Below, piece by piece: positions 1-39,780 of a stretch of 39,780 nucleotides of DNA. The notes below the pieces were generated by a model, which saw nothing but the letters and a program-made list of their open reading frames with translations, searched no databases and was not told where the DNA came from. Source of the stretch: Candidatus Tepidiaquacellales bacterium OLB5 (GTDB taxonomy: Bacteria; Bacteroidota; Ignavibacteria; Tepidaquicellales; OLB5). The position numbers and the translations under genes were made by a program. Numbering within the stretch: the stretch's first letter is position 1; every line of letters starts with the position of its first letter. The DNA lies in the NCBI GenBank assembly GCA_001567545.1, contig LLZO01000104.1, positions 1 to 39,780 on the forward strand, given 5' to 3'.

Positions 1-37
1 TACAAAAAATCCTCAATTTTATTGAGGATTTTTTGTA
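1..37. terminator. Bidirectional hairpin terminator
   Basis: A perfect 17-bp inverted repeat (arms 1-17 and 21-37, loop TTT) has A-runs on one arm and T-runs on the other, so it can act as an intrinsic terminator in either direction. On the minus strand it lies just past the stop of the sorting-domain protein that ends at 75. Confidence 0.85.
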
Positions 38-74
38 ATAACTTATTAACATATTAACTTTTTAAGTTATATAC

Positions 75-1673
75 TTATTTAACTAAAATCATTTTTCTGC
101 TTTCTTTTAAACCCGCGGTTTCCAGTGTATAAAAATATATTCCGCTTGGTTCATTTGAAGCATCCCATTTCACACTATAGCTGCCACTGTTTAGGTTCTG
201 CTCAGCAAGTATTTTTACCAGTTTCCCGGCTGAATTAAAAATTTTCAGGCTGGTGTATCCATTCTTTACTAGATTAAAATTAATTGTTGTTGCAGGATTG
301 AACGGATTGGGGAAATTCTGGTTTAAGCTGAAAGTCTTCGGGGTTTCACTGCTGATCTGTTGAATGCCTATAGTTGCATAATCAATATTAGCACACCATG
401 TCTGGAATAATCCTGTATAATTTGCCATCCAGACAGGATAAAGCTTGCCGTTGCCAGAGGTTAACCCCAGGTTATCACCCATATTCCCCGCACCAAGTGC
501 ACCGGATACAGCCTGCGGTCTGAACTTCTGTCCTGTTATCCTGTGATCGCTCCATGTAGTTCCTCCGTCAAGCGACCTTGATAAGTATACATCAACTGAA
601 TCAACTGAATTCCTGTTATCATAATACACTATATTTAAACCGCCGTCTTCATCAACCCTAACAGCAGGGAAAAACTGGTTTCTCCCGTTGTTCATCGGGT
701 CCTGGTTTACTCTTACGCCTGAAGACCACGATACGCCATCATTAGTTGATCGGTATAGAATTATATCAGGGTCACTTCCAGCCGGTGCAAGATTTTTACT
801 GCTGGTGGCAACATAAATCCAACCGTTACGCGCACCACCGGTTTTATCCACATCAATTACCGGGAAACTGTTCGCCCTGATTGTCCATGGGCTTAATGCT
901 GTTGTTCTTATTCCGTTTATATCAATTGCATTTTCTGAAACACTCCAGTTACTTCCCCCATCGGTAGAAATTCCCACTCCGATATAATCTTCAATGAATG
1001 GTGATACAGGAATTGATGATGCCCATACTGTTATAACTTTGCCGGAAGGTGTAACGCCTATTGACGGGCCAAACGACCTGTTTCCTCCGAATGAATTATT
1101 TACCTGAATTATAGATGACCAGTTAACTCCGCCGTTTGATGTATAAGATAAAACTATAGGGAAAGGGGTGGAAAACCTTGTCCATGCAAGATACGTTCTG
1201 CCGTAATAAGGACTTGCAATCGCATCATCGGTTGCCGGAGCTCCTTTATCCTGGTCTCCCGTTAAAATTGGATAATTGTTAGACCATGTTAATCCCTGAT
1301 TAGTTGAATAATTTGCATACATACCGGCAACTGCTCCGCCCTGGTGTGTAATTATAAATCTTCCGTCCTTATCAATTATCGGACCCGGGTCTCCCCCATG
1401 ACCTCCGTTTATAGGAGCTCCATTACATGTATCTGTGCCCCGCCAGTTTATTCCTCCGTCAGTTGAAACATATATGCCTTCGCTCCTGAAATTCAGGTAT
1501 ATTGTATATGCGCTTGCAAACATGATCTGCGGATTTAAAGGATGACGTACAATAAATGGTTCTATCTGATTTGAAACAGAAGGGTAAATTCTGTATACAG
1601 GATATTGAGAGAAAATCATATCAGCTTCACTGATCATTGCTAAAAACAGTAAAATTCCTGTGTATTTCTTCAT
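75..1673 (-). CDS. Sialidase-like Asp-box protein with T9SS sorting domain
   Basis: This 532-residue secreted protein begins with a signal peptide (about residues 1-23, cut near FSQ). Its body carries at least six Asp-box (BNR) motifs of the form S-x-D/N-x-G-x-x-W (for example STDGGINW, STNQGLTW, STNDGVSW, SLDGGTTW), the signature of six-bladed beta-propellers of the sialidase/BNR type. Residues about 445-532 form a type A T9SS sorting domain: FSLNQNFPNPFNP, then a Gly-rich hairpin, SGIYFYTL and the basic end SRKMILVK. It is expected to be exported by the Por system and anchored on or released from the cell surface. No catalytic Arg triad or Tyr/Glu pair of true sialidases could be assigned, so an enzymatic role is not claimed. 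It is probably monocistronic, with a hairpin terminator directly after its stop. Confidence 0.85.
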   Translation of the reverse strand: MKKYTGILLFLAMISEADMIFSQYPVYRIYPSVSNQIEPFIVRHPLNPQIMFASAYTIYLNFRSEGIYVSTDGGINWRGTDTCNGAPINGGHGGDPGPIIDKDGRFIITHQGGAVAGMYANYSTNQGLTWSNNYPILTGDQDKGAPATDDAIASPYYGRTYLAWTRFSTPFPIVLSYTSNGGVNWSSIIQVNNSFGGNRSFGPSIGVTPSGKVITVWASSIPVSPFIEDYIGVGISTDGGSNWSVSENAIDINGIRTTALSPWTIRANSFPVIDVDKTGGARNGWIYVATSSKNLAPAGSDPDIILYRSTNDGVSWSSGVRVNQDPMNNGRNQFFPAVRVDEDGGLNIVYYDNRNSVDSVDVYLSRSLDGGTTWSDHRITGQKFRPQAVSGALGAGNMGDNLGLTSGNGKLYPVWMANYTGLFQTWCANIDYATIGIQQISSETPKTFSLNQNFPNPFNPATTINFNLVKNGYTSLKIFNSAGKLVKILAEQNLNSGSYSVKWDASNEPSGIYFYTLETAGLKESRKMILVK

Positions 1674-1755
1674 GGTCTCGTTATTGTATTTATTTATTAA
1701 ATGTTAAAATACCTATTATAATTCCAATATTCAATATAACTTATGTAAATAAGAT

Positions 1756-1778
1756 AAAGGCGGCTGTAAACCGCCTTT
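1756..1778. terminator. Hairpin terminator
   Basis: Arms AAAGGCGG (1756-1763) and CCGCCTTT (1771-1778) pair perfectly across a 7-nt loop and are followed by T-rich sequence on the plus strand. It lies just past the stop (minus strand) of the TonB receptor ending at 1799, where it probably ends that transcript. Confidence 0.7.
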
Positions 1779-1798
1779 TTACGTTTTTAAGAATATTA

Positions 1799-3946
1799 CT
1801 ACCTGAACATATAAGCCAGTGTCAGCCCCCCGAAAAAGTTTCTTCTCGGTCCTGATTCATAATATTCGCTTCTGTCTGAATTAATGTTTATAAAAGCTAC
1901 ATATTTTTTGTCTGCAATATTGTTCAAACCGCCGTAAGCTACCAGCCTGAATTTATCAAAATTGCAGTCAATACCTAACTGCCCGTTAACCAGTGTATAC
2001 GATTCGGTTTTCAGGCTGTCGGTATTTGCATCATTTACAAACATTCCGCCAACATATTGTATATTTGATTTTGCATACAGTGTATATTTCTTTGCAATTG
2101 TATACTGGTACATTAATTCACCGGTGAAGAACATTTCCGGATTCGATGGTTCTGTATTTCCGCTGAAATCTACGTTGGTAAGTACGCCGAACTCATCAAT
2201 ATTGCCCGCTTTGTATTCATCATATTTAAAGTTCTGGTATGCATATGAACCTTTCAATGTTAATCCTTTAATAAGTTCACTGCTTACTCCAACTTCAAGT
2301 CCGCTTCTTTTAGAAATAGCTGCATTCCTGAAATAAACATCCCCATCAACAATAAATGGTACAATTACATCTTCTATTTTTGTATTATAGTAAGAAACTT
2401 CAAAAAAAGTATTTTTAAAATACTTTTTCTTTAAGCCTGCAATTTCACCTTTTATTCCAACTTCAAAGCTGGTTGATTTCTGCGGTTTCAGGTCGGGATT
2501 AATTGTGTGAAGACCGTTATCGCTTGTATAGGGGAAATTATCAAGTTCGTTGCCTGCAGGTGAATCAAACCCAAATCCAAATGATGTATATAATGCAATA
2601 TGGGGAGTCAGCTTAAAGTTCAATGCTGCTTTAGGCGTGAATTCTGCAAAGACCCTTGTTGTATCTCTGAATCCTGCAAGTTCATCCTTAAAGTCGTAAA
2701 TCACCCTGTCATATCTTCCGCTTACCAGAAATGAAAGTTTTTGAGGAATTATTTCAATCTGGTTTAAGGCATATGCCCCAACATTGGCAATTACTTCATC
2801 TGAAACACCTATGAGATCGTCGCCTTTTGTTCCTCCAAGATTACTGTATTCTCTAATAGGACCATCCTGGTAAAAAAGGTCGGTGCCAACTGTAAATTCA
2901 TTGGTCCTCTGTTTGGATTTAACTTTTCCGCCGAATGTATATTTGTTCACATACCTGAACTGTCCTCCAATACCGTATCGTGTGAACAGCCTGTAAGTTC
3001 TGGCAACCCTGTCAAATATCTTTATAGTACCATATAAAGTTGTTTCAAGAGTGTGTTTCATATTCCCTTTTTCAAGGCTGGTATTAAGAGTAATGCCAAC
3101 TCTTCCTTTTCTGGAATTACGCTTTTCATCCCTGTCAACTGACCTTTGGTTTGCCATAGTATCATTGGTATTGTAATCCTCCAGTGTTAAAGAACCCGGA
3201 ATTTTTATTATACCGTTTACATAATACCCATAAACCGAAAGTTTTGACTGTGGTGAGAAATCAGTTTCAAACAGCGAATTAAGCCTGTGCTGAAATTCTT
3301 CGCTGTGTGTCCTGTATCCTTTATAGTTCTGATAGCTGTAGCTGGACATAAATCTCGAGTTCTTGCTGTTCACTCCCATTTTAAATCCGTTTTTCCTGAG
3401 ATCATAAGAGCCGAATTCATTATTCAGCTGGAAAAACGATACCGGAAAATATTTATCCGTCATGAAGTTAATAACGCCGCCAGGGGCATTTGTATATAAT
3501 GATGATGAATATCCGCGTACTACTTCAATTCTGCCTATGGCATCAAAGTCAATTGCTTCAATTCTTGTTTGTCCGTCCGGTTCAGATTCCGGTATCCCGT
3601 CTAACAGTATCCTTACACCTCTTATTCCGGTGTTTGAACGGCTTCCGTAACCGCGAATAGTTATTCTTGTATCGTGATTCCCGTATCGGGGCTGTAAAAA
3701 TAATCCCGGAACTGTCATAAGAACGTCCTGAACCCCGACCTTTCTGCTGGTTATCCAGCTTGTCTGGTTTATCCTTAAAACAGGATACGGAATATCAATG
3801 ATTTTTTGTTCAAGCCGCGTTCCGGTAATTATTATCTCATCGGTTTGGTATATTGTTGTATCTGCCGGGTCATCCTGTGCAAACAGGCTTTCAGGCAATA
3901 ACAACCCCGCAACTAACAGAACAAGAAACCTATAATATTTTTGCAT
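1799..3946 (-). CDS. TonB-dependent receptor, FecA/CirA-like
   Basis: This 715-residue outer-membrane receptor has a signal peptide (residues 1-23, ending LFAQ). A TonB-box-like segment follows (about 33-43, TDEIIITGTR). The plug domain (about 45-165) contains ITIRGYGSRS, GVRILLDGIP and IEVVRGYSSSLYTNAPGGVINF. The rest is a 22-strand barrel ending in an aromatic residue pair typical of outer-membrane proteins (AYMFR). The plug resembles ferric-siderophore/citrate receptors (COG4772 type); the substrate cannot be fixed from sequence. A good Shine-Dalgarno (TAGGAG, about 3952-3957) supports the start. A small RAPP-tailed membrane protein precedes it on the same strand, and a long-loop hairpin sits in the leader at 3990-4054. 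There is no SusD partner, so it is a classic small-ligand receptor rather than a SusC. Confidence 0.92.
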   Translation of the reverse strand: MQKYYRFLVLLVAGLLLPESLFAQDDPADTTIYQTDEIIITGTRLEQKIIDIPYPVLRINQTSWITSRKVGVQDVLMTVPGLFLQPRYGNHDTRITIRGYGSRSNTGIRGVRILLDGIPESEPDGQTRIEAIDFDAIGRIEVVRGYSSSLYTNAPGGVINFMTDKYFPVSFFQLNNEFGSYDLRKNGFKMGVNSKNSRFMSSYSYQNYKGYRTHSEEFQHRLNSLFETDFSPQSKLSVYGYYVNGIIKIPGSLTLEDYNTNDTMANQRSVDRDEKRNSRKGRVGITLNTSLEKGNMKHTLETTLYGTIKIFDRVARTYRLFTRYGIGGQFRYVNKYTFGGKVKSKQRTNEFTVGTDLFYQDGPIREYSNLGGTKGDDLIGVSDEVIANVGAYALNQIEIIPQKLSFLVSGRYDRVIYDFKDELAGFRDTTRVFAEFTPKAALNFKLTPHIALYTSFGFGFDSPAGNELDNFPYTSDNGLHTINPDLKPQKSTSFEVGIKGEIAGLKKKYFKNTFFEVSYYNTKIEDVIVPFIVDGDVYFRNAAISKRSGLEVGVSSELIKGLTLKGSYAYQNFKYDEYKAGNIDEFGVLTNVDFSGNTEPSNPEMFFTGELMYQYTIAKKYTLYAKSNIQYVGGMFVNDANTDSLKTESYTLVNGQLGIDCNFDKFRLVAYGGLNNIADKKYVAFININSDRSEYYESGPRRNFFGGLTLAYMFR

Positions 3947-3989
3947 TATATGCTCCTAAATTAGTTTTTAGTTTTTATAAATAAAATTG

Positions 3990-4054
3990 AGGAAGGCAGG
4001 GAGTATCTGCAGCCATAACGCTTTTGGCGGAATTCGGTCAGTACCTGCCTCCCT
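3990..4054 (-). promoter_or_regulatory. Long-loop hairpin in TonB receptor leader
   Basis: On the minus strand, arms AGGGAGGCAGG (4054-4044) and CCTGCCTTCCT (4000-3990) form an 11-bp stem around a 43-nt loop. It starts 44 nt upstream of the receptor start. The single non-Watson-Crick pair is a G-U wobble in minus-strand RNA but an A-C mismatch in plus-strand RNA, which fits a minus-strand transcript. The hairpin is followed by a T-rich run, so it could be an attenuator or the terminator of the upstream small gene. No known riboswitch core (cobalamin box, TPP box) was recognised. Confidence 0.4.
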
Positions 4055-4214
4055 AATAATCACAAATGAAGCTAATATCATACAGCCTTTTCAAATAATC
4101 ACATCGGGCATAATGCTTCAATATGAACCAACGGAGGATGCTGATCTCATACTAAGCAGCATATCCTGTTGTCAATTTTTGAATTGGTCTGTATCTAATA
4201 CCGATCTGATAAAT

Positions 4215-4547
4215 TTAAACTGAAAGTTCCGGAGGTGCGCGACCCCTGAAAAGCCGGTTGACGTCATTTTGCTGAGGAAAAAATTCTGAAGTTAAAATAA
4301 TCCCCAATAGAGGCAGATCAAATATCATTGATTCAAAGAAAGCTGCAGTATCGGCTTCCTGAGAATCAGATAATATGCATGCAAAAAATATGAATTCGCC
4401 CTTAGCCATTTCTTTGCTAAGATCGAACCCAACAATAAAGTAAGCGGCAAAAAGTGAAATAATGATCAAATCCACTATCCGGGAATTATCCCTGAACATC
4501 TGAGTGGATTTGATCCGTTGAATTATATTTTCTTTGGTTTCCGGCAA
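4215..4547 (-). CDS. Small membrane protein with C-terminal RAPP tail
   Basis: A 110-residue protein with no recognised domain. It has a polar N-terminus, one clear hydrophobic segment (about residues 26-40, VDLIIISLFAAYFIVGF) and a second weaker one (about 77-88). It ends RGRAPPELSV. The RAPP tail recalls the short secreted/anchored proteins of the DUF2946 type, which often sit next to TonB receptors for metals, and the His-rich gene at 12092 has the same tail in front of the other TonB receptor here. It lies 268 bp upstream of the receptor on the same strand, so co-transcription is plausible. The reading frame is short, so the call rests mainly on tail and position. Confidence 0.55.
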   Translation of the reverse strand: MPETKENIIQRIKSTQMFRDNSRIVDLIIISLFAAYFIVGFDLSKEMAKGEFIFFACILSDSQEADTAAFFESMIFDLPLLGIILTSEFFPQQNDVNRLFRGRAPPELSV

Positions 4548-4672
4548 TTTATTTACCAGAACAGATGTTGATTTAAATTAAATTAGTATAATATCATAAA
4601 TTTGTATTAAAAAGAAAATGCAAATTTACGTTTTTAAATTACTAATTTCCGCTAATTGCACATCATTAAAAT

Positions 4673-4700
4673 AAAAAAGGGCAATATCAATAAAGATAAT
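4673..4700. terminator. Hairpin terminator
   Basis: The arm AAAAAAGGGC with an extension pairs with GCCCTTTTT. The stem includes GGGCA/TGCCC and TATC/GATA around one mismatch, with A-run and T-run flanks on either side. It ends the minus-strand gene whose stop is at 4728. Confidence 0.75.
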
Positions 4701-4727
4701 GCCCTTTTTACTAATAGTACTTTTAAA

Positions 4728-5255
4728 TTAAACTGTATTAAGGATTTTTTCCCTTTCATCGAACATTTTTACCAGCTCATCAAGCAGCGTGCTGGTCTTT
4801 TCTGTTTCTGCTTTTATTTCAGTATTAGCTTTGCTGCTGTTTTCAAGCGCAGTGCATGATTCACTTATTACATCAACATTGTTAAGAAGGCTTGCATCAA
4901 ACTGGTAAAGCTGGTTAAGCTTGTCTTCCTTTACCTTAACAACATCAAATGCTCCGCTGTAGCCGCGCGCTGCTGCTTTAAATTTTCCCACGCAAAGCTG
5001 AAGCTTTTTATCCAGCTTATCTATGCTGTCTGATTCAAACAGCTTACCCCGCTGAGAAAGATTTAACACTACATTTTTTAGCTTTACCTGGTTTGCATCC
5101 AGTCTGGCTGCAAGAGTATTCCTTAAAATAGTATCAAGCTCTCTTGAGTTATCCCTGTTTACATAACCGTCATAACCCGGAATTATCCTGGTAATTTTTT
5201 CCAGGAAATTCTCTTTTGATTTTACAGCATCCAGCTGCTGGTTTAAGTCTGCCAT
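4728..5255 (-). CDS. Helical cytoplasmic protein of unknown function
   Basis: This 175-residue protein has no signal peptide or membrane segment. It is almost entirely predicted helix, with heptad-like charged/hydrophobic spacing (for example about residues 65-100 and 135-172), which suggests coiled coils. Near the N-terminus is a short Gly/Tyr motif (IPGYDGYVNRDNSRELDTILRNTLAARL). This recalls a family of small helical proteins of unknown role in which GY-x-GY-(K/R)-E is followed by a DxxLR helix; that resemblance is from memory and tentative. It is transcribed alone from a consensus Bacteroidota promoter (5289-5319) with a roughly 27-nt leader and ends at a strong hairpin. A scaffolding or regulatory role is possible but not shown. 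Confidence 0.75.
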   Translation of the reverse strand: MADLNQQLDAVKSKENFLEKITRIIPGYDGYVNRDNSRELDTILRNTLAARLDANQVKLKNVVLNLSQRGKLFESDSIDKLDKKLQLCVGKFKAAARGYSGAFDVVKVKEDKLNQLYQFDASLLNNVDVISESCTALENSSKANTEIKAETEKTSTLLDELVKMFDEREKILNTV

Positions 5256-5288
5256 AGTTTTTATTTAATTTTTAATTTTATAATTGAA

Positions 5289-5319
5289 CAAAAATACTAT
5301 TTCCTCAGTTTATTTCAAA
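5289..5319 (-). promoter_or_regulatory. Consensus Bacteroidota promoter
   Basis: On the minus strand TTTG (5319-5316) is followed after exactly 19 nt by TATTTTTG (5296-5289). This matches the Bacteroidota sigma-ABfr consensus TTTG-N19-TAnnTTTG. It would start transcription near 5282, about 27 nt upstream of the start codon at 5255. Confidence 0.75.
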
Positions 5320-5570
5320 GAGTTTTCTGCATCATAAGCTAAAATTAGTAAGTGAAACAGTAAAATTTTCAGAAACATTAATCTAATAAATTCTATATAT
5401 ATTTGCTTAAATTATATATTTTTTAAGTTAAACATAAAGTTATCCCTAAACAAAAAATTCTGAACGAAAAACAATTAAGAAAATTTATCCCTGTTTTTTC
5501 TTTGTTTTATAAAGTTAAATTCAGCATATTTTTACAGATTTATTGAGGTATAATTCTTAAGTTTATCAGT

Positions 5571-5578
5571 TATATTTG
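5571..5578 (+). promoter_or_regulatory. -7 promoter element (TATATTTG)
   Basis: TATATTTG matches the Bacteroidota -7 box TAnnTTTG. It would start transcription near 5585, downstream of the possible ATG at 5576. This supports the ATG at 5615 as the true start of the next gene. No well-spaced -33 TTTG was found. Confidence 0.5.
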
Positions 5579-5614
5579 TATAAGTTTTCATTTATTAACC
5601 TAATACCCGAAAAA

Positions 5615-6937
5615 ATGAAACGTATACTTTTTACATCTATATTAACCCTATTATTAAATAATTTTATCTCTGCTCAGTGGATTGAACAGCAGTCCGGAGT
5701 AACTTCACAGTTAAATGCGGTTAGTTCACCTGCACCGCCTGTGTTCAATCAGGGTTGGATTTGCGGTAATAACGGAGTTGTTTTACGAACTACTAACAAT
5801 GGAAACAATTGGGCTAATGTATCTTCCGGAATTCCTGTAAATATTGATCTGTTCAGTATTCGTGCAGTAAATTCTCAAATGGTTTTTACATCCGGCAAAA
5901 ACCCATCAGGTACATCTTTCATTTTCAGAACAACAAATAGCGGATTAAACTGGTCAGTAGTTCATACCCAGACAAACATAACTAATTATGGATTTGCTGA
6001 AATTTATGGTACTTATTATCTTATTGCATCACCTCTTAACAGCAGGTGGCAGATTTGGAGGTCAACTAACAGTGGAGTAAGTTGGGATTCAGCCGGATTA
6101 TACCTGCCTCAATCCGGTTCTGAAACTGGATTTATTAACTCTGTTTATTCCCTTGAAGAAAAGATTTGGTTTGGCACAAATAACTCTAGAATTTACCGTT
6201 CGTTTTGGGGTGGTAACTGGCAAGCGCTTTCTACTGTTCCATTAGTCAATTCAAGGTCTGTAGTTTTTCAGTATTTGCTTACCGAGGCAGTTGGCTCTGG
6301 TATATGCGGAGATATAAACATTATTAAATCTACAAATCTAGGATCTAATTGGTTGCCTCTAAACACCGCAGGAAACGGTTTTGTTTCCGGTACGGCATGT
6401 CACCCTGGTTTAATTGGCAAATTCTGGTATACAAAAAATCAATTCATTTATACTAATTCAGCGTCTGATACCTTTGCACTTCAATATACAGCTCCTGCAG
6501 GAAATTATACTCACATTGGTGCAAATTATCTTGGTTCTGCTGCCGTATGGGCAGTTCGCGATAACGGTGGGATTTCCAAATATACCGGAGAAATCGGTAT
6601 TCAAACAATATCAACAGAAATCCCTGAGTTATTTTCCCTTTCCCAAAACTATCCAAATCCTTTTAATCCGTCAACTATTATACGATTTCAAATTCCCCTC
6701 TTGTCTACGACCCCTTTGGGGAGAGGGGTGTCCGGCGAAGCCGGACGGGGTGTGTTCACATTGCTTAAAGTATACGATATACTCGGAAATGATATCACAA
6801 CTCTCCTTAACCAACAGCTTTCCCCGGGTACTTATTCAATTGACTGGGATGGTTCAAATTACCCCAGCGGTCTGTATTTTTATACTCTCAGGTCAGGTGA
6901 TTATACAGAAACCAAAAAGATGATCCTTCTTAAATAA
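5615..6937 (+). CDS. Ycf48/Asp-box-like T9SS cargo with palindromic insert in sorting domain
   Basis: A 440-residue secreted protein. The start at 5615 gives a clean signal peptide (MKRILFTSILTLLLNNFISAQ); an in-frame ATG 39 bp upstream would add polar residues and lies before the likely transcription start. The body has repeated TTNNGNNW-type motifs (TTNSGLNW, STNSGVSW) with GWICGNNGVV, as in Ycf48-like photosystem-assembly-factor propellers, which in this phylum are general surface proteins. The sorting domain starts at FSLSQNYPNPFNPS and ends ETKKMILLK. Between FQIP and LKVYDILG, where relatives have about five residues, there are about 22 (LLSTTPLGRGVSGEAGRGVF), encoded by a GC-rich double palindrome at 6694-6757. 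The frame stays open through it, so the protein is probably still made. Confidence 0.87.
   Translation: MKRILFTSILTLLLNNFISAQWIEQQSGVTSQLNAVSSPAPPVFNQGWICGNNGVVLRTTNNGNNWANVSSGIPVNIDLFSIRAVNSQMVFTSGKNPSGTSFIFRTTNSGLNWSVVHTQTNITNYGFAEIYGTYYLIASPLNSRWQIWRSTNSGVSWDSAGLYLPQSGSETGFINSVYSLEEKIWFGTNNSRIYRSFWGGNWQALSTVPLVNSRSVVFQYLLTEAVGSGICGDINIIKSTNLGSNWLPLNTAGNGFVSGTACHPGLIGKFWYTKNQFIYTNSASDTFALQYTAPAGNYTHIGANYLGSAAVWAVRDNGGISKYTGEIGIQTISTEIPELFSLSQNYPNPFNPSTIIRFQIPLLSTTPLGRGVSGEAGRGVFTLLKVYDILGNDITTLLNQQLSPGTYSIDWDGSNYPSGLYFYTLRSGDYTETKKMILLK
6694..6757. repeat. GC-rich double-hairpin element inside T9SS sorting domain
   Basis: A GC-rich palindromic unit sits in otherwise AT-rich coding DNA. CCCCTC (from 6695) pairs with GAGGGG (to 6728), with a nested CCCC-TTT-GGGG. 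It is followed by a perfect stem TCCGGC-GAA-GCCGGA (6731-6745). It is translated in frame as part of the sorting domain. A shorter relative lies at 11752-11793 at the same protein position in another gene. Confidence 0.75.
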
Positions 6938-6941
6938 AATT

Positions 6942-6980
6942 TAAACTCATCCGATGCCTCAAAGTCATCTTATGAGTTTA
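6942..6980 (+). terminator. Structured 3' stem-loop, conserved in a paralogue
   Basis: The stem TAAACTCAT / ATGAGTTTA has an inner GATG/CATC stem, a 2x2 internal loop and a 9-nt apical loop, directly after the stop. The same architecture, with a T-G substitution that keeps pairing, follows the gene ending at 9546. There is no long T-run, so it may stabilise the 3' end rather than terminate alone. Confidence 0.6.
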
Positions 6981-7095
6981 ATATTTACAAGTTTAACAGC
7001 AGCTGAATTCTTATTTCCTCAGGTGTGCTCTTTTTCGTATTAATTCATACTATATTAAGTTATTTTTGAATTAATGAAAAATAATTTAGTGCTGA

Positions 7096-9546
7096 ATGTT
7101 TATCCCGTTTAAATATATTCTACTTTTTGCTGCTTTCTTCAGCTTCAAATTAATATTATCTCAGCAAATTGATTTCAGCTCAGTTCCTTCTGAAGTAAAT
7201 AACAGAAATTCATTTCTCCGCGAAAAATGGTTTATTGAACAAAGAGTTTTCCCCTTTCAGAATTTCCCTGAAAATGCATATTACAATGCCTGTCAGCAAA
7301 AAGTAAATATACTTCAAAATAATGGTTATTACAGCAGGGAAGGAAGCTGGGTTAGTATTGGACCAACTCCGGCATACAATATTAATTACGGTAATGTATC
7401 CTCACGTATTGCATCTGTTAAATTCCATCCGTTTAATCCGGATATTATTTATTTAGCAGCGGCATTCGGCGGTGTTTGGAAAACAACAAACGCCGGGTTG
7501 AACTGGTATCCTAAAACTGATTTTGAACCAACACTTTCATCAGGCGCGCTGGCAATTGATAAAAATGATCCTGAGGTCATTTATTACGGAACAGGTGAAG
7601 CATCGTATTTTACTTATTCATATTCAGGACTGGGACTGCTTAAAACAACTAATGGCGGCAACAACTGGCTGCATATTACTGCAGGTTTGCCGGCAAATAC
7701 ATACTTTTCCAGACTGGTTATAGACCCTAACAACAGCAGCAGGCTGTTTGCTGCACTTGGTAATGCCGGGCTGTATAAAAGCTCTGATGCAGGTTTAACA
7801 TGGCAGCAATCTGTTACCGGGAGATGTGACGATGTAATATTCACTCCCGATGGAGCAAAATTATATATTATCGGACAGGGCTGCGGTTACAGAATATCCA
7901 ATGACAGCGGAAATACTTTTACACTGCATACACCATATACACTTGGCACAAGAAATCATATAGCAATATGCGCATCTGTTCCTGAAATAATGTACTCGGT
8001 TTCGTACCAGGGAACAACAGCAACAGTATTCAAATCTACAAACAGCGGTATTAATTTTACACAGTTGCAGAATAATTTCACAGGAGCTAACCAGGGATGG
8101 TATGACCTTTACATCTATGTAAATCCGGTTAACCCTAATTTAGTTTACCTTGGATTAATTGATATATGGCGGTCAACCAACGGTTCTGTTTTCAGCAGGA
8201 TAACCAATACATCTGCCGGACCTGTTCATGTTGATCATCATAATATGGATTTTAATCCGTTAAATCCTGCAGATATAATTTTTGCAACCGATGGCGGAAT
8301 TTACAGGTCAACAAATGCCGGCAATAACTGGATGAATATAAATTCAAACCTGAACCTGACACAATTTTACAGGGTCGCTTCCAATCCGTCAAACTCAAGC
8401 CACTTGATAGGCGGTACTCAGGATAATGGTGTACAGCAAACAACAGGTTCGCCGGTGTGGAATGTCTGGTTATACGGCGGGGATGGCGGCGATGCATGCT
8501 TCCAAAGCATTAATAATAATTTTTTACTGGCTGAAAACCAGTTTAACAGGATAAAACGCTCTACTGATTCAGGGCTTAACTGGAGTGTTGATACAACCGG
8601 ACTTTTCGGCAGAGCAGCGTGGATTGCACCGATTGTCTCTCATCCTGACTCTGCCGGTATTTTCTATACTGCGCGCGAACAGGTTTTTAAGTCAACTGAT
8701 AACGGTGATAACTGGTTTCCGATTTCAGCAGGGACTGCAGGTATTATTTCTCACCTGGATATTTCCGAAAGAAGCCCTGAATATATTTATGCTGTATCAA
8801 ATAATATTGTTTTTTTGTCATCTAACGGCGGGATAAATTTTGAATACAGGATTGATGGTTTACCCGTAAGAACAATTACGGGAATAAAATTCCACCCTGA
8901 CTCATCCGCTGCAGCAATAATTACATTCAGCGGATTCGGCTCTGGCCATATTTATAAAACCACAAATTACGGTGTAAACTGGTTTGATATTTCAGGTAAT
9001 CTGCCGGATATTCCGTTTAACGATTGTCTTTTTTATTACCCGGGTTACAACACTAATACTATCATAGCTGCATCAGATATCGGAGTATTTGTAACACATG
9101 ATTTTGGAGAGTCATGGAGCGAGCTTGCATCAGGATTACCTAACACCGCTGTATTCCATCTTGATCATAACAGGCTTAATAATAAATTAAGGGCTGCAAC
9201 ACACGGCAGGGGAGTATGGGAATTTAATGGAGAGATAATTCCGGTTATCCAGGTAAATAATGAAGTCCCAAAACTATATTCCCTTTCCCAAAACTACCCC
9301 AACCCGTTCAATCCCAAAACTGTAATAAAATTCAGCATACCCGCTTTAGAGACGACCCGGTGGGTCGTCTCCTTAAAGATTCACGATATATTAGGTAGAG
9401 AAATCACGACCCTAGTAAATCAAAACCTCTCTCCTGGCACATACACAGTAGAATGGAATGCTCCCAATTACCCAAACGGTCTGTATTTTTATACACTCAG
9501 GTCAGGTGATTATTCCGAAACAAAAAAAATGATCCTTATAAAATAA
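7096..9546 (+). CDS. Large multi-Asp-box (VPS10/sortilin-like) T9SS cargo
   Basis: An 816-residue secreted protein with a signal peptide (MFIPFKYILLFAAFFSFKLILSQ, residues 1-23). The body has about ten Asp-box/BNR motifs (TTNAGLNW, TTNGGNNW, SSDAGLTW, STNSGINF, STNAGNNW, STDSGLNW, STDNGDNW, TTNYGVNW and others). This fits a ten-bladed VPS10-type propeller or two stacked propellers, as in surface glycan-binding or xyloglucanase-like proteins. No catalytic pair was identified. The C-terminal sorting domain (YSLSQNYPNPFNPK to ETKKMILIK) carries a short insert ALETTRWVVS encoded by a perfect palindrome (9349-9371). Its tail and 3' stem-loop closely match the preceding cargo gene at DNA level, which suggests a shared cassette. 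Confidence 0.87.
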   Translation: MFIPFKYILLFAAFFSFKLILSQQIDFSSVPSEVNNRNSFLREKWFIEQRVFPFQNFPENAYYNACQQKVNILQNNGYYSREGSWVSIGPTPAYNINYGNVSSRIASVKFHPFNPDIIYLAAAFGGVWKTTNAGLNWYPKTDFEPTLSSGALAIDKNDPEVIYYGTGEASYFTYSYSGLGLLKTTNGGNNWLHITAGLPANTYFSRLVIDPNNSSRLFAALGNAGLYKSSDAGLTWQQSVTGRCDDVIFTPDGAKLYIIGQGCGYRISNDSGNTFTLHTPYTLGTRNHIAICASVPEIMYSVSYQGTTATVFKSTNSGINFTQLQNNFTGANQGWYDLYIYVNPVNPNLVYLGLIDIWRSTNGSVFSRITNTSAGPVHVDHHNMDFNPLNPADIIFATDGGIYRSTNAGNNWMNINSNLNLTQFYRVASNPSNSSHLIGGTQDNGVQQTTGSPVWNVWLYGGDGGDACFQSINNNFLLAENQFNRIKRSTDSGLNWSVDTTGLFGRAAWIAPIVSHPDSAGIFYTAREQVFKSTDNGDNWFPISAGTAGIISHLDISERSPEYIYAVSNNIVFLSSNGGINFEYRIDGLPVRTITGIKFHPDSSAAAIITFSGFGSGHIYKTTNYGVNWFDISGNLPDIPFNDCLFYYPGYNTNTIIAASDIGVFVTHDFGESWSELASGLPNTAVFHLDHNRLNNKLRAATHGRGVWEFNGEIIPVIQVNNEVPKLYSLSQNYPNPFNPKTVIKFSIPALETTRWVVSLKIHDILGREITTLVNQNLSPGTYTVEWNAPNYPNGLYFYTLRSGDYSETKKMILIK
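9344..9378. repeat. Perfect palindrome inside T9SS sorting domain
   Basis: Arms GAGACGACCC (9349-9358) and GGGTCGTCTC (9362-9371) are exact complements around a GGT loop. Five further pairs (CTTTA with TAAAG) lie beyond a 2-nt bulge. It is translated as ETTRWVVS, at the same loop where the neighbouring cargo genes carry a different GC-rich repeat. It is unrelated in sequence to those. Confidence 0.75.
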
Positions 9547-9552
9547 AATTTA

Positions 9553-9587
9553 TACTCATCCGATGACTTTAAGCCATCTGATGGGTA
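9553..9587 (+). terminator. Structured 3' stem-loop
   Basis: TACTCAT pairs with ATGGGTA (one T-G wobble), with an inner GATG/CATC stem, a 2x2 internal loop and a 9-nt apical loop. The layout is the same as the stem-loop at 6942-6980 after the preceding cargo gene. Confidence 0.6.
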
Positions 9588-9639
9588 ATGTTTCTCAAAG
9601 TAACCTGATTTTTACGGAACTTTATAATATTTAAATCGT

Positions 9640-9647
9640 TATATTTG
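9640..9647 (+). promoter_or_regulatory. -7 promoter element (TATATTTG)
   Basis: TATATTTG matches TAnnTTTG. Transcription would start near 9654, only a few bases before the ATG at 9656, so the mRNA would be leaderless or nearly so. No good -33 element was found. Confidence 0.45.
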
Positions 9648-9655
9648 TTGTAAAT

Positions 9656-10069
9656 ATGCAGAATTTATTGAAAAATACGGCAAAACTTTCCCTGACTGTA
9701 ATTGTTGCATTTTCAGTTTTTATGCTTAATTTCAGCAGTTTTATTCATTGCTCAAATGTAAGCTTAGAGGATGATTGCTGCCATAAAACCCGGACAATAA
9801 AATCCTGCTGCCTTAAGCATACAAAGATCACTTTTAACGAAAGAATATCTTCGCATTGCGGTTGTTCGGTGAATCAATCCAACAAACCCGGTGATCTGTT
9901 TACAGATCTGAAGAACAATTCATCCAGCCTGACTGTGCGTAATATAAATTATATTACTTCAACAGACGGTACCGAACTATTAAAAACATCATCTGTATTT
10001 ACTTCATATTCACCGCCGCTTTATTACAGCTCGGATAAATATATCAATATTCTTACACTCCGAATTTAG
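9656..10069 (+). CDS. Cys-rich secreted small protein (HYC_CC_PP-like)
   Basis: A 137-residue protein with a strong N-terminal hydrophobic signal (about residues 10-30). A Cys/His-rich stretch follows (about 32-80) containing DDCCHK, KSCCLKH and HCGCS. A Ser/Thr-rich linker leads to the end SPPLYYSSDKYINILTLRI. The CC pairs and the PPLY-to-LRI ending recall the Bacteroidota HYC_CC_PP family of unknown function, seen near metal-related genes; the HYC motif itself is not clear, so this is a resemblance only. It lies upstream of the double YHS protein on the same strand, separated by an 11-bp inverted repeat. A metal-binding envelope role is inferred from Cys content and neighbour. A TAnnTTTG box ends 8 bp before the ATG. 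Confidence 0.7.
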   Translation: MQNLLKNTAKLSLTVIVAFSVFMLNFSSFIHCSNVSLEDDCCHKTRTIKSCCLKHTKITFNERISSHCGCSVNQSNKPGDLFTDLKNNSSSLTVRNINYITSTDGTELLKTSSVFTSYSPPLYYSSDKYINILTLRI

Positions 10070-10072
10070 CCG

Positions 10073-10104
10073 GTTAATTCAATTTCAGCATTTATTGAAT
10101 TAAC
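10073..10104. repeat. 11-bp perfect inverted repeat between metal genes
   Basis: Arms GTTAATTCAAT (10073-10083) and ATTGAATTAAC (10094-10104) are exact complements with a 10-nt spacer. It begins just after the stop of the Cys-rich gene and ends 31 bp before the YHS gene. It could be an operator for a dimeric regulator or an RNA hairpin, and it lacks a T-run. Confidence 0.55.
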
Positions 10105-10135
10105 AAAAATCAAAAAAATTATTATAATTATTAAA

Positions 10136-10630
10136 ATGAGAACGAAATTATATTTAGCTTCATTATTTGCAGTTATATTTGTATTAACAGTATCAAATAC
10201 TTACAGCCAGGATAAAGATTGCTGCAAGGATAAATCTTCATCCCATTGTGGTGATATGAAAACCTCTGACCAAACCAAAGATGGTAATTGCTGCGATAAA
10301 CACGGTAATGCCGGCGGTGACTCAACCATATCATCAACAGGTTTAAAATGTATCGTTTCCGGTGAAGATTTAGTTGAAGGTCAAATTGTAAAGTTTGATT
10401 ATTACGGCAAAACTTATAATTTCTGCTGTGATGGATGTATGGCTAAGTTCAAAAAAGAACCATTAAACTATATTAAAGAAGAGCTTACCTGCCCGGTTAT
10501 GGGAGAAAAGATCGAATCAAAGGATGTTTTTGTGATGTATGAAGGCACAAAGTACTACCTTTGCTGCAAATCATGCAATAAAAAATTCGAAAACGACCCC
10601 GAAAGATATAAAAAAGGTCCGCAGAATTAA
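10136..10630 (+). CDS. Periplasmic double YHS/TRASH-domain metal-binding protein
   Basis: A 164-residue protein with a signal peptide (MRTKLYLASLFAVIFVLTVSNTYSQ). A Cys/His-rich linker follows (about 26-60, DCCKDK, SHCGD, NCCDKHG). It then has two tandem YHS domains. The first (about 72-113) has LKCIVSGE, YYGKTYNFCCDGCMAKF and a Pro-x-x-Tyr end. The second (about 119-160) has LTCPVMGEKI, YEGTKYYLCCKSCNKKF and DPERY. Each has the CxxxxE ... FCCxxC treble-clef-like metal ligand set typical of YHS/TRASH modules found in copper and heavy-metal handling proteins. It probably binds Cu, Zn or a related metal in the periplasm. It follows the Cys-rich secreted gene and ends with a strong terminator, so the two probably form a unit. 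Confidence 0.88.
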   Translation: MRTKLYLASLFAVIFVLTVSNTYSQDKDCCKDKSSSHCGDMKTSDQTKDGNCCDKHGNAGGDSTISSTGLKCIVSGEDLVEGQIVKFDYYGKTYNFCCDGCMAKFKKEPLNYIKEELTCPVMGEKIESKDVFVMYEGTKYYLCCKSCNKKFENDPERYKKGPQN

Positions 10631-10650
10631 TTTAACAGTAAAAATTGCAC

Positions 10651-10684
10651 AAAATCCCGCTGCCGCACAGCGGGATTTTTTTAT
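10651..10684 (+). terminator. Strong intrinsic terminator
   Basis: A 12-bp perfect stem (AAAATCCCGCTG with CAGCGGGATTTT, 5-nt loop) is followed by T-rich sequence. It closes the Cys-rich/YHS unit. Confidence 0.88.
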
Positions 10685-10726
10685 TTTCAAAAATATTTTA
10701 TTAAATTACGGTAAAATTAATTCATC

Positions 10727-11977
10727 ATGAATAAATTTATCATAACTTTATTCCTCTTTTATTTCTCATCGGCTTATACTCAATGGAATCAGCTTACAAC
10801 CGGCACAACTGCCGACCTCAGATCCCTGTTCTTTCTGAATCCAAACACCGGGTACTCATGCGGTGCATCAGGCACAGTTATTAAAACTACCAATGGCGGT
10901 ATAAACTGGAGTTCCTTAAATTCAGGGTTAACGGATAATTTAAACTCAATATATTTCCTCACTCCGCAGACAGGCTATGCCTGCGGCAATGCCGGGAAAA
11001 TAATTTATACTTCAAACGGCGGGTTGAACTGGATTGCAGCACAAAGCAGCGTTACCGATAATCTGTTTTCTATTCACGGAAATTTTTGCACAGGTTCAAA
11101 CGGAAACCTTCTGGTTACTACAAACGGAGGAATTAACTGGCAGGTATCTGCCGGAGGATTCCTTTCTACATATTACGGCATAACTTCACTTTCTGCTTCA
11201 ACAGCCGCTGCATGCGGCGTTAATACAATTTTTCAGCCTTTAATTGCCCGTACAACCAACGGTGGAATAAACTGGAGCTATTCATCATTTTATCTTAATG
11301 GAAATGAAGGTAACCTGCGCGATATCATTTATCTGAATGCCTCCTCAATGCTGGCAGTATCAAATGTGTGGGACGGAACAGGCGGTATTTCGTTTTCATC
11401 AAACAGCGGGGTTAACTGGAGCACCCAGCTTTTCAGCCTGCCGCTTAACAGCATTGATATGGCAGGTTCATTTGGTTTTTCTGCCGGCTTGCAGGGTTAT
11501 GTACTTAAAACAACTGACCAGGGAATTTCCTGGCAGCAATCACAAACGGGATTAACGGCAAATTTCAGGTGCGCCGATATAATTGATTCTCTTAATGCAT
11601 ACATTTGCGGTGACGGAGGAGTTATTATTAAAACCACCAATGGCGGAATAACATTTATCCAGCCCATATCAAATAATACCCCCGAAAAATTTTCCCTCTC
11701 ACAAAATTATCCTAACCCGTTCAATCCCTCAACAACAATTCGTTTTTCAATTCCCCTCTTGAGAGGGGTGTCTGGCGAAGCCGGGCGGGGTATGTTTACA
11801 TTACTAAAAATTTACGATATCCTTGGCAATGAAATAGAAACTCTTGTAAACCAATCTATAGCTCCCGGAACTTATTCAGTTGAATGGAACGCCGCAAACT
11901 ATCCCAGTGGTGTATATTTCTATACATTAAGCTCAGGTGATTTCAGGCAAACATATAAAATGGTGCTGATAAAATAA
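10727..11977 (+). CDS. Ycf48-like propeller T9SS cargo with palindromic insert
   Basis: A 416-residue secreted protein with a signal peptide (MNKFIITLFLFYFSSAYTQ). Its repeated motifs TTNGGINW, TSNGGLNW, TTDQGISW, GYSCGASGTV and AYICGDGGVI are the Ycf48/photosystem-stability-factor-like seven-bladed propeller signature, here used as a surface protein module with no link to photosynthesis. The sorting domain FSLSQNYPNPFNPS to QTYKMVLIK is interrupted between FSIP and LKIYDILG by LLRGVSGEAGRGMFTL. That insert is encoded by a GC-rich palindrome related to the one in the gene ending at 6937. Function is otherwise unknown. It sits between two metal-related gene groups, but nothing in it suggests metal binding. 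Confidence 0.87.
   Translation: MNKFIITLFLFYFSSAYTQWNQLTTGTTADLRSLFFLNPNTGYSCGASGTVIKTTNGGINWSSLNSGLTDNLNSIYFLTPQTGYACGNAGKIIYTSNGGLNWIAAQSSVTDNLFSIHGNFCTGSNGNLLVTTNGGINWQVSAGGFLSTYYGITSLSASTAAACGVNTIFQPLIARTTNGGINWSYSSFYLNGNEGNLRDIIYLNASSMLAVSNVWDGTGGISFSSNSGVNWSTQLFSLPLNSIDMAGSFGFSAGLQGYVLKTTDQGISWQQSQTGLTANFRCADIIDSLNAYICGDGGVIIKTTNGGITFIQPISNNTPEKFSLSQNYPNPFNPSTTIRFSIPLLRGVSGEAGRGMFTLLKIYDILGNEIETLVNQSIAPGTYSVEWNAANYPSGVYFYTLSSGDFRQTYKMVLIK
11752..11793. repeat. GC-rich double-hairpin element inside T9SS sorting domain
   Basis: CCCCTC-TTGA-GAGGGG is followed by a second stem, CTGGC-GAA-GCCGG. It is a shorter copy of the element at 6694-6757: the second stem differs by substitutions that keep pairing through G-T wobble, and the inner CCCC-TTT-GGGG part is absent. 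It is translated in frame as LLRGVSGEAGRGM at the same sorting-domain loop. Confidence 0.75.
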
Positions 11978-12091
11978 ATAATTTTAAACCAATTTGCAGG
12001 TTTGATATTTACTATATGTTATAGCGTTATCTGAACTTTTATACTCAATTGACTTGTTACAAATTATTAAGTTTATTACTATTGCAGCAAA

Positions 12092-12376
12092 TTGACTAAC
12101 TTCCGTAAATACAGTGCCTCAATTCTGCTTATTTTTGCATTATTTGCAATTAACGGGGCAGAACTCCTTCATCATCACGACCACGGGGATCATAATCACG
12201 TATCTAAATGTGAAGCCTGTATATTCAGCAAATCTCTTAACCAGGTCTATGTTGAAAACGCAGTTTGCTTTATTCCATACTATACTCCGGAATATTCAGT
12301 TTATATTTATTTCTCTCCGCTTAAAAATTCATACACACAAAATAATTTAAAGCCGCGCGCGCCTCCATCTGTTTAG
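12092..12376 (+). CDS. His-rich secreted small protein with RAPP tail (DUF2946-like)
   Basis: A 94-residue protein starting at TTG. No in-frame ATG precedes the signal peptide, and the frame gives a good signal sequence (SASILLIFALFAINGAELL). A His cluster follows at about residues 26-36 (HHHDHGDHNH) and then CEAC at about 40-43, a plausible Zn/Cu-binding patch. The end, KPRAPPSV, carries the RAPP tail typical of short DUF2946-type proteins linked to metal TonB receptors. It is the first gene of a unit with a lipoprotein (50 bp downstream) and a ZnuD-like receptor. A periplasmic metal-trap or sensor role is inferred from composition and context. The TTG start is the main uncertainty. Confidence 0.72.
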   Translation: MTNFRKYSASILLIFALFAINGAELLHHHDHGDHNHVSKCEACIFSKSLNQVYVENAVCFIPYYTPEYSVYIYFSPLKNSYTQNNLKPRAPPSV

Positions 12377-12426
12377 TTTACATCCGTATTATTTTTATTA
12401 AGTAAATTTATCAGAAAGGGTTTGTT

Positions 12427-13272
12427 ATGCACTTTATCAAAAAGCATTTTGCTTTATTGGTTTTGTTTTCATTATTAATTGTACCTTTATTTTTTTTCAG
12501 CTCCTGCGGTGAAGATGATATTATTACTCCCCAAGGTGAACATTTTGAACCGGCAGGTTTATTTATTATTCCTGAAGGCTCTTCAGATACGATTTTACAG
12601 GTTTTTAACGGAGTTGTAAGGGCTGGTGATACATTAAAAGCCCCCTTAAACTTACTTTCCACTCATTGGGAAGTTTACTTTTGGGATGATAACAGAAATG
12701 TTTTAAATCCTCCCAATGATGGCAGCCATACGCTTGGTTTCACTATCCGTGATGCTTCTGTCGTTGAAACTGAAATGGATGACCCAAATGACTGGGCTTT
12801 TCATTTAAAAGGACTGTCTTTAAATCCTGATACAACTTCTATGCAGATAAAAGTAAATCATTCCGGACATGCAGATTTTACTACTCCGTATATTCCTATA
12901 AAGGTAGATCCATGCGAAATTCCTGCTCCGGAAGGGTTTGTTGTAATTGATACGGTAACTAACCAGATTATTGCAAGAGATTCTGCCGGATTTCAGACCG
13001 GTGATACTATTGTAGTGAATACAGGATCTTCAACAAACAGGCTTAAAATATTCTGGTTAGATGGTGAAGGAAACAGATTTCAGCCCTGTGACTCTTATAC
13101 CTTAAGCGCTGTAACTAATCCTAATGGAATAGCGGTATTTACCAATAAGCCCGGTGAGTTTTCTTTTAAAATTGAAGGCATTGCTGCCGGAACTGCATTG
13201 TTATCTATCAGGTTGTTCAGGGATGCAAACTTTATTTACGGCACCAGGAATATTCCTGTAAAAGTAAATTAA
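12427..13272 (+). CDS. Outer-membrane lipoprotein partner of ZnuD-like receptor
   Basis: A 281-residue protein with a lipoprotein signal (hydrophobic residues 8-26, then FFSSCGEDD with Cys near residue 27). No recognised catalytic domain is present. The mature part is beta-rich, with two similar halves that each open with an all-beta segment and contain DTI and PIKV-type strands (PIKVDPC in the middle, PVKVN at the end), suggesting a duplicated sandwich domain. His residues are scattered (HFEPAG, HWEVYF, HTLGF, HLKG, NHSGHADF). Its last base overlaps the start codon of the TonB receptor (TAATG), so the two are translationally coupled and probably form one uptake complex. It may capture the ligand at the surface for the receptor. 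Confidence 0.78.
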   Translation: MHFIKKHFALLVLFSLLIVPLFFFSSCGEDDIITPQGEHFEPAGLFIIPEGSSDTILQVFNGVVRAGDTLKAPLNLLSTHWEVYFWDDNRNVLNPPNDGSHTLGFTIRDASVVETEMDDPNDWAFHLKGLSLNPDTTSMQIKVNHSGHADFTTPYIPIKVDPCEIPAPEGFVVIDTVTNQIIARDSAGFQTGDTIVVNTGSSTNRLKIFWLDGEGNRFQPCDSYTLSAVTNPNGIAVFTNKPGEFSFKIEGIAAGTALLSIRLFRDANFIYGTRNIPVKVN

Positions 13273-15500
13273 TGTTTAGAATTAAAATAAATAATTACCT
13301 CCTGCTTTTAATAGCAGGAGGTATATTAATTTTAAACTCGGGGCAAGTTTTCACTGATTCATTAAATGTTAAAGGATTTGTCTCAGACGCAGATGACCTT
13401 AAACCGCTTGCCAATGTTCTGGTTAAATTACAGGGCAATTCCGTATCTGCATTTACAGATACTGAAGGTATGTTCAGTCTGAAAGTTGCAAAACCCGGTA
13501 ATTATGAAATTCAGGTATCACTTCCGGGTTATATCACTTCAGTAATGCAGATAAATGTTTTATCCGGGCAGGAAAATATTCTGTATCTAAGATTATTCTC
13601 TTCAGGCTTTACTACTGAAGTAATTACCGTTACAGATGATCATCCGCCTTCTGTTTATGATAACCTGCTGGAGCTGTCCTCCGTCTTAAAAGAAAAAGAG
13701 CTGCTTCGCAATATGGGGCAAACACTTGCTTTTACCCTTAAAAATCAGACAGGTATTTCTGTACGCTCCATGGGACCCGCTCCGTCACGCCCCGTTTACC
13801 GCGGATTAAGCGGTGATAGGGTAATGATTACCGAAGACGGTATAAAAACAATAGATCTTTCTGCAACATCACCCGATCATTCCGTTACAGTTGAGCCGTT
13901 TACTACAGAAAGGATTGAAGTTCAGCGGGGACCAAAAATACTGATTAAAACACCATCTGCTATCGGGGGAGTGATTAATGTTATCAGGTACGAAATTCCC
14001 CAGTATATTCCTTCGCGGGTCAGCCTAAAGCTTGGCGGATACGGGGAATCATCCAATAAAGGATATCTTGGCTCAGGTGTGATTGTTTTTCCTTTCAGCA
14101 GCTTTGCTGCAAGATTCGAAGGCAGCTACAGGCGCACAGGTGATCAAAATACACCGGAAGGCGGGCTTAAAAATTCTGATATAAAAACTGTTAACCTTTC
14201 CGGCGGTTTAAGTCTTGTTAAAAAATGGGGATTTGCAGGGTTTTCGGTGCGTGAATATAATACTGATTATGGTATCCCGGGTGGTTTCGTGGGCGCTCAT
14301 CCAAATGGTGTGGATATTTCAATGCTTAAAAGACAGTACAGCTTTAAGCTACATTATAAAATTGAAAAAAAGTTTATTGATCATTTTGATCTTGATGCCG
14401 CAAGAACATATTACCGCCATACTGAATATGAATCACCCGGAGTTGTTGGCGCTGAATTCAGAATACTTGATTATAATACATATCTTAATTTTATACACAA
14501 CAAAAAAGGTATGTTAACCCAGGGGACATTCGGCGCTTCTGTTGAGTACAGGGATTTTAATATCGGCGGATTCGTTTTTTCTCCTCCTTCGGTTTCACTT
14601 AATACAGCAGTCTATTTTACTGAAGAGATAAAGGCTGCCCGCAGGCTCAGTCTTGAGCTTTCTGCAAGATATGATTATAATTTCGTTAAACCGCAGCAGG
14701 TTATTCAGCTTGCAAACCTTGATACGGTTTTCAGCAGAAAATTCAACACAGTCTCATTTTCGCTTTCAGCTATTTATTCTGTATCAGATTTTCTGAATGC
14801 AGGTATTGGTTTAAGCCGGTCTTCCAGAGTACCGACTATAGAAGAATTATACTCCGATGGTCCTCACCTTGCTGCGTATTCTTATGAAATAGGAAACCCT
14901 CATCTGAATGCTGAAACTGCATATGGCTCGGAGTTATTTATCTTTTATAAAGATAAAAATAAGTATGCTATGCTTTCAGCATTTTATAATTATATATATG
15001 ACTATATCATTGCCCGTAATACCGGTAGAATTAATGTTGCTACTCTGCTGCCGGTTTATCAAACCACAGGAGTAAATGCTGTACTTGCCGGAATTGAGGC
15101 GCAGTTTGAGCTGAAACTATCAAAAAAATTTAATTTTAATTCATCAATAAGCTTTACTTACGGTGAAATTAAAAATACGTCTTCGCCGCTGCCTCAGGTA
15201 CCGCCAATGAAAGGGGAGAGCGAAATAATTTATAACATGGGTAAATTATCTGTCGGAATAAATTCTGAATACGCTGCAGGTCAATTGAGGCTTGATGATT
15301 TTGAACAGAGTACACCTGGTTATTTTATTCTCGGTGCCTTCGGGCAATATACAATGCTGACGGGAAAAGCAACTCATATTATATCTTTAACTGCAGAGAA
15401 TTTAACCAACCGCATATACAGGAATCATTTATCGAGGATCAAATCAATTTTACCCGAACCCGGTATTAACTTCCGGGTTACTTATAAATTGTCCATTTAA
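13272..15500 (+). CDS. ZnuD-like TonB-dependent receptor
   Basis: A 742-residue outer-membrane receptor. After an N-terminal signal it has a carboxypeptidase-regulatory-like domain (about 33-110, VKGFVSDADDLKPLANV ... GYITSV), common in Bacteroidota receptors. The plug (about 115-240) reads RSMGPAPSRPVYRGLSGDRV, EDGIKTIDLSATSPDHSVTVEPF, ERIEVQRGP and AIGGVINV. This SRP-RGL-GDRV ... SPDH-V pattern is that of the ZnuD/zinc-responsive receptor group. A barrel of about 500 residues ends in an NFRVTYKLSI strand. The usual LYG before AIGG is replaced by LIKTPS. Zinc or a related metal is the likely ligand, supported by the His-rich peptide and lipoprotein encoded directly upstream. No Zur-type operator was recognised. 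Confidence 0.9.
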   Translation: MFRIKINNYLLLLIAGGILILNSGQVFTDSLNVKGFVSDADDLKPLANVLVKLQGNSVSAFTDTEGMFSLKVAKPGNYEIQVSLPGYITSVMQINVLSGQENILYLRLFSSGFTTEVITVTDDHPPSVYDNLLELSSVLKEKELLRNMGQTLAFTLKNQTGISVRSMGPAPSRPVYRGLSGDRVMITEDGIKTIDLSATSPDHSVTVEPFTTERIEVQRGPKILIKTPSAIGGVINVIRYEIPQYIPSRVSLKLGGYGESSNKGYLGSGVIVFPFSSFAARFEGSYRRTGDQNTPEGGLKNSDIKTVNLSGGLSLVKKWGFAGFSVREYNTDYGIPGGFVGAHPNGVDISMLKRQYSFKLHYKIEKKFIDHFDLDAARTYYRHTEYESPGVVGAEFRILDYNTYLNFIHNKKGMLTQGTFGASVEYRDFNIGGFVFSPPSVSLNTAVYFTEEIKAARRLSLELSARYDYNFVKPQQVIQLANLDTVFSRKFNTVSFSLSAIYSVSDFLNAGIGLSRSSRVPTIEELYSDGPHLAAYSYEIGNPHLNAETAYGSELFIFYKDKNKYAMLSAFYNYIYDYIIARNTGRINVATLLPVYQTTGVNAVLAGIEAQFELKLSKKFNFNSSISFTYGEIKNTSSPLPQVPPMKGESEIIYNMGKLSVGINSEYAAGQLRLDDFEQSTPGYFILGAFGQYTMLTGKATHIISLTAENLTNRIYRNHLSRIKSILPEPGINFRVTYKLSI

Positions 15501-15517
15501 GTCATTGATCAATATTA

Positions 15518-15563
15518 AATTGAATAATTTTATCTGAAAATCTCGCTGAAAAATTATTCAATT
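15518..15563. terminator. AT-rich hairpin after ZnuD-like operon
   Basis: 14-bp complementary arms (15518-15531 and 15550-15563) enclose an 18-nt loop between the receptor stop and uppS. The stem is AT-rich with a weak T-run after it, so it is a likely but not strong terminator. Confidence 0.5.
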
Positions 15564-15642
15564 GTATTTTGGTGATTATACGCTAAATTATTGGTTTAAT
15601 AACAGAAAATACAGCAGGCAATTGCCTGTTTTAATATAATAA

Positions 15643-16431
15643 ATGGCTTTTAACGAACCAACCGGTTCAGATAAAAAAGTACAGGACCAGTTAAAAGAAC
15701 GCGGTGAAATTCCCGGTCACATTGCCATTATTATGGATGGTAACGGGCGCTGGGCGCAGGAAAAAAAACAACCCCGCACATTTGGCCACCGCCAGGGTGT
15801 TCATTCAGTAAGAGATATTGTTGAAGCTTGCGGGCAAATTGGCGTTAAATACCTGACTTTATATACATTTTCTACTGAAAACTGGCGCAGACCAAAAACA
15901 GAAGTGGCAATTTTAATGAAACTCCTTATTCGCTCGTTACGCAGTGAAACCGATAAGCTTCACGAAAACAATGTTAGGCTGATTGCAGTAGGAGATATGA
16001 CTTCAATGCCTCCACAGGTATTAAATGAACTGAATGAAGCTATAGAAAAAACAAGGAACAATAAGACCATGACTTTGGTTTTAGCTTTAAGCTACAGCGG
16101 AAGATGGGACATCCTGAATGCTGTCAAAAAGATATCTTCTGATGTAAAAAGCGGCAAATTGGCAAAATCAGATATTTCTGAAAATATTTTCTCAACTTAC
16201 CTTGTTACCGGCGGTATACCCGATCCCGACTTGCTTATCAGGACTGGCGGTGATTTCAGGATTAGTAATTTCCTTCTGTGGGAATCTGCATATACAGAAT
16301 TTTATTTTGATAAAACATTCTGGCCTGAATTCAGAAGGCACCAGCTTTACGATGCGATCCGTGAATTTCAGAACAGGGAACGCAGGTTCGGCATGACAAC
16401 AAAACAAATTCAATCAAGGAAAAAAGCTTAA
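15643..16431 (+). CDS. uppS: Isoprenyl (undecaprenyl) diphosphate synthase
   Basis: This 262-residue cytosolic cis-prenyltransferase condenses isopentenyl diphosphate onto farnesyl diphosphate to make undecaprenyl diphosphate, the lipid carrier for peptidoglycan and other envelope glycans. Diagnostic motifs are HIAIIMDGNGRWA, with the catalytic Asp at about residue 32, GHRQGV, TLYTFSTENWRRP, and the C-terminal DLLIRTGGDFRISNFLLW ... TEFYF near residues 196-225. Length is normal for the family. It opens a run of envelope genes on one strand, with bamA starting 18 bp after its stop. In many Bacteroidota/Chlorobiota genomes uppS sits directly before bamA, as here. Confidence 0.97.
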   Translation: MAFNEPTGSDKKVQDQLKERGEIPGHIAIIMDGNGRWAQEKKQPRTFGHRQGVHSVRDIVEACGQIGVKYLTLYTFSTENWRRPKTEVAILMKLLIRSLRSETDKLHENNVRLIAVGDMTSMPPQVLNELNEAIEKTRNNKTMTLVLALSYSGRWDILNAVKKISSDVKSGKLAKSDISENIFSTYLVTGGIPDPDLLIRTGGDFRISNFLLWESAYTEFYFDKTFWPEFRRHQLYDAIREFQNRERRFGMTTKQIQSRKKA

Positions 16432-16449
16432 GAAAGAAATATTTCTTTA

Positions 16450-18804
16450 ATGACATATATAACTAAATTAACAGTACTGTTTATTGCCCTCTTATTAACA
16501 TTCAGCTTAAATATTTCAGCTCAGGATGGTCCTAGAACTTATAAGATACTTTCTATAAACACAGAAGGAAATAAGTTCTATGATTCCCGGATCATCATTG
16601 CCAACAGCGGACTTAAAATTGGCGATGAAATAATGATACCTTCTGAGGCTACTCAACAGGCTATTATGAACCTTTGGAATATGCGGCTTTTCAGTGATGT
16701 AGAAATTTCAGTAGATAAAAAAATTGGCGATGGCGCATACCTTATCATAAATGTTAAAGAGCTTCCAAAGCTTGATAATATCAAGTTTTCCGGTAATGAT
16801 GAGTTCAGTGATAAGGACCTGGAAGAAAAGATTCCGCTGGAGCCCGGGCAGGTTATTACACCGCAGACCGTTAAGGATATTGAATACAATATCACTAAAC
16901 TTTACGAAGAAGAAGGTTACCCGCTTGCAGAAATAAAGGTTGACCAGTTCGTTAATTCATACAACGAAGCGCAGCTTAGAGTTAAGATTAACGAAGGGTC
17001 CAAGATTAGTGTTAGAAATATAAAGTTTACCGGCAATTCTAAAATTTCTTCCGGTGATCTTAAAGGGGCGATGGAAGAAACCGCAGAACGCAAATGGTGG
17101 AAGTTCTGGGATAAAGCACGCTTTAACCGGGCAAACTATGAAAAGGATAAAGAATTTATAATTGATTTCTATAAGCAAAACGGATTTAAAGATGCCACAA
17201 TTGTTGAAGATAAGCTTGAATATAAGAATAATAAAGAAGATGTTGATATAACTATTAAAGTTACAGAAGGCCCTAAATATAAGATCGGTAATATTTCTTT
17301 TGAAGGAAATACTGTATATAAAGATTCCTTGCTGTTCGAAAAACTTGATATGAAACGCGGTGATGTTTACAATTATATGAAGTTCAACCAGAATCTGCGG
17401 GGAAATGAAAGCCAGACAGATATTGCTTCTCTTTATCTTGATAACGGTTATCTTGGTTTTAATGCCGATGTGGATGAATCTATAAGAGAAAACAATTATG
17501 TTGATCTGAAAATAAATATTTCAGAAAACCGGCAGTACAGGATAGGACTTATTAGCTTTTCAGGTAATTCCAAAACACAGGATAAAGTTATCCGAAGAGA
17601 GCTCTTTACGCTCCCGGGTCAGTATTTTAATAAAACTGCTATGATAAGAAGCATGCAGCAGATTTCGCAGTTAAATTATTTTAACCCCGAAATGCTGAAT
17701 TATGATTTTGTCCAGAGAAATGATTCGACAGTTGACCTGGTTTATCTTGTTGAAGAACGCTCTTCTGACCAGCTTAATGCTTCTGTGGGTTACAGCCAGA
17801 CTTTCGGGTTTTCGGGTAGTCTTGGACTGACATTCAATAACTTTGATATTCTTGACCCGCTTTCCGGCGGAGCCGGGCAAATACTATCTCTCCAATGGGA
17901 TTTTGGAACAGAAGGTACTTACCGTACATTTAGTATCGGATTCACTGAACCTTGGCTTTTTAATACTCCCACTTCGGCAGGTATTAATCTTTATGATACT
18001 AAACAGAATTATACATATGAAATCCAGGAAACAGGTGCAACTTTAAGTATAGGGCGTAGATTCCGATTTCCGGACGATTATTTCCGCGGGGACTGGTTTT
18101 TAAAATTCCAGCGTACAAATGTTATAAATGGTGCAGGTATTTACGAAACCGGATTACGCACACAGATCAGTATAGGGCAGACGATATCAAGAAATTCAAC
18201 TAACAGCCCTATTTTTCCTTCTGTGGGATCAAAAATTTCACTTTCTGCAGAAATAGCAGGCGCAAATGTTCTAGGAACAACAAACTTTTATAAACTGGCT
18301 TTTAAAAGCGAAGCTTTTAAGAGCCTGGATAATTCCGGAAAACTTGTACTTGCCTCGCTGTTTGATATAGAAAGTATTTCCAGCCTTTCAAGCGATAATT
18401 ATGTTCCCCCGAATGAGCTCATATTTATGGGGGGCAGCGGGCTTTCATATAATACTATTGCTTTAAGAGGTTATGATGACCGCTCTGTTGGGCCGGTTAA
18501 TTCTATAAGATCCCCAGTTGGCGGAAGGTTTATGATGAAATACGGCATTGAATTAAGATATTCATTATCACAGGATCCTATACCGATTTTCCTGACCGCA
18601 TTTGCCGAAGCAGGTAACCTGTGGTCATCATTTAAAACAGCTGATATCTTTGATCTAAAACGATCAGTTGGATTTGGAGCAAGGCTGATGCTGCCTGCTG
18701 TAGGTATAATCGGGTTTGATCTGGGTTACGGTTTTGACAGAAAAATTGTAGATGGCGAAGACCCTTCATGGCTGTTCCATTTCCAGTTTGGCAGGGGTTT
18801 TTAA
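16450..18804 (+). CDS. bamA: Outer membrane protein assembly factor BamA
   Basis: A 784-residue Omp85-family protein that inserts beta-barrel proteins into the outer membrane. A signal peptide (residues 1-24, ending NISAQ) is followed by five POTRA domains (about 30-420; repeated openings such as LDNIKFSGNDEFSD, ISVRNIKFTGNSKIS, YKIGNISFEGNTVYKD and YRIGLISFSGNSKTQD). A C-terminal 16-strand barrel (about 430-784) carries LRGYDDRSVG, the equivalent of the conserved VRGF/Y loop, and ends FHFQFGRGF with a terminal aromatic as needed for barrel recognition. It is clustered with uppS upstream and skp-like chaperones and lpxD downstream, the classic order. Confidence 0.96.
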   Translation: MTYITKLTVLFIALLLTFSLNISAQDGPRTYKILSINTEGNKFYDSRIIIANSGLKIGDEIMIPSEATQQAIMNLWNMRLFSDVEISVDKKIGDGAYLIINVKELPKLDNIKFSGNDEFSDKDLEEKIPLEPGQVITPQTVKDIEYNITKLYEEEGYPLAEIKVDQFVNSYNEAQLRVKINEGSKISVRNIKFTGNSKISSGDLKGAMEETAERKWWKFWDKARFNRANYEKDKEFIIDFYKQNGFKDATIVEDKLEYKNNKEDVDITIKVTEGPKYKIGNISFEGNTVYKDSLLFEKLDMKRGDVYNYMKFNQNLRGNESQTDIASLYLDNGYLGFNADVDESIRENNYVDLKINISENRQYRIGLISFSGNSKTQDKVIRRELFTLPGQYFNKTAMIRSMQQISQLNYFNPEMLNYDFVQRNDSTVDLVYLVEERSSDQLNASVGYSQTFGFSGSLGLTFNNFDILDPLSGGAGQILSLQWDFGTEGTYRTFSIGFTEPWLFNTPTSAGINLYDTKQNYTYEIQETGATLSIGRRFRFPDDYFRGDWFLKFQRTNVINGAGIYETGLRTQISIGQTISRNSTNSPIFPSVGSKISLSAEIAGANVLGTTNFYKLAFKSEAFKSLDNSGKLVLASLFDIESISSLSSDNYVPPNELIFMGGSGLSYNTIALRGYDDRSVGPVNSIRSPVGGRFMMKYGIELRYSLSQDPIPIFLTAFAEAGNLWSSFKTADIFDLKRSVGFGARLMLPAVGIIGFDLGYGFDRKIVDGEDPSWLFHFQFGRGF

Positions 18805-18844
18805 AAATTAAGAGTTAAATAAATAATTATATAAGGAGAAACAA

Positions 18845-19391
18845 TTGAAGAACATTTTAATAGCATTAACGTTTATTGCTGTTGTGGCAGCATCAGCAAG
18901 TGCTCAGGTTAAAATTGCTTTCGTTGACAGCGAAGTTATCATTGGGCAGCTTCCTGAAGCGCAGGAAGTTAAGAAAAAAACTTGAAGACCTGCAGAAGCT
19001 TTACATTGATACTATTACCGCCAAAGAAAATGATATTAAAACAAAAGCAGACGCATTTAAGGCTAAATATGAAGATGCACAGGCGCAAATTGAAGCAGGT
19101 AAGCTTAATGCAGACCAGATTAAAGCACTTGAAGCAGAATTAGGCGCTATGCAGGAAGAAGTTCAAAGCCTTGACCAGGAGCTTTCTTTATACAAACAAA
19201 ATATACAGAAACAGCTGTATGATACTCAGGTTGAACTGTTTAAGCCGGTTAAGGAAAAAATTACCAAAGCTATTGAAACTCTGGCAAAAGAGTTGAAATA
19301 TAACATGGTCCTTGATAAAGCAAGCGATGCGTTAATTTACGGTGATAAAGATATTGATATTACATTTAAAGTTTTAGATAAACTGAAATAA
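18845..19391 (+). pseudogene. skp: OmpH/Skp-family periplasmic chaperone, frameshifted at an A7 run
   Basis: The gene starts at TTG 18845 with a good Shine-Dalgarno (AAGGAG, 18833-18838). It reads a signal peptide (KNILIALTFIAVVAASASAQ) and the Skp N-terminal strand VKIAFVDSEVIIGQLPEAQEVKKK, then hits TGA at 18983. From the A7 run at 18974-18980 the correct continuation KLEDLQKLYIDTI lies in the +1 frame and runs open to 19391 through the coiled-coil arms and the C-terminal strand ITFKVLDKLK. Removing one A restores a 181-residue protein of normal length. An ATG at 18876 in the second frame would give a nonsense N-terminus and is not the start. This may be a sequencing indel, a real mutation tolerated because of the paralogue at 19607, or transcriptional slippage on the A-run. 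Confidence 0.85.
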
Positions 19392-19401
19392 AAATATTTC
19401 A

Positions 19402-19500
19402 CCTCCAATACCCCTCCCGGAAGGGGAGGGGGAAAGTTGCCAAATTCAGACATTATTAAACATTCTCTATTGAAAGAGGGGATTGGGGTGAGGGTTTTTA
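19402..19500. repeat. GC-rich dispersed-repeat-like element between skp paralogues
   Basis: A GC-rich island in AT-rich DNA. It contains CCCCTCCC-GGAA-GGGGAGGGG (from about 19411), then an AT-rich middle and a purine tract with GAGGGGATTGGGGTGAGGG. The outer edges (CACCTCCAAT and ATTGGGGTGAGG) are imperfect inverted repeats. The vocabulary (CCCCTC/GAGGGG stems) resembles the elements inside the cargo genes. It has no ORF and is probably a non-autonomous, MITE- or REP-like repeat. Confidence 0.55.
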
Positions 19501-19606
19501 AAGTCATGTAACAACATGTTTTTCATATTGAATTTCAAATCAAATTAATTCATATTTCATAAATTATACGCTTTAATTCAATATTTTGTCAATTAAAAAT
19601 AAAGCG

Positions 19607-20122
19607 ATGAAAATATCATTAGCGGTAATATTTGCTCTTATTCTTTTGGCAGGTTCATCTTACAGCCAGCAGAAAATAGGCTATGTTGATTCCAAGGTAA
19701 TTCTTGAAACACTTCAGGATGCAAGGGATGCACAGACTAACCTGGATAACTTTGTGCAAAAATGGAAACTGGAGCTGCAGGCTATTAATGACAGCCTTGT
19801 CCTCATGAAAGATGATTATGAAAAGAAAAAGCTTATTCTTACCGAAAAAGTTAAGCAGCAGAAAGAAGAAGAAATTAAGCAGCAGGAAAAAAAGGTAACT
19901 GATTTTAAGCAGAATAAATTCGGGGAGAACGGCGAATATTTTCAGAAACAGCAGGAACTAATGAAGCCGGTCCAGGACAGGGTGTTTAAAGCTATACAGG
20001 ATGTTGCAAAAGAAGGCGGGTATGATTTTGTTATTGACCGCTCAACCCAGTTAATGCTCCTTTATATGAATGACCGGTATGACCTGACACAAAAAGTAAT
20101 AAAAAAACTTGAAGCTCAGTAA
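19607..20122 (+). CDS. skp: OmpH/Skp-family periplasmic chaperone
   Basis: A 171-residue protein starting at ATG 19607, which gives a clean signal peptide (MKISLAVIFALILLAGSSYSQ). A TTG seven codons upstream is in frame but less likely. The mature part starts QKIGYVDSKVILETLQDA, the Skp/OmpH beta-strand core. A long Glu/Lys/Gln-rich coiled coil (about 50-120) forms the chaperone's grasping arms. The end, GYDFVIDRSTQLMLLY ... DLTQKVIKKL, is the returning core strand. Trimeric Skp holds unfolded outer-membrane proteins in the periplasm and delivers them to BamA. It is the intact second copy of a tandem pair and is followed by a terminator-like hairpin and lpxD. Confidence 0.92.
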   Translation: MKISLAVIFALILLAGSSYSQQKIGYVDSKVILETLQDARDAQTNLDNFVQKWKLELQAINDSLVLMKDDYEKKKLILTEKVKQQKEEEIKQQEKKVTDFKQNKFGENGEYFQKQQELMKPVQDRVFKAIQDVAKEGGYDFVIDRSTQLMLLYMNDRYDLTQKVIKKLEAQ

Positions 20123-20129
20123 AAATTGT

Positions 20130-20155
20130 ATCCCCGCTAAAACGCGGGGATTGTT
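20130..20155 (+). terminator. Hairpin terminator after skp
   Basis: A perfect 8-bp stem ATCCCCGC-TAAAAC-GCGGGGAT is followed by TGTTTTAT. It lies between the second skp and lpxD, so lpxD may receive only partial read-through or have its own start. Confidence 0.65.
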
Positions 20156-20173
20156 TTATACTTTAATGAATTT

Positions 20174-21187
20174 ATGAAACTTCATCAGATTACGGATTAT
20201 ATTTCAGGTGACCTGAATGACTCTGCCTATCGTGAGCTGGAAATAAACGGTATTGGTAAAATTGAAACTGCCACAGAAGAAGAGATCACCTTTATAGCAA
20301 ACCCTGTTTACGAAAAGTATTTTTCAGGTACACGAGCAGGATGTGTGATAGTATCCCGGAAATTTAATCCTGAACTTTACCCAAGGATATCAGGCAGCAA
20401 AGTTCCTCTCATCAGGGTTGATGACCCTTATCTTGCTTTCTTAACCCTATTGGAAATATTATCGCCAAAAACCGAGCTGCAGAAAGTCGGTATTTCTGAT
20501 AAAGCCATTATTGATGATACTGCTGAAATTTCGGATGAACAGGTCCGTATAGGTGCTAATTGCTTTATCGGGGCTAAGGTTAAAATTGGGGCTAGGGTTT
20601 CTGTTCTGCCAAATACAGTTATTCTTGCCGGCTCAGTTGTTTCAGATGATGTATTGATCTACCCTAATGTTACAATTTATAATGGAACTAAAATTGGTGC
20701 AAGGGTTATTATTCACAGCGGAACAGTGATAGGCTCAGATGGTTTCGGGCAGGCTAAAAATCCTGATGGTACATTCCAGAAAATTCCGCAAAAAGGTATT
20801 GTAGTAATTGAAGATGATGTTGAGATTGGAAGTAATTGTTCTATTGACAGGGCTACCATGGGTGAAACTATAATCCGCAAAGGTGTTAAACTTGATAATA
20901 TGATACAGATCGCTCACAATGTGGAAATCGGGGAAAATACTGTTATTGCTGCACAAACAGGTATTGCCGGCTCAACTAAAATTGGAAAGAATTGTATGAT
21001 AGGAGGAAAAGTTGGCATTGTTGGTCATATTTCAATTTGTGATAATGTAATATTAACAGCTGCAACAAATGTATCTAAATCAATAACTGATCCGGGCATT
21101 TATTCAGGATACCGCTCACAGCCTCAATTAGATGAACTTCGAAGCGAAGCAATTCTGAGAAGTTTATCGAAAAAAAATAGATATTAA
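20174..21187 (+). CDS. lpxD: UDP-3-O-acylglucosamine N-acyltransferase LpxD
   Basis: A 337-residue enzyme of lipid A synthesis that adds the second acyl chain from acyl-ACP to UDP-3-O-acyl-glucosamine. The N-terminal uridine-binding domain (about 1-100; GIGKIETATEEEITFIANPVYEKYF) is followed by a left-handed beta-helix of hexapeptide repeats (about 105-300; IGANCFIGAKVKIG, VIGSDGFGQ). The catalytic His is at about residue 248 in MIQIAHNVEIG, as in the E. coli enzyme, and the GHISICDNV segment is conserved. It shows that the organism makes lipopolysaccharide-type lipid A. It belongs with bamA and skp in the envelope block. Confidence 0.96.
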   Translation: MKLHQITDYISGDLNDSAYRELEINGIGKIETATEEEITFIANPVYEKYFSGTRAGCVIVSRKFNPELYPRISGSKVPLIRVDDPYLAFLTLLEILSPKTELQKVGISDKAIIDDTAEISDEQVRIGANCFIGAKVKIGARVSVLPNTVILAGSVVSDDVLIYPNVTIYNGTKIGARVIIHSGTVIGSDGFGQAKNPDGTFQKIPQKGIVVIEDDVEIGSNCSIDRATMGETIIRKGVKLDNMIQIAHNVEIGENTVIAAQTGIAGSTKIGKNCMIGGKVGIVGHISICDNVILTAATNVSKSITDPGIYSGYRSQPQLDELRSEAILRSLSKKNRY

Positions 21188-21253
21188 ATGCCCTTTTGTT
21201 AACTTAAATTTATAAGTAGTCTTTTTCCTACATTTAATTAATGTAAATAGGGG

Positions 21254-21385
21254 ATGGCTATAATTATGATTATAGCTATTGTTGGCTTAAGTATTATATA
21301 TTATTATTGTATTAACTTGGGGGGTTTTTCTATCAATTTAATATGGAAGGTCACCCCGGTTAAAATTTATAATGCTGCTGACTGA
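21254..21385 (+). CDS. Possible 43-residue hydrophobic small protein
   Basis: An ATG at 21254 opens a 43-residue frame whose first 25 residues are strongly hydrophobic (MAIIMIIAIVGLSIIYYYC), like a single membrane segment, ending KIYNAAD. It overlaps the start of the downstream DUF1508-like gene by 14 bp. The ATG lies within an 8-bp inverted repeat region (21257-21276) and the purine run GGGG is too close to the ATG for a good ribosome site, so it may be only leader sequence. It is listed because nothing else explains the stretch. Confidence 0.25.
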   Translation: MAIIMIIAIVGLSIIYYYCINLGGFSINLIWKVTPVKIYNAAD

Positions 21386-21776
21386 TTATCAGCAGTATTA
21401 TTTAATGCTGAATTTATTCAGCAGGGATTTGGGGGAACAAAATATGCCGGTTCAATTTACCAGGTTCAACGGACCTGATAATCTTCATTTTGCCAAACTG
21501 CACGATAATGATGGCAAGCTTATCTTGATGTGCCGGGGATGTCAGACTTCAGACTGCTTTACAGACTGCATTAATGATATCCGCAGGTCAGCAGCAAGAG
21601 ATGAGCTTTATGAAAGAAATTCTACTCCGGAAGGCAAGTGGTTTTTCAATCTTCGTTCAGTTGAAGGTAAAATAATTGCTACAAGCAGGATGCATGATAC
21701 CAGCTTTGAGATGGAACGCTCAATTAGCGCTTCAAAAAGTATCGCGTCTGAATCCAGGTCAGCTTTTATAAAATAA
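21372..21776 (+). CDS. YegP-like protein, tandem DUF1508 half-repeats
   Basis: A 134-residue cytosolic protein. Two copies of a DUF1508/YegP-like unit are visible. The first (about 38-72) is HFAKLHDNDGKLILMCRGCQTSDCFTDCINDI. The second (about 88-128) is GKWFFNLRSVEGKIIATSRMHDTSFEMERSI, matching the family pattern F-x-L-(K/R)-x-x-x-G-x-x-I-A-x-S. The N-terminal DYQQYYLMLNLF resembles the Tyr-rich lead-in of longer family members. The start at 21372 keeps that segment; an in-frame ATG at 21444 is possible. Function is unknown; family members are small stress-associated proteins. It ends at a clear terminator (21783-21811). The three Cys residues in the first repeat are unusual. Confidence 0.78.
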   Translation: MLLTDYQQYYLMLNLFSRDLGEQNMPVQFTRFNGPDNLHFAKLHDNDGKLILMCRGCQTSDCFTDCINDIRRSAARDELYERNSTPEGKWFFNLRSVEGKIIATSRMHDTSFEMERSISASKSIASESRSAFIK

Positions 21777-21782
21777 CAATAC

Positions 21783-21811
21783 GGAATGTAATTATACATT
21801 CCATTTTTTTT
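21783..21811 (+). terminator. Intrinsic terminator
   Basis: A perfect 8-bp stem GGAATGTA-ATTA-TACATTCC is followed by A and a run of eight T. It closes the DUF1508-like gene. A second small hairpin (CGGGT/ACCCG, 21825-21839) follows. Confidence 0.85.
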
Positions 21812-21944
21812 AAAAGCAATAAATCGGGTCAAAAACCCGCGGGATTTTATAATTCAATTTTTATCCTTTATATATTTTATAAATTATTTATGGGTTTTTT
21901 AATCTGGAAAGCAAATTGTGCTTTTAAGTTTGCTGTAATTTTCA

Positions 21945-21952
21945 TATATTTG
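21945..21952 (+). promoter_or_regulatory. -7 promoter element for atpDC
   Basis: TATATTTG matches TAnnTTTG, about 48 bp before the atpD ATG. It is preceded by T-rich sequence, but no TTTG at the ideal spacing was found. Confidence 0.5.
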
Positions 21953-22000
21953 TAGTCTATACTAATTTTAAATCAAAAAAACATTACATTTTTAGCATAA

Positions 22001-23416
<1,416 letters not shown>

Positions 23417-23451
23417 TATAATTCATCTGAAGAAGGCAAAGTTAATTTAAG

Positions 23452-23859
23452 ATGTCAGAAAGTTTAATTTATTTAGAAATAGTTACTCCAGGCAGGATTG
23501 TATATAACGGTGAAGTTAAAAGCTTTACTGCTCCTGGAGAAGATGGCAGTTTCCAGATACTTCCAAAACATGCACCTTTTATAACAACAATTATTCCCGG
23601 GTCGGTTAAATTTGTACTTTCTACTGGTGAAACAAATAAATTTGTTACCTCCGGCGGTACAGTGGAAGTTCATGATAATAAAATTACTATGCTTGCAGAA
23701 TCAATTATTCCGGTTTCTGAAATTGTATTGGCAGATGCAGAAAAAGAAAGATCAGAAGCAGAACGAATATTGGAATCTAAAGAACCAGGCCTAGATAAAG
23801 ATGCTGCAAAGCAAAATTTATTAACTGCAAGGGCTAAAATAAAGGCTTTTTCAGATTAA
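23452..23859 (+). CDS. atpC: F1Fo ATP synthase subunit epsilon
   Basis: A 135-residue epsilon subunit of the central stalk, coupling rotation and inhibiting ATP hydrolysis. The N-terminal beta-sandwich (about 1-88) has LEIVTPGRIVYNGEVKSFTAPGEDGSFQILPKHAPFITTI, with the conserved PGxxG-x-x-x-ILPxHAP pattern. A two-helix C-terminal domain (about 92-135) follows (EIVLADAEKERSEAERIL ... LLTARAKIKAF). It starts 35 bp after the atpD stop and is co-transcribed with it. No clear terminator follows; the promoter of tRNA-Lys begins shortly after. Confidence 0.96.
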   Translation: MSESLIYLEIVTPGRIVYNGEVKSFTAPGEDGSFQILPKHAPFITTIIPGSVKFVLSTGETNKFVTSGGTVEVHDNKITMLAESIIPVSEIVLADAEKERSEAERILESKEPGLDKDAAKQNLLTARAKIKAFSD

Positions 23860-23876
23860 GTATTTTTATGAAAAAA

Positions 23877-23907
23877 TTGCAAATTTAATTAATTTGGGTT
23901 ATCTTTG
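23877..23907 (+). promoter_or_regulatory. Promoter of tRNA-Lys
   Basis: TTG (23877-23879), a 20-nt spacer and TATCTTTG (23900-23907) match the Bacteroidota promoter. It lies about 55 bp upstream of the tRNA. Confidence 0.65.
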
Positions 23908-23961
23908 CATTTACAATAATTTAGATTTTTGTTCTTTTTTACAATAAAACAGGTTTTTGGC

Positions 23962-24033
23962 GGGCCGGTAGCTCAGCGGTAGAGCATCTCCCTTTTAAGG
24001 AGAGGGTCGGAGGTTCGAGACCTCCCCGGCTCA
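23962..24033 (+). tRNA. tRNA-Lys (anticodon TTT)
   Basis: The cloverleaf is complete: acceptor GGGCCGG/CCGGCTC (one G-T pair), D arm GCTC/GAGC, anticodon stem TCTCC/GGAGA with loop CTTTTAA (anticodon TTT at 23994-23996), T arm GGAGG-TTCGAGA-CCTCC, discriminator A. CCA is not encoded. Confidence 0.97.
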
Positions 24034-24058
24034 CAAATTTTTTATTTTTTCTAAGGTA

Positions 24059-24087
24059 TTGTTTTTAATAATATTTTAGTATATTTG
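24059..24087 (+). promoter_or_regulatory. Promoter of cold-shock gene
   Basis: TTG (24059-24061), an 18-nt spacer and TATATTTG (24080-24087) match the phylum promoter. The resulting 5' leader of about 100 nt contains two hairpins: TCCCG/CGGGA near 24105-24124 and GGCGTT/AACGCC near 24135-24162. Long structured leaders are typical of cold-shock mRNAs. Confidence 0.65.
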
Positions 24088-24180
24088 AAGATGTAATTGA
24101 TTTATCCCGCAACTACGCCGGGATTGTTTAAAAAGGCGTTGGATTTGGTAGTTTTTAACGCCGGAATTTTAGTACTTAGA

Positions 24181-24187
24181 AAGGAGG
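24181..24187 (+). promoter_or_regulatory. Strong Shine-Dalgarno
   Basis: AAGGAGG stands 10 nt before the ATG of the cold-shock gene. Near-perfect SD sequences are uncommon in this group, where most starts here have weak or AT-rich leaders, so it fits a highly translated gene. Confidence 0.7.
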
Positions 24188-24197
24188 CAAAGCCCGA

Positions 24198-24398
24198 ATG
24201 CAGAAAGGTAAAGTAAAATGGTTTAATGCTGATAAAGGATTTGGTTTTATAACTGGTAATGATGGAAAGGACGTATTCGTGCATTTCAAGTCAATAATCG
24301 GAGATGGTTACAGATCACTCGAGGACGGACAGGAAGTTGAATATGAGGTAGAGGAAACCGATAAAGGTTTACAGGCAAGAAACGTCACTAAAGCATAA
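24198..24398 (+). CDS. Cold-shock domain protein (CspA family)
   Basis: This 66-residue single-domain OB-fold protein binds single-stranded RNA/DNA and melts secondary structure at low temperature. The RNP1 motif KGFGFITG (about 13-20) and RNP2 motif VFVHFKSI (about 27-34) are intact, as is the opening [15 protein letters not shown] and the end [10 protein letters not shown]. Length is exactly typical. It has its own promoter, a structured leader, a strong Shine-Dalgarno and a strong terminator, so it is an independent, probably abundant transcript. Confidence 0.96.
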
Positions 24399-24428
24399 TT
24401 TTGTTTAGTACAATTGAATAAAATGCAT

Positions 24429-24455
24429 AACCCCGTTACAAACGGGGTTTTTTTT
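24429..24455 (+). terminator. Intrinsic terminator of cold-shock gene
   Basis: The stem AACCCCGTT-ACA-AACGGGGTT is followed by a T-run. Confidence 0.9.
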
Positions 24456-24545
24456 GTGTTCAAAATTCACGTAATAACGTTATAAATGTTTCGTCATTTT
24501 TAATTATTTTGCTTTATGAATGATTAAAAAAACAGAACAAATAAC

Positions 24546-26261
24546 ATGAAAATCTCTCTTATTAAATTCAATTTAAAAGCCTTTATTATAATATTTCTTT
24601 TTTTACCGGCATGTCTTTCAGCTAATCCAAAATACGGAATGTGGCAGGATCCTTCATTTTTCAGAGGATACAATGTTCTGTATGAATCCCCGAAGACACT
24701 GCAGGATTTTATAGACTTCAGGAATTATGGCGGTAACTTGTTCCATATACAGCCTGACGGCTTCCTGGCTTGTGATCCACCGTATGATTTGCTACAGTCA
24801 AATATTGATGGCTGTGATATGCTTGTTAATTTCTGCAGACAGGCAGGCATTTATTATGTGATAGGGATGCGTTCAGGTCCCGGTGCATATGATACATTCG
24901 ATGAATCTCAGGGTACTACCGGTGAATCAAGGGTCTGGAACTCCGGTAACGTTACAGAGCAGAACAAATATGCCGAAATGCTCAGTATGGTAGTTCAAAG
25001 ATATGCAGGTGATACATTGTTTGTTGGAATAAATCTTGTTATCGAACCTAGACCTAAAGTGCGGTCTATACCTGCAAATACATCATCGGCTTATAAATTT
25101 TTCCTGGAAAATGTTTTCAATGTTCATATGGATCTGGTATATTCCTCATGGGTAAATACTATCCGTGAAATTGATCCGGAACTGCCTGTAATAATAGAAA
25201 GCTTTGCATATTCAACACCGGAACTGTTTCCCGGATATATAATTAATGATCCTTATATAATTTATTCCGCTCACAATTACCAGCCTGTTGAATACAGTAA
25301 AGAAGAAATACCTTTCAGTGTTTCATATCCCGGCACATACTGGAATATTACAACATTATCACAGGTCCTCTTTAATGCAGAGTTTATGCGCAATACAGTT
25401 TATTCAAAATTGCGAGAATTTCAACTGGAAACTGGCGCGCCTGTTTTTATCGGTGAAATGGGTATGTATAAACCTCAGAACGGCGGCGTGGAATATCTTG
25501 GCGACCAGCTTGATATCATAAAAGATTACGGCTGGCACTTTGCTTTTTGGGACTGGCGCAGGGGACCGGGAGCTGACTGGAACATAGAAAAATTCGGAGA
25601 TGCTGATGACCTTCACTGGAAACGGGTACTTTCTGAATTCCATGCCCCCCCTGTACCGGAACTTATTTCTCCGGCTAATGAAGAAATGGTCTCACCCGGA
25701 CCTGCATTTGTTTGGGATTCATTAACAGCTTTTACTTTATTTGATCTGGAAATCAGCGTTGTTAGAGGCAGCAGGGAAAATATATTTATCATTTCAGATA
25801 TTAATAGAGCTGGCTATGAATTTGGTGAAAATATTTTTGTTGAAGGTGAAACATATTCCTGGCGTGTAAGATCAAAAAATCCGGGCGGATTGCCTGCAAA
25901 TGCTTCCGATTGGTCTGAACCGTTTTTATTTACTGTAGGAAATGTTTCAGTTGATAAAAAAACAAATGAGAACAGCCCGTTAACTTACGGCTTAAGCCAG
26001 AATTACCCTAATCCTTTTAATCCAATAACTACTATAAATTATTCAATTGCAAAAAATTCGGCTGTTAAAATTACAGTATTTGATTTGCTGGGTAGAAAAG
26101 TATCTGTTTTAGAAAATTCACATAAATCAGCCGGTTACCATAATGTAATATTCAATGCTTCAGATCTTGCCAGCGGAGTTTATATTTACCGCATCGATTC
26201 TGTTCCGGCAGATGGCTCACCGGGATTTACTGATAATAAAAAATTAATACTTATTAAATAA
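24546..26261 (+). CDS. GH5-like glycoside hydrolase with T9SS sorting domain
   Basis: A 571-residue secreted protein with signal peptide (about 1-26, ending SANP). Residues about 35-350 have the (beta/alpha)8 pattern of clan GH-A family 5. GINLVIEPRP holds the candidate acid/base Glu at 167, YSAHNYQP a conserved substrate His near 243, and VFIGEMGMYKP the candidate nucleophile Glu at 304; WDWRRG follows. The Asn normally before the acid/base Glu (NEP) is Ile here (IEP), so family placement or activity may be atypical. A fibronectin-III-like domain (about 360-455, PELISPANEEMV ... YSWRVRSKN) leads to the sorting domain (YGLSQNYPNPFNP to NKKLILIK), which has the normal short loop. It is likely a surface beta-glycanase, substrate unknown. 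Confidence 0.82.
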   Translation: MKISLIKFNLKAFIIIFLFLPACLSANPKYGMWQDPSFFRGYNVLYESPKTLQDFIDFRNYGGNLFHIQPDGFLACDPPYDLLQSNIDGCDMLVNFCRQAGIYYVIGMRSGPGAYDTFDESQGTTGESRVWNSGNVTEQNKYAEMLSMVVQRYAGDTLFVGINLVIEPRPKVRSIPANTSSAYKFFLENVFNVHMDLVYSSWVNTIREIDPELPVIIESFAYSTPELFPGYIINDPYIIYSAHNYQPVEYSKEEIPFSVSYPGTYWNITTLSQVLFNAEFMRNTVYSKLREFQLETGAPVFIGEMGMYKPQNGGVEYLGDQLDIIKDYGWHFAFWDWRRGPGADWNIEKFGDADDLHWKRVLSEFHAPPVPELISPANEEMVSPGPAFVWDSLTAFTLFDLEISVVRGSRENIFIISDINRAGYEFGENIFVEGETYSWRVRSKNPGGLPANASDWSEPFLFTVGNVSVDKKTNENSPLTYGLSQNYPNPFNPITTINYSIAKNSAVKITVFDLLGRKVSVLENSHKSAGYHNVIFNASDLASGVYIYRIDSVPADGSPGFTDNKKLILIK

Positions 26262-26274
26262 ATTTAATAATTAA

Positions 26275-26307
26275 ATAAAAAACCCCGCTTTAAACGGGGT
26301 TTTTTAT
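26275..26307. terminator. Bidirectional terminator between convergent genes
   Basis: A 13-bp perfect stem (26275-26287 with 26295-26307, core CCCCG/CGGGG) has A and T runs on opposite sides. It serves both the GH5-like gene and the minus-strand gene ending at 26326. Confidence 0.9.
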
Positions 26308-26325
26308 TATAGTTAAATGCAGATC

Positions 26326-28377
26326 CTATTTTACCAATATCATTTTTTTGATTGAGGTAAATTTTGATGCTTCAAGCTTATAGAAATAAATTCCGCTTGC
26401 AAGACCTGTTGCATCAAAATCATATTTATAGCTTCCGGGTGCAAGATCTCCATTATGAAGCTCTGCTACTTGCCTGCCTGTTATATCATACACTACTAAT
26501 TTTACAATACCTGTTTTAGCAATATCAAATTTGATATTTGTTACAGGATTAAAAGGATTCGGGTAATTTTGTTCCAGGCTGAACTTCTGCGGTATTTCAC
26601 TGCTTATTGGTGTGATACCTATCGGATTGTGTACCCTTACCGTATATGTTCTCCGGTGGGTAGGCATCATACCGCCCGGACCGGTTGCATTTATATTCAG
26701 AAGAAAATTACCGGTTGAGGTACCCGGCGCAGTAGTAACTCTGAATTTCAATGAATCAGGAAATGTAGTTAATGAATCCTGAAGCTGGTTAGTGTTTCTG
26801 TTTAAAAACTGAACAGTTATGCTGCCCTGTGAAGGTGCAGTATTTAATGAATATGAAAACTTAACAGTTCTGTTATATAATTTTACTGATGGAATGCTTA
26901 CGTAATATTCTTTAGTTTGACCGGCAGAAGCCAAGCTGTCAATAGTAGTTCTGCTTTTTAATGCAAAATCCGGGAAATAAGCAACAGTACTTAAAAAGTT
27001 GCCGTATCTGAAATCTGCCCAGCATAACATTGCCTGGTTGTTGTAAGAACTTATTCCGTTATAATCACCAAGATACAGTGGAGTTCCGGCGCCGCCGCAT
27101 GTTATACAGTTAATTTTAAACTTTGCGTTTGATATTTTTACGTTTGGTATAAAAGTTGCTCCGCCATCATCAGAATATGATGCATAAATTTCTGCTGAGT
27201 CGCTTGTTGGAGTATTTCTTGTATCCATCCATTGCACCCAAAGCCTGCCTGTTTGTTTATCGCACCACATTGCAGGGTGCCACTGGTTGTTGTTTTCTGA
27301 ATTTGCATCATCATTTACTTTTATCTCTGCAGACCAGTTAACGCCAAAATCAGTTGAATAGCGGCAGAAAATATCAGGCTTGTTGCCGCAGCCAACTGGT
27401 GTGTTTGATGCATAGATAAGATAAAGCCTGCCGCGGTATGTCCCGTAACTGTTATCTGCTGAAATAAACGGGTATGGGCGGGTTCTCATATTCTGTACCG
27501 AATTTCTTCCGCCTACATTATCACCAACACAGTTAGCAAATGCTACTTGGGATTGCTGGTTAAATGTTGCACCGCCATCTGTTGATCTGAAAAATGTATA
27601 CACTGGTGAAAATGAAGAACCTGCATTTGTAACAACATAAACACTTCCGCCCTGAACTGATCCATTTGGTCCTACACATGGCATAGCACCGGGCAAATTA
27701 TGCGGAGCTAAAGCTGTTACTATATTCCATGAAGCACCCTGGTCAGTACTTCTTGCTACATTGCATGATGAACCATTTGTCATTGCGCTGTAAATGTGAG
27801 TCCTGTACGGACCGCCGGTTTGGTCTGCAGCAATCCAGTTCTTATCATTTCCTGAATTAGCCTGAACAGCAGGTATCCAGGAAATTGAACCTGTAGTTGA
27901 TTTTGCTACTTTTGTCCCGATTATTGATGAACCTGAAAGCAGCATATTCTCAAAATAGGCATTACCAACACTGTCATATGCTGTACAGGGATCTCCTGCC
28001 ATAGAACCTCCCCAAACCGGATTTGCAACTACCCATGTTAAACCGCCGTTTGTAGTACTAACCGGCGAAGCTCCAAGTGAACCACTAGAATTAAACGCAA
28101 CAAATCCATTTGTTGGATTCATCGGGTTAATTGATGCATGTCCTTCTGCTAGTTGAACTAATAAGTCAATATTATCATAGTAATCAGCGCTGGTTATTAC
28201 TAACGGCTGAGGATCTGTAACAACAGCCTTATTCTGGTTCCTGATAAAATATTCATATGGCACTCTGTCTATATTGGGATCATCATCCCATCCTACCCAG
28301 CTGTTTTGTGCCTGAAATAACATTACTCCGGCGCCAATAACAAGCATAACGAGGACTGTTCTTGTAAAATTCTTCAT
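26326..28377 (-). CDS. Sialidase-like Asp-box T9SS cargo, paralogue A
   Basis: A 683-residue secreted protein. The N-terminus MKNFTRTVLVMLVIGAGVMLFQAQ is a signal peptide shared with the paralogue at 31169-33184. The propeller body (about 60-480) has Asp-box-like motifs STTNGGLTW, STDQGASW, STDGGATF, STDFGVNW and YSDDGGATF, with conserved phrases RTRPYPFISADNSYGTYRGRLYLIYASN and ADFRYGN. A beta-sandwich domain (about 490-590) precedes the sorting domain (FSLEQNYPNPFNPV to IKKMILVK), whose loop is normal. It is probably exported by T9SS and surface-bound. Asp-box propellers in this group are often of unknown activity, and no catalytic residues could be assigned with confidence. It has its own terminator after the stop. 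Confidence 0.86.
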   Translation of the reverse strand: MKNFTRTVLVMLVIGAGVMLFQAQNSWVGWDDDPNIDRVPYEYFIRNQNKAVVTDPQPLVITSADYYDNIDLLVQLAEGHASINPMNPTNGFVAFNSSGSLGASPVSTTNGGLTWVVANPVWGGSMAGDPCTAYDSVGNAYFENMLLSGSSIIGTKVAKSTTGSISWIPAVQANSGNDKNWIAADQTGGPYRTHIYSAMTNGSSCNVARSTDQGASWNIVTALAPHNLPGAMPCVGPNGSVQGGSVYVVTNAGSSFSPVYTFFRSTDGGATFNQQSQVAFANCVGDNVGGRNSVQNMRTRPYPFISADNSYGTYRGRLYLIYASNTPVGCGNKPDIFCRYSTDFGVNWSAEIKVNDDANSENNNQWHPAMWCDKQTGRLWVQWMDTRNTPTSDSAEIYASYSDDGGATFIPNVKISNAKFKINCITCGGAGTPLYLGDYNGISSYNNQAMLCWADFRYGNFLSTVAYFPDFALKSRTTIDSLASAGQTKEYYVSIPSVKLYNRTVKFSYSLNTAPSQGSITVQFLNRNTNQLQDSLTTFPDSLKFRVTTAPGTSTGNFLLNINATGPGGMMPTHRRTYTVRVHNPIGITPISSEIPQKFSLEQNYPNPFNPVTNIKFDIAKTGIVKLVVYDITGRQVAELHNGDLAPGSYKYDFDATGLASGIYFYKLEASKFTSIKKMILVK

Positions 28378-28502
28378 TTGTGATATTTTATTTAAAAATT
28401 AGTTAATTGATACAGTTAATATACTAATAATTGAAATATTTATAAATACAACTTTAAATAATCAATTCAGGTTTTTTAAATGAATTCTACGTTTTAAAAT
28501 AA

Positions 28503-28527
28503 AAAGGGCTTGTTTTACAAGCCCTTT
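28503..28527. terminator. Hairpin terminator
   Basis: An 11-bp perfect stem AAAGGGCTTGT-TTT-ACAAGCCCTTT. On the minus strand it is followed by T-rich sequence and ends the subtilase transcript. Confidence 0.88.
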
Positions 28528-28547
28528 AAAAATAATTTTTTACTGTT

Positions 28548-30962
28548 TTATTTAATAAGCATCATCTTTTTAATATCAGTATAATAAACCGAATTTCCTT
28601 CTGTATCAAATGCTTCCATTTTGTAAAAATAAATACCACTGCTTAATCCGCTAACTGTATTTGCATCAAATTCGATGTTATAGCTTCCTGCATCTCTTAC
28701 ATTATTTATCAGCAATGCAACTTCTCTTCCCAATGCATCATAAACCCTTATCTTTACAAGTGATTGTTTTGCAAGTGTGAAATTAATAATTGTTGCGGGG
28801 TTAAACGGATTCGGGAAATTCTGTTTCAATGAAAATACTACAGGTGTTTCCGTTCCGGTGCCTGTTGATGTTAAAGTTGTACCATACGGAAAGTTTGTTG
28901 CCTGTGCATGTGTAGTATAATAACTTTTAAAATAAGTATTATTCGGCATTCCAAGTACTACCGTATTTGATGAATTTGCGCCGGCTTTGGTTTTGGCGCA
29001 AAGTATTACATGCCTTAATGTGTCGGTAATTTTAAACTTTATTGTATCCATTACTATCTGGTTAGATGCACCGTCAAACATTGATTCATAAAGCAGCCTG
29101 TCGCCGGCATCTACAATATTATTTTTATTTACATCCCAGAACAACCTGAATTTTTCTATATCATTGGTTCCTGCAGTTCCGCTGCGTGAAAAGACAAGCT
29201 GTCTTAATGAACCTATCCACGGTGAAACGGTATTTCTCAGCTTTAGGCCAACAAGCTCGCGTGCTGTATCGTTTGCCGGTGTTGTTTGGTTTATCAGCCA
29301 GTTGCTTCCTCCGTTAATTCCTTCGGTTAAGCATGATGGAGAAGTTGTAGCCAGCAGCGCATCAATTCTGCCTGCGCCATAACGGTAATCTTTACCCGGA
29401 TCGCCTTTTTCTATAGCGGTAAGCTCCAGAACCCTGTCAACATCACCCGGCAGCATTTCTGGATTAATTGAAAGCATCAGTGCTACGCATCCCGCTGTAT
29501 GCGGTGTTGCGGAAGATGTTCCGCCGAATGTACCGTATCCTGAACCTGAACTTACATAAGTTGATATTGAACTCTCTCCCGGCGCTGATACATCAGGTTT
29601 TTTTAAACCCATTGAATCCGGTACTTCTACAGGTGCAACTCTGCTGTACGGATAATCTGAATGCCCCGGTGCAATTGTGTATGGCCAGGTGCCTGAATTC
29701 CACAATGCCCAGTTACCCCATGTCCAGGGACCATGTGGTGAGGATGTTGCAATTACATCTGTATTGCAGTTAACATTACCTACACCTATAACTCCGCTTA
29801 AATTTCCAATTAGTAACTGGTCAGGATGTCTCCATGGTGCAGGATTGCATCCTGCTGTTGAAATGTTAAGCGGTATACCCACTGAATTACCGTCATTGCT
29901 GGTAGAATTTGTATGAAGCATTCCTGCTGCTAAAGACATATCGGTAGCAACTCTTACAAGGCTGTAATCAGGTTTTGGATTAAAGTACCATTTATAGCTT
30001 AAAGAGCTTGTTACTACATCCATACCCATAAGAAGTGCATACTGGAATACCGAGATCTGAACAGAAAATCCGCCGGTATTTCTCATTACCATACATTTTG
30101 CCCAAGGCGCAACACCAGTTTGCGTTCCACCGGTACCATCGCCAATTACATGTCCAAGAGTAGCCGATCCGTGTGAAGCTGTTGAAATCGTTCCGCTGTT
30201 AGTGCCAAAATCCCAGCCTATCAGGTCATCAACTTTACCGTTTCCGTCATTGTCTATTCCGTTCAGGTCTCCCGCATCAAATGCTGAGCTAGTCCCTGAA
30301 CCCCAAATTATAGTCATACCGTTATTATTTGCATCTTCTCCTAGATTCTGCCAAACACCTTTAACAAGATCAGGGTGGCGCCACCAGAAACCATCATCTG
30401 AATTTCCGACTTTAACTCCCCATCCTTTGTTGCCAAGAGCCCAAACGTCATCTGCATTCATTAAAACTATACCGGGCTCAGGTGCCAGCATATTCATAAA
30501 AGGAGCTGGGGTTGCTGTTTCATCAAGAAGCAATTCAACAGGAAACTGCGGGTCATAATTAATTGAGCTGATTTCACTGTAATTCCCTGCATCAAGTGAT
30601 ACAATCAAAGATGGAGCCGCATTCATTTTAATTGCATTTACCATCCATAATACTTCATACCCTGTTTGTTCACCGCTTCTGGAAAGTATCTGAGATCGTA
30701 CTCTTGACTGGATGCTGTTAGCATGATTTATAAGCCTGTCTATTACTATCCTGCGTCTATCCTGTTTAGGTGTATCGTACGGTATGTCTGCAAAATCATT
30801 AAGTGTAAGTGTGTTGTTAAATGTGATATAAACCGGTATCTGGCTGTTATCTGAATTTTTGTTCAGCTCTGCCTGTAAATATGGATTTATTTTAGTACCG
30901 GATAAACCTGCTGCTGTGGTGATAAAAAACACCAGCAGAAATAAGAAAATATTTTTCCTCAT
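28548..30962 (-). CDS. Subtilisin-like serine protease (S8) with T9SS sorting domain
   Basis: A secreted subtilase of 804 residues from the ATG at 30962, which gives a clean signal peptide (MRKNIFLFLLVFFITTAAGLSG); an in-frame ATG at 30986 would add eight residues (numbers below use that longer frame). An inhibitor-I9-like propeptide (about 50-150) precedes the catalytic domain (about 180-540). The triad is Asp197 in VGNSDDGFWWRHPDL, His272 in SHGSATLGHV and Ser490 in FGGTSSATPHTAG, with an oxyanion Asn in TNSTSND. A beta-domain (about 555-700) leads to the sorting domain (FSLKQNFPNPFNP to IKKMMLIK). The triad is complete, so it is probably an active surface or extracellular protease. A consensus promoter (31037-31067) lies upstream. 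Confidence 0.93.
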   Translation of the reverse strand: MRKNIFLFLLVFFITTAAGLSGTKINPYLQAELNKNSDNSQIPVYITFNNTLTLNDFADIPYDTPKQDRRRIVIDRLINHANSIQSRVRSQILSRSGEQTGYEVLWMVNAIKMNAAPSLIVSLDAGNYSEISSINYDPQFPVELLLDETATPAPFMNMLAPEPGIVLMNADDVWALGNKGWGVKVGNSDDGFWWRHPDLVKGVWQNLGEDANNNGMTIIWGSGTSSAFDAGDLNGIDNDGNGKVDDLIGWDFGTNSGTISTASHGSATLGHVIGDGTGGTQTGVAPWAKCMVMRNTGGFSVQISVFQYALLMGMDVVTSSLSYKWYFNPKPDYSLVRVATDMSLAAGMLHTNSTSNDGNSVGIPLNISTAGCNPAPWRHPDQLLIGNLSGVIGVGNVNCNTDVIATSSPHGPWTWGNWALWNSGTWPYTIAPGHSDYPYSRVAPVEVPDSMGLKKPDVSAPGESSISTYVSSGSGYGTFGGTSSATPHTAGCVALMLSINPEMLPGDVDRVLELTAIEKGDPGKDYRYGAGRIDALLATTSPSCLTEGINGGSNWLINQTTPANDTARELVGLKLRNTVSPWIGSLRQLVFSRSGTAGTNDIEKFRLFWDVNKNNIVDAGDRLLYESMFDGASNQIVMDTIKFKITDTLRHVILCAKTKAGANSSNTVVLGMPNNTYFKSYYTTHAQATNFPYGTTLTSTGTGTETPVVFSLKQNFPNPFNPATIINFTLAKQSLVKIRVYDALGREVALLINNVRDAGSYNIEFDANTVSGLSSGIYFYKMEAFDTEGNSVYYTDIKKMMLIK

Positions 30963-31036
30963 GGTTGTAATATTTTTGGTTTGCAAAAAATTGTTCCCGG
31001 GATCTTAATCCCGTCCTCCCGGAACATTATATTATA

Positions 31037-31067
31037 CAAATATAAATAATGAATTTGAGCCTAACAA
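31037..31067 (-). promoter_or_regulatory. Promoter of the subtilase gene
   Basis: On the minus strand TTG (31067-31065), a 20-nt spacer and TATATTTG (31044-31037) match the phylum consensus. The leader would be about 68 nt to the ATG at 30962. Confidence 0.7.
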
Positions 31068-31124
31068 TTACAAATACAGAATACCCAATTAAATCTCTGT
31101 TATTGCTTAATTAAATATAATAAA

Positions 31125-31149
31125 AAAGCCCGGTAAAAAACCGGGCTTT
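31125..31149. terminator. Hairpin terminator
   Basis: A 10-bp perfect stem AAAGCCCGGT/ACCGGGCTTT with a 5-nt A-loop, flanked by A and T runs. It closes the minus-strand gene ending at 31169. Confidence 0.88.
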
Positions 31150-31168
31150 ATAAAAAAATTTCGCAGAT

Positions 31169-33184
31169 TTATTTCACAAGTATCATTTTCCTGATATTTG
31201 TATATTCCGGTGTTTCTAATTTATAGAAGTAAACACCCGTTGAAAGATTTTCTGCATTATAGTCAAATGAATATTCGCCTGCTGCATAGTTTGCATTCAG
31301 TAATTCTGCAACCTGCCTGCCGGAAACATCATATACAGTTAATTTAACGCTTCCTGTTTTTGCCAGGTCAAACCTGATCTTTGTTGCAGGATTGAACGGG
31401 TTCGGATAGTTCTGATACAAGAAGAACTTTTCTGGGATTACTGAGCTGTTACTGTTTATCGCAACCGCGCCAACATTAACTGTAAGTGTTCTTACATGTA
31501 CCGGTGTACCATTTGGCCCGTTACCCTGAACTCTTATAGTATATAATGCTGCAGGTACTCCGCCAACAGTTCTTACCCTTAATCGTAATGAATCAGGAAA
31601 AGTAGTAAGCCTGTTCTGTGTTGCTGGGGTTGTTCTGTTCAGGAATGTTAACTGAAGACTTCCTGTTCCCGGAGGATTTGTAACAGTAGCCGTAAACAGT
31701 GCTGTATCACTGTATAATTTAACTGCCGGAATACTTACATAAGCAAAACCGCTGTCATTGGTTCCGCTTGTGATATTCACAAACGGTGAAGTTTTCATTG
31801 CAAAATCGGGGAAATAAGAACCCATTGTTAAATAATTACAGTTTCTGGGATCCCACCATGCTGCAAAACTGACTTTTGGATTAGCGTGAATACCGTCATA
31901 ATCTCCGCGGTAGCAGTTCTGATTTGCTCCGCATGCTGGGCACGGGTATGTCCATGAAGCGTTAGAAATTCTCTGGTTAGGAGCAAAAGTTGTTCCGCCT
32001 GTCGTGGAGTATGTAGCCCAAACACCTGTCTGGTATGAACCGGGGTTTTCGCGTGTATCATACCATTTAATATATAATTTACCTGTTGTTTTTTCGCACC
32101 ATATAGCAGGGAACCACTGGTCTGATTGTGTTGGGTTAGCATTATCGTTTACTCTGATCTTTGTTGACCATGTTGAACCCTGGTCAGTGCTGTACTGTAA
32201 GAAAATATCTGGTTTATTACCATTACCTGCAGGATCATTTGACGCATAAACAAGATATAATCTTCCTCTGTAAGGTCCGTTTGAATTATCCATTGCTATC
32301 ATAGGATACGGTCTGGTCCTTGCATTATTAATTACAAGCCTTCCGGCTGAATTTAATGTACCGACATAACCGGCAACATTAAGTGCTGACATAACTGTAA
32401 AAGAACCGGATGCACCTCCATTTGTTGAACGATGGAAAGTGTAATTAACGTTGGCTGTTGAACCTGTATTTGTTACATATATAACACATCCTCCGTTTGT
32501 TGAACCATTAGGTCCTACAGCTATCATAACTCCGGGAATTGTATTACTGGATGAATAAGTTTGAGTCCATGTTAATCCCTGGTCAGTACTTCTTGAAAAA
32601 TTACCGGGTGTTATTGCTGCATATAAATAATGAGCAAATGGTCCTGTCCCGGTTTCTTCACCAGCCAATGTATTTCTGTCGTTACCGCTTACTGTAAATA
32701 TTGGCAACGTCCAGCTGTTTCCGTTTGTTGTTGATATATATACGTACTGGCTTGATACACCTGAGCCATAAATTAATTTCCCATTTGATAGATACGCTGA
32801 CCATGGATCGCAGCAGGTACTGGCATGATATGAAGGCTGATTTAAAGTCCATGTAATGCCTCCATCCATTGTATTGCGTGCATTTTGAGGCGAACCGTTT
32901 GCACTTACAAAGATCTGTAATGGATTTAACGGGTTTGAAGTAACATGCTGTTCGGCATTGTCAATTCCTATATCATAATTATCAAAACCAGATGCATCAG
33001 TAATTACATCAAATTGATTACCTGTATGCTGAAATGCATGGTAATGTGTTTTTGATTCCAGCGTTGGCTGGTCTATATAAGGATTTTCGTCATCAGAATT
33101 ATGGAAAATATCCTGAGCCTGAAAAAGCATTACTCCGGCTACTGTAAAAAAACTGAGCAGCAGAATTTTTGTAAATTGTTTCAT
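31169..33184 (-). CDS. Sialidase-like Asp-box T9SS cargo, paralogue B
   Basis: A 671-residue secreted protein and clear paralogue of the product of 26326-28377. It has the same signal-peptide core (GVMLFQAQ), the same order of Asp-box motifs (TMDGGITW, STDQGLTW, STNGGAS, STDQGSTW, YSTTGGTTF) and the shared phrases NARTRPYPMIAMDNSNGPYRGRLYLVYASN, RVNDNAN and WCEKTTGKLYIKWYDTRENPGS. A beta-sandwich domain (about 480-580) precedes the sorting domain (FFLYQNYPNPFNPA to IRKMILVK) with a normal loop. Unlike paralogue A it has Cys pairs (STCCDPW, CPACGANQNC), also seen in part in A (CITCGG). The two genes flank the subtilase, so the array may have grown by duplication. Confidence 0.86.
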   Translation of the reverse strand: MKQFTKILLLSFFTVAGVMLFQAQDIFHNSDDENPYIDQPTLESKTHYHAFQHTGNQFDVITDASGFDNYDIGIDNAEQHVTSNPLNPLQIFVSANGSPQNARNTMDGGITWTLNQPSYHASTCCDPWSAYLSNGKLIYGSGVSSQYVYISTTNGNSWTLPIFTVSGNDRNTLAGEETGTGPFAHYLYAAITPGNFSRSTDQGLTWTQTYSSSNTIPGVMIAVGPNGSTNGGCVIYVTNTGSTANVNYTFHRSTNGGASGSFTVMSALNVAGYVGTLNSAGRLVINNARTRPYPMIAMDNSNGPYRGRLYLVYASNDPAGNGNKPDIFLQYSTDQGSTWSTKIRVNDNANPTQSDQWFPAIWCEKTTGKLYIKWYDTRENPGSYQTGVWATYSTTGGTTFAPNQRISNASWTYPCPACGANQNCYRGDYDGIHANPKVSFAAWWDPRNCNYLTMGSYFPDFAMKTSPFVNITSGTNDSGFAYVSIPAVKLYSDTALFTATVTNPPGTGSLQLTFLNRTTPATQNRLTTFPDSLRLRVRTVGGVPAALYTIRVQGNGPNGTPVHVRTLTVNVGAVAINSNSSVIPEKFFLYQNYPNPFNPATKIRFDLAKTGSVKLTVYDVSGRQVAELLNANYAAGEYSFDYNAENLSTGVYFYKLETPEYTNIRKMILVK

Positions 33185-33510
33185 CTGTGATTGGTTAATT
33201 TTTGGAAAATGTTAATTGATTCTTACAATATATGACCATTTCTCTATATATGCAATAGTTAAGGGTATCTTAAATAGTAACTAATATACGTTAGTCTAAA
33301 ATATTATTTTTTAAAGTTTTCCTCTCCAGCCGAGATCTATTCCGTTCTTGACAGTTCATCTTTAAAGTAATTATTTGTCTGGAATTGAAAAAAAATAATT
33401 TTTTCAACAGCTCGCTTCCTTTTCTAAAGAGGGGAGACAAAAAACTTCCGATAGGAAGTTTTTTGTGGAGTGGCTTAAACAAAAAGCCACTACAAACTAC
33501 AAAAAAATAT
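33185..33510. other. Gene-free interval with composite repeat
   Basis: The 326 bp between two minus-strand genes hold the upstream region of the gene starting at 33184 (AT-rich, no clear promoter match) and a three-hairpin repeat at 33415-33496. Short ORFs here on both strands are by-products of the hairpins. Confidence 0.7.
33415..33496. repeat. Three-hairpin composite repeat
   Basis: Three successive hairpins: an imperfect stem with G-T pairs (CTTCCTTTT with AAAGAGGGGAG, 33415-33436), a perfect 13-bp stem (33437-33449 with 33454-33466, loop GATA), and an 8-bp stem AGTGGCTT/AAGCCACT (33469-33491). TTTGT of the second stem can alternatively pair with ACAAA after the third, so the last two may compete. 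It lies just past the stop of the gene ending at 33511, where it may also terminate transcription. Confidence 0.65.
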
Positions 33511-34350
33511 TTACTTGATCATCAGCATCTTTTTTGTGGAAATTGTCTGCCCGTCAGCAATCAGCGAATAAAAATACGCACCGCTTGCATATCCGGAAGC
33601 ATTAAAATCCATTATATACTCACCCTGCTTCATGTTCCCGCTTACGGGAACAGCAATTACATTACCCAGAATATCATAAATTTTAATTTTTATATCAGAA
33701 TTCTTAGCAACCGTAAATTTTATATGGGTAACAGGGTTAAACGGATTTGGATAGTTCTGCGATAAAGAAAATTCCCTTGCAACTGAGCTGATATTTATTA
33801 TTCCTATTGGATTATATATCCTTACCGGTTTATTTAAACTCCAGTTCCATAAGTCAACTGTATCAGTTGACTGGTTATTATTTGTACTGTTACCTGTTGC
33901 AAACAATGTATCATAACCTGTTACCGAGGATGCTGAATATCTGAATATCCAGGAAACGGTGTCGCTGCTGAAAGGTTTTGGATGAGAATGCGTTAACTCG
34001 CCTTCTTGTTTTCTTATCATTGTATCCCCGGGTACCCCGCTTAAAGTTAAAGTATCATTTCCGTTATCCCTTTGGTTTGCAATATTAAATCCGCCTGTAA
34101 TAGCCGGGCCGCCTGACATTTTTATCCTGTACAATGCGGTTGTACCTGCAGGAACACTGTCCGGACCTAAAATCTGAACGTTGACAATTGAACTTGCTGT
34201 ATCATCATGACAAATACACCCCAGATTTATTTGGTTTTTTCTGGTTGTGCCAACATATCCTGTCGGGAACCAGTTGAATGAATAAGCAAACATGCTTATT
34301 ACTATTAAAATAAAAACCGGAATGATTAATTTTCTGTAATTGAATTTCAT
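33511..34350 (-). CDS. Choice-of-anchor-V/reeler-like protein with T9SS sorting domain
   Basis: A 279-residue secreted protein with an N-terminal hydrophobic segment (about 9-24). It continues GYVGTTRKNQINLGCICHDD: the CxCH motif opens the choice-of-anchor V type domain. That domain runs to about residue 175 with VPAGTTALYRIKMSGGPAITGGFNIA, ELTHSHPKPF, VSWIFRYSAS and YDTLFATGNSTNNNQSTDTVD. The family pattern (GxCxCH ... G-x-F ... H-x-x ... W-x-F ... A-x-x-N) is well kept. CxCH is not the CxxCH of c-type haem, though a metal or haem role is possible. The sorting domain runs from FSLSQNYPNPFNPV to TKKMLMIK with a normal loop. Function is unknown. Confidence 0.85.
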   Translation of the reverse strand: MKFNYRKLIIPVFILIVISMFAYSFNWFPTGYVGTTRKNQINLGCICHDDTASSIVNVQILGPDSVPAGTTALYRIKMSGGPAITGGFNIANQRDNGNDTLTLSGVPGDTMIRKQEGELTHSHPKPFSSDTVSWIFRYSASSVTGYDTLFATGNSTNNNQSTDTVDLWNWSLNKPVRIYNPIGIINISSVAREFSLSQNYPNPFNPVTHIKFTVAKNSDIKIKIYDILGNVIAVPVSGNMKQGEYIMDFNASGYASGAYFYSLIADGQTISTKKMLMIK

Positions 34351-34427
34351 ATTATTAGTATTTAATTATTTCCGTGAATTTACCTATATAAAGGTGAAAA
34401 TTATATTCAAAAATCTGTAAATAAAAA

Positions 34428-34450
34428 CCCCGGTCAGTATTTAACCGGGG
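34428..34450. terminator. Hairpin terminator
   Basis: CCCCGGT pairs with ACCGGGG around a 9-nt loop, preceded by an A-run that becomes a T-run on the minus strand. It closes the gene ending at 34472. Confidence 0.8.
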
Positions 34451-34471
34451 CTGGCTTTATATTTTACATTA

Positions 34472-36634
34472 TTATTTTACAAGTATCATTTTTTTTGTAT
34501 CAATTTTTAATCCGTCAGCAGAAAGTGAGTAGAAGTAAATTCCTGTTGCAAGATTTGAAGCGTTAAAATCTGCCGAATATTTACCCGGTGCCAGATTTCC
34601 GCTGAATACTGTAGCAACTTCGTTGCCAAGAATATCAAACACTTTTACTGAAATATTTGATGCTTTTGCAACATCATATTTTATTTTTGTTACGGGGTTG
34701 AACGGGTTGGGGTAATTCTGGCTTAATCCGAATGAAGAAGGTATTTCGGATGAAACCTGTCCGTTAGAAACTACCGGTGTAACATTATAAGTAATTACAA
34801 GCTTATCAATTCCGCTGCCATGCTGGAAAAGCAGTGTTGATTTATCCATAAACACTACTCCGGCAGCCGGTGAGCTTGTTGCCGGAATCTGCTGGAAGGT
34901 ATTGCCTTCGTTTACTGATAAAAAAGTATTTGTCCCGTACAAGTCATACGCAACTGCTGTTGGGTCATCCTTTGCTATATCGCATGCCCACAATGACCCG
35001 CTTTGGTTCAGGTTAGAAAATGATGTACCCATTGTCTGGCTTTTCCAGAAACTCCCCGAAGACCATGTTGTATGGTACATTAAATTCAAATCAAGTGATG
35101 TATTTGCCATCATCGGTATTTCTGAACCGCTTACGGTATTAATAAGCGTCCAGTTCAGTCCGCCATTGGAAGATTTCCAGACTTTTCCGCTTCCGGAACC
35201 TGTTGTGCCATCGCCTATTAATATAACATTTGGATTTTCATACTGAATTATTACATCACATGGACTTCTGAATACTCCACCCGGTTCGCCGCCGCTTAAT
35301 AGCGTCCAGTTTGCACCCCAGTTTGTTGATACCCTTAATGGGGCGTTATCCGGAGCTAAATAAACAGTGTTTGGATTATTTGGGTCAACCTCTAATGGCA
35401 TACCATATGAAGTTAAATTTATCGGGTTAATTGAATTTGTCCACGTTGCTCCGTAATCTGTGCTGACAATTACTCTTCCGCCTGATGAACCCATGGAAGC
35501 AATCATCAGGTTAGTATCTGCCTGGTTAATAAAGAATGAATGACAAGAACCGCCCGGTACAGAACCGTTGAGTGTTGACCATGTTTCACCCCTGTCCAGG
35601 CTCCTTCTTAAAACTGTGCCTGTAAGAATAAATACTGTATTTTTATTTGTAGGATGTAGACAAAAAGGGTTTCCGATATTTCCGCTTGTGTTCTGTTTCC
35701 TTACAAGTGATTTTGTGACTGTTACCCCGCTTTGGAACTGCCATGTAGCGCCGCCGTCGCTGGTTCTTAATATAGCCTGGTTATTATTTGCAACAGCCCA
35801 TCCTTTGGAACCGTCATACATAAAAATATCGCTTAACGGAGCCTGCATAGGGTTATCCTGGTATGTTCTGGTTGCGCCCTGGTCATTGGAAAAATTAATA
35901 AAACCGCCGCCGCCGCATGTATAAAATGCTGATGCATTAAGCATTGATACGCTTCTTACATCCGGCTTTATCACGCTTTTATAATCGCGGATCTGCCATA
36001 TTGTACCGTTGTAAACTGCAATAATTCCGTCTGCTCCGGTTGCAACAACCGTTGGATTAACGGCATCGATTGAAAGAAGGTTTTTTGTTGTGCCTGTTGT
36101 ATAGCTCTGCCATGTTGTACCGCCGTTAACGGTATAAATAACTGTTCCGTTGTTTCCGCATGCATAACCTGTATTTGAGTTTATGAATTTAACACCATTC
36201 AGGTCATTTGCTGTACCGCTTGTCTGCGGGGACCAGGAAGCTCCTCCGTTTATTGATTTAACAACCCTTCCGCCGTTTCCTACTGCCCAGCCTGTGTTCT
36301 CATCTGTAAAACAAACAGAATTAAGATCGCCGCCGCTTATTCCGTAATTTGTATATGAAATCCCTCCGTTTGTGCTTACCTGTACAACTCCACCGTCTCC
36401 AACTAACCAAACTTTCTGGTTAATTGCATGAACAGAATTAAAGTTCAGCGCTCCCGCATTAGGATAAGATCCGAATGTTGCACCGGCATCATATGAAATA
36501 AAAATTGTTCCTCCATCGCCAACCGCGATCACAACCTGTCCGTCTTTAGAATAAACAGAATTAAATCCTGTTTGAGAATATGAGCTTATTGCAAAAATAA
36601 TAAACCCAAAGAAAACTGTCAGTAGTTTCTTCAT
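34472..36634 (-). CDS. Large Ycf48-like propeller T9SS cargo
   Basis: A 720-residue secreted protein with signal peptide (MKKLLTVFFGFIIFAISSYSQ). The body is built of Ycf48/Asp-box repeats, more than ten of them: SYDAGATF, STNGGISY, SINGGASW, TVNGGTTW, TSDGGATW, SLDRGETW, STDYGATW, STNWGANW, SSNGGLNW. Many are preceded by W-x-V-G-x-G-G-(V/R)-V or G-x-A-C-G-N-N-G-T-V, which points to two propellers. The sorting domain (FGLSQNYPNPFNPV to TKKMILVK) has a normal loop. A Shine-Dalgarno-like AGAGGA precedes the start by a few bases. It is the first gene of the minus-strand cargo array; each gene has its own spacing and terminator, so they are probably separate transcripts. Confidence 0.87.
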   Translation of the reverse strand: MKKLLTVFFGFIIFAISSYSQTGFNSVYSKDGQVVIAVGDGGTIFISYDAGATFGSYPNAGALNFNSVHAINQKVWLVGDGGVVQVSTNGGISYTNYGISGGDLNSVCFTDENTGWAVGNGGRVVKSINGGASWSPQTSGTANDLNGVKFINSNTGYACGNNGTVIYTVNGGTTWQSYTTGTTKNLLSIDAVNPTVVATGADGIIAVYNGTIWQIRDYKSVIKPDVRSVSMLNASAFYTCGGGGFINFSNDQGATRTYQDNPMQAPLSDIFMYDGSKGWAVANNNQAILRTSDGGATWQFQSGVTVTKSLVRKQNTSGNIGNPFCLHPTNKNTVFILTGTVLRRSLDRGETWSTLNGSVPGGSCHSFFINQADTNLMIASMGSSGGRVIVSTDYGATWTNSINPINLTSYGMPLEVDPNNPNTVYLAPDNAPLRVSTNWGANWTLLSGGEPGGVFRSPCDVIIQYENPNVILIGDGTTGSGSGKVWKSSNGGLNWTLINTVSGSEIPMMANTSLDLNLMYHTTWSSGSFWKSQTMGTSFSNLNQSGSLWACDIAKDDPTAVAYDLYGTNTFLSVNEGNTFQQIPATSSPAAGVVFMDKSTLLFQHGSGIDKLVITYNVTPVVSNGQVSSEIPSSFGLSQNYPNPFNPVTKIKYDVAKASNISVKVFDILGNEVATVFSGNLAPGKYSADFNASNLATGIYFYSLSADGLKIDTKKMILVK

Positions 36635-36798
36635 TTGTCCTCTTTTGTGTTAAATAATTATAAATTTTAAAATAAATTCCGTAAATTTATGGAAACATTT
36701 TCAATTTTGCAATAGGCATGAGTTAAACATTCTAACGGAAATAGTTACTAAAAATAAGAAATTTTCTTTGTTTTCTTTTAATAATTAAATAAAATCAC

Positions 36799-36806
36799 TA
36801 TCTTTG
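36799..36806 (+). promoter_or_regulatory. -7 promoter element (TATCTTTG)
   Basis: TATCTTTG matches TAnnTTTG, about 42 bp before the YqhA-family start. It drives the two-gene plus-strand unit. No TTTG at ideal spacing was seen. Confidence 0.5.
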
Positions 36807-36847
36807 CCTAATTTTTGTAAATTTATAAGAAATAGAGGTTTTGTAAA

Positions 36848-37369
36848 ATGATCCAGCTTATAGAAAAACTGCTGTGGAAAAGCCGCTATATGGTTTTTTT
36901 TGCAGTTTTATCTGCAATTATTTCTGCTTTAATAATGATTGTTATGGGTACAATTGAAGTTATAGGCGTTTTAAGAGAATTCGGTCATGCATTTTCAAGC
37001 GCGGAAGCTTATGAGGAATTCGGGAAAAATACTGTTTCGCACCTCGTAGGCGCAATTGATTATTACCTTATCGGTACTGTTTTCCTTATCTTTGGGATCG
37101 GATTGTATGAGCTGTTCATCAGCAAAATTGATATTGCCGAAAATGATGAAACTTCTTCAAAAGTTCTTGTCATTCACGACCTTGATGCTCTTAAGGAAAA
37201 AATTGCCAAGGTTGTTATTATGGTGCTTATTGTTACTTTCTTTAAGTATGCCATTAATTTTCATTATACCGAGATGATAAATCTTTTATATCTGAGCATT
37301 GGAATACTGCTCATAGCTGTATCAATTTACCTTACACATAAATCATCTCATAACGGTAAAGTACTCTGA
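36848..37369 (+). CDS. YqhA/UPF0114 family membrane protein
   Basis: A 173-residue inner-membrane protein with about four hydrophobic segments: about 14-36 (YMVFFAVLSAIISALIMIVMG), 70-92 (YLIGTVFLIFGIGLYELFI), 122-140 (VVIMVLIVTFFKYAI) and 148-165. The opening EKLLWKSRYMVFFAVL and the segment GTVFLIFGIGLYELFISKID are characteristic of UPF0114 (YqhA). Members are of unknown function and have been linked to stress conditions. It is followed after 37 bp by the MmcQ/YjbR gene, with which it probably shares a transcript. Confidence 0.87.
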   Translation: MIQLIEKLLWKSRYMVFFAVLSAIISALIMIVMGTIEVIGVLREFGHAFSSAEAYEEFGKNTVSHLVGAIDYYLIGTVFLIFGIGLYELFISKIDIAENDETSSKVLVIHDLDALKEKIAKVVIMVLIVTFFKYAINFHYTEMINLLYLSIGILLIAVSIYLTHKSSHNGKVL

Positions 37370-37406
37370 TAATTAACTATTGAAAATTTATAGATTATTT
37401 TTTTAA

Positions 37407-37754
37407 ATGAATACAGAATGGTTAAGGGAATATTGTTTAAGCTTTAAAGGTGCGACTGAAGAAATTCAGTGGGAAGATCATTTGCTTTTTAAAGTGCGCG
37501 GAAAAATATTTGTAATTACGTCAATTGATAATACTGCAGAAAACCTTCTTTCAATAAAAAGTGATCCGGAAGTGTTTGACGAATTGATAGAGAACGAGGG
37601 GATAGTACCTGCACCGTATCTGGCTAAAGCAAAATGGATAGCGGTTAAAAGGAATTGCAGGCTTAAGCCTGTAGAGCTGAAAGCCCTTATAAAAAAATCA
37701 TACAGCCTTGTTTACGAAAAATTACCTAAGAAAATAAAAGCTGAAATTACCTGA
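37407..37754 (+). CDS. MmcQ/YjbR family protein
   Basis: A 115-residue small cytosolic protein of the MmcQ/YjbR family (double-wing, CyaY-like fold). Typical features are W-L-R-E-Y-C-L-S-(F/L)-x-G-(A/V)-x-E near the N-terminus, the segment WEDHLLFKVRGKIFVITS (about 22-39), LSIKSDPEVFDELIEN (about 48-63), PAPYLAKAKWIAV (about 67-79) and the closing LIKKSYSLVYEKLPKK. The family is often called DNA-binding, but direct evidence for most members is thin. It sits downstream of the YqhA-family gene, convergent with the lipoprotein gene. Confidence 0.9.
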   Translation: MNTEWLREYCLSFKGATEEIQWEDHLLFKVRGKIFVITSIDNTAENLLSIKSDPEVFDELIENEGIVPAPYLAKAKWIAVKRNCRLKPVELKALIKKSYSLVYEKLPKKIKAEIT

Positions 37755-37811
37755 AATGAGATTGCTTAATACTAATTACTCACAAGGAAAATATGTAGTA
37801 ATTTTAGCCGT

Positions 37812-37826
37812 CACGCCAAAGGCGTG
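37812..37826. terminator. Small hairpin between convergent genes
   Basis: CACGCC-AAA-GGCGTG is followed by TTT on the plus strand, between the convergent genes ending at 37754 and 37828. The T-run is short, so it is a weak terminator at best. Confidence 0.4.
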
Positions 37827-37827
37827 T

Positions 37828-38883
37828 TTACTCATTGTTAACTGTTTTTCCGGTTTTGTAATTTATAATTTTTGAATCCCTGCCCGGCTTTTGTATATAG
37901 GTTATTTCATTTATCACATCTTTATTCATAAGCACAGTTTCACCTATCCGGAACCCGTTTATTGTAACTTCTGCAATGCTGTAAATAATATTTTCATATT
38001 TTATCTGCAGATTGTTATTGTTGTGAAAATTTCCTTCTACTGCTGCAGCAATATGTCCCGGGAAATAAACCAGCCTGTAATTAATTCCTGCCTGCTCCAG
38101 TAGTGATGCGTAAAGAATCGTTAGCCCGCTGCAGTCAGATACGCCGGACATAAGCACTTCATTGGGTCGTTTCATAATTTCATATCCGCCATATGCTTCG
38201 GTTTGGCTGAATTTTATAACCCCCGTTACAAAATCAAGGAGCTTCTGTGCCTTCAATTCGTTATTGTCATTATCATTTATTATCTGTTTCAGCAGCCTGG
38301 TTAAGCTTGGTTCACCTTTAACTGAAATATAAGCCCCGTGATTTGCCATATATTTGTTCGTATTTGTTTCAATGCCCGTATTTCCACCGTATATGGTTGA
38401 ATCATCTGCAAAATCGGCTAGTTCCGGAATTGATTGAGTATATGTTATTCCGCTGCTGAACTTAACAGTTATACTGCGTGAGCTATCCGGCTTAAAATCA
38501 TTTTTCGGCATTCTGAAAAGCAGCCGGTCTGTGCCTTTTAAAGTATAGCTGCCAAGGTAAACATCACCATTCTGTTCAAACCCAAATTCAACTGAATTTT
38601 TATCTATGCTTAGTTTGTTGAGTGTTGAATTACTGTCAAAATCACTTTTATTTATTGCAAAATAAAGCATTTGTTCATCCATATCATAAAGCTTCAGGTC
38701 AGCTTCGGTTCCTGTTACCTGCTGAACAAAATCTTTGTTCCTGAACACCGGCTCAGACATATAGCCTACAACAGCATCCCGCAGCCTTTTGCTGTTATGG
38801 GTATCGGTTAAGCCGTTATCTTCCTTTTTGCTGCAACCTGCAGCCAGGATTGCAATAAATATTAAGTTAAGTAGTAATTTCAT
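37828..38883 (-). CDS. Transglutaminase-like lipoprotein
   Basis: A 351-residue lipoprotein with a lipobox AAGC (Cys 17) after a short hydrophobic signal, followed by SKKED. The C-terminal half (about 195-330) is a transglutaminase-like (papain-fold) domain: KLLDFVTGVIKFSQTEAYGGYEIMKRPNEVL, then GVSDCSGLTILYASLLEQAGI with the catalytic Cys near 251 and YRLVYFPGHIAAAVEG with the His near 273. A possible Asp/Glu third residue follows. The N-terminal half (about 25-190) is beta-rich and not recognised. It is probably an envelope-anchored protease or peptide-bond-modifying enzyme; the substrate is unknown. Confidence 0.85.
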   Translation of the reverse strand: MKLLLNLIFIAILAAGCSKKEDNGLTDTHNSKRLRDAVVGYMSEPVFRNKDFVQQVTGTEADLKLYDMDEQMLYFAINKSDFDSNSTLNKLSIDKNSVEFGFEQNGDVYLGSYTLKGTDRLLFRMPKNDFKPDSSRSITVKFSSGITYTQSIPELADFADDSTIYGGNTGIETNTNKYMANHGAYISVKGEPSLTRLLKQIINDNDNNELKAQKLLDFVTGVIKFSQTEAYGGYEIMKRPNEVLMSGVSDCSGLTILYASLLEQAGINYRLVYFPGHIAAAVEGNFHNNNNLQIKYENIIYSIAEVTINGFRIGETVLMNKDVINEITYIQKPGRDSKIINYKTGKTVNNE

Positions 38884-38962
38884 TTTCTAAGCAAAAATAG
38901 ATAAAATAATATAATGAAGTTATGTGAAAATTAATTGAAGTATTTATCATAAAACTTTTTGT

Positions 38963-38970
38963 TAAATTTG
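38963..38970 (+). promoter_or_regulatory. -7 promoter element for tRNA-Arg
   Basis: TAAATTTG matches TAnnTTTG, about 38 bp upstream of the tRNA. Confidence 0.45.
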
Positions 38971-39008
38971 CACTTTGCTGTTAAGCTTTGATTTTTAAAG
39001 ATATTTTT

Positions 39009-39080
39009 GCTCCCGTAGTGTAATGGATAGCACGTCAGGTTCCGGTCCTGCCGGTGAGGGTTCGAGTCCTTCCGGGAGTA
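39009..39080 (+). tRNA. tRNA-Arg (anticodon CCG)
   Basis: A complete cloverleaf: acceptor GCTCCCG/CGGGAGT, D arm GTGT/GCAC, anticodon stem TCAGG/CCTGC (first pair mismatched) with loop TTCCGGT and anticodon CCG at 39042-39044, T arm GAGGG-TTCGAGT-CCTTC, discriminator A. CCA is not encoded. Confidence 0.95.
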
Positions 39081-39088
39081 CAAACTCA

Positions 39089-39186
39089 ATTAGGAATTAC
39101 GAATTAAGAATATTTTTATTTCGGAGATAAATAAAAATTGGAATTATTTTTAAATTTCCTGATTCCTAATTCCTAATTCGTAATTA
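39089..39186. repeat. AT-rich palindromic repeat after tRNA-Arg
   Basis: AATTACGAATTA (39095-39106) is the exact complement of TAATTCGTAATT (39174-39185), and TAGGAATTA is mirrored by TAATTCCTA. Inside, ATTTTTATTT/AAATAAAAAT flank a short CGGAG loop. The unit of about 100 bp is built of AATTCGTAATT/AATTCCTAATT words and resembles a small non-autonomous palindromic element next to a tRNA gene. Confidence 0.6.
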
Positions 39187-39189
39187 TCG

Positions 39190-39780
39190 TTGGATACTTT
39201 ATTAAAACCCATTGAAATTCTCGGAATATTTGCATTTGCAATTACGGGAATAATTGAAGCCCGCAGAAAGCAGATGGATATTGTAGGTACATATTCAGTT
39301 GCTATGGTAACTGCGTTCGGCGGGGGAACGCTCCGCGACCTGCTGACAGGTAATTACCCGCTTTTCTGGATAAAGAATTACACCTACCCGCTTATGATCC
39401 TTGTACTTGCCGTAATTTCAATATTTATATTAAGGAAATCAATTTCGATATCAAAACCGGTATTAATGCTGCTTGGTATACTTGATGCAATGGGTCTTGG
39501 ACTTTTCAGCGCCGCAGGCGCAAGCTATGCTTTATCTTTAGGAATGTTCTGGTTCAATGCAGTTCTTATTGGTGTTGTAACTGGAGTTTTCGGCGGTGTG
39601 CTCCGTGATGTTATCTGCAACGAAGTTCCCTTATTTTTTAAACAGTCACAGCTTTATGCAACCTGCGCTTTTGTTGGTTCACTTTTTTATGTTATTCTTG
39701 CTTACTATTTTCCGCCGGATTCTGTAATACCGCTTGCATCAGGAATTCTCTCTGCATTCACACTAAGAGTGATTTCTATC
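39190..39780 (+). CDS. TRIC/UPF0126 family membrane channel, partial at right edge
   Basis: The frame is open from TTG 39190 to the end of the window (197 codons, no stop). An in-frame TAA lies 9 bp before the TTG. The product begins DTLLKPIEILGIFAFAITGIIEARR. It contains two homologous halves, each with three membrane segments and a Gly-rich kinked motif: AFGGGTLRDLLTG (about 46-58) and VFGGVLRDVICNEVP (about 137-151). This is the pattern of bacterial trimeric intracellular cation (TRIC) channels, UPF0126/YadS, which conduct K+. The start is TTG or a later codon. Only the last part is missing, as the family is about 205 residues long. Confidence 0.9.
   Translation, partial: MDTLLKPIEILGIFAFAITGIIEARRKQMDIVGTYSVAMVTAFGGGTLRDLLTGNYPLFWIKNYTYPLMILVLAVISIFILRKSISISKPVLMLLGILDAMGLGLFSAAGASYALSLGMFWFNAVLIGVVTGVFGGVLRDVICNEVPLFFKQSQLYATCAFVGSLFYVILAYYFPPDSVIPLASGILSAFTLRVISI

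Follow-up and report, generated by a model that had tools for sequence, protein, structure and literature searches.

Short palindromic repeats that are translated as part of bacterial proteins are known from a few systems. Rickettsia palindromic elements (RPEs) are 105-146 bp long with terminal inverted repeats of ~12 bp (PMC2229807), they enter many unrelated protein genes (PMC2229807, PMC10969869), and one RPE-bearing enzyme has been found to be both translated and active (PMC2229807). Intragenic REPs of the GTAG and CGTC super-families are small, mainly intergenic palindromes, some of which are translated in open reading frames; in recB, two Xanthomonas species have distinct REPs at nearly the same position, which gives a precedent for one site hosting several repeats, and an association with RAYT has been reported for GTAG REPs only (PMC3733652). 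The MITE-derived fusions of ERIC and of the 107-bp Correia/NEMIS element are likewise translated mobile repeats in frame with genes (PMC2229807). In the literature searched, mostly without subscription papers, we found no report of palindromes in type IX secretion system (T9SS) signals.

The window, i.e., the whole 39,780-nt stretch of DNA analyzed here (G000:C104, from a genome assembly of 3.27 Mb in 389 contigs), contains a T9SS cargo gene whose C-terminal sorting domain (CTD) carries a two-hairpin palindromic repeat that we call E1 (E1 to E5 are labels coined in this analysis; Table 1). The repeat is read through in frame (...FQIP-LLSTTPLGRGVSGEAGRGVFTL-LKVYDILG...), giving the predicted insert-spanning peptide stretch IPLLRGVSGEAGRGVF, and the C-termini of the two E1-bearing window proteins scored 29.6 bits (5615..6937 product) and 31.1 bits against TIGR04183 (curated cut-off 23), which bears out the original prediction of an open frame in an otherwise intact domain. 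As had also been proposed, the beta2-beta3 loop of this product is expanded to 22 residues, compared with 6 in 135 of 216 parsed CTDs, a set that includes a few CTDs from G022 and whose proportions are not base rates, the CTD sets outside the 400-kb samples being E1-enriched by retrieval. The hairpin arms, the nested CCCC-TTT-GGGG (6711-6721) and the TCCGGC-GAA-GCCGGA stem that the prediction outlined were all located, while the limits of the repeat had to be moved from 6694-6757 to 6692-6756. The 18 extra nucleotides in the loop of hairpin 1 (TCTACGACCCCTTTGGGG) were missing from all other E1 copies in the same genome and share ACGACCCCTTTGGG with an E2-type palindrome of a congener (G010:C65:10437); judging from these letters, they possibly represent a nested second repeat. 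The folding energy of the window copy was unremarkable (z = -1.72, with 11 of 200 shuffles folding equally well), and it is recurrence in the genome and in congeners, not folding energy, that places it beyond chance.

Table 1. Repeat-bearing T9SS cargo genes in the window and the elements within them
Feature	Position	Strand	Basis
T9SS cargo gene with Ycf48/BNR-like repeats and type A sorting domain; bears the main E1 copy	5615..6937	+	Frame translation, profile search
T9SS type A C-terminal sorting domain (CTD, TIGR04183), beta2-beta3 loop expanded	6617..6934	+	Profile search, loop parsing, structure model
E1 palindromic repeat, in frame (IPLLSTTPLGRGVSGEAGRGVF); left constant end ATTCCCCTC, right constant end GGGGTGTGTT	6692..6756	+	
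Hairpin 1 of window E1, arms CCCCTC (6695-6700) and GAGGGG (6723-6728)	6695..6728	+	
Extra 18 nt (6 codons), TCTACGACCCCTTTGGGG, within hairpin 1 loop	6704..6721	+	
Hairpin 2 of window E1, perfect stem TCCGGC-GAA-GCCGGA; hypervariable part of the family	6731..6745	+	
Second neighboring T9SS cargo gene, palindrome in same CTD loop	7096..9546	+	
E2 palindrome GAGACGACCC-ggt-GGGTCGTCTC, in frame (ALETTRWVVS), beta2-beta3 loop	9349..9371	+	
Third neighboring T9SS cargo gene, palindrome in same CTD loop	10727..11977	+	
E1 copy without nested hairpin (IPLLRGVSGEAGRGMF), same loop and frame as main copy	11750..11796	+	

E1 copies consist of ATTCCCCTCTYGAGAGGGGTG, a variable second hairpin and GGGGTGTGT. 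Their left end, (A)ATTCCCCTCTYGAGAGGGGTG, and their right end, GGGGTGTGT(T), are constant, little sequence is conserved outside these ends, and the size is roughly 40-66 bp (mostly 39-66 bp between the constant ends). Hairpin 2 took 104 distinct sequences in 130 copies, 100 of which fold to a stem of at least 3 pairs (three groups counted separately), and the 20 distinct versions found in CTD-located copies each had such a stem. At individual loci in the genus and in G022 (e.g., L086, L098 and L124), this hairpin was seen to be hypervariable yet palindromic, both arms changing together with the ends constant. The unit is not unique in the genome, uniqueness being the outcome that the original prediction had named as telling against it: a hairpin 1 pattern search found about 11 further copies there, as well as 2-48 copies in each of 12 sampled congeners (12/12), with no matches for a reversed control pattern. 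No copies were found in most other genera of the order, the exception being G022 from another family (52 copies), and the named records with one well-conserved E1 version were Ignavibacteria assemblies without exception. These counts rest on the hairpin 1 pattern, which misses diverged copies, because MAFFT misaligned the variable hairpin and thereby precluded a covariance model. No family matching E1 was found in Rfam. A shorter form lacking hairpin 2 (CCCCTCTYGAGAGGGGTTAGGGGTGTGTT), to which copies in G103 and G140 had pointed, had no match in 198 genomes across the phylum at up to 3 mismatches, so an origin of E1 from such a form is unsupported. Two viral contigs from IMG/VR (L146 and L147) carry the exact E1 left end together with hairpin 1.

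Although most E1 copies read in context were intergenic, about 44 of some 48 in-gene copies examined in the genus lay in the CTD beta2-beta3 loop, between 'F-x-IP' and 'L-x-IYD', in one orientation and frame, so that the preference for one frame and for T9SS sorting domains raised in the original prediction was found among the in-gene copies. The remaining ~4, counted from open frames rather than annotation, fell in the linker of a large cargo protein (two in G002, one in G010) and in a cysteine desulfurase-like gene (G002). All 38 measurable CTD copies were stop-free and divisible by 3 in length, as against 24 of 82 other copies with a length of 0 mod 3 (P = 3.7e-15), and random insertion in coding DNA would strike one of ~300 CTD loops with p near 0.003 per copy. 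Within an unselected 400 kb of G008, 8 of the 9 E1-related copies seen were in CTDs (one listed match being the same copy on the opposite strand), which represent few independent events because each of the two clusters consists of tandem paralogues. An affinity of E1 for CTDs is not universal: G022 (another family of the order) has at least 150 CTDs, yet none of its 49 classified copies was in one. Type A CTDs are very abundant in G000, G002, G008 and G022, with 206-338 first-look candidates per 2.9-3.7 Mb genome, 150 of which were scored in each.

Three single loci deserve mention. The copy in the cysteine desulfurase-like gene (L158, G002:C1:1152449-1155470, minus strand) is open in frame (NSPLERGTAKQGGVF) and comes nearest to the classic RPE case, the enzyme name being taken from sequence reading rather than from a profile search. 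An E1-like copy in another family of the order (L066, G041:C363) is in frame in a large YD-repeat (RHS-like) protein, in a frame that differs from that of the CTD copies. L099 (G002:C5:115587-118608) is apparently a decayed cargo gene: what is left of its CTD holds an expanded E1 insert, and the part upstream is interrupted by stops.

The beta2-beta3 loop is not E1's alone: it hosts at least four palindrome families, which corrects the single-unit picture of the original prediction. Three neighboring cargo genes in the window carry E1, E2 and E1 there, and the window's other 7 CTDs have no such insert. Parsing of CTDs revealed that long loops are mostly palindromes of differing families, namely E1, E2 (GAGACGACCC-GGGTCGTCTC), E3 (CATCTCCCCCTGAAAGGGGGAGAC...) and E4 (GAACGGTCGTGACCGTTC), and that E2 and E4 are also genomic repeats, E4 chiefly in G009. 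E2 may be a GTAG-type REP, some copies reading GTAGAGACG... and others not. In seven congeners (G010, G004, G002, G006, G009, G008 and G007), the best match to the window protein (49-58% identity; orthology assigned by best match alone) invariably had an insert in this loop, either E1, E3 or E4, and a close G010 paralogue carries E2. A further candidate family, E5 (TCAAATGTCAAA..., 'SNVK'), has the look of a repeated short word, not of a palindrome, and was left uncounted. In a sample of G022:C2 (L317-L336), at least two genes have this loop occupied by another short repeat (TCAAATGTCAAA..., 'SNVKSQMSNVK'). Palindromes were also observed in a second CTD loop (beta6-beta7, 'YYYKL...ETKKM'), with GTCCTTCGACAGGCTCAGGAC in G002 (L101, L281; G002:C6) and the E2-like GTAGAGACGTCCCagcGGGACGTCTTTAC in G012 (L275; G012:C12), and some G002 domains have both loops occupied.

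We modeled a 111-residue fragment with AlphaFold2 (73 CTDs), in which the insert spans approximately residues 33-50. The model is a seven-stranded beta sandwich with pLDDT above 90 over most of the beta core, and the insert, at a pLDDT of about 55-62, lies between strands 24-31 and 51-59; the weak Foldseek matches of the model include the T9SS CTDs 8qb1 and 8glk_D (E = 2e-3 to 6e-3). Among solved T9SS CTDs, loop lengths vary, including that of the beta2-beta3 connector, and secretion requires motifs in the beta3-beta4 loop and the C-terminus (PMC11285876). The insert sits in the variable beta2-beta3 loop, away from both. The model places the insert in what would be a floppy loop, apart from the motifs that secretion is known to require. 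The simplest reading is that the insert is tolerated, and the change in sorting or anchoring considered in the original prediction gained no support from these results. A long connector of 13 residues is present in the same loop of mirolase from T. forsythia (8qb1), where, unlike the window insert, the extension is not described as repeat-derived in the portion of the report available (PMC11285876).

Set against the described systems, E1 resembles RPEs in being a short palindrome that occurs intergenically as well as in frame inside protein genes, and differs from them in its length of about 40-66 bp, its mostly intergenic location and the concentration of in-gene copies in one secretion-domain loop. 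Its ends, ATTCC and GGGGTGTGT, are not mutual inverted repeats, and its size is below that of RPEs; the likeness to RPEs claimed in the original prediction thus holds for behavior, an open frame within genes, and not for size and terminal repeats. E1 is best read as an element that works like RPEs without being one, the published RPE size and terminal repeats setting it apart. With intragenic REPs it shares small size, mostly intergenic placement and translation of some copies within open reading frames, but its conserved ends, AATTCC and GGGGTGTGTT, bear no GTAG/CGTC tag, it contains an additional, hypervariable hairpin, and it shows no RAYT association: E1 lay near 2 of the 30 Y1_Tnp loci examined, one of these being a CTD copy, and no mobilizing enzyme for E1 was found at these loci. 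Compared with MITEs, E1 has no inverted-repeat ends, and the flanks of 83 non-CTD copies contained no conserved sequence beyond AATT, whereas ERIC and Correia/NEMIS are larger and have terminal inverted repeats and target-site duplications (PMC2229807).

To trace how the inserts spread, we compared E1-bearing CTDs with each other. Non-tandem pairs had flanks that were mostly 0.65-0.76 identical, about like any CTD pair, and inserts that were about 0.70-0.92 identical. On a CTD tree inferred without the loop, which is built from short domains and poorly resolved, 46 of 204 tips bear E1 and at least 26 state changes are required, compared with 36-46 in 200 shuffles. The diverged flanks and the minimum of 26 changes indicate that E1 does not simply co-travel with the domain, and its clustering on the tree (26 vs 36-46) implies that part of the count reflects duplication or conversion. 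Orthologues in G002 and G008 (proteins up to 84-87% identical) share inserts, so some of these predate the species split. In four orthologue pairs, the insert was 92% identical compared with 84% for the CTD flanks (P = 0.008), which either homogenization or constraint would produce and which mere tolerance does not predict.

E1 is a multi-copy repeat whose ends are constant and whose middle is hypervariable though still palindromic; its frame is kept open in every intact CTD that carries it, and it shares its loop with other palindrome families. Probably, then, E1 is a ~40-66 bp, two-hairpin repeat of an Ignavibacteria genus, normally intergenic, that has become an in-frame part of the beta2-beta3 loop in T9SS type A CTDs and persists there as a tolerated translated insert. 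Such persistence would follow from the loop being exposed and dispensable, the 200-300 or so CTDs per genome would offer a large target, and selection would purge frame-breaking copies, leaving a Gly/Arg/Ser-rich loop of 12-23 residues that may form a flexible bulge tolerated by the export machinery. The inserts could have reached so many domains by repeated insertion, the ATTCC end of E1 matching the domain's Ile-Pro codons (ATT-CCN); alternatively, gene conversion could have passed short tracts from one paralogous CTD to another.

A narrower form of this conversion route, whose probability overlaps with that of tolerated insertion as a whole, dispenses with repeated insertion: one or a few founding CTD insertions, followed by duplication and gene conversion among 200-300 paralogous domains. 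We regard this as a real but lesser possibility. It fits the inserts common to tandem paralogues (L093, L101, L107, L108 and L112), the clustering of E1 on the CTD tree, the length classes of CTD copies (39/45/60/66), mostly unlike the common non-CTD classes (49/47/46), the E1-free CTDs of G022 and the occupation of three neighboring cargo genes in the window. Against it, the flanks of non-tandem E1-bearing CTDs are as diverged as those of any pair, which would confine conversion tracts to near the size of the insert; E2, E3 and E4 are found at this position too, even among near relatives of a single gene; and 20 distinct hairpin 2 versions occur among the CTD copies. That a chance GC-rich palindrome or an assembly artefact underlies the window copy, as its single-sequence folding z of only -1.72 and the fragmentation of its genome into 389 contigs might suggest, has virtually no probability left, because independent genomes from other species in the genus, low-contig assemblies among them (one in two contigs), have the same repeat at the same codon of the same domain, and this recurrence also disposes of the artefact that the original prediction had named as a way of failing.

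Instead of being tolerated, the longer loop might be selected, either altering how the shuttle or attachment machinery recognizes the domain or displaying a useful surface peptide, with palindromes as recurrent raw material. This is unlikely. In its favor, the best match in each of the seven congeners and the window protein itself all bear an insert, compared with about one-quarter of the CTDs in the unselected 400 kb of G008, and orthologue inserts are more conserved than their flanks; against it, the orthologues are few and non-independent, the peptides share neither sequence nor length, most CTDs have none, and the loop is naturally variable. The broader proposal that the loop would be selected for length and variability, with the lineage's active palindromic repeats recruited to it such that selfish repeats recurrently diversify the surface or sorting part of a secretion signal, appears slightly more doubtful. 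Still less probable is a role of the palindrome as RNA or DNA, with translation being incidental; it would then stabilize or attenuate the mRNA close to the gene's 3' end, for example, a role that has been proposed for REPs. All 20 distinct CTD hairpin 2 sequences retain a stem of at least 3 pairs, and E1-type (L005) and E2-type palindromes also occur directly downstream of CTD genes; on the other hand, translating ribosomes unfold hairpins in mRNA and would do so here, pairs are missing from one E2 loop of G008 (GAGATAACCC..GGATCGTCTC) that has nevertheless kept its frame, and stem quality did not differ significantly between CTD and other copies (P = 0.38). By the same comparison, a relaxation of hairpin 2 pairing in CTD copies was not significant.

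Previously known cases, the translated palindromic repeats of Rickettsia and scattered intragenic REPs, usually lie in unrelated genes. Here, several repeat families of one genus converge on one loop of a domain present in some 200-300 copies per genome, which makes this loop a place where translated "junk" DNA is tolerated and unusually crowded. Anyone who annotates the T9SS cargo of this group, or applies sequence models to it, will encounter repeat-derived peptides and should be correspondingly cautious. Collectively, these loops provide dozens of natural experiments on what secretion signals tolerate, and a tractable case for distinguishing neutral passengers from raw material.
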